From: Blastocatellia bacterium
GTDB taxonomy: Bacteria > Acidobacteriota > Blastocatellia > HR10 > J050
DNA length: 44,256 nucleotides
Direction of reading: 5' to 3'
Assembly (NCBI GenBank): GCA_026985075.1
Contig: JALSQX010000046.1
Location: 1-44,256 of the forward strand
In this document: positions 1-44,256 of the stretch, piece by piece
How the letters are laid out: every line of letters begins with the position of its first letter
Numbering within the stretch: the first letter of the stretch is position 1
Made by a program: the position numbers and the translations under genes
Notes under the pieces: model-generated
Database searches by the model: none
What the model was told of the DNA's origin: nothing
Seen by the model: only the letters and a program-made list of their open reading frames with translations

Positions 1-526
1 TGGTAGGCGTCGGGGTATTGAGGCGTCTCCTCTCCGAGGTCGAGAGGCCCGCCATTTGGAGAGTGTCGGATGGACCTATCGATCCATGCGCCAACCATTT
101 GTCAATCGCATCCAGCGCGCACCGCGATGGATGCGAAGGTTGGCCTCATGGAGCGCACCCTGGGCGCGGTGGCTTCGGGACCGCGCTCTCCTGCTGAACG
201 CCCACGTGAGGTGGGCTCATCGTCAAGGGATGCTTCTCGTCGCTGGATATCATCCTCCCGGGGAGAAATATTTCCAGAGGCCGCTTGTCGCCCAGGGTCA
301 GTCCCTATCCTCGATCGCCAACGGAACATCGAATCGGCGAGGGTTCTGCCGAGAGTATCAGGTTCATGGGGGTGGATGACCATCCGAATGGAGCCAGGGC
401 ATCGCTCACCAGCGCACGGGCACCCACGAAGGACGGACATGGAAAAGGCCAAAACGTGCCTTTTACGGCGTACGATGACGGCAGGGAGTCACTGTTCTGC
501 GGAACGAGCGACTCCTCCATGCGCTT
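1..526. other. Gene-poor left edge, no supported gene
   Basis: Several short open frames cross this stretch on both strands, but none gives a recognisable protein, all are rich in Arg, Ser and Pro as expected of frame noise in GC-rich DNA, and none has a good ribosome binding site. A 6-bp stem with a 5-nt loop (GCCCAC, gtgag, GTGGGC) near 201-217 has the same shape as the hairpin repeats found elsewhere in the window, so this may be a decayed intergenic repeat zone. That link is tentative. Confidence 0.4.
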
Positions 527-1027
527 TCAGGGCAGTGGCTTTTCAGTCTTTCGGGCGGACTCCTGCGGCCGGTTCTCGCCGGACGTAGGCTCCCCTGGAA
601 TCCGATGGCGATGCCGCACATACTGCCGGTAGTCGCCCGAAGGGATCAGCACAACGCCAGGGTCGTTTATTAGTCGATCGGGGTAGGCATGGAGATAGAC
701 CCAAGCCCTCACTTGGAAACCATCTTCGAGCCGGACGTCGACGGGACATCGGCGATATGTGTTCGATAAGGACACGGCGGGATCGTATCCTTCGAACTCG
801 TCCAGGATGCGGAGGGTCCGTTCCGGCTCGAGGAGGTGAAAGACGTCACCCCACACGGTGTATCTCCCGCTGGGATCTTCAATGGCCGCCGGATAAGGAC
901 CGAGATCGTACAATCGACCAGCGAACCGCCCTCGTCCAAGATACTGGAGCACATCGTCCACGCCGAGTTCTCGGGTGAGACCGAATCCTCGCATGAGCGT
1001 GCCGTAAGCGATGAGCTTATCGATCAT
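527..1027 (-). CDS. Gamma-glutamylcyclotransferase (GGCT/AIG2-like) family protein
   Basis: A 166-residue cytosolic protein of the GGCT-like fold. The N-terminal motif YGTLM at residues 8-12 forms the substrate loop of this family, and the acidic cluster DEFEGYDP around residues 76-83 holds the expected catalytic glutamate (E77 or E79; E79 matches the family pattern best). Family members release 5-oxoproline from gamma-glutamyl amines or peptides, or act on related amide substrates, so the exact substrate cannot be read from sequence. The last 30 or so residues are basic and low in complexity, beyond the usual fold. No clear Shine-Dalgarno precedes the ATG at 1027, but later starts would remove the YGTLM motif. 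It is a single gene with no obvious partner. Confidence 0.85.
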   Translation of the reverse strand: MIDKLIAYGTLMRGFGLTRELGVDDVLQYLGRGRFAGRLYDLGPYPAAIEDPSGRYTVWGDVFHLLEPERTLRILDEFEGYDPAVSLSNTYRRCPVDVRLEDGFQVRAWVYLHAYPDRLINDPGVVLIPSGDYRQYVRHRHRIPGEPTSGENRPQESARKTEKPLP

Positions 1028-1203
1028 GAGCGGCGCCGATCGGCCGAGCGGGCGCCCGATGACCGGTGAGGCTTCATCAATCCATCCTTATGTTGCTCGC
1101 TCATGTTGGCTGCCGCTACAGCATCTCTTCCAATCGCCGATCGAGTGAGGAAAGGAATCCCCACGATGTCCTCTCATCGGCCATCGGCTCCGGAGTTGGG
1201 AGG

Positions 1204-1992
1204 CTATCGTCCCTTGAATTGCGGCGTGCGCTTCTCCACATACGCGCCGAGCCCTTCGGCGGCATCTTCGCTCTGGAAGAGCAACTGTTGGAGCTCGCGT
1301 TCGAGGGCCAATCCATCGGCCAATGACATTTCCCAACCGGACTGGACGGCGCGTTTGATGCGGCCGACGGCGCGACTGGCTTTATTCGGTGGGACGAACT
1401 GCCGAGCGTAATCCATGACCTGATCCCAGAAATTCTCGGCCGGATAGACGTAATTAATGAGACCGATTTCCAGAGCCTCCTCGAATTCCATCAGCCGCCC
1501 CGTGACCATCAACTCAATGGCCCGCGATTTGCCAATGGTTCGGGCGAGCCGCTGCGTACCGCCGGTTCCGGGCAAAACGCCCAACGAGACTTCTGGCAAT
1601 CCGATCTTCCCCGCTCCCTGTTTGGCGATACGAATGTCACAGGCCAAGGCGATCTCCAATCCACCACCGACGCAATGACCATTGAGCACACCGATGACCA
1701 GTTTCGCCGTCTGTTCGAGGCGGTTGAGCGTTTCGTTGGCGTGGAGGCAGAAATAATACTTGTAATCCGGCGTCACCTCCGAGAGCATCTTGATGTTGGC
1801 ACCGGCACAGAAGAATTTCTCTCCCGCCCCGGAGACGATGAGCACGTGGACATCAGGATCGAATCGTGCTTGCAGAATAGCGTCATCCAATTGACGCATC
1901 ATCTCGTAGGTGTAGGTGTTCGCCGGAGGATCGCTCAATTGAATGATGGCGATGCCATCCTCGACGCGATACTCAACCAGTCGTGTTTCCAT
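1204..1992 (-). CDS. Enoyl-CoA hydratase/isomerase family protein
   Basis: A 262-residue crotonase-fold enzyme that should hydrate or isomerise an enoyl-CoA thioester, as in fatty-acid or amino-acid beta-oxidation. The oxyanion-hole segment AGEKFFCAGANIKML is at residues 56-70. The second motif GHCVGGGLEIALACD is at 105-119. Both glutamates needed for hydratase activity are present (E113 in GGGLEIA and E134 in LPEVSLG). The length is normal for a monofunctional hydratase. The ATG at 1992 has a good AGGAG six bases upstream and a promoter at 2061-2090. The acyl chain acted on is unknown. No other beta-oxidation genes are adjacent. Confidence 0.93.
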   Translation of the reverse strand: METRLVEYRVEDGIAIIQLSDPPANTYTYEMMRQLDDAILQARFDPDVHVLIVSGAGEKFFCAGANIKMLSEVTPDYKYYFCLHANETLNRLEQTAKLVIGVLNGHCVGGGLEIALACDIRIAKQGAGKIGLPEVSLGVLPGTGGTQRLARTIGKSRAIELMVTGRLMEFEEALEIGLINYVYPAENFWDQVMDYARQFVPPNKASRAVGRIKRAVQSGWEMSLADGLALERELQQLLFQSEDAAEGLGAYVEKRTPQFKGR

Positions 1993-2060
1993 AAGTTTCT
2001 CCTCCCTGATGTGTATACTGGCATGATATGTTTTCGACTCGCCACGAGCGACGAGCTATT

Positions 2061-2090
2061 ATCATACTGGATGGAGCCACCGACTGGCAA
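2061..2090 (-). promoter_or_regulatory. Sigma-70-type promoter of the enoyl-CoA hydratase gene
   Basis: On the minus strand a TTGCCA -35 box (2085-2090) and a TATGAT -10 box (2061-2066) are separated by 18 bp, about 70 bp upstream of the ATG at 1992. Sequence match only. Confidence 0.5.
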
Positions 2091-2157
2091 ATATCAACTT
2101 CGCTTTCCTCCTCCCGGGAGACGGACGTTCGACACCTCTCCTCTGGCCCTTTGATGA

Positions 2158-3192
2158 TCACGGCGTGCTTTCCGAGCGATCGGCTACCGGCGCTTCACTT
2201 CGTCGATGAGGATCGAAGAATCGCCTTCCTCGATCCGAGCGCAGCACGTGCTCGGCGTGGGCGACGCCTTCCCAGAACGTCTCCCAGATGAGCCGATGAT
2301 CGCGACATAAGGCCCCCGCTCTTATTTTCTGTGGCGGTGAAATGATGAGGAGATCTCCCGCCCCTCTCGCCCGTTCGACATCCCAACAGTCATTCCAACG
2401 ACGAATCCGCATGGACGTCTCCCACAATGCGCCCGTGGGGTCAGGGGTGATGACCACCGTTCGATCAGTCTGAAGCGATCGCGCAAGATCAGCATAAACG
2501 GCATCAGGGGGCAATCGGAGCGGCACTTTCAGCGCGAATCCTCCATCGATCAAATCCATGCCCTCCACGCGCAGCGGCATGCCCATCGCCCAAGGAATGA
2601 GACAAGAGGCCATAATCGCCTGACGAATGTTCGCCGGTGTCAGTTTGCGCACGGCCGCCGTCACTGCCCGAGCTTGACTGTCAAAGAGGATGGTTCGATA
2701 GTCATAGTCCGAACATATATACTTCACAGGCCATTTTCTGGTGAGCGACTGGAAAAACAACCGGCGCATGTCCCGACGATCAACCGATCGCCCATTCCGT
2801 TTCCTCAATTGCGTGGCGACGATGATCAATCGAATGGGATTCTGTGGATCAAGAATGCGCTCGACGATACGGTCATCCAACACATAACTGATCGAATGCT
2901 TCAAGTACGCCCGAAAGAAGCGCGCCCCGAGAAAGCCGCGTTCCTCCGGGCGCACCATCGGCGGCGAGATTCCCTCCGCTCCCCAGTCGCTCCACCCTTT
3001 GACGAACGTCTCCGGATCGCGGCTGGCAGCATTCGCGGCCATGTACGCTCCCACCGATGAACCGATGACGATGTCGGGAACCGCCCCGGTGGTGAGCGCC
3101 GCCTTGGTCAGTGCATAGCCGACGCCGCCTTCCCAGGCGCCGGGTCCGGCGCCGCCGGTATCGAAAACCCATTTATACCGGATAGTGGACAT
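2158..3192 (-). CDS. Patatin-like phospholipase
   Basis: A 344-residue patatin-family acyl hydrolase. The glycine-rich oxyanion segment DTGGAGPGAWEGG is at residues 11-23, the nucleophile elbow G-S-S-V-G at 44-48 places the catalytic serine at S46, and the partner aspartate of the Ser-Asp dyad is D216 in the LIDGG motif. Such enzymes deacylate membrane phospholipids or neutral lipids. There is no signal peptide, so it probably acts in the cytoplasm or at the inner face of the membrane. The open frame extends to 3273, but the added residues are Arg-rich and unlike the family; the ATG at 3192 puts the conserved fold at the N-terminus. No operon partner is evident. Confidence 0.88.
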   Translation of the reverse strand: MSTIRYKWVFDTGGAGPGAWEGGVGYALTKAALTTGAVPDIVIGSSVGAYMAANAASRDPETFVKGWSDWGAEGISPPMVRPEERGFLGARFFRAYLKHSISYVLDDRIVERILDPQNPIRLIIVATQLRKRNGRSVDRRDMRRLFFQSLTRKWPVKYICSDYDYRTILFDSQARAVTAAVRKLTPANIRQAIMASCLIPWAMGMPLRVEGMDLIDGGFALKVPLRLPPDAVYADLARSLQTDRTVVITPDPTGALWETSMRIRRWNDCWDVERARGAGDLLIISPPQKIRAGALCRDHRLIWETFWEGVAHAEHVLRSDRGRRFFDPHRRSEAPVADRSESTP

Positions 3193-3361
3193 AGATGCGC
3201 CTCGCCCAGCTCTCGAATCCGCTCCAACTCCCGACCGTGATTCCACACCGACGTGGTCGCGGCGTTCGCGCATCGGATGGGCATGCTCAGCCCAGAGTGT
3301 GAGGATTTTACCCTATCGAGCGGGGATTGGCCATGAGCATCTCTGCTCAATTGGTGAGGGG

Positions 3362-3946
3362 CTAAGGGTTGCGTTCTCTTTCTCGAGGGCGGGTGATCGA
3401 TTCTGGAGCGTCCAGCCGATGGGTCGTTTGTTCGGTCACGCTGGCGGGAAGGCGAACGCCAGCATGGGAGGCGATCGACGACGTTTCCGATCCCGGGAGC
3501 GTACGGGATGGGATCGTGGATTCGGTTCCCGAGCGCTGGAGCGGTTTGTAGAAAAAAATCCCGTTGACGATGAGCGCGATACCGATGAAGAAAGGGATCA
3601 ACCCGACGAGCCAGATCGATCGGACGATGGGAGCCGCTCCCGGATCGATATGCGAACTGGAGGCTACGGCCTCCATGAGGAAATACAAAAAAGCGGAGAG
3701 ACCGATCCCGACAAAGCTCGTAATCACTCCGCTGCGAATATCGTTGAGTTGCCGCTTCTCGGGCGGGGGATCGGGCTTCTCACCAAACAATTCTTCGATG
3801 ACCCATGCCGTCGCGTCTGAGAGGTTCCTGTTCGGGACTCTCCCTCGACTCAGTGCTTCGGAGACGAGGCTCAAGTTGGTTCCACAGAACTTGCAAAACC
3901 GGCGATCCTCCGGCGATGCTTGTCCACAGTTGGGACAGTACATCAT
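3362..3946 (-). CDS. Zinc-ribbon membrane protein, paralogue 1
   Basis: About 194 residues. The N-terminus has a double-CXXC zinc ribbon (CPNC then CKFC, 10 residues apart) followed by a conserved NLSLVSEALS stretch. Two membrane segments lie in the middle (near residues 75-95 and 115-140), and a disordered tail contains the motif SVTEQTT. It belongs to a tandem family of three (with 3960-4448 and 4396-4953) sharing the same plan: ribbon, V(S/A)EALS(G/R) linker, two hydrophobic segments, and a tail with SV(T/I)E(H/Q)TT. The ATG at 3946 follows GGGAGG; a TTG one codon earlier is less likely. The function is unknown; the ribbon could bind protein or nucleic acid at the cytoplasmic face. Confidence 0.75.
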   Translation of the reverse strand: MMYCPNCGQASPEDRRFCKFCGTNLSLVSEALSRGRVPNRNLSDATAWVIEELFGEKPDPPPEKRQLNDIRSGVITSFVGIGLSAFLYFLMEAVASSSHIDPGAAPIVRSIWLVGLIPFFIGIALIVNGIFFYKPLQRSGTESTIPSRTLPGSETSSIASHAGVRLPASVTEQTTHRLDAPESITRPRERERNP

Positions 3947-3959
3947 CAACGTCCTCCCG

Positions 3960-4448
3960 TCAGGTTCGCGCCCGATTCCGGTCAGGTCGAGGGAGCACCG
4001 GCTCCCGGAGCTCGAAGGTCGTATGCTCGATGACGCTGGCTGGAGAGTCCTGACCGATGGATGGCGAGGAGAAGCGATCTTGCGGATGGGTATCCAGTCG
4101 ATAGAGCCGACGCAACGAGCGGCCGAGTGGACTCAATGCTCCCCGATTGGCCGGATGCAACGAGGCGGCGGCTATGCGGCCCACGCCATCCAGAAGCACC
4201 AGGAATCCGACGAGGACGAGAAACATGCTCTTGGTGAGAATGCCCAGGGCGACCATGAGCCCCAATCCCCAGAGCGCCTTGCGGATGCCTCGGGCCAACT
4301 CAGCCCGCGCCTTCACGACCTGCGGTGACGCAGCGAGTTCCGGCATCATCCCCGAGAGCGCTTCGCTCACCAGGCGAAGATTCGTCCCGCATCGCTTACA
4401 GAAGTTCTGGCTCTCTTCGGCCCTTGCTCCGCACGTTGGACAGTACAT
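3960..4448 (-). CDS. Zinc-ribbon membrane protein, paralogue 2
   Basis: About 162 residues, same plan as its neighbours: CPTC and CKRC zinc-ribbon knuckles at the N-terminus, the NLRLVSEALSG linker, one long or two short hydrophobic segments (LGLMVALGILTKSMF through LVLLDGVGRI), and a tail carrying SVIEHTT. The ATG at 4448 has GAGGAGG three bases upstream; a GTG four codons earlier is also open. The start lies inside the end of paralogue 3 (53-bp overlap), and the stop is 13 bp before paralogue 1, so the three probably form one transcript reading 4953 to 3362. The function is unknown. Confidence 0.72.
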   Translation of the reverse strand: MYCPTCGARAEESQNFCKRCGTNLRLVSEALSGMMPELAASPQVVKARAELARGIRKALWGLGLMVALGILTKSMFLVLVGFLVLLDGVGRIAAASLHPANRGALSPLGRSLRRLYRLDTHPQDRFSSPSIGQDSPASVIEHTTFELREPVLPRPDRNRART

Positions 4449-4953
4449 GATCCTCCTCACCGTGATTCGTGGTTTCCCGCGGCGATGTGTACTCCGGTGA
4501 TGGCAATCGGACGGTCGTGTGTTCGGTCACGCTCGGGGGCGGCTCGCTCCTTTTGAGCGGATCACCCGAAGACGAGAGTTGACCCGTCGTAGAGGATGAC
4601 GCTGGCGCTCTCTGCGACCATCGAGCCCACCCTTTCCAGAAGTTGGAACGACCCGAGCGGAGAAGCGAGGCGAACACCAGATGAGAGAGACCGGCAAAGA
4701 AGACGATTGCCCCGATGGCGGCGAACCCCGCGCTCTGACCGAAGAAGTAGTAGAAGAAGATCATCAGGCCAAACCCCATCATCGTTGTGCGCAAGCCACG
4801 ACGAATTTCGGCCAATCGCATCATGTCCCGCGAGGCATCAGGTGCCTGGATGCGCCCGCTCAATGCCTCAGCCACCACGGTCAGATTGAGTCCACATGAG
4901 GTGCAATATCGTTGATTGTCATGGGCCTGTCGTCCGCAGTTTGGACAATACAT
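4396..4953 (-). CDS. Zinc-ribbon membrane protein, paralogue 3
   Basis: About 185 residues: CPNC and CTSC ribbon, NLTVVAEALSG linker, two hydrophobic segments (GFGLMIFFYYFFG and FAAIGAIVFFAGLSHLVF), and a Ser/Pro-rich tail with SVTEHTT. An open frame continues upstream to 5289 but is not protein-like; the ATG at 4953 has an excellent GAGGAGG and starts directly on the ribbon, as in the paralogues. It is the first gene of the three-gene run. Its tail runs on about 30 residues past the motif, overlapping the next gene by 53 bp. The extra tail may come from loss of an earlier stop. Confidence 0.74.
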   Translation of the reverse strand: MYCPNCGRQAHDNQRYCTSCGLNLTVVAEALSGRIQAPDASRDMMRLAEIRRGLRTTMMGFGLMIFFYYFFGQSAGFAAIGAIVFFAGLSHLVFASLLRSGRSNFWKGWARWSQRAPASSSTTGQLSSSGDPLKRSEPPPSVTEHTTVRLPSPEYTSPRETTNHGEEDHVLSNVRSKGRREPELL

Positions 4954-4985
4954 GGGCTTCCTCCTCGCTTCTCGGTCTCTCATAA

Positions 4986-5014
4986 ACTCTATCAGATTCC
5001 CCCTCGGGCAGCAA
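4986..5014 (-). promoter_or_regulatory. Promoter of the zinc-ribbon gene run
   Basis: Minus-strand TTGCTG (5009-5014) and TAGAGT (4986-4991), 17 bp apart, about 33 bp upstream of the ATG at 4953. Moderate match to the sigma-70 consensus. Confidence 0.4.
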
Positions 5015-5099
5015 GCGTTCCGCCCGCCAACCGGGCCTGCACGAGGGAGCCGAGCGCGAGCCCCGCTTCGGAGACGTCCGGCTTCGACGGCTGATGAAT

Positions 5100-5129
5100 T
5101 TGACGACTCCAGCGATCTCCCGCTACACT
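5100..5129 (+). promoter_or_regulatory. Promoter of the M16-like gene
   Basis: TTGACG (5100-5105) and TACACT (5124-5129) with an 18-bp spacer; the predicted transcript start is about 35 bp before the ATG at 5171. It lies back to back with the minus-strand promoter at 4986-5014. Confidence 0.5.
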
Positions 5130-5170
5130 CTAGCCTCTGTAGAGAGATGCGTGATGGATGAGACACCGCT

Positions 5171-6604
5171 ATGAGATCGCTCGTCTTCAACCTGATGCTC
5201 TGCCTTTCCCTGAATCCAGTCATCGCGAGTGCTCTGCAACAGGACCAGTCCCATCCTCCGGCCGCATCGACCGATTTGCTCCCTCCCATTTATTACGACA
5301 GCCTTCTCAACGGGTTGCAAATTTTAATCGTCGAGCGGCCCGATGATGAGCGCGTGACCATTGGATTCATGATCAAGAGCGGCGCCGCCTTCGACCTGGT
5401 GAGCAAAGAAGGAACCGCCGACCTGACGGCTCGACTCATCCTATACCGCTTGCGAACCATCGACAACAAACCGTTGGCCGAGCAGTTCGAGCAACTCAAA
5501 GTCCGGTCGGGGCTCTCCGTCAGTTGGGATGCCACGCGGTTCTGGTTCGACGCGCCTCGTCAGAATCTGGTCCACCTCTTCCCTCTCCTGGCCGAAATAT
5601 TCTCTCGCCCGGCCTTCTCCGAGGAGGCCCTTCATGCCCTCAAACGCGAGCGGCTGGCCGAACTGCGCCAGCGGTCTCTCTCGCCAATGGAACGGGCCCG
5701 GCGCGCGTTTTACCGGAAGGTCTTCGCCGGTCATCCTTATGCTCGGCCGGTGGAAGGGACGGCGGCGTCCATTGAGAACGTCACTCTGGCCGACATTCGT
5801 CGGCACTTTCGCCGATTCTACCTGGCGAATAATGCCGTCCTCCTCGTCATCGGGAACGTTTCCAGCGAGGCGGCGATGCCCATCATTCGCCCGACGTTCG
5901 GTGCGCTGTTGAAGGGGAAACTCGTCCCGGCGACTTTCCGAGCGCCGCGGCGTCCACAGGGGATTCACATCACGTTAATTGATCAACCGAAGGCGTCAGA
6001 GGCGAGCCTCTATATGGGGCATCTGGCCATGCCGCGAAGCAGCGAGGACTTCACGCCTTTCCTCCTCCTCGCTCACGCGCTGGGAGGAACGCCCCAATCA
6101 CAACTGGCCCGGTTAACCGGCGTGTTCGCTCCCGCGCGCGTGGAACTCTCCAGTCAACTGGAAGCCTATCGCCTTTATGGGGTCTTCTCCATCCGGGCTC
6201 GCGCTCCCAGCCGGCAGGTTCCCGTCGTCATTGCCACGCTCCTGAAGTTCATCGAGAACACCCGCGTCAACCCCATCACCCCGTACGAGTTGGTGGCGGC
6301 CAAGAACTATTTCCTCGACCATTTCCCCGAACGCCTCCAGACGCCTCGGGATATCATCGAGCAATTAGAGGACATCGAACTCTACCATCTGGGGCGCGAT
6401 TACGTTCACTCCTACTATCGTCGCATCGAGCGGGTGACGCCCGAACAGATCAAACAGGTCGCCGCTCGATATCTTTCTTCGACGGACCTCCACATCGTCG
6501 TGGTTGGTCGGGCCGCCGATATGGAAGCCGGGCTGAGGAGAATTGGCGTCTTGGATATCGTCAAACCAACCGATCCCGCTGAGGCGTCTATCCCCCGGCA
6601 GTGA
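5171..6604 (+). CDS. M16-family (insulinase-like) protein without the zinc-binding motif
   Basis: A 477-residue secreted or periplasmic protein with a signal peptide (hydrophobic to about residue 20, then ALQQDQ). The two-domain M16 plan is clear: an N-terminal domain opening with YYDSLLNGLQILIVERPD, a region with VTLADIRRHFRRFY and VLLVIGNV, then a second domain ending in VTPEQIKQVAARYL and LHIVVVGRA. The catalytic HXXEH has been replaced: at residues 84-88 the expected H, E and H are D84, A87 and R88. The glycine-rich substrate-binding loop of the second domain is also degenerate. It should therefore be an inactive subunit, like those that pair with an active M16 protease, but no active partner is in the window. 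Confidence 0.85.
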   Translation: MRSLVFNLMLCLSLNPVIASALQQDQSHPPAASTDLLPPIYYDSLLNGLQILIVERPDDERVTIGFMIKSGAAFDLVSKEGTADLTARLILYRLRTIDNKPLAEQFEQLKVRSGLSVSWDATRFWFDAPRQNLVHLFPLLAEIFSRPAFSEEALHALKRERLAELRQRSLSPMERARRAFYRKVFAGHPYARPVEGTAASIENVTLADIRRHFRRFYLANNAVLLVIGNVSSEAAMPIIRPTFGALLKGKLVPATFRAPRRPQGIHITLIDQPKASEASLYMGHLAMPRSSEDFTPFLLLAHALGGTPQSQLARLTGVFAPARVELSSQLEAYRLYGVFSIRARAPSRQVPVVIATLLKFIENTRVNPITPYELVAAKNYFLDHFPERLQTPRDIIEQLEDIELYHLGRDYVHSYYRRIERVTPEQIKQVAARYLSSTDLHIVVVGRAADMEAGLRRIGVLDIVKPTDPAEASIPRQ

Positions 6605-6627
6605 GGGACAGCGGGCGAGAATAGCCT

Positions 6628-7254
6628 TCAAGCCCGGAGGACGACCCGGGCCGGTGCCCCATCGCCACCTTTGATCTTCATCGGCAGACAGATCATCTCG
6701 TAATCGCCCGGCTCGACCTCCCGGAGGTTCAATCCTTCGATGATGATCACGCCATTCTCGAGCAAAATACGATGCACGGTCAGGCCGGTCGAGGGGTAGC
6801 CATCGATCGACAGGTAGTCAATGCCCACCACCTTGAGGCCACTCTCGACGAGGTATTGGGCGGCGGCCTCGGTCAGATGCACGTAGTTTTGGACAAAGGT
6901 TTGCTCCTTCTCCCAGAGATAGGAATTGCGGGTCTTGAAGAGGACGCGGACGACATCCCCCAGATCGTGCTCTCTGAGGCTCTCAGCATCAATGCCACCG
7001 GCGCTGGTGAATTCGATCACTCGCGTTCGACCAATGAGCAGTTCGAGGGGGAGTTCATCCACCGTCGTCCCTCGCTCATCGAAATGATAGGGGGCGTCGA
7101 TATGAGTCCCGGAATGAGAACCAAATCCGTAATAGGTGAGATTGTAGGGATCGCCATCCCGTAATCGTTTCTTCGGTTCCACAATCACTTCCGGATCGCC
7201 CGGATAGAGCGGCATCCCCGCCGCCAAGGGAACCGTCACATCATATATCTTCAT
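6628..7254 (-). CDS. Cyclase family metal-dependent hydrolase (kynurenine formamidase-like)
   Basis: A 208-residue member of the cyclase/KynB family. The metal-binding motif HSGTHIDAPYHF is at about residues 47-58, matching HxGTHxDxPxH. The C-terminal signature EGLNLREVEPGDYEMICLPMKI and a following GDGAPAR are typical. Known members hydrolyse N-formylkynurenine or related amides and lactones using zinc or manganese. No tryptophan-degradation genes lie nearby, so the substrate is left open. The ATG at 7254 has AAGGA just upstream and a strong promoter at 7294-7322, divergent from hslV. Confidence 0.88.
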   Translation of the reverse strand: MKIYDVTVPLAAGMPLYPGDPEVIVEPKKRLRDGDPYNLTYYGFGSHSGTHIDAPYHFDERGTTVDELPLELLIGRTRVIEFTSAGGIDAESLREHDLGDVVRVLFKTRNSYLWEKEQTFVQNYVHLTEAAAQYLVESGLKVVGIDYLSIDGYPSTGLTVHRILLENGVIIIEGLNLREVEPGDYEMICLPMKIKGGDGAPARVVLRA

Positions 7255-7293
7255 AAGTCCTTCCCCTACCGTCCAGGATACGAAAAGGCGCGA

Positions 7294-7322
7294 ATGTTAA
7301 TCATCCGCTCAGGGCTTGTCAA
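7294..7322 (-). promoter_or_regulatory. Promoter of the cyclase-family gene
   Basis: Minus-strand TTGACA (7317-7322), a 17-bp spacer, and TAACAT (7294-7299). The -35 box sits in the near-palindrome CTTGTCAAG (7315-7323). The expected transcript starts about 33 bp before the ATG at 7254. Confidence 0.6.
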
Positions 7323-7369
7323 GCTCACCGACAGGGCTCCCCGCGCCTTGGGGAATCCCCCCTCCCTGC

Positions 7370-7399
7370 TTGACAAGGGTTCATTCAGGCCTCTATAGT
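7370..7399 (+). promoter_or_regulatory. Promoter of the hslVU operon
   Basis: A perfect TTGACA (7370-7375), an 18-bp spacer, and TATAGT (7394-7399). Transcription should begin near 7406, leaving only about 3-4 bases before the ATG at 7410, so hslV looks almost leaderless. The -35 box is embedded in CTTGACAAG, mirroring the CTTGTCAAG of the divergent promoter 54 bp away. Confidence 0.65.
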
Positions 7400-7409
7400 G
7401 CTATACTCG

Positions 7410-7997
7410 ATGGGAAAGATCAAGGGCGTCACCGCCGACCGACCACAGCGAGTTCCTTCTTCGATTCCGCCGTTCCGGGGGACCACGGTTCTCTGCGTAC
7501 GGCGTGATGGCCACGTGGTCATGGGTGCCGATGGACAAGTGACCTTTCAGGAGACCATCGTGAAGGCGACGGCGCGCAAGGTTCGACGACTGTACAACGG
7601 CCACGTGCTCGCCGGATTCGCCGGCTCGACGGCCGATGCCTTCTCGCTGTTTGAGCGCTTCGAATCCAAGCTGGAAGAGTACCGGGGCAACCTGAGTCGC
7701 GCCGCTGTGGAACTGGCCAAAGCCTGGCGTACGGAGAAATACCTCCGCCATCTGGAAGCGCTCCTCCTGGTCGCCGACAGTAAGCTCTCGCTCGTCCTGT
7801 CGGGGACCGGCGATGTGATCGAACCCGAGCATCCCGTCATCGCCATCGGCTCGGGCGGCCCCTATGCCACGGCGGCGGCCCGCGCGCTCTATGAGCACAC
7901 CCGGTTATCGGCCCGCCAGATCGTCGAGGAAGCAATGAGAATCACCAGCCAGATTTGCATTTATACGAACGATCAGTTTATCTTTGAAGAGTTATAG
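7410..7997 (+). CDS. hslV: ATP-dependent protease subunit HslV
   Basis: The proteolytic subunit of the HslVU (ClpQY) complex, an N-terminal threonine peptidase that forms two hexameric rings in the cytoplasm. The mature enzyme should start at the Thr-Thr in [13 protein letters not shown], which requires removal of a propeptide of about 24 residues. [31 protein letters not shown] and IGSGGPYA are characteristic of the family. The ATG at 7410 is preferred over GTG 7398, which lies inside the -10 box. No Shine-Dalgarno is visible; the promoter placement predicts a near-leaderless mRNA. hslU follows after 9 bp. Confidence 0.95.
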
Positions 7998-8006
7998 GTT
8001 GACGCT

Positions 8007-9443
8007 ATGGTCGTGTATCTATCCAGCGAGACGGAAGCCAAGCCCCAACTCGACGAGTTGACGCCGCGTCGGATCGTAGCCGAACTGGACAAATACGTCA
8101 TCGGTCAGGAAGCGGCCAAGAGGGCTGTGGCCATCGCTCTCCGTAATCGTATCCGTCGGCAACGGTTGGCGCCGGAGATCGCCGAAGAAGTCCTCCCCAA
8201 GAATATTCTCATGATCGGGCCGACGGGGGTGGGCAAGACGGAGATCGCCCGTCGGCTGGCCCGCCTGTCGAACTCCCCGATGATCAAGGTGGAAGCGTCC
8301 AAATATACGGAAGTCGGCTACGTGGGTCGGGATGTCGAATCGATGATTCGCGATCTGGTGGAGATCGCCGTGGAGATGATCCGCGCCGAGAAGATCGAGG
8401 AGATTCAGGAGAAAGCCGAACGCAACGTCGAGGAGCGCCTCCTCGACCTGCTCTTGCCCATGCCCCGGCACCGCCGACGGACTTCTTCCTCCGAGGACGC
8501 CGAATACGAAGAAGAGCCGGATCTGTGGATGAGAGAAGAGACCGACGAACTGGATCAGCTTCAACGCACGCGCGAGAAGCTCCGGCAGCAATTGCGGGAA
8601 GGAAAACTCGACAACCGCATCGTGGAAGTGGAGGTGCGAGAGAAGGTCTTCCCTTCGTTTGAGATCATCACCAGCCAGGGCATCGAGCAGATGGACGTGA
8701 ATATTCAAGACCTGGTGCCCGGACTCTTCGGATCGGCGCGAAAGAAGCGGCGCAAGATGCGCGTCGACGAAGCGCGCGAATACCTCCTTCAGGAGGAAGA
8801 ACAGCGGCTCATCGACATGGATCAAGTGGCTCGCCTGGCTCTGGAGCGCGTGGAGCAATCGGGCATCGTCTTCCTCGACGAGATCGACAAGATCGCCGGA
8901 CGGGAGTCGGGCCACGGTCCGGACGTGTCCCGCGAGGGCGTCCAGCGCGATCTCTTGCCGCTCATCGAGGGCACCACGGTGACCACGCGATATGGCATGG
9001 TTCGCACCGACCATATCCTGTTCATCGCCGCCGGCGCTTTTCACGTCTCCAAGCCGTCGGACATGATTCCGGAACTTCAAGGGCGATTCCCCATACGCGT
9101 CGAGCTGGAACCACTGACGGTAGACGATTTCAAACGCATCTTGACCGAGCCGAAAAACTCGCTCATCAAACAATACAAAGCCCTCCTGGAGACGGAGGGT
9201 GTCACTCTGGAGTTCACCGAAGACGCCATCGACGCCATCGCCGAATTCGCCTTTGCCGTCAATGAACAGACGGAGAATATCGGCGCTCGCCGCCTCCACA
9301 CGATCATGGAGAAGGTTTTGGAAGATATCGCCTTCGAAGCGCCGGATATCGAACAAAAGGTGCAGACCATCGACGCGGCCTATGTCCGTCAGAAGCTCGT
9401 AGACATCGTCAGAGATCAAGATCTCAGCCGATACATCCTGTGA
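8007..9443 (+). CDS. hslU: ATP-dependent protease ATPase subunit HslU
   Basis: The 478-residue AAA+ unfoldase partner of HslV. Walker A GPTGVGKT is at residues 71-78, the pore motif GYVGRD at 104-109, an acidic charged I-domain insertion at roughly 150-240, and Walker B FLDEIDK near 288-294. The C-terminal sensor-2 segment ENIGARRLH is present. The last residues LSRYIL match the C-terminal tail that inserts into HslV to activate it. The slight excess length over typical HslU lies in the I-domain. It is translated directly after hslV, and its stop overlaps the possible GTG start of the next gene. Confidence 0.97.
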
Positions 9444-9487
9444 TCAGCTCGAAATCCAAACGTCGGACCTCAGGCGGCGGACTGAGG

Positions 9488-10627
9488 ATGGGAGGGAGTG
9501 AGAGCGACTGCCGTCTCTCCGATCCTGTCGGGAGGCGGGCGAGCCGATTTCTCCGCGGAGTCCTCGTCGCAGGATGGTGCTCAGCCGCTCTGCTCGTGAG
9601 CTGCGGTAAGGTGGGCGAACCACTGCCCCCGGCGCCCAGATTGCCTCTCCGCACCAAACATCTCAGCGTCGCGCAACGGGGTCCATTCATCATCCTCCAG
9701 TGGCCCAAACCCAATGTCCAGACGCTGGAATCGCTCGGATTTCGCCTTCGGCGTATTGATATCTATCGACTGGTGCAACCAGCGGGTACGGCGAATCAAC
9801 CGACGGCCAGGGAATTCGCCGATCGGGCCACCCTCATCGGCTCGGTGAGCGAGTCGCAAATGCGCCCGGTGAAAACGGGCGAAGCCCTGACCTATCGCGA
9901 CGGTCCGATCGGCCGGTTCGATCAGCGATACGTCTACGCCATTCGATATGTGAGTACTCGAGGCCAGAGCGCGGCCTTTTCGAATCTCGTCTCTCTGGTC
10001 CCCTGCTCCCGAGTGGCCGCGGCTCCGGAGAACCTCCGCGTGCAGGATGAGGCGCAGGGCATCGTCCGTCTCACCTGGGATCCGCCCTCCCGGAATATCG
10101 ACGGCTCCGTGCCACCGGCCATCCTGGGATACAACGTGTACCGGCGCACCAGCGAGGAGCATACCTTCGGACTGCCGCTGAACGGGACGACGCTCATCGT
10201 CGGCGAGCAATTCAGAGATCGCCAATTCCAGTACGGCACAAAATACCAGTACGCCGTGCGCGCCGTCTCGCGGTGTGCCAACCACTTTGTCGAGAGCGAG
10301 GGCGCCGAAGCGCCCCATATCCCTCAGGATACGTTTCCACCGGCCGCCCCAGCGAACCTGACGGCGGGATCGGCCAATGGGGTGATCAGCCTCTTCTGGA
10401 TGGCGAACACCGAACCCGACCTGGCGGGCTACAACATCTATCGAGCCGATCGCGCCGATGCGCCCGAGGGTGAGTGGATCAAGCTCAACGCCACCGTTCA
10501 CACTTTGAACACCTTCCGCGACGAGACCACCATTCGCGGCAAGACCTACTATTACAAGGTCAGAGCCGTCGATCGCGCGGGCAATCTCAGTCCCCCTTCG
10601 ACCATCGTCGCTCAGGAGGCCCAGTGA
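9488..10627 (+). CDS. Fibronectin type III repeat lipoprotein
   Basis: About 379 residues. A basic N-terminus and hydrophobic stretch end in the lipobox LLVSC followed by GK, so it is probably a lipoprotein anchored in the periplasm or outer membrane. The rest consists of three beta-sandwich repeats of the fibronectin type III kind, recognisable from the recurring pairs VRLTWDPP...GYNVYRR and ISLFWMANTEPDLAGYNIYRA...YYYKVRAVD; the first, near residues 50-150, is more diverged. No enzymatic motif is seen. The frame is open from a GTG at 9440 overlapping the hslU stop; the ATG at 9488 gives a more normal signal peptide. It is cotranscribed with hslVU by position. Confidence 0.78.
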   Translation: MGGSESDCRLSDPVGRRASRFLRGVLVAGWCSAALLVSCGKVGEPLPPAPRLPLRTKHLSVAQRGPFIILQWPKPNVQTLESLGFRLRRIDIYRLVQPAGTANQPTAREFADRATLIGSVSESQMRPVKTGEALTYRDGPIGRFDQRYVYAIRYVSTRGQSAAFSNLVSLVPCSRVAAAPENLRVQDEAQGIVRLTWDPPSRNIDGSVPPAILGYNVYRRTSEEHTFGLPLNGTTLIVGEQFRDRQFQYGTKYQYAVRAVSRCANHFVESEGAEAPHIPQDTFPPAAPANLTAGSANGVISLFWMANTEPDLAGYNIYRADRADAPEGEWIKLNATVHTLNTFRDETTIRGKTYYYKVRAVDRAGNLSPPSTIVAQEAQ

Positions 10628-10628
10628 C

Positions 10629-11399
10629 ATGCGCATCTGCCGATTTCGCCGGAGTGAGCAACGCGAACGAGCGCGCTATGGAGTGATCGAGGGCGAGACG
10701 GTCTTCCCCTTTCGAGAAGGTGGGCCGTTCGCCTCGCGCGATGTCGATCGCTCGCAGGGAATTCCCCTCTCCGAAGTTCAACTCCTGGCTCCCTGTCAAC
10801 CCTCTAAGATCATTGGGGTGGGACGAAACTACCGTGACCATGCGCTGGAGATGGGACACGACGTGCCCAGCGAACCGCTCATCTTCCTCAAACCGCCCTC
10901 GGCCGTCATTGGCCCCCACGAAGCCATTCGCTTGCCGGCCCTCTCTGAGCGCGTCGATTATGAAGGGGAGTTGGTGGCCGTCATTGGCCGGCGCGCTTCT
11001 CAGATCAGCGAGGAAGAATCGGCGCTCGACTACGTGCTCGGGTACACCTGCGGCAATGACGTCACGGCACGCGACCTGCAAAAGCGAGACGTCCAGTTCA
11101 CCCGAGCCAAGGGATTCGACACGTTCGCTCCCCTCGGCCCGGTCATCGTCACGGACCTCGATCCTCACAACCTGACCATCGAAACGCGCGTCAACGGTCA
11201 GGTGAAACAGCATGCCCGCACCAATCAACTCGCGTTCTCGATCGAGGCGTTGCTCCGCTATATCTCTCAAGTCATGACCTTGCTGCCCGGCGATGTCATC
11301 TATACCGGCACGCCCGCCGGCGTCGGCCCGCTGAAACCGGGCGATGTCGTCGACGTCGAGATCGAAGGTATCGGTGTTTTGAGGAATCACGTCACATGA
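10629..11399 (+). CDS. Fumarylacetoacetate hydrolase (FAH) family protein
   Basis: A 256-residue FAH-fold enzyme. The segment IIGVGRNYRDHALEMG is the family start motif, and LIFLKPPSAVIGP and VDYEGELVAVIGRRA carry the conserved metal-binding glutamates. VLGYTCGNDVTARDLQ and KGFDTFAPLGP complete the active site, and GDVIYTGTPAGVGPL closes the barrel. Members hydrolyse or decarboxylate acylpyruvate-type compounds from aromatic or hydroxyphenylacetate catabolism, with a divalent cation. Substrate cannot be assigned. The ATG has AGGAGG upstream inside the previous gene and follows its stop by one base, so it closes the hslV operon. Confidence 0.9.
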   Translation: MRICRFRRSEQRERARYGVIEGETVFPFREGGPFASRDVDRSQGIPLSEVQLLAPCQPSKIIGVGRNYRDHALEMGHDVPSEPLIFLKPPSAVIGPHEAIRLPALSERVDYEGELVAVIGRRASQISEEESALDYVLGYTCGNDVTARDLQKRDVQFTRAKGFDTFAPLGPVIVTDLDPHNLTIETRVNGQVKQHARTNQLAFSIEALLRYISQVMTLLPGDVIYTGTPAGVGPLKPGDVVDVEIEGIGVLRNHVT

Positions 11400-11479
11400 T
11401 GGTCGTCTCGATGACGGGATGGCAGGGTGATGACCGGGAATCGCTTCTTCATCCTGAGTGGCGATCACTTTGACAGCAT

Positions 11480-11509
11480 TTGACTCTCCTCGTTCCGATG
11501 ACCTATCTT
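11480..11509 (+). promoter_or_regulatory. Possible promoter of the thioredoxin-fold gene
   Basis: TTGACT (11480-11485), an 18-bp spacer, and TATCTT (11504-11509), about 19 bp before the ATG at 11528. The same TATCTT -10 appears upstream of the ABC ATPase gene. Confidence 0.4.
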
Positions 11510-11527
11510 TTGAAGGCGAGGAGTCGA

Positions 11528-12094
11528 ATGATGAGCGCCGCGCTGTTGAGCCTGTTGATGGGATTGGCGAGTTTGGGAATCGGTCGGGCACCGATCTCAC
11601 AGGAAGAACCCCCACCATATCCGGTGGGCTCCGTAACCCTGGAAGACGTCCTGCGCTTCAATCCGGAATATCAGGAACGCATTGAGAGCTATACGCCCGA
11701 TCCTCATGCGCTCGAGTATTTGAGGAGAGTTTCTCGGGAGATCACCATCGAGGTTTTTTACGGCGGCTGGTGCAGCGACAGTCGCGAGTATGTCCCGCAG
11801 TTTGTGAAAGTCATGCGGGAGGTCCACAATCCTCACATCGTCATCTCGTTCGTCGCCGTCGATGAAGAGAAGGAACAACCCGCTGCGCTGATCAAACAAC
11901 GGCACGTCGAGCTGGTGCCCACATTCATCGTCTATGCCGACGGCCATGAAATCGGTCGCATTGTGGAGACGCCCAAGGGATCGGTGGAGGAGCATCTGGT
12001 GAACATTCTGAAATCCCCACAGCCGCCGTCGGCTCGGTCAACGGCGAGAAACGCCGCGCGGCGCATACCCCGGACATCATCCATTGATGGATGA
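11528..12094 (+). CDS. Exported thioredoxin-fold protein with a single active-site cysteine
   Basis: About 188 residues. The ATG at 11528 is preferred because it follows GGCGAGGAG with proper spacing and starts a signal peptide (MMSAALLSLLMGLASLGIG). The thioredoxin-like core begins near residue 70 with ITIEVFYGGWCSDSREYVPQF. The usual CXXC is C82-S83-D84-S85, leaving one cysteine. LVPTFIVYADGHEIGRIVE is the cis-Pro strand region. This WCSDS form is known in a thioredoxin-like family; it cannot be a standard dithiol oxidoreductase. The tail is basic. EF-P begins 65 bp downstream. Confidence 0.78.
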   Translation: MMSAALLSLLMGLASLGIGRAPISQEEPPPYPVGSVTLEDVLRFNPEYQERIESYTPDPHALEYLRRVSREITIEVFYGGWCSDSREYVPQFVKVMREVHNPHIVISFVAVDEEKEQPAALIKQRHVELVPTFIVYADGHEIGRIVETPKGSVEEHLVNILKSPQPPSARSTARNAARRIPRTSSIDG

Positions 12095-12159
12095 TGCCCG
12101 GAGAAGGACAGGAGACGTTGCGGTTCATCACCGGACAGCGACACGTCGAGGAGGGGCCA

Positions 12160-12738
12160 ATGATCACCGCTGGGGATATTCGCGAAGGAATGACGCTGAA
12201 GATCAATGGCGATCTTTACCGCGTCATCGATGCCACTCTCCATGTGGGCGGGGGGAAGATGGGGACGACCGTGGTGGTCAAGATGCGTCACATGGCCACC
12301 GGTCACGTCCGCGAACAGCGGTTCGCTCCTGCTGAAAAAGTGGAGGATGTTCCTCTGGAGAAGCGGACGATGGAGTACCTGTATACTGATGGCGAAGCTT
12401 TCTACTTCATGAACCCGGAGACGTTCGAACAGGTGAGCCTGCCCAAAGAGGCGATCGGTCACCTGGACAAGTTTCTGCAGCCCAACATGCAGATCCCGCT
12501 GGAATTTTATGGAGATCAACCGGTCAATGTGCTGTTTCCTGAGGTCGTGGAATTAAAAGTCGTCTCTACCCCCGCCGGATTGCACGAGCGAGACATCACC
12601 ACGCCCAAGCCAGCGACATTGGAGAATGGCATGGAAGTGCTCGTGCCCCAATTCATCAAAGAGGGAGATGTGGTGCGCATCGACGTGGCCACCGGGAAGT
12701 ACCTGGAGCGCGTGAAGACCGAGGAGCGGAAGATCTGA
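12160..12738 (+). CDS. efp: Translation elongation factor P
   Basis: A 192-residue EF-P that relieves ribosome stalling at polyproline. All three beta-barrel domains are present: KOW-like N-domain (1-65), OB domain (66-130), and the C-terminal domain with GLHERDITTPKPATLENGMEVLVPQFIKEGD. The domain I loop tip is GGGKMGTT with lysine at position 33, rather than the common PGKGQA form; the lysine is where modifying enzymes act in lysine-type EF-Ps. No EpmA/EpmB-type gene is in the window. The ATG at 12160 follows GAGGAGGGG; an upstream in-frame ATG at 12091 would add residues not found in EF-P. Confidence 0.95.
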   Translation: MITAGDIREGMTLKINGDLYRVIDATLHVGGGKMGTTVVVKMRHMATGHVREQRFAPAEKVEDVPLEKRTMEYLYTDGEAFYFMNPETFEQVSLPKEAIGHLDKFLQPNMQIPLEFYGDQPVNVLFPEVVELKVVSTPAGLHERDITTPKPATLENGMEVLVPQFIKEGDVVRIDVATGKYLERVKTEERKI

Positions 12739-13025
12739 GAGTGGCTCGAGACGGTGCACCCATCCCGAGCCGGTCCATTGATCCGATTGACGCGGCGGGC
12801 GGCGTCCGCCTCCATCGTCGGGGCTTCGATGACGCCGGGGCGATGTTTCAACGCCTTCATCTCTCCGCCGGAGCGGATGGCTGCATCGCCATTCCGCTCA
12901 CCGTCACTCCCCATGTGCCACCAATGGCGATCTCCCATTGGCTATCCAGAATGGATGCCCGGTCTCCCTCCCACCGACGGGAGATGATGACCTGTCCCGA
13001 AGGCTTCTCCGTCTCCGATCGGGGC

Positions 13026-13823
13026 TCATTCGGTGCCCAACTTGGCGATCAATCCGTGATCCAGAGCCACGTTGAACATCCGCACGAGTAACCACATGGC
13101 CACGGCCAGATAAATGACATTCAATCCCACCGCCCATCCCAAGTGAGACCAGGACATGGCCCCCGACCGAATGACCTCGCGCATCCCTTCGAAAACGTGC
13201 GTGCAGGGTATGGCATAGGCAATCACTTGCATCGGCTTGGGGAGCACACTGACCGGATAGAAGACGGCGGCGAACGGTTGAATGAGAAACGGCACGCCCC
13301 AGGCCAGGGCTTCGGCACCCTGACCATATCGGATGATGATCGCTGTGGTCATCATTCCCAGGGCGAGACCGAGGACGAGGAGGTTGGCGACGAATGGAAC
13401 GAGATAAAAGCCCAGAGCGAAGAGATCGAATTGATAGAGGACCCAGGCCAGAACGATCAGGAAAACGAGCGTCACGCTCACTCGAAGCAATCCGAACAGG
13501 AACGCTCCCAGGATGTATTCGGCGAGTCGTACGGGACCGCAAAAGATGTTGAGCAAATTTCGCGTCCAGACGTCCTCCAGGAAGGAGAGCGTGATCCCCT
13601 GCTGCGAACGATAGAGGATATCCCAGAAAATCATGGCACCGATGAGGAAGGTGATGAGATGAGGGAGTTCCCCCTGACCGGCCCGTTGAATGAACCGCGT
13701 GACGTATCCCCAGACGAGCAATTCCATGGTGGGCCAAAACAGGATTTCCAGCATCCGCACCCAACTCCGACGATAGATGAACACGTAGCGCAGGACGAGT
13801 ATCCAGACTCGATGCAGACTCAT
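13026..13823 (-). CDS. ABC-2 type transporter permease
   Basis: A 265-residue inner-membrane protein with six hydrophobic segments (about residues 15-35, 50-75, 100-125, 130-160, 170-195 and 235-255) in the ABC-2 arrangement. The conserved segment YAIPCTHVFEGMREVI precedes the last helix, as in export permeases of polysaccharide or drug exporters. Its start overlaps the end of the ATPase gene by 4 bp, so the two are translationally coupled and form one exporter. The exported molecule is unknown. Confidence 0.9.
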   Translation of the reverse strand: MSLHRVWILVLRYVFIYRRSWVRMLEILFWPTMELLVWGYVTRFIQRAGQGELPHLITFLIGAMIFWDILYRSQQGITLSFLEDVWTRNLLNIFCGPVRLAEYILGAFLFGLLRVSVTLVFLIVLAWVLYQFDLFALGFYLVPFVANLLVLGLALGMMTTAIIIRYGQGAEALAWGVPFLIQPFAAVFYPVSVLPKPMQVIAYAIPCTHVFEGMREVIRSGAMSWSHLGWAVGLNVIYLAVAMWLLVRMFNVALDHGLIAKLGTE

Positions 13824-14578
13824 ACCTCATCTCCTCGGACGACCACCTCGCCGTGACGGGCGATATGAATGAACAGTTCTTCCAGATTCCGATGACGAAA
13901 TTGCTGGATCACTCGCTGAGGCGGTCCCTCGGCGATCAGCCGGCCGCGGTGAATGAAGAGAATTCGATCACACACCTCCTCGATATCGCGCATGTTGTGA
14001 GAGGTGTACAGGATGCTCAGACCTCGCTCCCGCTGAATGCGCCGCAGCAACTTGCGTACCTTATCGGCGATGTCCGGATCGAGGCTGGACGTGGGTTCAT
14101 CGAGCAAGAGAAGCTCAGGATCATTCAGCAATGCCTTGCAGAGATTCAGACGCGTCTGTTCGCCACTGGAGAGATGTCCGGTGATGGCGTTCCTGAGATG
14201 ACCGATCTCCAGCAGCTCCAATAACCTGTCCATCCGAGACCAAGTATCCTGTACACCATATAGTTTGGCGAAGATCCACAGGTTCTGCCAGACGCGCAGA
14301 TTGGCAGGTAAATTGACATCCACCGAAGAGAAGTTCATGCGGCTCAACACCTCGATCCGATGGCGGTGCAGATCTCGTCCGAAGATCTCGATCCGCCCCG
14401 ACGTCGGTCGGAGCACGCCCAAGATCATGTGGAGTGCCGTCGTCTTCCCCGCCCCATTGGCGCCAAGAAGCCCGACAATTTCGCCCCGCGACAGGCTGAA
14501 GCTCAACCGATCCACGGCCACGAGATCGCCGAACACTTTGGTCAACTCGTCCACTCGGAGAATGACGTCACTGGACAT
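13820..14578 (-). CDS. ABC transporter ATP-binding protein
   Basis: About 252 residues of a cytoplasmic ABC ATPase: Walker A LLGANGAGKTTA near residues 36-47, signature LSSGEQTRLNLCKALL, Walker B LLLLDEPTSSLD, and the H-loop in ILYTSHNMRDIEEV. The signature reads LSSGE rather than LSGGQ, which is tolerated in this subclass. It powers the permease encoded immediately downstream. The ATG at 14578 has no Shine-Dalgarno; the promoter at 14587-14615 would start the transcript at or a few bases before the ATG. A TTG three codons upstream is also open. Confidence 0.92.
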   Translation of the reverse strand: MSSDVILRVDELTKVFGDLVAVDRLSFSLSRGEIVGLLGANGAGKTTALHMILGVLRPTSGRIEIFGRDLHRHRIEVLSRMNFSSVDVNLPANLRVWQNLWIFAKLYGVQDTWSRMDRLLELLEIGHLRNAITGHLSSGEQTRLNLCKALLNDPELLLLDEPTSSLDPDIADKVRKLLRRIQRERGLSILYTSHNMRDIEEVCDRILFIHRGRLIAEGPPQRVIQQFRHRNLEELFIHIARHGEVVVRGDEV

Positions 14579-14586
14579 AAATGCCA

Positions 14587-14615
14587 AAGATAACCATCGG
14601 CTCCCGGAGCATCAA
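14587..14615 (-). promoter_or_regulatory. Promoter of the ABC exporter operon, near-leaderless
   Basis: Minus-strand TTGATG (14610-14615), a 17-bp spacer, and TATCTT (14587-14592). Only 8 bases separate the -10 box from the ATG at 14578, so the mRNA would have almost no leader. Confidence 0.45.
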
Positions 14616-14744
14616 GGGTCGGGCGAGACCCTGTGGCCGTCTGGAGCTCTTCCCCGGCGCGCCCGCTCTTCCTGCGATGCGCAGCACAAGGCCTCGGGTA
14701 TTGAACCTCTGCTCGCTCCACCTCGCCGCAGCAGTCAAGCTTTC

Positions 14745-14774
14745 TTGACACCCGTCTGAGGCATTCAGTAAAAT
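14745..14774 (+). promoter_or_regulatory. Promoter of the M4 protease gene
   Basis: A perfect TTGACA (14745-14750), an 18-bp spacer, and TAAAAT (14769-14774). Transcription would begin near 14781 and leave a leader of about 235 bases before the ATG at 15016. Confidence 0.6.
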
Positions 14775-14780
14775 AACTAC

Positions 14781-15015
14781 GCCCGGTAAGAGGTTCATGG
14801 GCCCGTAGATGGAAAGGGACGCTTCACTGGGAGGAGCAGCCCATGCATCAGTCACCGAGCTCAACCCTTCATACTCGTGGTGATCTGGGAACGGGTCCGT
14901 TGTCTCAATCTATGTGTGTATAGTCCAAATGGCTCATTTTACTTCGTATTCCATCGTTGAAGCGATGGCGTTTGGTATTTGAAGATGAAAGCTCTCTTTT
15001 GAGGAGAAATTGCCT
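14781..15015 (+). other. Long 5' leader of the M4 protease mRNA
   Basis: About 235 bases between the predicted transcription start and the ATG. ATGGGC (14797-14802) can pair with GCCCAT (14839-14844), enclosing a 36-base purine-rich loop, and a bulged CACCGAG/CTCG..GTG stem can follow near 14853-14882. I could not match it to a riboswitch class that I know. It may hold a regulatory RNA structure or simply be untranslated sequence. Confidence 0.3.
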
Positions 15016-17925
15016 ATGAAAACATATCGAAGAACTCTCACCCCCATCGTACTTTTCATCCTCATGACCACCGGTTTTGGCCTCGGACAACCGGGCCGAC
15101 CGGAAAAACGGCCATTCAAGCTGGATCGACTGACCGAGCTCAGCGGGACGGGTGACCAGGGGCGACCGATGGAGGCGCGCCTTGGGCCAGTCCAATTCCT
15201 CCGCCGACTGACGCCCCGGATCAATGGGCTCACCGTCGAACAGCGAACGACGCTGGACGAGTTGAAGCAACTCAGTCCCGACATGCGCCTGGCGCTGGAT
15301 GATCGTTCGGGCACGCCATTCTTCATGATGGGTCGCTGGAAGGAGACTCCACGGACCACCTCCAGCCATTTCCCCTTGACCGCCACCGCCGCCGCTCAAC
15401 TCGCTTCCGGTTCGTCGGTCCACCTGGCCATCGCCGAACGCTTCCTCGACCGGTACAAAGAGTTGCTGAGATTGGATGACCCCGTCCAGGAATTGCGACT
15501 GAAAGGTTATCGCGTGGATGAGTTGGGATTGAAGCACCTCAAGTTCGAGCAAATCTATCGAGGCGTCCCCGTATGGGCGAGCGAACTGATCGTTCATCTG
15601 GACGCCCACGATGCCGTCTACGCGCTCAATGGCCGTTTCGAACCGACGCCTCGACAGATCACCAGCGTTGAGGCTGAGGTCACGGCCGATCGCGCCATTG
15701 ACATGGCGGTCGGCGATCTCTCTTCCCGAACGCCCATTCTCTCGCTTCCTGCGCCCCTGGCGCAGCCACTCCGGTATCACGGTCCGACGGCGAAGAAGGT
15801 GATCTTTCCCATGCGCCGCACGGGCGAGCCACGACTGGCCTGGATGGTGAATATCCGACCGAATCTCATCGAGAACTGGTATTATTTCATCGACGCGCGG
15901 TCGGGCGAACTCTTATTCAAATATAATGCCACGCCCGCCCAAGGGAGACCAGCGACCGGGCGAGGGACCGATTTGAACGGTCAGCAACGCGAGTTGAACG
16001 TCTACCAGCTCAATGGGACGTTCTTCATGATCGATGTGACGCGCCCCATTTTTGATGCTCAACGCTCCCAACTCCCCGATGATCCCGTGGGCGCGTTGTG
16101 GACCATTGATGCTCGAGGTCACGATCTGGAGCGCGGCACGCAACTGTTCCAGGTGACCTCCCCCGATGGCACCTTCGCTGATCCTTCCTCCGTCTCCGCT
16201 CATTTCAATGTGGCCGTCGTCTTCGAGTACTACTTCAATACGCACGGTCGACGGGGCATCGACGATCAGGGGAGTAGCATCATCTCGGTCATTCATGTGA
16301 CGGACGACAACCAACCGATGGACAATGCGTTCTGGAACGGAGCGGCGATGGCCTACGGCGATGGAAATGTCGCCTTCAAACCGCTGGCCGGAGGTCTGGA
16401 CGTTGCCGCCCACGAGATGACCCATGGGGTGACGCAGTATACGGCGAACCTCGTCTATCTCAGTCAGCCGGGCGCGTTGAATGAATCCATGTCCGACGTC
16501 TTCGCCGTGATGGTCGATCGCGACGATCTCAAAATTGGCGAAGATGTCGTCAAACGCGATTTCTTCCCCACCGGAGCGATGCGCGATCTGGAGAACCCCA
16601 ATCAGGGATTGCGGCGGGGTGATCCCGGCTGGCAGCCGGCACATATGAACGAATTCGTCAATCTCCCCGAAACGCCCGAGGGTGATAATGGTGGGGTCCA
16701 CGTCAACAGTGGTATCCCCAATCGCGCCGCCGCGCTCATCATCAAGGCCATCGGGCGGGAGAAGACCGAGCGGATCTACTATCGGGCGTTGACCACCTAT
16801 CTCACCTCCAGAGCTCAGTTCTCCGATGCCCGCATCGCCATCGCTCAAGCGGCGCGCGATCTGTTCGGCGACCAGAGTGCTGAAGTCGATGCCGTCAATC
16901 AGGCGTTCGATGCCGTGGGCATCACCGATGAGGCGACGCCGCCCCCACCGCCACCGCCCACGGCGACGGGGAGGGATTTCATCGCCTATGTGCGGCCCGA
17001 CTACACCATCGGGCTCATCACGCCGGATGGCTCAATGAACATCGCTACTGGCTCGTCTCAGGTCCGACACGACCCGAGTGGAGCCGACATTGCCAAGCTC
17101 TCGGTTCCTCGCGATGGAAAAACCATCTGGTTCACGGCCATCGATGGACAGGTTCACTTCATCGATATCTCCAATCTGAATAGCATGATGGAATTCTTCA
17201 TCCAAGGCGGTATCCGACAACAAGGCGATATCATGAACTTCACCGTCCATCCGGAGACGACGTTCTCGGCGGCGACCCAGTCCATTTCTGGAGCCCTGGC
17301 CATTACCATTGGGTCGTTCGATCAACCAGATCCCAATATGTACTTCGTCGATCTGCCTCCCACTCAGGTTATTCAGGTCCCCTTGCGCATCCCAACCACC
17401 GGACAGGGCGTCGAGAGTAACACCATCGCTTTCACCGACGTCATCGATTGGTTCGCCGACGGTTCGACCATCATCTACGATGCGTTCAATGTCGTCCAAC
17501 AAGCTGGTGGCGGAGCGATCACCTACTGGACATTCAATCTCCTTCGGGTAGACGTGGGCGACAGTCTCCCCGCTCTACCGCCGCAACCGGAAGGCATCTC
17601 GGTGGGTAACCCTCAGTTCGGATCGGTGACCATCACGCTGGTCGCGTACAACGAAGTCGATGACCAAACCGGCGTGATCCGACTCAAGGCCATCGACTAT
17701 AATCAATCGCAGATCTTCACGCTCGTCGATCCCACGCAACACGGCTTCGGGGCCTGGCGGCCCACGTTCTCTCCCGATGACCGCAAGATGGCCTTCGTGG
17801 ACGTGAGAAACCTGAATACGGCACCGCTGCTCGGGCAACTCCTGGTGGCTGATCTCACGACCGGTCAGGTGATGGCGCTTCCGGTCCAAGCGGGCAATCC
17901 CGAATGGTTCGCCAAGTCGAGATGA
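15016..17925 (+). CDS. Secreted M4 (thermolysin-family) metalloprotease with C-terminal beta-propeller-like region
   Basis: About 969 residues. A signal peptide (residues 1-25) is followed by an FTP/PepSY propeptide (about 60-310). The M4 catalytic domain comes next: zinc ligands H466 and H470 with catalytic E467 in HEMTHGV, third ligand E490 in GALNESMSD, and the transition-state histidine H562 in VHVNSGIPNRAA. After a linker with a run of seven prolines (near 641-650), the last 320 residues form repeated beta segments such as PDGSMNIATGSSQVRHDPSGAD and FGAWRPTFSPDDRKMAFVD, resembling a TolB-like propeller. It should self-process and act outside the cell. The ATG at 15016 has GAGGAG 9 bp upstream. 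Confidence 0.93.
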   Translation: MKTYRRTLTPIVLFILMTTGFGLGQPGRPEKRPFKLDRLTELSGTGDQGRPMEARLGPVQFLRRLTPRINGLTVEQRTTLDELKQLSPDMRLALDDRSGTPFFMMGRWKETPRTTSSHFPLTATAAAQLASGSSVHLAIAERFLDRYKELLRLDDPVQELRLKGYRVDELGLKHLKFEQIYRGVPVWASELIVHLDAHDAVYALNGRFEPTPRQITSVEAEVTADRAIDMAVGDLSSRTPILSLPAPLAQPLRYHGPTAKKVIFPMRRTGEPRLAWMVNIRPNLIENWYYFIDARSGELLFKYNATPAQGRPATGRGTDLNGQQRELNVYQLNGTFFMIDVTRPIFDAQRSQLPDDPVGALWTIDARGHDLERGTQLFQVTSPDGTFADPSSVSAHFNVAVVFEYYFNTHGRRGIDDQGSSIISVIHVTDDNQPMDNAFWNGAAMAYGDGNVAFKPLAGGLDVAAHEMTHGVTQYTANLVYLSQPGALNESMSDVFAVMVDRDDLKIGEDVVKRDFFPTGAMRDLENPNQGLRRGDPGWQPAHMNEFVNLPETPEGDNGGVHVNSGIPNRAAALIIKAIGREKTERIYYRALTTYLTSRAQFSDARIAIAQAARDLFGDQSAEVDAVNQAFDAVGITDEATPPPPPPPTATGRDFIAYVRPDYTIGLITPDGSMNIATGSSQVRHDPSGADIAKLSVPRDGKTIWFTAIDGQVHFIDISNLNSMMEFFIQGGIRQQGDIMNFTVHPETTFSAATQSISGALAITIGSFDQPDPNMYFVDLPPTQVIQVPLRIPTTGQGVESNTIAFTDVIDWFADGSTIIYDAFNVVQQAGGGAITYWTFNLLRVDVGDSLPALPPQPEGISVGNPQFGSVTITLVAYNEVDDQTGVIRLKAIDYNQSQIFTLVDPTQHGFGAWRPTFSPDDRKMAFVDVRNLNTAPLLGQLLVADLTTGQVMALPVQAGNPEWFAKSR

Positions 17926-17929
17926 CCGC

Positions 17930-17962
17930 TCAGGGGGCCGCTCGAATCGGGCGGCTCCCTGA
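17930..17962. terminator. Strong hairpin between convergent genes
   Basis: TCAGGGGGCCGC (17930-17941) pairs with GCGGCTCCCTGA (17951-17962): 12 pairs including one G-T, around a 9-base loop. There is no T-run on either side, so it is a bidirectional terminator-like hairpin rather than a classic intrinsic terminator. It lies between the M4 protease stop and the convergent propeptide gene. Confidence 0.5.
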
Positions 17963-17974
17963 CCGAGGGGGCGT

Positions 17975-18841
17975 TCACTCCGGTTTCACCGGTCCCAGAG
18001 GAGACGGCTTTTGCTGAGCGGTGGCATTATACCGGAAGATGATGCGGCCATCTGTGGCATCGACGAAATAATACCAGTGATCTCTCACGTTTGGCCTGAT
18101 GCTCACCTGCCAGGCGAGGTGAGGGCGTCCGGTGTCCCGCTCGTGAAAGATGACCTTCTCTGCACTCGGCCCTCGATACTTCATGGCCTCGTTGACGTGT
18201 GGTGGGATGGGCTGGAACTGAACCGTCCGCTTCAAGTCATCGACGGCAATCTGGATCGCTCGCTCGGCAGGGATGCGCGCCTTCGCCGACCTCAACTGGC
18301 GGGGCGTTGGCTCATAGCGACCGTTGATCGCGTAGATCTCGCCCGCCCGGTTGATGTGAACGATGAGGCTCGATGCCCACACCGGGATGCCCTTGTAGTA
18401 CTGGTCGAATGTGAGATGTTTCATGCCCAGCGAATCGACGGTGTGCTCCCGAAGGATGAATTCCCGTCCGGGATGACGAATTTTGAACAGCCGCTTATAC
18501 CTCTTCAAAAACTGCTCGGCAGCCCCAACATCCCTGATGGCCGCCTCCGAGAGCTCCAACTGGCGAGCGCGACGCCGATTCGCCGCCCCCGGCCGAACGT
18601 TCCGCACCACACCCAATCGACCGCGCAGGAAGGTGGGCGTCCAGTTTCTCTCGTTCCAGCGAATGGTCACGTCACCTCCACTGCTTCGCTTCAGCCTCTC
18701 CAAGGCGACTAACTGTTCGCGAGAGGGACCTGGCAGGTCCTCTCTTCTCTGCGTCCCCACACCACGTCTGGCGGTCAGAGGAGAAAGTAAAAGAATCACG
18801 CTCATCGCCATCGAAGTGAACCAGTATCGCATGGCTTTCAT
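17975..18841 (-). CDS. Stand-alone FTP/PepSY propeptide protein, paralogue of the neighbouring M4 protease pro-region
   Basis: About 288 residues with a signal peptide (WFTSMAMSVILLLSPLTA). The remainder aligns along its length with residues 60-310 of the adjacent M4 protease: shared blocks include KHLTFDQYYKGIPVWAS, YAINGRYEPTPRQ, AIQIAVDDL, KVIFHERDTGRPHLAW and HWYYFVDA. The protein stops at FRYNATAQQ, exactly where the protease continues into its catalytic domain, and no HEXXH remains. M4 propeptides act as foldases and inhibitors in cis, so this one could work in trans on the convergent gene's product; this is inference. It could also be a truncated protease remnant, but the reading frame and signal peptide are intact. 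An upstream start at 18907 is open but adds nothing conserved. Confidence 0.8.
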   Translation of the reverse strand: MKAMRYWFTSMAMSVILLLSPLTARRGVGTQRREDLPGPSREQLVALERLKRSSGGDVTIRWNERNWTPTFLRGRLGVVRNVRPGAANRRRARQLELSEAAIRDVGAAEQFLKRYKRLFKIRHPGREFILREHTVDSLGMKHLTFDQYYKGIPVWASSLIVHINRAGEIYAINGRYEPTPRQLRSAKARIPAERAIQIAVDDLKRTVQFQPIPPHVNEAMKYRGPSAEKVIFHERDTGRPHLAWQVSIRPNVRDHWYYFVDATDGRIIFRYNATAQQKPSPLGPVKPE

Positions 18842-18926
18842 GCTATCCCGCTTGAACGAAGAACACAAGGTGCTCTCTCCACGGTGGAAGATTCCTCCAA
18901 AGTCCACTCCCTAACGATGGACATAT

Positions 18927-19373
18927 TCACGGCATGCTCCATTCGACGAGGACGTCAAGCGGGACGCTCTTCCCGGTCAGCCAGTCGTTGATGCGGCGTC
19001 TGGTCAACGCATGACGCAATTGCCCATCGGGAAGCTGGCGTAACTCGTCGGGCGCGAACCATCGGGTAGTCAGAATCTCCTGTTCGGCGATGGGACCGGG
19101 TTCGCCTATCGGTCGAGCGCGGAAACAAAAATTGACGATATGGCGGCCTACTGACGTTGTATAATCATAGATCGCCTGAAGGCCGATGAGGTCGATCTCG
19201 TATCCGGACTCCTCGCGAGCCTCTCGTCGAGCGCAATCGATGATCGTCTCGCCCGCCTCCAGGTGTCCCGCCGGTTGATTCCACTTGCCGTATACCTCCT
19301 TGGCGGCCTCCTGAACTAATAGCAACTTTCCATCGTGCTCGAGCATGAGTGCACAGGTGATCACCGTCGACAT
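18927..19373 (-). CDS. Nudix hydrolase
   Basis: A 148-residue cytoplasmic Nudix pyrophosphohydrolase. The Nudix box is complete at residues 36-58, running from GHLEAGE through CARREAREESG, with the REXXEE metal ligands intact. WNQPAGHLEAGE and the downstream TTRWFAPDEL resemble the phosphatase/NudJ-like group that acts on nucleoside or thiamine-pyrimidine pyrophosphates; the substrate is not assigned. The ATG at 19373 follows GAGGAG by about 9 bases. The open frame upstream to 19547 is not conserved-looking. Confidence 0.9.
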   Translation of the reverse strand: MSTVITCALMLEHDGKLLLVQEAAKEVYGKWNQPAGHLEAGETIIDCARREAREESGYEIDLIGLQAIYDYTTSVGRHIVNFCFRARPIGEPGPIAEQEILTTRWFAPDELRQLPDGQLRHALTRRRINDWLTGKSVPLDVLVEWSMP

Positions 19374-19599
19374 CGATTCATCTCCTCTGAAATGAAGTGG
19401 TGCAAAAGGCCATGTTATACTCCGTGACTGTCTCCCCGAAAACAGGTAACGAAAGCCGGCAGCTTGCGTTACTTCATTCTCATCCTCGCAATGTGGCCCA
19501 TGAGACCATGGCCGATCCCTTCGAAAATGGGGCGACACAAGCTGCACAGTCTACTCACGGGCCATGGGCGATTGCTCGCCATTCCGGACTCGATGGAAC

Positions 19600-22500
19600 T
19601 CATACACTCTCTCGCTCATCAAATGACTCCCTATCCAGATGAATGATCTGATCGGTGATTTCGGTGAATGCCACATCGTGCGAGATGAGAAAAAGCTGAT
19701 CGTACCACGCCTGGCCCACCTCTTCCTGCCCCACATCGAGACTGCGAAACGCTTGAGCGAGATTGGCTCGTCGCATTTCGTCCAGATTGGATGTCGGCTC
19801 ATCGAAGAAGCCGATCTTCGACCCCGTGATCTTTAACAGGGCCAATCGCAGAGCCACAACAGCATTCATCATCTCGCCGCCGGAGAGTTCCTCGTCGGAT
19901 CGCACGCGCTCGCGCCCGTCTCGAAAATCGACGAGCTCAATGCAATAGTCCGGTCCCCACCGCAACTCTTCATCGCTGGCGGCGATGACCCGATAGATGC
20001 GATCGGCAACATGACCGATCTCTTCACGAAACCGCTCCGAGAGCTGCTCCGAGACCCGGTTGAAGACATGCGTCCGCATATCCTGGATGAACCGATGCGT
20101 CTCTCGGTACCGCCTGATCTCGCGCTCCAGATCGCGAATTTGTTTCCGAATCTCATCCATCTGGGCTTTTTTCTTTTCCAACTCGGACACCATCTCCCCA
20201 ACAGCTTTGAGCTCCGCCCTCAACCGCGCCTGCTGACCGGTCAGCTCCAGAGAACGATCTTTGACCGCGCCATGCTCTCTCTCGTCATAAGCGGCTCGAA
20301 GATCATCTCGCTGTTTTTCCAGCCGCATCAACTCCTGGCGCAACCGGTCTGACTCCCCCGCGATTTTCTTCAACTCTCGCTCTATCGACTCGAACTCCTC
20401 AGCTTGACGCCGATGCTGCTCATAGATCGAATAGCCCTGGCGCGTGCGGGCCTCGATCCGCTCTTGCTCTTCAATGCGACTTGCGACATCGGCGAATGGT
20501 TTGAGCTGTTCGATCAATCGTTCATGCGCTGCTTTCTTCTCATCGAGGCGTTGCTCCAATTTTTGGAGGGCGTCCCGCCTGGCGACCAACTGCTGCATGA
20601 GTTTTCGATTCTTCTCCCCGGCCTTCTTCATCTCCATAGCTCGCCCGCGGACGGCGGAATACTGCTGTCCGAATGCCGTCGCCTCCCGCTCCAACTCAGC
20701 GAGCCGCTCATCGACCACCCGTTTCAACTCGGCGAGCAGTTTCTTCCCTCGTGCGGCGAAGGCGTCGAGAGCCGGCTTCAGCTTCTCGAGGGCCCTGTCC
20801 CCAGGGAACTCTGGACGACCAATGCGTTCGACGACGTCACGGAGTTCTCGACGGTGTGATTCATCCGGGGCGCTCTCCATCCACCGGCGAAGCTCTTCAG
20901 GCCACTCCTCGGTGATGAGACGAATGCTTTCTTTCAACGCCCCGTTCATCTCCTCGATCTTCCGCTCCATCTGACCAAGTCGCTCCTCCAGCTCACGCAA
21001 CGCGGCGAGCTCCTCGCGCGCCAGCCGTATTTGCTCCTCCCGTCGCTTCAACTCATCGAGCTTGGTGGATAATGCGCGTCTCTCTGATTCCAGGGAGGTG
21101 ATCTGGGCCTGGAAGAAATCCGTGGGCCGTAGCTCTTTCTGCTTGAGATTGAGGCACAGCTCCTCGAAGAACGGACAGCGCCCGGCGGCTAATTTCGTCT
21201 GTCCCTCCTGATACTGTTCTCGGCGCGCACGCAGAGAGGCCAGTTTCGCTGTGATGGTATCGATCTCGGCACGAACCTGCTTCTCTTCGGCGATCTCGCG
21301 TTCGAGGCTCGCTCGTCGTTGAAGGCGCGCGCGGAGTTGGTCAACGTCCTTCTTCAGCGACAGAATCTCATCGATCAACGCGCGAGCGCGATCGCCCCGG
21401 ATATGCAAATCATTCAACCCATCGAGCCGCTCAGCAAACCGCTTATAGGCCTCGCGACGGGCTATAGCGTGCTGATGTTTGGTTTCCAGGTCTCTCATGT
21501 GCTCTTCCATCCGGGCGAGTTGTTGTTCCAGGTTCTGCCGCTCCTGGTCCAATTGGCGCGCCTGCTCGGCGAGCGTCGTTTTCTCCGATTCGATCTGTCC
21601 GGTCAACTGTTTGATCTCTCCCTCCAGATCGGTGATATTTTTCCTCAACGCCTCAGCCCGTCTCTGTCGTTCGCGCAATTCTTTCAAGAGCTTTTCCGCT
21701 TGCAGATAGGTGCGGTAGTCTTCGACGTACCGTTGACACAGCTCCCGAGCCTTCTGCGCATCGGCGAGTGCCTCTGCCTTGGCTCGTCTCCGCTGATCGA
21801 GCGCATTCACCGCCCCTTGTTGGCGAGTGATGTCGTTTTCCAGGCGATCCAGCTTGGTCCTGATCTCGTCCAACCCCTTCAGTCGATCGGTGATTCGCCT
21901 TAATTCGGCTGAAACCGCATTCAGTTCCTTTTTCTTCTCGTCCAATTCTCGCCGTCGCCCGGCGAGTTCGGCGATGACCTGATCGTATTCGGCCACCCGC
22001 GTTCGTTTCTCTTCGAGGCGACTCTCGCACTGTGAGATGCGATGTTGTGCTTCGTTTTCCAACGCCCGGCTTTCGGTGAAAGCTTCCCGCCAGGCACTGA
22101 TGCCCAGAATGCGGTCAAATTCGTTCAGACGAGAGCGGCCTTTCTTGACGAACGGCCCGAGAAACTCGTTCTGTAATGGACCGATGACGTTGAGGAAATG
22201 ATGAGCCAGCTTGCCCGCCGGGGCGCGACCACCGGGGAAAAGAATTTTGCGCAACTCGTCTTCCAGTTCCCGAGCACTGGCCGTCTCGATTACCTCCTCA
22301 CGCCCCTCATCGCTCTTCCCGAACAGCCGCCAGACGCTCTGGGCGCCCACGCGTCGTTCGATGACATACCGATTGCCGTCATCAGCTCGAAAGTGAACGC
22401 GCACCTGACCCCATTGAGCGCCCTTGCGCACGAACCGCTCTGCTCGTCCGATGAACGCTTGCGCTTCGACGCCGAACAACGCGTGACCGATGGCCTCGAA

Positions 22501-22617
22501 AACGGTGCTTTTGCCCGCCCCGTTAGGTCCGGAGAGCACGTTAATGCCGGGAGCGAACTCGAACGTTCGCTGTTTATACGGTTTTATGTTTTTGAGTTCG
22601 ACCTTCTCGATCAACAT
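19600..22617 (-). CDS. sbcC: SbcC/Rad50-like SMC-family ATPase
   Basis: A 1005-residue SMC-like ATPase, the structural partner of the SbcD/Mre11 nuclease in double-strand-break and hairpin processing. Walker A GPNGAGKS is at residues 30-37. Two long coiled-coil arms (about 180-470 and 500-840, rich in Glu, Arg, Lys and Leu) flank a hook region. The signature LSGGEMMNAVVALRLAL and Walker B IGFFDEPTSNLDE are near the C-terminus. The hook has C481 and C488 in CPFFEELC, a CX6C spacing where Rad50 normally has CXXC. The gene begins 34 bp after sbcD, in the same operon. Confidence 0.93.
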   Translation of the reverse strand: MLIEKVELKNIKPYKQRTFEFAPGINVLSGPNGAGKSTVFEAIGHALFGVEAQAFIGRAERFVRKGAQWGQVRVHFRADDGNRYVIERRVGAQSVWRLFGKSDEGREEVIETASARELEDELRKILFPGGRAPAGKLAHHFLNVIGPLQNEFLGPFVKKGRSRLNEFDRILGISAWREAFTESRALENEAQHRISQCESRLEEKRTRVAEYDQVIAELAGRRRELDEKKKELNAVSAELRRITDRLKGLDEIRTKLDRLENDITRQQGAVNALDQRRRAKAEALADAQKARELCQRYVEDYRTYLQAEKLLKELRERQRRAEALRKNITDLEGEIKQLTGQIESEKTTLAEQARQLDQERQNLEQQLARMEEHMRDLETKHQHAIARREAYKRFAERLDGLNDLHIRGDRARALIDEILSLKKDVDQLRARLQRRASLEREIAEEKQVRAEIDTITAKLASLRARREQYQEGQTKLAAGRCPFFEELCLNLKQKELRPTDFFQAQITSLESERRALSTKLDELKRREEQIRLAREELAALRELEERLGQMERKIEEMNGALKESIRLITEEWPEELRRWMESAPDESHRRELRDVVERIGRPEFPGDRALEKLKPALDAFAARGKKLLAELKRVVDERLAELEREATAFGQQYSAVRGRAMEMKKAGEKNRKLMQQLVARRDALQKLEQRLDEKKAAHERLIEQLKPFADVASRIEEQERIEARTRQGYSIYEQHRRQAEEFESIERELKKIAGESDRLRQELMRLEKQRDDLRAAYDEREHGAVKDRSLELTGQQARLRAELKAVGEMVSELEKKKAQMDEIRKQIRDLEREIRRYRETHRFIQDMRTHVFNRVSEQLSERFREEIGHVADRIYRVIAASDEELRWGPDYCIELVDFRDGRERVRSDEELSGGEMMNAVVALRLALLKITGSKIGFFDEPTSNLDEMRRANLAQAFRSLDVGQEEVGQAWYDQLFLISHDVAFTEITDQIIHLDRESFDERESV

Positions 22618-22651
22618 ATCACAGGAAATAGCGCCTCATTTCGTCTCCCGC

Positions 22652-23959
22652 TCACTCCTCGTGGAGCGTTCGGTGAATCACGTCCAGCAGCTCTCCGGCG
22701 CCGGTGGAGCCTTCGAGCAGACGCTCTTTGATCTCCATGGCCAATTGCGCGTATCGCTCGGCGCGTTGTTTATAGGCCGACTGAGCTTCCCACAGGGCTT
22801 GGACCACCTGGCGCTCGATCTCGGCGAGATTCCAGTGTTCGCTGTCGCGCGGTCGACCACCGGTCACGAATGATAAGGCGTTCTGGACTTCGACGTGGAG
22901 CGCACCCATGATCCCGGCGACCAGGTGAGCGACGCGCTGGCGCGTCATCTCCGCCGGACGGAAGGCCACCTCCCCGGTGAGTTTGACGCGAACGACCGGC
23001 TTCCGCCGATCCTCGCGACTGCGCTCATCCTTCAGGCGCTGGAAATGCTCTCGGATGCGAGCTTGGGCTTGATCGAGATTCTCGCACCCATCCAGGGCGA
23101 CGCGCTCGTCGAACATGGGCCGCGGCGAGGTCGGTACGAGCGTCACCTGGGGTTTACGGCCGAGCCGCCACTCTACGCGATAAAATCCCTTCGGCGCGTA
23201 CTTCTGTTCGCCGAAGTTGACGCACTCGGGTGAACCGGGATTGAAGGCGAAAGGCTCATCCTTCGGGATCTCATAAGGCTTATGACCGTGCCCCAGCGCC
23301 ACATAGGAGAATCTCTCGCTGAGAGGTAAGGCTTCGTCGATGGTCATATTGCCGATATCCGTGCCACAGTACTGGCGGACGCCGACGTGAAACAACAATA
23401 TGTTCTCTTCCTTTTCCGTCTCAACGGCCTCCAGAATGCGCGGCACATGGCTTCCGGCATAGGCGCCGATGTATCCGACGCCGTAGATATGCACGCCGTT
23501 GATCTCCATATGTCCGCCACGACGCCGCCGTTCATCCCAATCGGGGAATCGATAATTGCCCTTCTCATCGCGCTCCGGGCGAAGCAAGCACAAATACCCC
23601 ATGTCCGAGAGGGCTTCCATCCAGGAGAGGCTCTCCCTCCGATGAATCCAGTCGTGATTACCTTCGATGGCGATGGCCGGGATTCCCGCGCGCTGGAGAG
23701 GTGCTAATGTCTCCACGGTGCGGGCGAACGTGCGAGGCATGACCTGCGCTTGATGAAACAGATCACCAGCAATGAGCACAGCATCGACTCCTTCTTCCAC
23801 CGCGCGATCAACGATCGATGAAAGCGCGCCGAAGAAATCCTCATATCGCTCGGCAGCGCCCGGCGAGTCGCTATATGTTTTGCCGAGATGAATATCCGAA
23901 CAGTGAAGAAAAGTGACATCAGCCATCGTCGTCTCGGTGAACTCATCATTCTGATCCAT
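22652..23959 (-). CDS. sbcD: SbcD/Mre11-like exonuclease subunit
   Basis: About 435 residues of a calcineurin-fold Mn-dependent nuclease. The phosphoesterase motifs appear in order: SDIHLGK, AGDLFHQ, EGNHDW, LLFHVGV and VALGHGHKP. A capping domain and a C-terminal helical tail that binds the SbcC coiled coil follow. With SbcC it would nick and resect blocked DNA ends. The ATG at 23959 follows GGAGG closely; the ATG at 23926 (MADVTFLHCSDIHLG) matches where family members usually begin and is the alternative. The frame is open to 24121 without support. Confidence 0.93.
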   Translation of the reverse strand: MDQNDEFTETTMADVTFLHCSDIHLGKTYSDSPGAAERYEDFFGALSSIVDRAVEEGVDAVLIAGDLFHQAQVMPRTFARTVETLAPLQRAGIPAIAIEGNHDWIHRRESLSWMEALSDMGYLCLLRPERDEKGNYRFPDWDERRRRGGHMEINGVHIYGVGYIGAYAGSHVPRILEAVETEKEENILLFHVGVRQYCGTDIGNMTIDEALPLSERFSYVALGHGHKPYEIPKDEPFAFNPGSPECVNFGEQKYAPKGFYRVEWRLGRKPQVTLVPTSPRPMFDERVALDGCENLDQAQARIREHFQRLKDERSREDRRKPVVRVKLTGEVAFRPAEMTRQRVAHLVAGIMGALHVEVQNALSFVTGGRPRDSEHWNLAEIERQVVQALWEAQSAYKQRAERYAQLAMEIKERLLEGSTGAGELLDVIHRTLHEE

Positions 23960-24248
23960 CTTCCTCCGGGAGTCAATGAGCATAACGCCGAGCGGTGAGA
24001 CCATGAACTGCTCCAATGATGTTCGCTCTTTCGGAATTCGGGAGAATGAGAGAATTGGTCGCATACGCCTCAGGTCATGGCATGGCGTCCCTTCGAGGCG
24101 ACTCCTCGTCATCCGGCGCACCCGGATACCGGGCGTTGGGCGAGAGAAGCGCTCCGGTCTCTCGCTGAGAAGTCGCGGAGATAGGGTTCGTCATGTCCGG
24201 CCCTTCCTGACGCATTCGTCATTGGCACTGGCGCTTCCCGCCCCGCCC

Positions 24249-24277
24249 TTGACAGGATGGGGATGATGGGCTTAAAA
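24249..24277 (+). promoter_or_regulatory. Promoter of the glycosyltransferase operon
   Basis: TTGACA (24249-24254), a 17-bp spacer, and TTAAAA (24272-24277), giving a start near 24284, about 26 bases before the ATG. It is the only feature seen in the 350-bp gap between sbcD and this gene. Confidence 0.55.
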
Positions 24278-24309
24278 GTAGCCGAGAAGCGATCACTGAA
24301 CGATGAATC

Positions 24310-25554
24310 ATGAATGAGCGACAACGCGCCCTGGTCATATCGCCGGAATTCCCCTATCCTCCTGTCAGTGGCGGCACTCAACGCACGTTTCACATTCTCC
24401 AGGCGCTCTCTCGCGCTCATCGCGTCGATCTGGTAACGTTCTCCGAACATCCGTCACCCGAAGGGAGGGACGCGCTGAGCGCGCTCTGTTCCCAAATTCA
24501 CCTCATTTCGTTGCCGCCCCACCCGAAGAGGCCTCTGGCTTTCTTCCGGCGAAATCTGTCCCGGGCAATCCGAGGCGTCAACCCGCTCATCGATCGCTTC
24601 GCCGATCCGGCGATTCGTCAGGCGGTCAACGACTGGCTGGCTGGTCATCGCTACGACCTCATTCTGATGGAGCATTCCTGGATCGCTCCTTACATTGAAG
24701 ACATCAGGGCCAGCGACAACCGCGACGCCTTCACGGTGCTCGATGCGCACAATGTGGAATCAGAGCTGTGGAGACAGTATTACCAGAAACCGGCCAGATG
24801 GTGGGCGAAACCGGCGCTTTACCGGTATTGGCAGTCGGCTCGACTCATTGAGCAGAAGTATTTCGACCGGTTCGACGTGGTGCTCGCCGTCTCCGAATCC
24901 GATCGTGAGAAGATCCTCCGCCTGGCTCCTCGCGCCTCGGTGGCTATCATTCCCAACGGCATTGAGTTGCCCTCTCACCAGGACAATCCATCGCCCGGCC
25001 ATCGCCCGCCGGTGGTGGGCTTCGTGGGATCGCTCGATTATCCTCCTAATCACTTCGGGCTGGAATGGTTCCTCGCCCGCGTGTGGCCCCGGATCGCCCA
25101 ACGCCTTCCCGAAGTTCAGCTTGTGATCATCGGTCGTGGGGATCAGCAAAGACTGAAGCGCCTCTGTCGCGGTCAGGAGACCGTTCGATTAGCGGGCGCT
25201 GTTCCCGACCTCGCGCCTTATTTGCGTCGGATGGCCGTGATGGTGGTGCCCCTCTGGCATGGCAGCGGGACGCGAATCAAGATCCTGGAAGCGTGGGCTC
25301 ATGGGATTGCCGTCGTCTCGACCTCCCGCGGTGCCGAGGGATTGAGATGCCAGCATATGGAGAACATCTGGATCGCCGATGAAGCGTCCGACTTCGCCGC
25401 TGCCGTCATCTATCTGCTCACCGATCACACCACGCGTCGACGACTGGCTCAGTCGGCCTACGAAGGAATATCGGCGTATTCCTGGTCGGTCATCGAAGAA
25501 CAACTCCAGGCTGTGCTCGATCGTCACTGGATGGCACGAGGATCATCTCAATGA
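24310..25554 (+). CDS. Glycosyltransferase family 4 (GT-B fold)
   Basis: A 414-residue GT-B glycosyltransferase. The N-terminal acceptor domain opens with the glycine motif FPYPPVSGGTQR, and LDAHNVESELWRQYY is typical of the group. The linker carries SESDREKILRLAP, and the C-terminal donor domain has PPVVGFVGSLDYPPN, VQLVIIGRGD, and the nucleotide-sugar loop GSGTRIKILEAWAHGIAVV. It should transfer a sugar in surface polysaccharide or glycolipid synthesis, in the cytoplasm. The next gene (methyltransferase) overlaps it by 4 bp, so the two are coupled. Sugar donor and acceptor are unknown. Confidence 0.92.
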   Translation: MNERQRALVISPEFPYPPVSGGTQRTFHILQALSRAHRVDLVTFSEHPSPEGRDALSALCSQIHLISLPPHPKRPLAFFRRNLSRAIRGVNPLIDRFADPAIRQAVNDWLAGHRYDLILMEHSWIAPYIEDIRASDNRDAFTVLDAHNVESELWRQYYQKPARWWAKPALYRYWQSARLIEQKYFDRFDVVLAVSESDREKILRLAPRASVAIIPNGIELPSHQDNPSPGHRPPVVGFVGSLDYPPNHFGLEWFLARVWPRIAQRLPEVQLVIIGRGDQQRLKRLCRGQETVRLAGAVPDLAPYLRRMAVMVVPLWHGSGTRIKILEAWAHGIAVVSTSRGAEGLRCQHMENIWIADEASDFAAAVIYLLTDHTTRRRLAQSAYEGISAYSWSVIEEQLQAVLDRHWMARGSSQ

Positions 25555-26477
25555 GCTGCTGTATTTGCTCGGCCGATACGGTTCGACCGTTTCTGGACAG
25601 GAACGGCTATCATATTGTTCGCTGTGAGCGATGTGGATTCCTCTACGTTCACCCGCGCCCGAGTCAAGAGGAGCTGCAAGCGTTCTATCAAGATCCCAGT
25701 TACTTCCAGGGCGAAAGCGTTTATGGTTACGACTCCTACATCGGTCATCGATCCGAGATCGAGCGAGTGGCCAACGAACGATTGACCACCATCGAAAGAT
25801 TCATCTCTCCGGGATGCCTGCTCGATGTTGGCTGTGCTTCCGGTTACTTCCTCTTCGTGGCTCGCCAGCGTGGATGGCACATTGAAGGCGTCGAGATCGC
25901 AGAGGCCATGGCACGGGCTGCCGAGGAGCTTTTACATCAACCCATTCATTCGACATTGGACGCGATTCCCTTCCCGCCCCAATCGTTCGATGTCATCACT
26001 CTCTGGGAATATATCGAGCATGTTCCCGATCCACGCGCCGATCTCCTTCGGGTCCACGAATTGCTCAAACCGGGCGGGCTCCTGGCCCTGTCCACGCCCA
26101 ACGCCGGTCAACGAGTGGTCACGAAAGCGCCGACGCGGTGGCGGGAATTCAAACCGCCAGAGCATCTCAGCTTCTTCACCCGGCACACGCTGGAGCGATT
26201 GGTGCGCGCCTGCGGCTTTCAACCCGTTCTCGTGCGGGCAATCGTTCCTCATCTCAGCTTACCGGTCACGATAGAGCGCGGGATCGAGATCTGTCGTGAA
26301 ACCCTCGGCGATCGGCATACGCGGCGAACGCCGTTCTGGTGGATCTACTCTCTCACCCGGCGGATGGTGTCGCTCCCCTTCCGAGTCTACCAGAAGCTGA
26401 TTCTCTCGCCGTTCGATTATAGCCAGGGGATTGAACTCTATGCGCGGAGAGGCGCCGAGCAGGAGCGCGTGACATGA
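25551..26477 (+). CDS. SAM-dependent methyltransferase with N-terminal zinc-binding module
   Basis: A 308-residue class I methyltransferase. The N-terminus has a four-cysteine knuckle (C3/C4, C6, C25, C28; CCICS and CERCGFLY) followed by YVHPRPSQEELQAFYQDP. SAM-binding motif I LLDVGCASGYF is at residues 90-100, the acidic loop follows in IEGVEIAEAM, and motif IV is FDVITLWEYIEHVPDP. PGGLLALSTPN is the usual post-motif strand. This architecture is common in O-antigen, capsule and exopolysaccharide clusters. Its overlap with the preceding glycosyltransferase supports that role. The exact substrate is unknown. Confidence 0.9.
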   Translation: MSCCICSADTVRPFLDRNGYHIVRCERCGFLYVHPRPSQEELQAFYQDPSYFQGESVYGYDSYIGHRSEIERVANERLTTIERFISPGCLLDVGCASGYFLFVARQRGWHIEGVEIAEAMARAAEELLHQPIHSTLDAIPFPPQSFDVITLWEYIEHVPDPRADLLRVHELLKPGGLLALSTPNAGQRVVTKAPTRWREFKPPEHLSFFTRHTLERLVRACGFQPVLVRAIVPHLSLPVTIERGIEICRETLGDRHTRRTPFWWIYSLTRRMVSLPFRVYQKLILSPFDYSQGIELYARRGAEQERVT

Positions 26478-26669
26478 GGCGCATGAGGCGAGGAGAGGCG
26501 ATATGCTCGATTGGAGCACGGGGCGTAAAATGGAAATCCAAAGCATGACTCATCGAATGGTGTCCACCCTGTGCGCCGAAAATGGTCGGACGCAAGATCG
26601 CCCCTCGCGCTATGCCCTCTTCTCCCGGGAGAAGACGGAGGGGCCCGACAGGACGCCGGGAATCAGCCT

Positions 26670-27875
26670 ATGATGTCCGAGCGCATCCGACTCATGTATT
26701 TCAGCGACGCCCATGCCCTCGGTGGCGCCGAGGAGTACCTCTATCTCCTCATGGAAGGCCTCGACCGGTGGCGGTTCGATATCCAGTTCGCATGCACTGA
26801 CGAGAAGGCACTCGAACCGCTGATTGCGCGGCTTCGCTCTCTTGGAATCACTGTGAGGGCGGTGACCGAGAGAGGCTTCGCTGTGACCGACCGGGCGAGT
26901 CGGCATAATATCACCATGTTCTGGCGATTCTTTCGCTCGCATCGCGTTGACATCGTGCATTTCAATTTACCTCATCCCTTCGCTTGTCGAATCCCCATTC
27001 TCGCTGCGCGGCTGGCGGGCGTACCCGCGCTCGTGACCACCAACCATCTGCCCACTTTGTCTCCGCAGGCGTATACCTGGAAGGGCCGTCTCCTTCTGCA
27101 TCTGGCCGGACGATGCCTCGATATGACCATCGTGGAGTCGGAGATCAACCGCCGATTAGCGCTGGACCATCTCCATCTCGATCCCGCCAAGACGCGCACC
27201 ATCTATCATGGCATCGACCTGTCTCGATTCGACCGGGCATTCGATCAAATGGTGCTTCGGCGCGAATTCGACCTTGGATCCGAAGCCGTCATCATCGGCA
27301 CGGTGGGACGCCTCACGGCGCAGAAAGCCCACGACGTATTCTTACAGGCCGCGGCGCGGATCAAGCGTCGCTCTCGTCGGGCCCGATTCATCATCGTCGG
27401 CGATGGCGAGTTGAGAGAGCAGCTCGAACAGCAGGCTCGCCATCTCGGTCTTTCCGGCGAGGTTCGCTTCACCGGCTATCGCCGCGATGTTCCCTCGCTG
27501 CTCAGTCTATTCGATGTGTTCGTGCTCAGTTCGCGCTTCGAAGGACTGCCACTATCCATTCTGGAAGCCATGGCGGCGAGAAAGCCGGTGATCGCCACCT
27601 GTGTCGACGGCGTGCCCGAAGCTGTCGTCGACGGCGAGACCGGATGGCTCGTCCCACCGGATGATGCCGAGGCGCTGGCCGACAGAATCCTCGCGCTCAT
27701 CGAGAATCCTCAACGAGCGCGAGCGATGGGCGCGGCCGGTCGGCATCGGGTGGAGTCACTATTCAGGAAAGAGAGGATGGTCGCTCAAACGGAACAACTC
27801 TACGCCCAACTCGTCGAGCGTTCCGGACGGCGCGTCGATCGGTTCTCTCTCCGGCGGGCGATCGCCGGGCGTTGA
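26670..27875 (+). CDS. Glycosyltransferase family 4 (GT-B fold)
   Basis: About 401 residues. The N-terminal domain has the acceptor-side motif YFSDAHALGGAEEYLY and VDIVHFNLPHPFA. After the hinge motif YHGIDLSRFDR, the donor domain shows IGTVGRLTAQKAHDVFLQA, RFIIVGDGELREQLE, and the catalytic EX7E-type segment FEGLPLSILEAMAARKPVIA. DGVPEAVVDGETGWLVPPDD is typical of capsular and lipopolysaccharide glycosyltransferases. The frame is open upstream to 26571, but the ATG at 26670 starts where family members begin. The ribosome binding site is weak. It follows the methyltransferase by 192 bp and is probably part of the same pathway. Confidence 0.92.
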   Translation: MMSERIRLMYFSDAHALGGAEEYLYLLMEGLDRWRFDIQFACTDEKALEPLIARLRSLGITVRAVTERGFAVTDRASRHNITMFWRFFRSHRVDIVHFNLPHPFACRIPILAARLAGVPALVTTNHLPTLSPQAYTWKGRLLLHLAGRCLDMTIVESEINRRLALDHLHLDPAKTRTIYHGIDLSRFDRAFDQMVLRREFDLGSEAVIIGTVGRLTAQKAHDVFLQAAARIKRRSRRARFIIVGDGELREQLEQQARHLGLSGEVRFTGYRRDVPSLLSLFDVFVLSSRFEGLPLSILEAMAARKPVIATCVDGVPEAVVDGETGWLVPPDDAEALADRILALIENPQRARAMGAAGRHRVESLFRKERMVAQTEQLYAQLVERSGRRVDRFSLRRAIAGR

Positions 27876-27923
27876 GCTGAGAAGGGGCGGGATGCGAATC
27901 GGGTGTACGACCTTCACCAATCA

Positions 27924-29957
27924 TCATCGCGGTGGAGGCGGGCATGGCGGTCGATTGGGATCCGGCGGTTGAGGCGGCACGATCCGGAAACTGCAATTGG
28001 TCACGTCGGAGATGAAGCGGTTTCGCTTACTCACCAGTCTGAGTCGAACGCGATCGGTGGGCGGGAATGGAAGGCCGAGCCGATAATCCCCATTGTTCTC
28101 CACCTCGTCATCGAGCACCTGATAGGTGATCCCTCCGTCGAACGAGATATCCAGTCGTAAGAATCGCCCGATATCGCTCCCCTCGAACATCCACAGCAGG
28201 CGCGTTTCGCTGCCCGTCTCCAGCGCCTCTCCCCCATTGGGCATGAGGATGGTGATGCTGCCTTGTCCTGGAATGCCGATGGTGAACACCCCATCGCTGA
28301 CGTCGGCGATGGATGGATCATCGGCGCTGAGGACGCCGATTTTGGCCGCATCGGACAATCGAGCGGGAACGATCCAATCGATGGAACCGGTATTCTCGAC
28401 CGGACCATCGAACAAAGGGATCACCTGGGGATTCTGCGGATCGACGGAGAGATCGTAAAGGACGATGTTCACCGGTCCGTCTACGCCCTGAGAGCCCCAG
28501 ACGATGCGCGTGCGGTCGCCGACCAGAAACACTTCGCCGCCGTTGGGCGTGACGACCGTGATCGAAGGTGACGATGTGGTGGACGACGAGGTGGGCATCT
28601 GGCACCCAATGCATGATCTCGACCGGTCGAGCGACTGTTCCCATCGCAAGGCGCGACTCATCTGCTCGATGAGGCTCATCGTCTCGGCGGACGCATCGAC
28701 CGGTTCCAGGATGGCGAAGAAATCGCTCTCATCGGAGAATCGAGGATCGAGGCTGCTGGAGACTTTGATCTTGTAGAGTCCCGGACGAGGCGCGCTGACG
28801 CGCCACGCCTTCTGTCCCGTGGTGATGTCTACACCATCGAAGAGACAGATGACCACGTCGGGCGGTGCGCCCGGAGTGGGATCGGTGAATCCCAGCAATT
28901 CGATGCGCACGCCATCGACCAGGCGCCGAAACTCCCACTGAATGAGTCGTTCTTCATCGATGCGCCAGATCTCGCCACCGGTGGGCGCGGTGACGCGAAT
29001 CTCCTGCAACTGCTCGGTGATGGTGAATGGATCGCTCTCGCCTGCGGCGACCGGTTCGCCATCGACGAGAGCGGTGACGCGAATGCGCGCCTGTCGCTCC
29101 GGCGGCGTCACGCGCCAGCAGAACTCGCCCGTGTCATCGATCTCCGTGGCCAGAGGCGTGGTCGTCGCCGGAACATTGACAATGGCACGAATGATCAGAT
29201 TGCCTTCCACCTGGGGACCCGCCTCGGTGGGAAAGGTGGCTTCCCGAAACGCCTCTTCGTCGCTCACGGCGATGAACGTTCGACGCTGAGTACTATCGGT
29301 ATCGATGGGGAAGGCGAATCCACCGGTGGGCGCGCGAATCTCGTACCCGATGTAAAAATCTCCTTTCTCGCGCAATGTGGGGCGTGAGGGAATATCGAAG
29401 TCCTGAAACGTTCCCGTGCTTCTCACTCTGACCGCTTGTGTGGAGAAATCGCTTCGATCCGGTGGCTGCCCGCGTCCGAGTTCGTCGGCGAAGAAGTACA
29501 GCGTGATGTCTCGTTCACGATCCGACTGCCCATTGACCGTGGGCACGAGCAGCCGAATCGATTCCAGCGTAGCCGGGAAACTGGGCGGGCGCAGGCGGGC
29601 GACGAGAATGCGGTCGCCTTGTTCGAATGTCAGATCGACTTCGCCATCATCTTCTTCGAGTTCCTGACTCCCCGCCTCGCCGAGCAACTCGACGTTGATT
29701 TTGACCGACGATGCCTTACCGGGCGTCACGGGCAGATCCGATACGGCCCATCGAATCACCTGAGCGGTGTCAATCGGCCAGGTATCCCCAGCCTGCGGCG
29801 TTCCCACAATGACGCGCGGTTGACGCGGTTGTTCTGGAGGGACGGACACTTCGCGGCTGAGATGAACGGAGATGAACGCGACGATCAATAATCCACCCGC
29901 CGAGGCCATCGCTCGTCGTCCCGGCATGTTCGTCAATTGTCCTCCCATCAGGATCAT
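27924..29957 (-). CDS. Large exported protein with Ig-like (Kre9/KNH-type) repeats
   Basis: Up to 677 residues with an N-terminal hydrophobic segment (MASAGGLLIVAFISVHLS), so it is exported or anchored. Four beta-sandwich modules share the opening PNGGE or TGGEIW type motif followed by R-(I/L)-(V/I/L/Q)-W: PQAGDTWPIDTAQVIRW, APTGGEIWRIDEERLIQW, TPNGGEVFLVGDRTRIVW and MPNGGEALETGSETRLLW. This is the Ser-Thr-rich glycosyl-phosphatidylinositol/KNH-like module found in bacterial surface proteins. One segment has a low-complexity TSSSTTSSP linker, and the C-terminus is proline-rich. No catalytic motif is visible. The start is uncertain: ATG 29957, or a TTG near 29933 preceded by GGGAGG. A structural or adhesive surface role is likely. 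Confidence 0.78.
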   Translation of the reverse strand: MILMGGQLTNMPGRRAMASAGGLLIVAFISVHLSREVSVPPEQPRQPRVIVGTPQAGDTWPIDTAQVIRWAVSDLPVTPGKASSVKINVELLGEAGSQELEEDDGEVDLTFEQGDRILVARLRPPSFPATLESIRLLVPTVNGQSDRERDITLYFFADELGRGQPPDRSDFSTQAVRVRSTGTFQDFDIPSRPTLREKGDFYIGYEIRAPTGGFAFPIDTDSTQRRTFIAVSDEEAFREATFPTEAGPQVEGNLIIRAIVNVPATTTPLATEIDDTGEFCWRVTPPERQARIRVTALVDGEPVAAGESDPFTITEQLQEIRVTAPTGGEIWRIDEERLIQWEFRRLVDGVRIELLGFTDPTPGAPPDVVICLFDGVDITTGQKAWRVSAPRPGLYKIKVSSSLDPRFSDESDFFAILEPVDASAETMSLIEQMSRALRWEQSLDRSRSCIGCQMPTSSSTTSSPSITVVTPNGGEVFLVGDRTRIVWGSQGVDGPVNIVLYDLSVDPQNPQVIPLFDGPVENTGSIDWIVPARLSDAAKIGVLSADDPSIADVSDGVFTIGIPGQGSITILMPNGGEALETGSETRLLWMFEGSDIGRFLRLDISFDGGITYQVLDDEVENNGDYRLGLPFPPTDRVRLRLVSKRNRFISDVTNCSFRIVPPQPPDPNRPPCPPPPR

Positions 29958-30040
29958 CTCGGGTCAGAGCAAGCTTAGCGCAGTTTGGCTACAAAAGGAA
30001 GAGGCCGGCATCAATGCCCAACGTCCATCGCAATGGGGTG

Positions 30041-30460
30041 CGCAGGGAGAAGCGGAGCAATCGCCGGAGGCGAGTTCTGGGACCTACAGGGAAGCCCTCG
30101 TCGGCAGAGAGACGTCGGTCCGGGAGCTCGCCCCAGAGGCTTCTTCCCGCGGAAAAACTCCGCGGCTGGTCAGGGGGGAGGCATCAGGCTTCGTGTTATC
30201 AGGGAGGAGCGGAGCTATCCCCGGAGACCAGCTCCGGGGCCTGCAGAGTGGTGGCGGGCGACCGGTTGACTAGCTGATGAATGTCACGGACCCCGGAGAC
30301 CAGCTCTGGGGCTTGCCGGGAAGCCCCGCAGCTCGCCCGCGGGGAGCCGTCAGTTGTCAGCGAGTGGAGAGGAAGCAATATCTCTGGGAAGCCCCGCAGC
30401 TCGCCCGCGGGGAGCCGTCACGTTCCCTCCTACCGAGCGAGAAGCCTCACCAGGAATCCG
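30041..30460. repeat. Hairpin-repeat cluster, copies in the + orientation
   Basis: The 634-bp gap 29958-30591 has no gene but holds several copies of the 70-bp hairpin repeat seen at 41.7-42.1 kb. Two copies start at 30320 and 30388, each with arms CCCCGCAG and CCGCGGGG around loop ctcgc; a diverged copy is at 30091-30160. Two more hairpins have arms CCCCGGAG and CTCCGGGG (or CTCTGGGG) around loop accag, at 30219-30239 and 30291-30311. The stretch 30277-30345 is nearly identical to 41653-41720, 11 kb away. Confidence 0.75.
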
Positions 30461-30551
30461 GCTCCAAAGCCTGCCGAACCGAGCCGAGCACTCCTCGACC
30501 AGCCGAGAAACCTCGCTGAATCCTCGCACCGCTGGGAGAGACGACCGACGC

Positions 30552-30579
30552 TTGACCCCGTTGACCGAGTGCGGATAAA
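30552..30579 (+). promoter_or_regulatory. Promoter of the second methyltransferase gene, near-leaderless
   Basis: TTGACC (30552-30557) and GATAAA (30574-30579), 16 bp apart (17 if the -10 is read one base later). The predicted start is about 5 bases before the ATG at 30592, which has no Shine-Dalgarno. Confidence 0.4.
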
Positions 30580-30591
30580 ACTCATCACGCC

Positions 30592-31476
30592 ATGGTTCGA
30601 CCTTGCGACCTATGCCGGGGGACGGACGCCTCGTTTCTCCTGGAGTGCGATCGATTAGACGGTCCACTCGTTCAGTGTCGCCGCTGCGGACTCATTTACG
30701 TCGGAGAGCGGCGAGAAGATTTCACTTTCGCCGCCGCCAATGAGGAGAAGTCGCGCGCTCTGGCCGCTCGCGTCCGGGCTCTGGGATTGGTCGATGAGGC
30801 GATTGAAACTGCCGAAGCGCCCTGGCGCGAGCGCCTCTTCTCCGATCGCCTCGACCGATTGCGACGGCATGTCGAGCGCGGTTCCCTGTTGGAGGTCGGC
30901 TGCGCGTCGGGCGAGTTCTTGCGGTTGGCCGCCAGAGCTGGCTTCCAAGTCTGTGGCGTCGAGCCCGATCCTCAGACCAGCGCGCGGGCGCGCGAGCTGT
31001 ATGGACTCCACGTCATCACCGGCACGCTCGCCGAAGCCAAGCTTCCACCGAACGCGTTCGACGCCGCCGTCCTCTTCCACGTTCTCGAACATCTGGATTC
31101 GCCGCGACAGACGATCGCCGAACTCCATCGCCTCCTGAAGCCCGGTGGCATTCTCGCTATCGAGACACCAAACATCGACACCATCTGGTTCCGATGGCTC
31201 GGTCGGCGCTGGCGACAGTTCATCCCCGACCACTACTACTTTTTCACTCCTCACACGCTGAGTCATCTGCTCCAGGATGTGGGATTCCGCCCGGTGGAGA
31301 TCCGGCGGGTAGGGAAACCGATGAGCCTGCGCCTCTTCCTGGATCGCCTGAGGCGGCTCAGTCCCCGCTGGAGTCGGTGGCTGGGCAGTTGGGCTCGACG
31401 CCTCCATCTGGAGGAGAGAACGGTCTACGTGAACCTGGGAGACATCATGCTCGCCTTCGCCGTGAAAGAATCCTGA
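30592..31476 (+). CDS. SAM-dependent methyltransferase with N-terminal zinc-binding module
   Basis: A 294-residue class I methyltransferase with the same plan as the one at 25551: a four-cysteine N-terminal knuckle (C5, C8, C29, C32), then motif I LLEVGCASGEF, the acidic loop VCGVEPDPQT, and motif IV AAVLFHVLEHLDSPRQ followed by PGGILAIETPN. FFTPHTLSHLLQDVGF is a shared C-terminal segment. It probably modifies a sugar or lipid-linked surface-polymer intermediate. It stands alone behind the repeat cluster, and no ribosome binding site is visible. Confidence 0.9.
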   Translation: MVRPCDLCRGTDASFLLECDRLDGPLVQCRRCGLIYVGERREDFTFAAANEEKSRALAARVRALGLVDEAIETAEAPWRERLFSDRLDRLRRHVERGSLLEVGCASGEFLRLAARAGFQVCGVEPDPQTSARARELYGLHVITGTLAEAKLPPNAFDAAVLFHVLEHLDSPRQTIAELHRLLKPGGILAIETPNIDTIWFRWLGRRWRQFIPDHYYFFTPHTLSHLLQDVGFRPVEIRRVGKPMSLRLFLDRLRRLSPRWSRWLGSWARRLHLEERTVYVNLGDIMLAFAVKES

Positions 31477-31660
31477 AGAGGGTCGGATGAAAGAACGCCC
31501 GTGCGCCAACGGGGGTGGCGAGCCCCGGAGGGCGCGATGAAAGACGTGCCTTGGGACATCGATTCACCATTCCTGTGAGTCCGAGAGGGCGACAACATCC
31601 CTGGGGGCGGGTCGGGCTCGATCACCTTCTGATGGCCGATATCACGGGAACGCTCTGCCC

Positions 31661-31689
31661 GTGACAGCCCGATCAGCATATGCTACACT
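31661..31689 (+). promoter_or_regulatory. Promoter of acnA
   Basis: GTGACA (31661-31666), a 17-bp spacer, and TACACT (31684-31689), with a start near 31696, about 26 bases before the ATG. Confidence 0.5.
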
Positions 31690-31721
31690 GCTCGCCTGAA
31701 ACTCATTGAGGGAGAGGCACC

Positions 31722-34427
31722 ATGGCGACACAGGATCGATTCGGAATGCTCTCGACGCTTTCGGTAACTGCCGGATCGGTTAAGTATTACAGCCTTCGGC
31801 GTCTGGAACGAGCGGGAGTGGGCGACATCTCTCGGTTGCCCTTCTCCATCAAGGTGCTCCTGGAAAATCTCCTGCGCCATTGTGACGACCGACTGGTGAC
31901 GGAAGAGGATGTCAGGGCTTTAGCGCACTGGAGCGAGACACAATCGCAAGGGCGAGAGATTCCCTTCATTCCGGCGCGCGTCGTCCTGCAAGACTTCACC
32001 GGCGTCCCGGCGGTCGTCGATCTGGCGGCCATGCGTTCGGCCATGCACCGGCTGGGTGGTGATCCCAATCGCATTAACCCCACTGTGCCGGTCGATCTGG
32101 TCATCGATCACTCGGTACAAGTCGATTTCTTCGGTTCAGGCCGCGCTTTTCAACTGAACGTTCAGCGAGAGTACGAGCGGAATGGCGAGCGCTACGCATT
32201 GCTCCGATGGGCGCAGAAGTCGTTCAAGAACTTTCGCGTCGTGCCACCGGGGACGGGCATCATTCATCAAGTCAACCTGGAATATCTCGCTCAGGTCGTC
32301 TGTTCGCGCACGGTGAACGATGAGCGAGTGGCCTTCCCCGATACGCTGGTGGGCACCGATTCGCACACGACGATGATCAACGGCCTGGGCGTGCTCGGTT
32401 GGGGCGTCGGAGGCATCGAGGCCGAAGCGGTGATGCTCGGACAACCCCTCTACATGCTCGTTCCCGAGGTCGTCGGCTTCAAACTCTATGGCGAGCTCCC
32501 CGAAGGCGCAACAGCCACCGATCTCGTGCTCACCGTGACGCAGATGCTGAGAGAAAAAGGCGTCGTGGGCAAGTTCGTCGAGTTTTACGGACCGGGTCTC
32601 AGTCAATTGAGCTTACCCGACCGGGCCACCGTCGCCAACATGGCTCCGGAGTACGGGGCGACCATGGGGTTCTTCCCCGTCGACCAGGAGACGCTCAACT
32701 ACCTCTCCCTGACCGGCCGTGGCGAAGACACGATCGAGCTGGTCGAACGCTACGCCAAGGAACAAGGCCTCTTCCGAACCGACGAGACGCCCGATCCCGT
32801 GTATAGCGATACTCTGGAATTGGATATGAGCACGGTGGAGCCCTCGCTGGCCGGACCGCGCCGACCACAAGATCGGGTTCCACTTCGAGATATGAAGCTG
32901 GCCGCCCGGGATGCCATCGCCTACTTCCTCTCTCGTTCTTCCCGCCGCTCTCCTTCCGATGCCCAGCGGCCAGAAGTGGAAGTGGAAATGGATGGAGAGC
33001 GCGTCACGCTGACCGACGGTTCGGTCGTCATTGCCGCCATTACGAGTTGCACGAATACGTCTAATCCGTCGGTCATGATTGGTGCCGGATTACTGGCCAA
33101 GAAAGCGGTGGAAGCGGGGTTGACCGTCAAGCCGACGGTGAAGACGAGTCTGGCGCCGGGCTCGCGGGTGGTCATCGATTATCTGGAGAAGGCGGGGCTC
33201 ATTCCCTTCCTGGAAGCGTTGCGATTCCATCTGGTCGGCTTCGGATGTACGACGTGTATCGGGAACAGCGGACCGCTGCCCGAGCCGGTGGCCAAGGCCA
33301 TCAAAGAACACGATCTGGTCGTGGCCGCCGTGTTGAGCGGAAATCGGAATTTCGAAGGACGGATCAATCCGCTGGCCAAGATGAGCTATCTGGCCTCACC
33401 GCCGCTGGTCGTGGCTTACGCGTTGGCCGGACGAGTGGATATCGATATGATCAGCGAACCGCTCGGTCGCGATCCCAACGGTCAACCGGTGTATCTTCGC
33501 GATATCTGGCCATCGCCCGATGAGCTCCGACGAACGATCGCCGAGGCTCTCGATCCCGAACTGTTTCGCCAGCGCTACGCGCGGGTCTTCCAGGGCGATG
33601 AACGATGGCAGTCGTTACCGGTGCCCGAGGGGCATCTCTATCACTGGGACGAGGCATCCACCTATATTCAAGAGCCCCCGTTCTTCAAAGGATTGACGCC
33701 GGAGCCTCCGCCGCTCAGTGATATTCACAACGCTCGCGTATTGGCCGTGCTCGGCGATAGTGTGACCACCGATCACATCTCGCCGGCCGGGGCCATTCCC
33801 GCCGAGAGTCCCGCCGGTCGGTACCTGATCGAACGCGGCGTCGAACCCAAAGACTTCAACAGTTTCGGTTCACGACGCGGCAATCACGAGGTGATGATTC
33901 GAGGGACGTTCGGCAACATCCGTTTGAGGAATCAACTCGTCGACGCCGAAGGAGGATGGACGATTCATCTGCCCAGCGGCGAGCAGATGACCATCTATGA
34001 AGCGGCCATGCGCTATCAGGCCGAAGGCGTGCCCCTCCTGGTGATTGCCGGGAAGGAATACGGCACCGGCAGTTCCCGCGATTGGGCGGCCAAGGGAACG
34101 GCTTTGCTCGGCGTCAAGGCTGTATTGGCTGAGAGTTTCGAGCGCATTCACCGCAGCAATCTGGTGGGCATGGGCGTCCTCCCATTGCAGTTCAAATCGG
34201 GCGAGAATCGGCAGACCCTGGGATTGACCGGTCACGAACTCTACGACATTGAAGGCATCGCCGAAGACCTGAAACCTCATAAGGAGGTGACCATTCGCGT
34301 CACACGCGACACCGGCGAGCAGATGACGTTCACTGCCGAAGCGCGCCTGGATAGTTCTGTGGAAGTGGAGTACTACCGAAACGGTGGCATCTTGCAAACC
34401 GTCCTCCGGCAGATGCTCAAGGGGTAG
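31722..34427 (+). CDS. acnA: Aconitate hydratase AcnA
   Basis: A 901-residue cytosolic aconitase of the AcnA/IRP1 type, interconverting citrate and isocitrate in the TCA cycle through a [4Fe-4S] cluster. The three cluster ligands are C443 (in SCTNTSNPS), C509 and C512 (in GCTTCIGN). Substrate-binding segments [21 protein letters not shown] and the C-terminal swivelling domain with [15 protein letters not shown] are complete. The length matches the family. GGGAGAGG precedes the ATG. No other TCA genes are adjacent. Confidence 0.97.
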
Positions 34428-34652
34428 ACGGCGAGAGCGTTCACTCGATCATCTCAACAGGCGCGATGGTCATGAGCTTCTCCGAAGGAGCGAGCGCGCC
34501 GCGATGATCCTTTCCCGATCCCCCTACGCAATACAGCGCGCAAAATGCCATCTTGCGCTACATTCCCCGTCGCCGTGATGAGCGCGTCGTCTATGAGTGG
34601 TTCTCCTCGAAACGCGGACGCTGATCACCGTATCTCTTTCAACTGCTCGTCA

Positions 34653-36197
34653 TTACTTCCAATAGGTTCGGTCCAGGCTCCGATATTGAATCGCTTCGGA
34701 GACATGCTGAGGTTGAATCCGCTGGCTACCCTCCAGGTCGGCGATGGTGCGGCTCACCTTCAAGATGCGATCGTAGGCCCGCGCTGAGAGTCCCAATCGA
34801 CTGATGGCATGCTCCAGTAATCTCTCCGACGTCCCATCGATGGAACAATACCTGCGTAACAGGCGCGGCGTCATTTGCGCGTTGGCGTAGAGGCCGTCGC
34901 CGGCCAGGCGCTTCATCTGAATCTCTCTGGCGCGCACCACTCGCTGACGGATGGCCGCCGAACTCTCACTGGGCATATCGCTGGAGAGTTCTTTGAACTT
35001 CACGGCGGGCACATCGATGTGGATATCAATCCGGTCGAGCAGGGGCCCGGAAATCTTATTCACGTACCGCTCGATGCGCAGCGCCGTGCAGCTGCACTCG
35101 CGCACCTGCGATCCCCAGAATCCGCAGGGGCAGGGATTCATCGCCGCCGCCAGCATGAATCGCGAAGGAAAGGTGAGCGAGATGGTCGCCCGGCTGATCG
35201 TCACGCGACCATCTTCGATGGGTTGTCGCAACACTTCCAGGACGTTGCGATCGAATTCCGGCAGCTCATCCAGGAACAAGACGCCGTGATGCGCCAGGCT
35301 CACCTCTCCCGGTCGGGGCACTGCCCCGCCGCCAATCAATCCGGCGTCGCTGATCGTATGATGGGGCGAGCGGAAGGGGCGCGTGGTGACCAATCCTTTA
35401 CGATCGGTCAATCCGGCGACGCTGTGAATCTTGGTCACCTCAATGGCCTCATCGAAGGAGAGTGGGGGGAGAATGGTGGGGATGCGCTTGGCCAGCATCG
35501 TCTTGCCGCTCCCCGGTGGTCCGATCATCAAAATGTTATGCGCGCCGGCGCAGGCGATCTCCAGCGCTCGTTTGGCGTGCAGTTGTCCTTTCACATCGCT
35601 GAAATCGACCGGGTATTGGTTGATGTCGGCCAGCACCTCGTCCACGTTCACCCGAAGAGGCGGTGGCGGTGCGTCGGCGGTCAGAAGGCGCACCACATCG
35701 GGCAGTGTTGATACCGGATGGATTTCCAATCCCGCCACTACTGCCGCTTCGCGGGCATTCTCTTCCGGGAGAATCAAGCGTTTGATGTTTTGTCGCCGGG
35801 CGGCCACGGCGATGGGCAGCGCTCCCTTGACCGGGCGCACGCGACCATCGAGCGAGAGCTCGCCGACGAGCACAGTATCATTACACTGCCGATCGCCGAA
35901 TTCACCGTTGGCACCCAGAATGCTCGCCGCGATGGGCAGATCGAAGCTCGACCCTTCCTTCTTGATATCAGCGGGCGCCAGATTCACCGTCAGGCGATGC
36001 GGTGGGAAGTGAAATCCGCAATTGTTGATGGCCGCCCGGATGCGTTCGCGACTCTCCCGGATGGCGGCATCGGGAAGGCCGACCATGATGAACGCGCCTT
36101 GACCTTGATCTCCCGAGTGCGGCGAGAGATCGACTTCCACATCGACGATGTAAGCATCTATGCCATAGAGGGCAGCACTCAGCGTCTTCCACAACAT
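34653..36197 (-). CDS. comM: YifB/ComM-type Mg-chelatase-like AAA+ ATPase
   Basis: A 514-residue AAA+ protein of the ComM/YifB family. It has the N-terminal ChlI-like domain ([40 protein letters not shown]), the AAA+ core with Walker A GPPGSGKT near residues 225-232 and Walker B FLDELPEF, and the cysteine-bearing segment [10 protein letters not shown]. The Mg-chelatase C-terminal helical domain ends with [10 protein letters not shown]. ComM is a hexameric helicase that promotes branch migration during natural transformation; in species without competence its role is less certain. The ATG follows AAGGAG by 7 bases. It stands alone. Confidence 0.95.
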
Positions 36198-36289
36198 GGA
36201 TCGCTCCTTCGGTCAAAAGTCGGGGGAAACTCTATCACCTTTCCCTGAGGAAGGCAAACGCGGATCGGTAGCGCCGTGGCGCTAACCCC

Positions 36290-36520
36290 CATGCCCAGGC
36301 TCTTTGGTGACAACGGAAGTACCGTGCTCGTCACCGGGGATCGTTACTTCCCCGCTCCACGAGCTCCCAACTGACTCCTCCCCGTCGACGAGCGGCGGGG
36401 CCTCCCGGAGAGGAGGAGCGGCCCTCTGAACTAGCCGGCAACCTGACATCTCCCCGCCCACCGGCCGCGGGGGTCCCCTCAGGGAGGGCGTCGCTCCCTC
36501 TCCACACAGTGCGCGCATGG
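36290..36520 (-). repeat. Hairpin-repeat copies, inverted orientation
   Basis: Within the 481-bp gap 36198-36678, two copies of the 70-bp hairpin repeat lie on the minus strand. The clearer one has + strand arms CCCCGTCG (36380-36387) and CGGCGGGG (36393-36400) around loop acgag, the same arms as the third copy at 41840. Its minus-strand flank reads GTCAGTTGGGAGCTCGT, matching the GTCAGTTGGCAGCTCGT of the main array. The second, more diverged copy lies near 36440-36480. The rest of the gap holds only the promoter at 36612-36640. Confidence 0.7.
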
Positions 36521-36611
36521 CTTCCCAAGCTCCTCACTCGCTCAATCTGGGAGCTCCGCGCGGCATGCCGCGATGTCGAAACTCATCTCTCACCTCCATC
36601 GTCCTCCTCAC

Positions 36612-36640
36612 TTGCCCAATCCGGGAGGCGCGCGTAGAAT
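36612..36640 (+). promoter_or_regulatory. Promoter of the S9 peptidase gene
   Basis: TTGCCC (36612-36617), a 17-bp spacer, and TAGAAT (36635-36640), about 32 bases before the predicted transcript reaches the ATG at 36679. Confidence 0.5.
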
Positions 36641-36678
36641 GACTGAACTGAAATATCACCACAGCTCAAGGAGGCGAT

Positions 36679-39432
36679 ATGAGAAAAGGACTCTTCTTCC
36701 CTATCGTGATCGCTCTGCTCACGCTCATGATCGCCGGCGCCTGGTCGATTGGCCGGGCGCGCCCCGTTCAGCAAACCGCGGCTGAACAGGAGGTGAAAGA
36801 ATGGACCATCGATGATCTCATCATGAGCGAATCGGCCAGCCAATTCGAGATCTCACCTGATGGCCGCTGGGTCGTCTGGGTGAAAACGGCCGGCGACAAA
36901 GAAAAGAACGAACGCGTCTCTCACCTCATGCTCTCCAGCTTGACGGAGAAGAAAGAGATTCAACTCACTCGCGGTCAGAGTAATGAGTCGAATCCGCGCT
37001 GGTCACCCGATGGCGAACTGATCGCCTTCATCAGCACGCGACCATTACCCAAAGGAAAAGCCCGGGCCGATGGCGACGGCAAGCCGCGCCCACAGATCTG
37101 GCTCATCCATCCTTACGGCGGCGAACCGTGGCCGTTGACCCACTCTGAACGAGCCGTCCGCAGCCTGGAATGGGCCGATGCGCAGACCATCATTTTCACC
37201 GCTCAAGAAGATCCCACCCTCTACGAGCGCACGCTCAAGGAGAAGAAAGACACCTCCATCGTCGTCGAGGATGAAGCGCACGAGCCGCCCGTCCGCTTGT
37301 TCAAGATCGATGTTACATCAAAGCAGGTGACCCGGCTCACCGAGAACGATGACTGGATTCAACAATTCGCGCTCTCTCCCGATGGGCGCTATGCGGTGAC
37401 CATTCATAATCGCAGCTTGCGCTTCGTCTACGATCACGAGATCAAACCGGCGACCTATCTCTACGATCTGCAAACGGGCGAACGGAAACAGTTGTTCACC
37501 GAAGGAAAGATCCATCCCGAGCGGATTCGCTGGGCGCGCGACGGTCGAGGATTCTATGTGCGCAGCGCCTTCACGCATCATCCGCGCTATCTCATGGCCA
37601 CCATCTCGCTCATGTACTACTACGATCTGGCCAGCGGCACCGTCACGCAAGTCGATCTCCAATGGGAGAACGGGATCACGCTGGACTTCGATGCCACCCC
37701 GGACGGCTTCATCGCGTTGCTCGCCAATGGCGTGCGACCGAAGCTCGCCCGATACACCCGCCAGGCCGATGGCCGTTGGACGCGAACGTGGATCGAGAGC
37801 GAGCACGAAGGGCATATTTTCGGCCTCCGGGTGAGTCGGGACGGACACACCATCGTCTACCACTACTCGACGGCCAATACGCCCACGCAATGGTATCGAG
37901 CGAGTTTGGACGGAGCGCGCATCGCCGATCCGGTGCAGTTCACCGATCTCAATCCGCAGTTCAAGCAACGAAAAACGGCGCGCGTGGAAATCGTTCGCTG
38001 GAAAGGAGCCCGCGACGAAGAGGTGGAAGGGCTCCTCTATTATCCGCTCGATTATCAGCCGGGGAAGAAGTACCCACTGGTGGTAATGATTCACGGTGGA
38101 CCGGCGGGCGCGGACATGGATCGCTGGAGCGACCGATGGGCTTATCCTCATCATTTGATGACACAACGAGGCGCGTTCGTCTTCAAGCCCAATTATCACG
38201 GCAGCTCGGACTACGGTCTGGAGTGGGTGGAATCCATCGGCGAAGGGAACTACTACGACCTGGAGGTCGTGGATATCGAGAAAGGCGTCGACTCGTTGAT
38301 CGCGCGCGGATTGGTCGATCCCGATCGCCTGGGAGTGATGGGCTGGAGCAATGGCGCCATCTTGACCACGGCGCTCACGGTGACGACCACGCGATACAAG
38401 GTGGCCTCGGCCGGAGCCGGGGACGTGGAATGGTTCAGCGATTGGGGCAACTGCCGTTTCGGCGCGGCTTTCGATAATTATTATTTTGGCGCCTCGCCGC
38501 TGGAGAATCCCGATGTCTATCTCCGCAAATCCCCGTTCTTCCGCATGAGCAAAGTGAAGACGCCGACCATCATCTTTCATGGGACCGAGGATACGTCAGT
38601 TCCCACCGAGCAGGGATGGATGCACTATCGGGCGCTCCAGCAGTTGGGGCAAACCGACGTGCGGTTCATCCTCTTCCCCGGCGAGCCCCACGGATTACGC
38701 AAACTGGCCCATCAGCGCCGCAAATTGGAAGAAGAACTCGCCTGGTTCGACAAGTACCTGTTCCATAAAGCGGAGGCGAAAAACGAGGCTCTCAAACCGG
38801 ACTCGCCCCTGGCCGTGGCGCTCAAGAAGCGATCCATCAAGCGAGTCGGCGAGCGCTATGGCGTGATGGTCAACGGCGTTCTCGTGCCGGAGACCGTCCC
38901 CTACAAGAAGGTGGAAATCGGCCGCTTCGAAGTGACCCGAGCCCAGTACGCCGCGTTCGATAAAACCTACCGCGTCGAACCGGGCCGGGAGAACTATCCG
39001 GCCAATGGCATCACGTTCGAGCAGGCCAAAGCCTATTGCGAGTGGCTCAGCCGCGTCACCGGCGAACCCTATCGCCTGGGCACCGAGGCCGAACTCAAAT
39101 CGCTCTACGACGCGGCCAAAGAAGGCGAGAATACGCTCGACTACTGGGCTGGCTACAAGGTCAATCCCGACGATGCCGAGCGCCTGGCCGAAGAGCTGAA
39201 GAAACTGGATGGAACCGCGCCGCTCCTCAAACCGGTGGGCAGCTTCAAGCCGGTGAGCCGCGATGATCTCATCTTCGACCTGGGAGGGAACGTCGCCGAA
39301 TGGGTCATCGGCGAAGATGGGAAAGGACGGCTCCTCGGAGGGAGCGCCGATACGCCCGCCGATCCCAAACTCCGCCGGCGCAAGCCCGCTCCCGAATACA
39401 TCGGCTTCCGAGTGGTCAAAGGCGAGAAATGA
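36679..39432 (+). CDS. S9 family prolyl oligopeptidase-like peptidase fused to a formylglycine-generating-enzyme-like domain
   Basis: A 917-residue exported protein with signal peptide LFFPIVIALLTLMIAGAWSIG. Residues 50-430 form a beta-propeller with TolB/DPP-like repeats (FEISPDGRWVVWVK, NPRWSPDGELIAF). Residues 440-710 form the alpha/beta-hydrolase domain with a complete triad: S557 in GWSNG, D638 in GTEDTSVP, and H671 in GEPHGLR. After a short linker, residues 735-917 are a sulfatase-modifying-factor/FGE-type fold (EVTRAQYAAFDKTYRVE, FEQAKAYCEWLSRVTGEPYRLGTE, DLGGNVAEWV, YIGFRVV). FGE-type domains of this kind often bind ligands rather than make formylglycine. AAGGAGG precedes the ATG. Confidence 0.93.
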   Translation: MRKGLFFPIVIALLTLMIAGAWSIGRARPVQQTAAEQEVKEWTIDDLIMSESASQFEISPDGRWVVWVKTAGDKEKNERVSHLMLSSLTEKKEIQLTRGQSNESNPRWSPDGELIAFISTRPLPKGKARADGDGKPRPQIWLIHPYGGEPWPLTHSERAVRSLEWADAQTIIFTAQEDPTLYERTLKEKKDTSIVVEDEAHEPPVRLFKIDVTSKQVTRLTENDDWIQQFALSPDGRYAVTIHNRSLRFVYDHEIKPATYLYDLQTGERKQLFTEGKIHPERIRWARDGRGFYVRSAFTHHPRYLMATISLMYYYDLASGTVTQVDLQWENGITLDFDATPDGFIALLANGVRPKLARYTRQADGRWTRTWIESEHEGHIFGLRVSRDGHTIVYHYSTANTPTQWYRASLDGARIADPVQFTDLNPQFKQRKTARVEIVRWKGARDEEVEGLLYYPLDYQPGKKYPLVVMIHGGPAGADMDRWSDRWAYPHHLMTQRGAFVFKPNYHGSSDYGLEWVESIGEGNYYDLEVVDIEKGVDSLIARGLVDPDRLGVMGWSNGAILTTALTVTTTRYKVASAGAGDVEWFSDWGNCRFGAAFDNYYFGASPLENPDVYLRKSPFFRMSKVKTPTIIFHGTEDTSVPTEQGWMHYRALQQLGQTDVRFILFPGEPHGLRKLAHQRRKLEEELAWFDKYLFHKAEAKNEALKPDSPLAVALKKRSIKRVGERYGVMVNGVLVPETVPYKKVEIGRFEVTRAQYAAFDKTYRVEPGRENYPANGITFEQAKAYCEWLSRVTGEPYRLGTEAELKSLYDAAKEGENTLDYWAGYKVNPDDAERLAEELKKLDGTAPLLKPVGSFKPVSRDDLIFDLGGNVAEWVIGEDGKGRLLGGSADTPADPKLRRRKPAPEYIGFRVVKGEK

Positions 39433-39474
39433 ATCTGGCCGCCGAGACAATGACGAGTGAAGTGTGAAACCGGG

Positions 39475-39502
39475 ACCGCCCGCCATCAGGACGGCGGGCG
39501 GT
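39475..39502. terminator. 10-bp perfect hairpin after the S9 peptidase gene
   Basis: ACCGCCCGCC (39475-39484) pairs fully with GGCGGGCGGT (39493-39502) around an 8-base loop, between convergent genes. No T-run follows on either strand, so termination would rely on the very stable stem or on other factors. Confidence 0.5.
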
Positions 39503-39512
39503 GCACGTGCAT

Positions 39513-39656
39513 CAATCGAAGCGCGGAGAATCGGGCGCGGATGGAAATTCCGCGCGCCGTCACACACGGAGCCGAGAGCTTGCCCAATCGAAGCGGTGAG
39601 AGTCGGGCGCGAGGTAGAAGTTCGGCTCTCTCCTTCCCGAGCGGTGAAGCAGATCA
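39513..39656 (+). repeat. Two tandem 72-bp repeats
   Basis: Two copies start with CAATCGAAGCG at 39513 and 39585 and share the run GAG(A/-)(A/G)TCGGGCGCG and GGAA(A/G)TT. They fill most of the 365-bp gap between the S9 peptidase and chrA. They look different in sequence from the 70-bp hairpin repeat, though the period is similar. Confidence 0.5.
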
Positions 39657-39797
39657 GCGTGACTGAGCGCGAGCCGGCAATCCGATCCGCTGCCCTCCGT
39701 CGTCGGGAGATCATGCCCGGTCCTCTTCACGCCGGGCTGTCCCGTTGGAGCGCGTCCAACTGTTCAGCAGGATGACGCGGTCAGAGGACGTTGCCGG

Positions 39798-41021
39798 TCA
39801 TTTCACCAGCAGGCCGGCGGCGCCGGCGCCCAGCATGATATACAGCGGATTGAGGCGAAATGCGAGAAACAGGATGCCGGCGGCGAGGGCGATGCCTCCG
39901 CTGGAGAGCGAGTGAATCGAGGCCTGACCGATGATGATCGCGCCGGTCATCAACAATCCGGTCACTGCCGGGGCGATGCCGGCGAGCGCCGCTTGAATCC
40001 GGCGACTCTCCCGAAACCGATTCACATACGTGCCGGCGATGCCCGTCATGACGAACGAGGGGAGGAAAATGGCCACCGTGGCCACGAGAGCCCCCTTGAG
40101 ACCGGCGGCGAAATAGCCGATGAACGTGGCTGTGATGGCGATGGGGCCGGGAGTGAGTTGACCCAGGGCCACGCCGTCGGCGAATTGCTGAGCGTTGACC
40201 CACTGAAAGCGATACACGACATCGTGCTCCATGAGAGGAACCATCACGTAACCGCCCCCATAGGTGAGCGCCCCGATCTTGAGAAAAATGAGGAACAGCG
40301 TGAGCAGAGTGAGGCTGGTTGACGAAACGACCGCCCAGAAGGCGATAGGGGCGAGACTGAGATGAAGCCGGTTCTTCCCCCCGCTCGATGGCGCTTCGGG
40401 ATGGGTCTGGTCGGCGGGCGGTGGGATGGGCGCGGACGTCGCCGGGCCAGGAGCTCGTGACGCGCCTCGCGCGGAACGGAAGCGAGAGGCGAGCAGGCCG
40501 ACGGCTCCCGCCGCCAGGATGATCTGCACGACGAGATGTCGAAAGGCCGTCGCTGCGGCGCAGGCCGTCACGGCCAGCACGGCGTGCCAGGGGCGTTTGA
40601 CGGTGGACTGACTCAGTCGGATGGCGGTGGCAGCGATGATGCCGGTCATGGCGGGCGTCAGGCCGAAGAACGCTCGTTCGACGGCGGGTAGATGTCGCGT
40701 CTCTGCGTACGCCATGGTGAGACCGACGATGATGATGAATGAGGGGAAGACGAACGAGACGACGGCCACTCCGGCTCCCAGCCATCCCCGCAGGCGGAGA
40801 CCGATGTAGGTCGCCGTATTGGTTCCGATGACGCCGGGCAAGCTCTGCGCCAGCGCGACGGCTTCGACGAATCCCTGATCATCGAGCCATCGTTTCCGCT
40901 CGACGACGTATTCCCGGATGAGGGAGAGCACAGCCGGTCCGCCCCCGAATCCGATCAGTCCTAACCAGCCGAACAGGGTGACGAGGTGAATGAGCCGAAC
41001 TGGGCGTTGTGTTCGGTGCAT
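39798..41021 (-). CDS. chrA: Chromate transporter ChrA, two-domain form
   Basis: A 407-residue inner-membrane protein made of two tandem CHR domains. Each starts with a FGGGPA or YGGGYVMVPL motif and has the LGQLTPGPIAI or LAQSLPGVIGT signature, with 5-6 membrane segments per domain. The region between (residues 190-235) is hydrophilic and proline-rich. Known members efflux chromate by exchange with the membrane potential; many homologues occur without chromate exposure. No ChrB or other regulator is adjacent. The ATG at 41021 has no clear ribosome binding site. Confidence 0.93.
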   Translation of the reverse strand: MHRTQRPVRLIHLVTLFGWLGLIGFGGGPAVLSLIREYVVERKRWLDDQGFVEAVALAQSLPGVIGTNTATYIGLRLRGWLGAGVAVVSFVFPSFIIIVGLTMAYAETRHLPAVERAFFGLTPAMTGIIAATAIRLSQSTVKRPWHAVLAVTACAAATAFRHLVVQIILAAGAVGLLASRFRSARGASRAPGPATSAPIPPPADQTHPEAPSSGGKNRLHLSLAPIAFWAVVSSTSLTLLTLFLIFLKIGALTYGGGYVMVPLMEHDVVYRFQWVNAQQFADGVALGQLTPGPIAITATFIGYFAAGLKGALVATVAIFLPSFVMTGIAGTYVNRFRESRRIQAALAGIAPAVTGLLMTGAIIIGQASIHSLSSGGIALAAGILFLAFRLNPLYIMLGAGAAGLLVK

Positions 41022-41133
41022 TGGTGTCTGTTGATTCGTTGTACTGATCTCGCCACGGTTTTCTCTCGCCGCTCATGGATGTCCTGCTATGGCATCGTCG
41101 CGGCGGTCCACTATCATACCGCATTCCCCATGG

Positions 41134-41183
41134 AGGACAAAGAAAAAGGGCGCGCCCGGAATGAACGATTCTGAGCGCGCCCT
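41134..41183 (-). terminator. Intrinsic terminator of the small zinc-finger-like gene
   Basis: On the minus strand, AGGGCGCGC (41183-41175) pairs perfectly with GCGCGCCCT (41155-41147), followed directly by TTTTTCTTTG. This is the best-formed rho-independent terminator in the window. Confidence 0.85.
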
Positions 41184-41211
41184 GTGAGGTACGGGTCGAT
41201 CAAGCCCTCGG

Positions 41212-41436
41212 CTACCTGGCTCGGGCCATGGCCTTGCTCACTTTCAGTGGATTCCTGAACGTCTTGCCGTTATTGGCCAGCCGTTTGGCGTGCTCTTCGC
41301 AATCGTGCTGAGCCGCCCGTTCTTTGTAGTATTTTTCCCTGTCCACACCTTTGGAAACCATGGCCACGACGGTGAATGCAGCGAAACACTTGGGGCAGGT
41401 CAACCGCACCGCTTTAGCTGATGAGCGTTTAGCCAT
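41212..41436 (-). CDS. Small basic protein with a possible zinc finger
   Basis: A 74-residue, highly basic protein. CPKC at residues 14-17 together with H44, C46 and H49 (in HDCEEH) could hold one zinc ion. The rest is Lys/Arg/Ala rich and could bind nucleic acid. GGAGG lies 10 bases before the ATG and a strong terminator follows the stop, so it is a real monocistronic gene. I do not recognise the family. Confidence 0.7.
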   Translation of the reverse strand: MAKRSSAKAVRLTCPKCFAAFTVVAMVSKGVDREKYYKERAAQHDCEEHAKRLANNGKTFRNPLKVSKAMARAR

Positions 41437-41579
41437 CTTGATGTTGCCTCCTGATTAATTGTTATGAATGGTGTTCTTGCCGTTTTCGGGCAAAAACAAA
41501 GGCGCGAATGATGCCAGAAAACTCCGCATTTGTCAATGGGCATTCGCGGCAGGATCACACTCGGCGGGCGCAGGCCACA

Positions 41580-42165
41580 GGTCGGAGCGCCACCATTCCC
41601 GGAGGCGAGTTCCGGAGCCTTCGGGGGATGAGCGAGGCATCAGGCGAGCAGCTCACGAACGTCACGGATCCCGGAGACCAGCTCCGGGGCTTGCGAGAAG
41701 CCCCCGCAGCTCGCCAACAGGGAGCACTCACGTTGGCAGCTCGTTTGAGAGGCTCATCCCTCCAACCTGGAAGCCCCACAGCTTGTCTGTGGGGAGCCGT
41801 CAGTTAGCAGCCGGTCCAGACGCTTCCTCCCCCCTCTAGGAAACCCCGTCGCTCGTCGGCGGGGCACTCACGTTGCCAGCTCGTTTGAGAGGCTCATCCC
41901 TCCAACCTGGGGGCCCCACAGCTTGTCTGTGGGGAGCCGTCAGTTGGCAGCTCGTTTAAGAGGCCATCCCTTCACCCTGGAGGCCCCACAGCTTGTCTGT
42001 GGGGAGCCGTCAGTTGGCAGCTCGTTTGAGAGGCCATCCCTTCACCCTGGGAAGCCCCGCGGCTGGTCCGCGGGGAGCCGTTAGTTGAGAGCTAATTGAG
42101 CGAGGAGCGTCACCATCCCCGGAGCACGGAGGCTCCAAGCGTCAGTGGCTCGCCAGCGTGGGGAA
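41580..42165 (+). repeat. Tandem 70-bp hairpin-repeat array
   Basis: The 768-bp gap 41437-42204 is filled mainly by six tandem units with starts at 41697, 41770, 41840, 41910, 41980 and 42051 (period 70-73). Each unit begins GAAGCCCC or GAGGCCCC and includes an 8-bp stem with a 5-base loop, then a conserved GCCGTCAGTTGGCAGCTCGT segment. Arms differ but keep pairing: CCCCACAG with CTGTGGGG (41774-41794), CCCCGTCG with CGGCGGGG (41844-41864, one wobble), CCCCGCGG with CCGCGGGG (42055-42075). An additional hairpin with loop accag is at 41669-41689, and diverged flanks reach 41580 and 42165. No open frame explains it. Confidence 0.85.
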
Positions 42166-42204
42166 CGGAGCGATCAAGCGTAGCGCGTCCGCTGGGCGCG
42201 GGGG

Positions 42205-42846
42205 TCAGGCGATGAATGCTTCATCCCGCCCTAAAAGGATATCAAAGAACTGCTCTATATTCGCTCGCTTCTCGTTCATGAACGTCAAATACCAACTATA
42301 CTGCTTTTGAACACATTCTTCCAAAACCTCTTTTGTTATCACCACTTCTACTGTCTTGGGATAGACACACCTCCGCAATTCAGCAAGAGTTGATTCCATG
42401 CCTTCCTCTCGTTCCCACCACGATATCAGGAATCCCGCCAGAGGGCGGCTTTGCCCCTGGTATCTCACTTGCTCTGCCAACAACCACGCGAAATCCCAGA
42501 CTCGGTCAGAAAAAGGCGAAGGATAAAGCTCTTGTACCCAATTCTTGGCTTCCCAAAGCCAATAGGCACCGTCGCGAACAAACACTCCATCTGGAATGGC
42601 GTACGTCCCTTTCGCCTGTGGGCGGTTGAGTTGGTTTAGCAGACGCTCGTGGTTTTGAGTCAGAGGCTTTAGAGGGGGCACAATATCGGCCCAAAAAACT
42701 CGTGGCTTTCCAGGGAGCACCTGATAATCTTTATGGGCAAAATATGCCCGCAACAGGTCTTCATAAAACTTGGCGAATAGGAAGACCCGCATGCCACCAG
42801 AATTGTTACGAGAAAAGAGCGTATCTAAAGAACGCACAGTAGTCAT
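42205..42846 (-). CDS. Cassette-borne protein, candidate PD-(D/E)XK nuclease
   Basis: A 213-residue protein whose family I do not recognise by name. Residues 84-101 (IPDGVFVRDGAYWLWEAK) fit the PD-(D/E)XK active site: D86, then E99-A-K101 on the next strand. An N-terminal helix with an acidic residue (FAKFYEDLLRAYF) fits the first helix of that fold. The rest is alpha/beta with conserved-looking tryptophans. The ATG at 42846 lies just after an attC-like site; the open TTG at 42864 lies inside that site and is unlikely. Base composition is intermediate between the chromosome and the TIR cassette. It is the last cassette of the array; no attC-like site follows its stop. Confidence 0.6.
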   Translation of the reverse strand: MTTVRSLDTLFSRNNSGGMRVFLFAKFYEDLLRAYFAHKDYQVLPGKPRVFWADIVPPLKPLTQNHERLLNQLNRPQAKGTYAIPDGVFVRDGAYWLWEAKNWVQELYPSPFSDRVWDFAWLLAEQVRYQGQSRPLAGFLISWWEREEGMESTLAELRRCVYPKTVEVVITKEVLEECVQKQYSWYLTFMNEKRANIEQFFDILLGRDEAFIA

Positions 42847-42858
42847 CCCCGGCTTGGC

Positions 42859-42941
42859 TGGCAACCGAGCTCACCTGCCGCTATGGCGGCAAGGTTGAAG
42901 GCCGCAGCGACACTGCCGTTCAGTGCAGCGTTTTGTTAGCC
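42859..42941 (-). other. attC-like recombination site 2
   Basis: Read on the minus strand, GGCTAAC (42935-42941) starts 5 bases after the TIR gene stop and the site ends with GTTGCCA (42859-42865). The interior contains the typical CTGCACTGAACGGC block and a stem CGCTGCGGC with GCCGC and AGCG separated by a bulged CAT, as expected of attC extrahelical bases. R'' and R' are imperfect matches to RYYYAAC and GTTRRRY. Confidence 0.65.
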
Positions 42942-42946
42942 GGTCT

Positions 42947-43423
42947 CTATTTGACTCTCTGTTGTGCCCGTTTATAGGCTTCCTCAACCCAGGTTCCCAG
43001 ATTATTATAACCATCATCATTAACCCAATCGTATGTTCTGATACCTTTATAGCCGAGAGCTTTGAAAGGGTCATTACCCTTACAGTCCCGTTTCCCGTTT
43101 TTATCTTTAAGATTGTGAATGTATACTCCAATTAATCCGTTACCCCTTTCCCAGCTATGATTAATCTCATATTGAACATATTTTCTCTTTGCTGTCTCAG
43201 TTCCAATCAAAGCAACAGTTACTGACGTACCGTTCATTTGATCCCGAATCCATTTCTTAATAGCATCATCTCCTTTTTTCTTGACTTCTTCCCACTCCGC
43301 AGCGTCCCAAAATCCAGCGGCTTCTCTATCCGGTTTGGTTACCCAGCTATTCCGAACTCGGCTGGCCCTCCATATATCTCTTTCATAGTGAAAACTAAAA
43401 AATACTCTACGTGCCATTTTCAT
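42947..43423 (-). CDS. TIR-like domain protein (ThsB/MTH538, DUF1863 type)
   Basis: A 158-residue single-domain protein. The opening ARRVFFSFHYERDIWRASRVRNSW, VTVALIGTETAKRKYVQYEI and GNGLIGVYIHNLKD are hallmarks of the ThsB/MTH538 TIR-like family. The glutamate in QYEI is the candidate catalytic residue. Known relatives in Thoeris make a cyclic or histidine-linked ADP-ribose signal after phage infection, which opens or activates a partner effector. The start ATG 43423 has AAAGGA 5 bases upstream; the frame also has ATG 43429, overlapping the previous stop in ATGA. It is AT-rich (near 40% G+C) and coupled to the membrane protein at 43426. Confidence 0.85.
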   Translation of the reverse strand: MKMARRVFFSFHYERDIWRASRVRNSWVTKPDREAAGFWDAAEWEEVKKKGDDAIKKWIRDQMNGTSVTVALIGTETAKRKYVQYEINHSWERGNGLIGVYIHNLKDKNGKRDCKGNDPFKALGYKGIRTYDWVNDDGYNNLGTWVEEAYKRAQQRVK

Positions 43424-43425
43424 TG

Positions 43426-43842
43426 TCATCCTTTGGTTGATAAGATGGCTATGAGTGTTACAATTACGATTGCTCCCAATATCGTGCCGTGAAATATGAT
43501 AAGTGTTTTAGAGAAGATAACCTTTATCCATGGCGCTACTTTGTCCTTCACGATAGAGGTATCCATTGAGAAGTCTATATCTTCGTCTTTCATACTCCTT
43601 ACATGATCGTATAACGCTCTAAAGAGTCGCTCCTGCCATAAGAAATAACCATCCAGTATCCAAAAAGCTGTTGCAGGGAAATATGCTAGATAAACAAAAA
43701 GTATTTTAAGATTGCTGGCTGCAAGAGCAAACAATGCAGAAACTAAAACTACACTCCACCCTTTAAGTAGAAAAGAATTTTGAGAGAGTCTATTTACAAT
43801 TCCTTGTATCATTTCAAGGTGCGATAATTTCTTCTCTATCAT
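43426..43842 (-). CDS. Small three-helix membrane protein, putative effector of the TIR module
   Basis: A 138-residue protein with hydrophobic segments at about residues 27-45, 48-68 and 110-135. The N-terminus KKLSHLEMIQGIVNRLSQNSFLLKGW and the central WQERLFRALYDHVR are amphipathic and look like conserved features of a family often found beside DUF1863 TIR proteins (from memory, not searched). There is no Macro or other enzymatic domain. The ATG at 43842 has AGAGGAAG upstream and lies 20 bases after an attC-like site. Its TGA overlaps the next gene's possible start. As the partner of a TIR-like enzyme, it is probably a membrane-disrupting effector. Confidence 0.75.
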   Translation of the reverse strand: MIEKKLSHLEMIQGIVNRLSQNSFLLKGWSVVLVSALFALAASNLKILFVYLAYFPATAFWILDGYFLWQERLFRALYDHVRSMKDEDIDFSMDTSIVKDKVAPWIKVIFSKTLIIFHGTILGAIVIVTLIAILSTKG

Positions 43843-43861
43843 AGCTCTTCCTCTCTCACCC

Positions 43862-43924
43862 TGCTAACGATTTGGTGATTACCCGCGGCGCGCAGCCACC
43901 GTCAGGTGCATCGCCTTGTTAGGC
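43862..43924 (-). other. attC-like recombination site 1
   Basis: Read on the minus strand, R'' GCCTAAC (43918-43924) is a perfect RYYYAAC match and contains the TAA stop of the upstream gene. CGAT pairs with ATCG (L''/L'), GGTG with CACC, and CTAAC with GTTAG, giving the folded attC shape with 63 bp overall. R' reads GTTAGCA (43862-43868), one or two bases off GTTRRRY. The next gene's ribosome binding site follows directly. Confidence 0.85.
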
Positions 43925-44245
43925 TGCGCCGCTTAAGAACTGCGTCATATCCAGTGAGTAGTGTACAGGCCCCACCCAGGCGATGTCCGCGCTCCGCCAT
44001 ACAGTGCTGAGAACGAGCACACTGAGTCCAAAATCGCGAAGTAGCCCAAGAAACTCCACTGCCGTGTCGCCGCGAGCAACCATCGAGGGCACGTGAGCTG
44101 CCGCAAATAGCGCTGCGACGCCTAGGATCGCGGCTCGCGGCCCTAATGCGGCAGCCACGCGGACGAACAGAATGGCTATCGCAAGGTCCTCGAGCAAGAC
44201 CTGTACAGCGAGGTGTACCCGGGCCGGAGCGTATACTCTCGCCAT
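43919..44245 (-). CDS. CPBP-family-like membrane protein, cut by window end
   Basis: At least 108 residues, mostly hydrophobic with about three membrane segments. LFAAAHVPS fits the second CPBP motif (FxxxH) and GPVHYSLDM fits the third (HxxxD/N); LEDLAIAILFVRV may be a degenerate first motif. CPBP proteins are intramembrane glutamic-type peptidases or bacteriocin-related immunity proteins. The frame stays open to the window edge, so the true start may be beyond 44256. Its stop lies within attC-like site 1, so it is a cassette gene. Unlike its neighbours it is GC-rich. Confidence 0.6.
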   Translation of the reverse strand: MARVYAPARVHLAVQVLLEDLAIAILFVRVAAALGPRAAILGVAALFAAAHVPSMVARGDTAVEFLGLLRDFGLSVLVLSTVWRSADIAWVGPVHYSLDMTQFLSGAA

Positions 44246-44256
44246 CGCCTCGGGCC

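Follow-up and report, generated by a model that had tools for sequence, protein, structure and literature searches.

The window, by which we mean the whole 44,256-nucleotide stretch of Blastocatellia DNA (contig JALSQX010000046.1) analysed here, holds two convergent genes whose stop codons lie 50 bp apart (Table 1). One encodes an M4 protease precursor that carries HEMTH and NESMSD motifs. The other, on the minus strand, has an intact open frame for a free-standing protein resembling the pro-region of an M4 precursor. The pair does not form an operon, and because the genes are convergent, their arrangement does not imply co-expression. The hairpin between them had folding energies of -33.0 kcal/mol on one strand and -26.7 kcal/mol on the other, a stability reached by none of 200 shuffles, and is probably a shared terminator of both genes; a similar hairpin lies 3' of the free-standing gene in the sister species J050 (L006 6875-6903). 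Scores from promoter and terminator scans were not above those of shuffled sequence, and an Rfam search returned no matches. Flanking genes were named EF-P, NUDIX, SbcC and SbcD from a reading of their sequences rather than by family search. The protease ends in an extension of about 330 residues (16936-17925), to which PD40 (WD40-like) matched weakly, at a score under the cut-off.

Table 1. Features of the free-standing gene and the adjoining protease gene, in window coordinates
Feature	Position	Strand	Remarks
M4 (thermolysin-type) protease precursor	15016..17925	+	Signal, pro-region, catalytic domain, C-terminal extension; PF01447, PF02868, PF07504
Protease pro-region, attached relative of the free protein	15097..15951	+	Borders approximate
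FTP within the protease pro-region	15490-15639	+	
Zinc-binding HEMTH motif of the protease	16411..16425	+	
G+C-rich hairpin between the convergent stop codons	17927..17965	.	No T run
Free-standing propeptide gene	17975..18832	-	285 aa, stop codon within coordinates; start common to sister species J050
Free C-terminal tail AQQKPSPLGPVKPE	17978..18019	-	13/14 residues the same in J050
PepSY domain	18038..18277	-	PF03413; best-modelled part
FTP (fungalysin/thermolysin propeptide) motif	18314..18463	-	PF07504
Likely signal peptide MRYWFTSMAMSVILLLSPLTA	18770..18832	-	Cut after LTA by sequence reading

The initial annotation described an exported protein of 288 residues, beginning at an in-frame ATG at 18841. 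The intact frame and signal-like start are confirmed, but the length is not: the aligned J050 position has no start codon, while an ATG at 18832 is found in both the window and J050, and we therefore take the latter as the shared start of a 285-residue protein. From this start the protein reads as a signal-like segment, an N-terminal part, FTP, PepSY, a short proline-rich tail and the stop codon. The signal peptide was called by sequence inspection and hydropathy, which peaks at about 2.2 (12-residue window) in the window and in J050; the segment contains no cysteine. Pfam placed FTP at residues 127-176 (56.7 bits against a cut-off of 21) and PepSY at residues 189-268 (26.5 bits against 24), both in the 288-residue numbering, and found no peptidase domain. 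The C-terminal tail is absent from the attached copies and differs from that of J050 by five synonymous codons and one non-synonymous codon out of 14. As initially annotated, the protein stops before the catalytic domain. With a stop codon right after the pro-region-like part, it has no covalent link to an M4 catalytic domain, and so we regard it as a relative of propeptides rather than a propeptide.

Within its own genome, and apart from itself, the free protein was most similar to the neighbouring protease's pro-region, with which its residues 36-279 aligned at 42% identity (E 6e-63), a match far beyond chance. The other three own-genome matches were M36 enzymes, as are the other three FTP proteins of this genome. 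A single M4 catalytic domain was found in the window's genome, and a single one in that of J050 (genome G001). The match had been said to run nearly end to end along the pro-region; it covers most of it, but the free protein lacks about 40 residues that the neighbour's pro-region has in its N-terminal part. To speak of the same propeptide, as was also done, is too strong for a diverged paralogue with 40% identity over the alignment. When the two free and the three attached sequences were aligned, free and attached copies shared 40-41% identity, and the attached pro-region of G006, a genome from another family of the same order, shared 46-48% with the other two attached ones. Where the three attached M4 pro-regions were invariant, the free protein kept the residue at 23 of 29 positions within FTP, at 36 of 49 within the PepSY part and at 15 of 39 within the diverged N-terminal part. 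In Pfam the free copy even outscored its neighbour's attached one (46.0 bits for FTP and 17.8 for PepSY in the latter).

Phylogenetic analysis of the pro-regions (30 rows) placed the free pair, from the window and J050, as sister to the three attached M4 pro-regions with support of 99/96, and these five formed one group apart from the M36 pro-regions of the same genome (98/97). The grouping of the three attached pro-regions persisted with one row added (99/96). Both within the genome and on the tree, then, the closest attached relative of the free protein is an M4 pro-region. A recent duplication of the neighbour's pro-region was rejected, as forcing the two to pair cost 13.5 log-likelihood units (p-AU 0.011). 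Judged from these comparisons, the free gene reads as a diverged paralogue of the pro-region and not as a fresh truncation, and it probably either predates the split of the two families or was transferred.

The sister species J050 keeps the free gene at 89% identity with the same flanking genes; the gene sequence on the G001 contig is identical to J050 record RFHM01000465.1 ("Acidobacteria bacterium isolate J050"). Its flanks match the window on both sides, with the protease and five window frames on one contig and the free gene and six further frames on another. The protease contig stops about 30 codons short of the protease stop, and the other starts, within a hairpin, at most 42 bases from the last codon of the small gene. 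Since the two genes sit at the ends of different contigs, their adjacency in J050 is deduced from the flanking genes. The contig end within the intergenic hairpin suggests that the assembly broke at this strong stem.

Comparison of this one species pair (Nei-Gojobori, 500 bootstraps) gave a dN/dS of 0.188 (0.121-0.299) for the free gene and 0.143 (0.085-0.228) without its signal peptide. By part, values were 0.63 for the signal (wide limits), 0.27 for the N-terminal part, 0.10 for FTP and 0.065 (0.020-0.136) from residue 176 onward. The attached pro-region gave 0.135, the catalytic domain 0.079 and the C-terminal extension 0.049, the lowest value within the protease; the SbcC-like neighbouring gene gave 0.244. 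The dN/dS check that the initial annotation had proposed thus revealed purifying selection on the small gene, and its view of a working gene rather than debris is borne out by this ratio (0.19, bootstrap 0.12-0.30) and by retention in the only other genus genome examined. Debris is rejected on dN/dS.

Within the order, the free gene occurred in two of ten searched genomes, which are both of the two genus genomes. Since only two species carry it, its co-occurrence with the protease counts as one event. G006 has a protease 64% identical over 910 residues and no free gene; 12 kb read at its protease locus held none of the window's flanking genes. The free gene may have been lost there, or the G006 protease may have arrived by transfer. 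A protease without the small gene argues against an obligate partnership. Conservation of the pair in relatives, another check proposed at the outset, therefore holds in both genus genomes but not in G006. Neither the free gene nor this protease was present in the other seven order genomes. Short M4 frames of 387 and 381 aa were seen in G002 (G002:C133:49811-50311) and G003 (G003:C301:4652-5158), too short for an FTP-type pro-region.

Across the phylum, the free protein was matched in 29 of 396 genomes at 1e-8 and FTP in 147 of 396 at 1e-5. Eight frames under 400 aa stood among the FTP matches listed, namely the window's own and seven others, of which six continue past the end of their contig and the seventh is interrupted. 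Outside the window's genus, the matches listed from these 396 genomes thus included no complete free-standing counterpart. The interrupted case (L070, G081:C291:1649-2041 and on) breaks between FTP and the rest, with protease-like sequence continuing in another frame, and represents a frameshift or an assembly error. Four of 72,556 plasmid records matched, all annotated as M4 peptidases and none covering 80%. On viral contigs, none of 75 candidate stretches was confirmed as a relative of the free protein, and the protease had no relatives there. A genome contig collection gave three relatives among 19 stretches, with J050 alone close. Maintained by purifying selection, the free gene is real and rare.

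We also compared a structural model of the free protein with known folds. The AlphaFold2 model, built on three sequences, had a mean pLDDT of 57.8 and was good only at about residues 190-270, the PepSY part. Foldseek returned four matches at E <= 0.001, in the order 4k90_B (fungalysin), 5boi (YpeB), 3nqz_A and 3nqy_A (MCP-02). VIA-align gave 4k90_B a Z of 8.5 (87 residues, 3.6 A), and the other three Z values of at most 8, a range in which middling Z is common. These matches agree with the sequence result and add little to it. Predicted isoelectric points were 10.9 for the mature free protein, 4.6 for the catalytic domain and 9.7 for the attached pro-region. A strongly basic free protein would be compatible with binding to an acidic catalytic domain, although the attached pro-region is also basic.

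M4 propeptides serve as chaperones as well as inhibitors. In precursors the module binds the catalytic domain, as is established for M4 propeptides (PMC4282423). Given that binding, a separate exported copy beside the only M4 gene would most simply bind in trans. We therefore favour, with moderate confidence, the view that this free-standing M4-type propeptide is exported and controls the neighbouring M4 enzyme in trans, probably by restraining it or by helping it to fold. The role in trans, as inhibitor or chaperone, that the initial annotation argued for would be consistent with the homology, the likely export, the locus, the single M4 enzyme of the genome and the charge. Because the protease already comes with its own pro-region, we prefer inhibitor to foldase: the likely best reading is an inhibitor of the propeptide type that works in trans, perhaps with a foldase role as well, for which we infer export, binding, inhibition and the direction of the effect. 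The free protein would be exported by the Sec route and fold as an FTP-PepSY module, which would dock on the catalytic domain at the place of the enzyme's own pro-region, with the C-terminal tail laid at or near the cleft. So docked, it would act as a competitive brake on the mature enzyme; folding help would be possible but secondary. The PepSY motif of propeptides has been cited as an intramolecular inhibitor (PMC4282423).

Alternatively, the protein could be a PepSY-type regulator that is exported and has switched to a different partner, which might be one of the M36 enzymes, a foreign protease or something other than a protease. Free-standing PepSY proteins are described as acting in this way, YpeB on SleB and YycI on a two-component system (PMC4282423); YpeB is second in the Foldseek list, the genome has three M36 enzymes with FTP, and an old duplication leaves time for a change of partner. 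We nevertheless consider this unlikely, as the gene stayed beside the only M4 gene and its product clusters with M4 pro-regions, apart from those of the M36 enzymes in its own genome. Less likely still is a protein that serves mainly in folding or rescuing the M4 catalytic domain rather than in inhibiting it. Such a foldase would suit the known chaperone activity of M4 propeptides and the strong conservation of the FTP-PepSY part, but the protease has a complete pro-region under similar constraint, and G006 manages without the small gene. That the gene is a functionless, decaying relic of another M4 gene, in inverted orientation, whose catalytic domain has been lost would account for the tail-to-tail arrangement and for the 50 bp before the neighbour's stop codon, too little for a catalytic domain, but is highly improbable given the upper bootstrap limit of dN/dS, the freedom of both species from stops and frameshifts, the conserved tail and an origin preceding the split from the G006 protease.

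A trans-acting inhibitor of the neighbouring protease would, on our best reading, represent a known strategy built here from an M4 propeptide, analogous to SUB1-ProM of Plasmodium. The latter, a stand-alone protein resembling a propeptide, is encoded next to subtilase genes and inhibits its protease with a Ki(app) of 5.67 nM (PMC6993865). As with SUB1-ProM and I9-type subtilisin propeptides, a conserved gene lies by protease genes and its exported product is propeptide-like only; SUB1-ProM differs in its serine protease (S8), its other propeptide, its occurrence in a eukaryote and its measured inhibition (PMC6993865). The I29 cathepsin-L propeptide-like proteins likewise stand alone and act on a protease in trans, but derive from a cysteine protease propeptide, and we claim no homology with them (PMC6010012). 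Like inhibitors of the I9 and I29 kind, the window's protein is encoded by a gene of its own that comprises an entire propeptide module and a predicted export signal, and that gene is maintained by selection. Emfourin (M4in), encoded beside protealysin, is a neighbour-encoded inhibitor that binds the active-site region of an M4 protease (PMC9505478). Its gene also adjoins that of its M4 protease; compared by description, it belongs to a separate inhibitor family and the same operon, whereas the window's protein is a relative of the protease's propeptide from a convergent gene (PMC9505478).

PepSY proteins without enzymatic domains have been proposed to regulate proteases, and some act on other partners (PMC4282423). 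The Group 2 proteins (Yeats et al. 2004, via PMC4282423), such as SspA and YpeB, share PepSY, the lack of a catalytic domain and the proposed role in protease regulation with the window's protein, for which export is likewise predicted. The group is characterised by a signal peptide and one or more PepSY domains with no further domain, but the window's protein has FTP and an N-terminal part as well, and so keeps the M4 layout of N-terminal part, FTP and PepSY beside an M4 protease. The propeptides of MCP-02 (3nqy, 3nqz) and fungalysin Mep (4k90), the best structural matches, are likewise chains separate from the enzyme after processing, but according to the entry titles that of MCP-02 comes from the enzyme's own precursor. 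The same applies to that of Mep. Among papers listed on stand-alone or trans-acting propeptides, M4 inhibitors and FTP/PepSY, in a library with few subscription journals, we found no M4-derived stand-alone inhibitor, and none came from the Acidobacteria literature listed there. With an M4 pro-region layout, one M4 enzyme and genes side by side, the locus offers a clean place to test the PepSY-regulator proposal. If our reading is true, the protein would be a natural protein inhibitor of an M4 enzyme.

More tentatively, and at somewhat less than even likelihood, the gene may represent an inhibitor family in its own right, which would have separated from an M4 protease precursor earlier than the divergence of the order's families and stayed beside its enzyme. 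It would extend to M4 propeptides the stand-alone strategy that subtilases and cathepsins are known to use, in a form that arises repeatedly, since an unrelated FTP protein stands free in G451. The suggested second instance, G451, comes from another phylum, that of the Arenibacter locus, in which 34 of 118 sampled genomes matched at 1e-6 and one of the 48 listed frames was shorter than 400 aa. This frame (L078, G451:C1:590010-590966, minus strand) encodes 264 residues with a signal-like start, FTP and a proline-rich tail of its own. Pfam called no PepSY at 0.001, and frames of at least 200 aa within 14 kb contained no HExxH. On the tree the G451 protein forms a separate branch, unrelated to the window's gene. 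Its gene adjoins a frame that reads like a secreted PD40/TolB-type protein.

What the first reader, a model, noticed from the sequence alone, without database searches (positions are those of the whole stretch)
41697..42120. 70-bp repeats whose hairpin arms covary
Six tandem units keep an 8-bp stem and a 5-base loop while the arm sequences change on both sides (CCCCACAG/CTGTGGGG, CCCCGCGG/CCGCGGGG, CCCCGTCG/CGGCGGGG). Paired changes mean the structure, in RNA or cruciform DNA, is under selection. The conserved flank GCCGTCAGTTGGCAGCTCGT is a second signal. It is neither CRISPR (no unique spacers) nor an obvious REP/BIME.
Basis: partly seen in the sequence, partly recalled or inferred. Interest (0 to 1): 0.7.

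Follow-up and report, generated by a model that had tools for sequence, protein, structure and literature searches.

The report
Jumping hairpin arrays, fused split-site transposase
The 70-bp hairpin repeats are one of many copies of a bacterial 'REP'-type mobile repeat, and the genome's single likely mover is an unusual transposase made of two fused halves, one half keeping only the catalytic tyrosine and the other keeping only the metal-binding histidines.

Summary
The six units lie in one of many intergenic arrays. The genome holds about 458 matches to the hairpin core, against 8 for the reversed pattern. Stem arms covary genome-wide even when the variable stem positions are left free. Units occur in direct and inverted orientation with a fixed grammar, are almost never inside ORFs, and change between two congeneric genomes.

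Two features go beyond an ordinary REP. (1) The tetranucleotide 5' of each hairpin pairs with a T-N-A site 3' of it (GA/TC, AA/TT, CA/TG; 90% of copies), the guide/cleavage rule of IS200/IS605 transposon ends. (2) The only Y1 transposase in the genome sits among the arrays and fuses two TnpA domains. In 15-16 homologues the first domain keeps Tyr and Gln but has lost HUH; the second keeps HUH but has lost Gln, and usually Tyr. That leaves one composite active site per chain. Homologues sit beside their own hairpin arrays with a period of about 70 bp.

Best reading: a REP-like system derived from IS200/IS605, dispersed by a single-chain pseudo-dimeric TnpA. Activity is inferred, not shown.

The parts
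41697..41744 (+). unit 1, decayed: stem 41702-41709 / 41715-41722 pairs 5 of 8; TCAC at 41728-41731
41770..41815 (+). unit 2, type A: guide GAAG 41770-41773; stem 41774-41781 / 41787-41794; TCAG 41800-41803
41840..41884 (+). unit 3, type A: guide GAAA; stem CCCCGTCG 41844-41851 / CGGCGGGG 41857-41864 (one G-T); TCAC 41868-41871
41910..41955 (+). unit 4, type A: foot changed to GGGG; stem 41914-41921 / 41927-41934; TCAG 41940-41943
41980..42025 (+). unit 5, type A: guide GAGG; stem 41984-41991 / 41997-42004; TCAG 42010-42013
42051..42096 (+). unit 6, type A: guide GAAG 42051-42054; stem CCCCGCGG 42055-42062 / CCGCGGGG 42068-42075; TTAG 42081-42084
30155..30424 (.). second array of the same family in the window: type A units on + (30320, 30388), type B units on - (30243, 30315), plus a weaker + copy (30155)
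36359..36472 (-). third array in the window, two type A units, in the gap between the YifB-like and S9-peptidase genes

Best explanation
The repeat is a REP/BIME-type array whose units are derived from the hairpin ends of IS200/IS605-family transposons. Each unit of about 46 bp has (i) a guide tetranucleotide (GAAG, AAAG or CAAG), (ii) an 8-bp hairpin with loop CTNGN, (iii) two bases after the stem that track the guide, (iv) a T-N-A cleavage-like site 4-5 nt after the stem, and (v) a CTAG/CTAC box; linkers of 20-26 nt give the 70-bp period. Proposed mechanism: when the strand is single-stranded, for instance on the lagging-strand template, the hairpin folds, the transposase binds it, and guide/site base pairing places T-N-A in the active site. 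Tyrosine cleavage and rejoining with another unit's cut end then adds, removes or disperses units. The proposed enzyme is the 286-aa fused TnpA encoded at G000:C95:24052-24909. Its N-terminal domain supplies Tyr115 and Gln119 and its C-terminal domain supplies His200 and His202, giving one composite (trans-type) active site in one chain. Shown here: repeat anatomy, covariation, guide/site pairing, genome-wide dispersal, rapid turnover between congeners, linkage to the fused TnpA in several genomes, and complementary loss of catalytic residues. Inferred: cleavage, mobility, and use of this TnpA on these units.
For: Dispersal: 458 core matches in G000 and 100 in congener G007, against 8 and 6 reversed-control matches, none in same-family G008; only 12 of 340 hairpins fall in ORFs of 250 aa or more although such ORFs cover 67% of the stretches. 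Arm covariation. Guide/site pairing: first guide base complementary to the second site base in 352 of 393 copies (expected 171, maximum of 2000 shuffles 196), and 54 of 58 in G007. The second base after the stem tracks the guide (G with AG, A with AT, C with TC). Type B1 (AAAG, TTAC, AT) has the same letters as the left end of IS608 (guide AAAG, site TTAC, triplet bases A42 T43; PMC5934647). Enzyme: two Y1_Tnp domains in one ORF, flanked by arrays; homologues in other genomes lie beside hairpin arrays of 64-72 bp period that occur 13-228 times per genome against 0 reversed-control matches. Residues: N-domain HUH 0/15, N-domain Tyr+Gln 15/15, C-domain HUH 16/16, C-domain Tyr 2/15, C-domain Gln 0/15; N-domains and C-domains each form one clade (0.865, 0.992). 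The HUH half of the solved transposase 2f4f aligns best to the C-domain and its Tyr half to the N-domain. Both halves match ISDra2/IS608 TnpA in fold (Z 14.5 for residues 8-123, Z 12.5 for 142-271). IS608 TnpA builds its site in trans, Tyr from one monomer and HUH from the other (PMC5934647); the metal-binding Gln sits four residues after Tyr (PMC6006769). Turnover: orthologous intergenic arrays in G000 and G007 differ in unit composition.
Against: The guide/site rule rests on essentially three subfamilies in G000 (A, B1, B2), so the copies are not independent events. The fourth guide/site pair is not kept in type A (TCAG 123, TCAC 68 copies). In related genomes only the first two guide bases fit (AAT.../TTCA). 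G007 has about 100 units but no detectable fused TnpA; its assembly has 480 contigs, some ending in arrays, so loss and assembly gap cannot be told apart. The exact mobile unit could not be mapped: copy boundaries scatter, and the one clean unit gain/loss is also explained by recombination between repeats. No coordinates were available to measure the distance between Tyr115 and His200/202. The G000 protein and one homologue retain a Tyr in the C-domain.
Confidence: 0.75

Rival explanations
1. The hairpins are RNA elements (terminators, mRNA stabilisers or attenuators) and selection acts on RNA structure; the transposase is incidental.
For: GC-rich hairpins between genes; arm covariation fits RNA as well as DNA.
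Against: Pairing extends outside the stem to a guide/site pair known from single-strand DNA transposition. Homologous fused TnpAs sit beside arrays with entirely different stems but the same spacing. Units lie on both strands within one intergenic gap and arrays turn over between congeners. No Rfam family matches.
Confidence: 0.12
2. The arrays are decaying tandem duplications kept uniform by recombination and slippage, with palindromes corrected by template switching; no dedicated transposase acts now.
For: Unit gain/loss breakpoints lie inside repeats; paired arm changes can arise by hairpin-templated repair; G007 has units without a detectable TnpA.
Against: Dispersal to dozens of unrelated intergenic sites needs mobility. 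The guide/site pairing lies outside the palindrome. The fused TnpA keeps a full set of catalytic residues over deep divergence.
Confidence: 0.12
3. A different IS200/IS605-type transposase, not the fused protein, moves the units.
For: G007 lacks a detectable fused TnpA.
Against: The fused gene is the only Y1_Tnp found in G000, with both matches in one ORF, and the linkage to arrays recurs in several genomes.
Confidence: 0.06
4. CRISPR or integron attC arrays.
For: Repeat period and variable linkers (186 distinct of 206).
Against: Units occur in direct and inverted orientation with fixed grammar; linkers are pyrimidine-rich and only 20-26 nt; no cas genes among the window genes examined; the attC core GTTRRRY is not present in the consensus flank (GTTGGCA).
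Confidence: 0.01

Closest known systems
REP/BIME sequences with RAYT (TnpA_REP) transposases (PMC2817692, PMC8266576, PMC6006769)
   Same: High-copy extragenic hairpins with a 5' tetranucleotide, inverted-pair and tandem arrays, one linked HUH-Y1 transposase gene flanked by the repeats.
   Different: Foot is GAAG/AAAG/CAAG, not GTAG or CGTC; the transposase is a two-domain fusion with the class 1 motif Y---Q instead of a single domain with Y---NP; the site is T-N-A, not CT.
IS200/IS605 ends and TnpA (IS608, ISDra2) (PMC5934647)
   Same: Fold of both TnpA halves, Y---Q plus HUH chemistry, guide tetranucleotide paired to a T-N-A-type site, bases after the stem matching the triplet positions; type B1 letters equal those of the IS608 left end.
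   Different: No discrete LE-gene-RE element was seen; one tnpA copy against hundreds of units; the two monomers are fused and have divided the active site between them.
TnpA_Y1 class 3 of Quentin et al. 2018 (PMC6006769)
   Same: Found in Acidobacteria among others, associated with high-copy hairpins (about 600 in Solibacter), described as intermediate between IS and REP.
   Different: Class 3 has Y----Q, a CnGA foot and a profile of 155 aa; here Y---Q, XAAG foot, and two domains in about 280 aa.
PATEs (palindrome-associated transposable elements; PMC7290912)
   Same: Non-autonomous elements made of IS200/IS605 palindromic ends and thought to be moved in trans.
   Different: PATEs carry a left and a right end as one element; here single-hairpin units form 70-bp-period arrays in hundreds of copies.

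Membership tests
REP/BIME | short palindromic hairpin with a conserved 5' tetranucleotide | tested here: met
   8-bp stem, 5-nt loop, foot GAAG/AAAG/CAAG in most copies
REP/BIME | high copy number in extragenic sites | tested here: met
   458 core matches against 8 control; 12 of 340 inside ORFs of 250 aa or more
REP/BIME | BIME: inverted pairs with regular spacing | tested here: met
   A facing B1 at 61 bp, B2 back to back with A at 33 bp, A-A and B2-B1 about 71 bp
REP/BIME | foot is GTAG or CGTC | tested here: not met
   foot counts
RAYT (TnpA_REP, class 2) | single-domain protein with HUH and Y---NP | tested here: not met
   two domains, Y---Q; NCBIfam REP_Tyr_transpos 44 bits, below its cut-off of 80; transpos_IS200 120.6 bits, above its cut-off of 55
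IS200/IS605 | TnpA with HUH and Y---Q | tested here: met
   present as a composite over two domains; fold matches
IS200/IS605 | guide tetranucleotide complementary to a cleavage tetranucleotide | tested here: met
   352/393 and 54/58 for the first pair; the fourth pair is not kept in type A
IS200/IS605 | separate TnpA monomers forming a homodimer | tested here: not met
   fused domains with unequal catalytic residues
IS200/IS605 | discrete mobile element (LE, gene, RE) cleaved and moved as ssDNA | not testable with these tools
   one gene copy flanked by arrays; mobility needs an experiment
TnpA_Y1 class 3 | Y----Q and CnGA foot | tested here: not met
   Y---Q in 15 of 15; foot XAAG
CRISPR array | direct repeats all in one orientation with unique spacers | tested here: not met
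   units in both orientations within arrays; pyrimidine-rich 20-26 nt linkers
integron attC | GTTRRRY/RYYYAAC cores and an IntI integrase | tested here: inconclusive
   consensus flank GTTGGCA does not fit GTTRRRY; six phage-integrase-family hits in the genome were not typed

The most novel reading that the evidence does not exclude
A further origin of a REP system, separate from RAYTs: an IS200/IS605 transposase became a single-chain pseudo-dimer by fusion. Its two halves then lost complementary parts of the active site, so that each chain has exactly one composite site. It now disperses REP-like units that still use the IS605 DNA-guide code. The one-site state of E. coli TnpA_REP, described as a monomer, would have been reached by another route.
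Probability: 0.6. Interest if true: 0.75.

Novelty: new variant of a known kind. Interest (0 to 1): 0.62.

Why it matters
IS608-type transposition is modelled with two trans active sites that work at two ends at once. A natural enzyme with one composite site per chain, fixed over several bacterial families, lets one ask whether REP dispersal needs only one cleavage at a time, and why transposons give rise to REP systems. The repeats also give hundreds of natural guide/site pairs to test the DNA-guide code. For annotation, these arrays would otherwise be read as RNA structures or tandem repeats of unknown kind.

Tried and rejected
Rfam on the window: no match. Mapping the mobile unit by copy boundaries: left edge clusters at the guide (-4 to -6), right edge spreads from the T-N-A site to the CTAG box, so the unit stays unresolved. 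Empty-site comparison with G007: arrays are rearranged too much for clean empty sites, apart from one unit gain/loss. Literature on tandem or fused Y1 domains: nothing found in the open-access library; subscription journals are not covered. Whether AlphaFold places Tyr115 near His200/202 could not be measured because coordinates are not returned.

Full report
1. The observation. The array at 41697-42120 is real: period 70, 5.2 copies, six units by profile. Five of six units have the 8-bp stem and 5-nt loop; the first is decayed (5 of 8 pairs). Three stem types with paired changes occur in the window. The same family also lies at 30155-30424 and 36359-36472 of the window. In the whole assembly (5.2 Mb, 105 contigs; the window is all of contig C46) the core pattern GCCCCNNNGCTNGNCNNNGGGG with up to one mismatch occurs 458 times, against 8 for the reversed pattern; in a congeneric genome (G007) 100 against 6; in a same-family genome of another genus none. 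With the inner stem positions left free, pairing is far above shuffles. On an alignment of 58 copies, most of them chosen to be non-redundant, 96.7% of pair cells are standard (shuffles 86.4%), and 56 cells have changes on both sides (shuffles 15); sliding the partner by one column destroys the pairing.

2. Anatomy. An independent hairpin scan of the fetched stretches showed three subfamilies: A (GAAG, stem mostly GCGG/GCCG/GCAG/ACGG inside, AG after the stem, then TCAG or TCAC), B1 (AAAG, stem GGAG, AT, TTAC) and B2 (CAAG, stem GGAG, TC, TGAC). The first base of the 5' tetranucleotide is complementary to the second base of the 3' site in 352 of 393 copies (171 expected if independent) and in 54 of 58 in G007. 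The second base after the stem tracks the same pair. In IS608 the guide AAAG pairs with TTAC (A16 with T-3, A17 with T-4), and these pairs form triplets with T43 and A42 just after the stem; the right end uses GAAT with TCAA (PMC5934647). Type B1 has exactly the IS608 left-end letters. Caution: three subfamilies amount to about three independent events, and the fourth base pair is not kept in type A.

3. Array grammar. Same-strand neighbours are mostly spaced 68-74 bp. B2 precedes B1 on the same strand 47 times against 2. A faces B1 with hairpin centres 61 bp apart, and B2 stands back to back with A at 33 bp. This is BIME-like. Linkers are mostly 20-26 nt, C+T rich, and 186 of 206 are distinct. 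Hairpins avoid long ORFs (12 of 340 inside, ORF coverage 67%). Orthologous intergenic arrays in G000 and G007 (flanks mostly about 85-93% identical) differ in number and type of units.

4. The enzyme. The genome's only Y1_Tnp matches are two domains of one 286-aa ORF at C95:24052-24909, with array units on both sides of it on that contig. It scores as IS200/IS605 transposase (120.6 bits, cut-off 55) and below the cut-off as REP_Tyr (44 against 80). Full-length or split homologues occur in G345, G267 (two), G509 (three or four), G481, G472, G471, G484 and, more distantly, G180. At least eight of them lie beside hairpin arrays of 64-72 bp period with their own stems, and those hairpins are dispersed in their genomes (112 in G267, 205 in G345, 228 in G509, 17 in G481, 13 in G472; reversed controls 0). 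A few of the G267 matches belong to a different palindrome.

5. The split active site. N-domain HUH is intact in 0 of 15 and N-domain Tyr plus Gln in 15 of 15; C-domain HUH in 16 of 16, C-domain Tyr in 2 of 15 and C-domain Gln in 0 of 15. N-domains form one clade and C-domains another, so one ancestral fusion is the simplest history. A profile of the fused family aligns the HUH half of the solved transposase 2f4f to the C-domain and its Tyr half to the N-domain. An AlphaFold model (mean pLDDT 77.9, pTM 0.78, six sequences) matches ISDra2/IS608 TnpA twice, over residues 8-123 (Z 14.5) and 142-271 (Z 12.5). IS608 TnpA already assembles each site in trans from two monomers (PMC5934647), and the Gln four residues after Tyr is the third metal ligand (PMC6006769). 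The fused protein therefore keeps one of the two trans sites and has lost the other.

6. Mechanism. Most likely the units are REP-like derivatives of IS200/IS605 ends, moved on single-stranded DNA by the fused TnpA using the guide code. Shown: anatomy, covariation, dispersal, turnover, linkage and residue pattern. Inferred: binding, cleavage, transfer, lagging-strand use, and that this enzyme rather than another acts on these units. The mobile unit is not mapped. G007 has the repeats but no detectable gene.

7. Relation to known systems. It works like a REP/BIME-RAYT system but fails the RAYT definition (Y---NP, GTAG foot). It uses the IS200/IS605 code and residues but is not a discrete IS with a homodimeric TnpA. 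It differs from class 3 TnpA (Y----Q, CnGA foot; PMC6006769). No description of a fused Y1 transposase with divided catalytic residues was found in the open library; that is weak evidence of novelty. I therefore call it a new variant of a known kind.

Noticed in passing
window 42947-43842 (-): A ThsB/PDC-M50B TIR-like gene with a PDC-M50A membrane-protein gene (PADLOC hits 1e-68 and 5e-53), a candidate defence pair close to the array.
   Followed up: partly
L142:20-4867 against window 42205-43842: In congener G007 one flank of the orthologous array is conserved but the far side holds a 1615-aa DEAD-helicase with an MZB domain instead of the TIR pair; the array may mark the edge of a variable island.
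   Followed up: partly
L060:6621-9032 (G000:C44): 803-aa fusion of reverse transcriptase and Cas1 with a group II maturase-like domain.
   Followed up: no
L053:2010-2470 (G000:C102): Another short repeat (GTCACAGTGCTCGGGATGGGTTCATCTCGCCCCGGAGG), at least two copies, absent at the same place in G007.
   Followed up: no
G267 contigs C1 and C2: A second palindrome family built on CCAACTTCAGTTGG, separate from the array-type hairpins.
   Followed up: no
L121 and L127 (G471:C169), L111 (G472:C165), L125 (G267:C3): Several fused-TnpA homologues are split between the two domains or inside one by a frame change; this could be decay, assembly error or programmed frameshifting.
   Followed up: no
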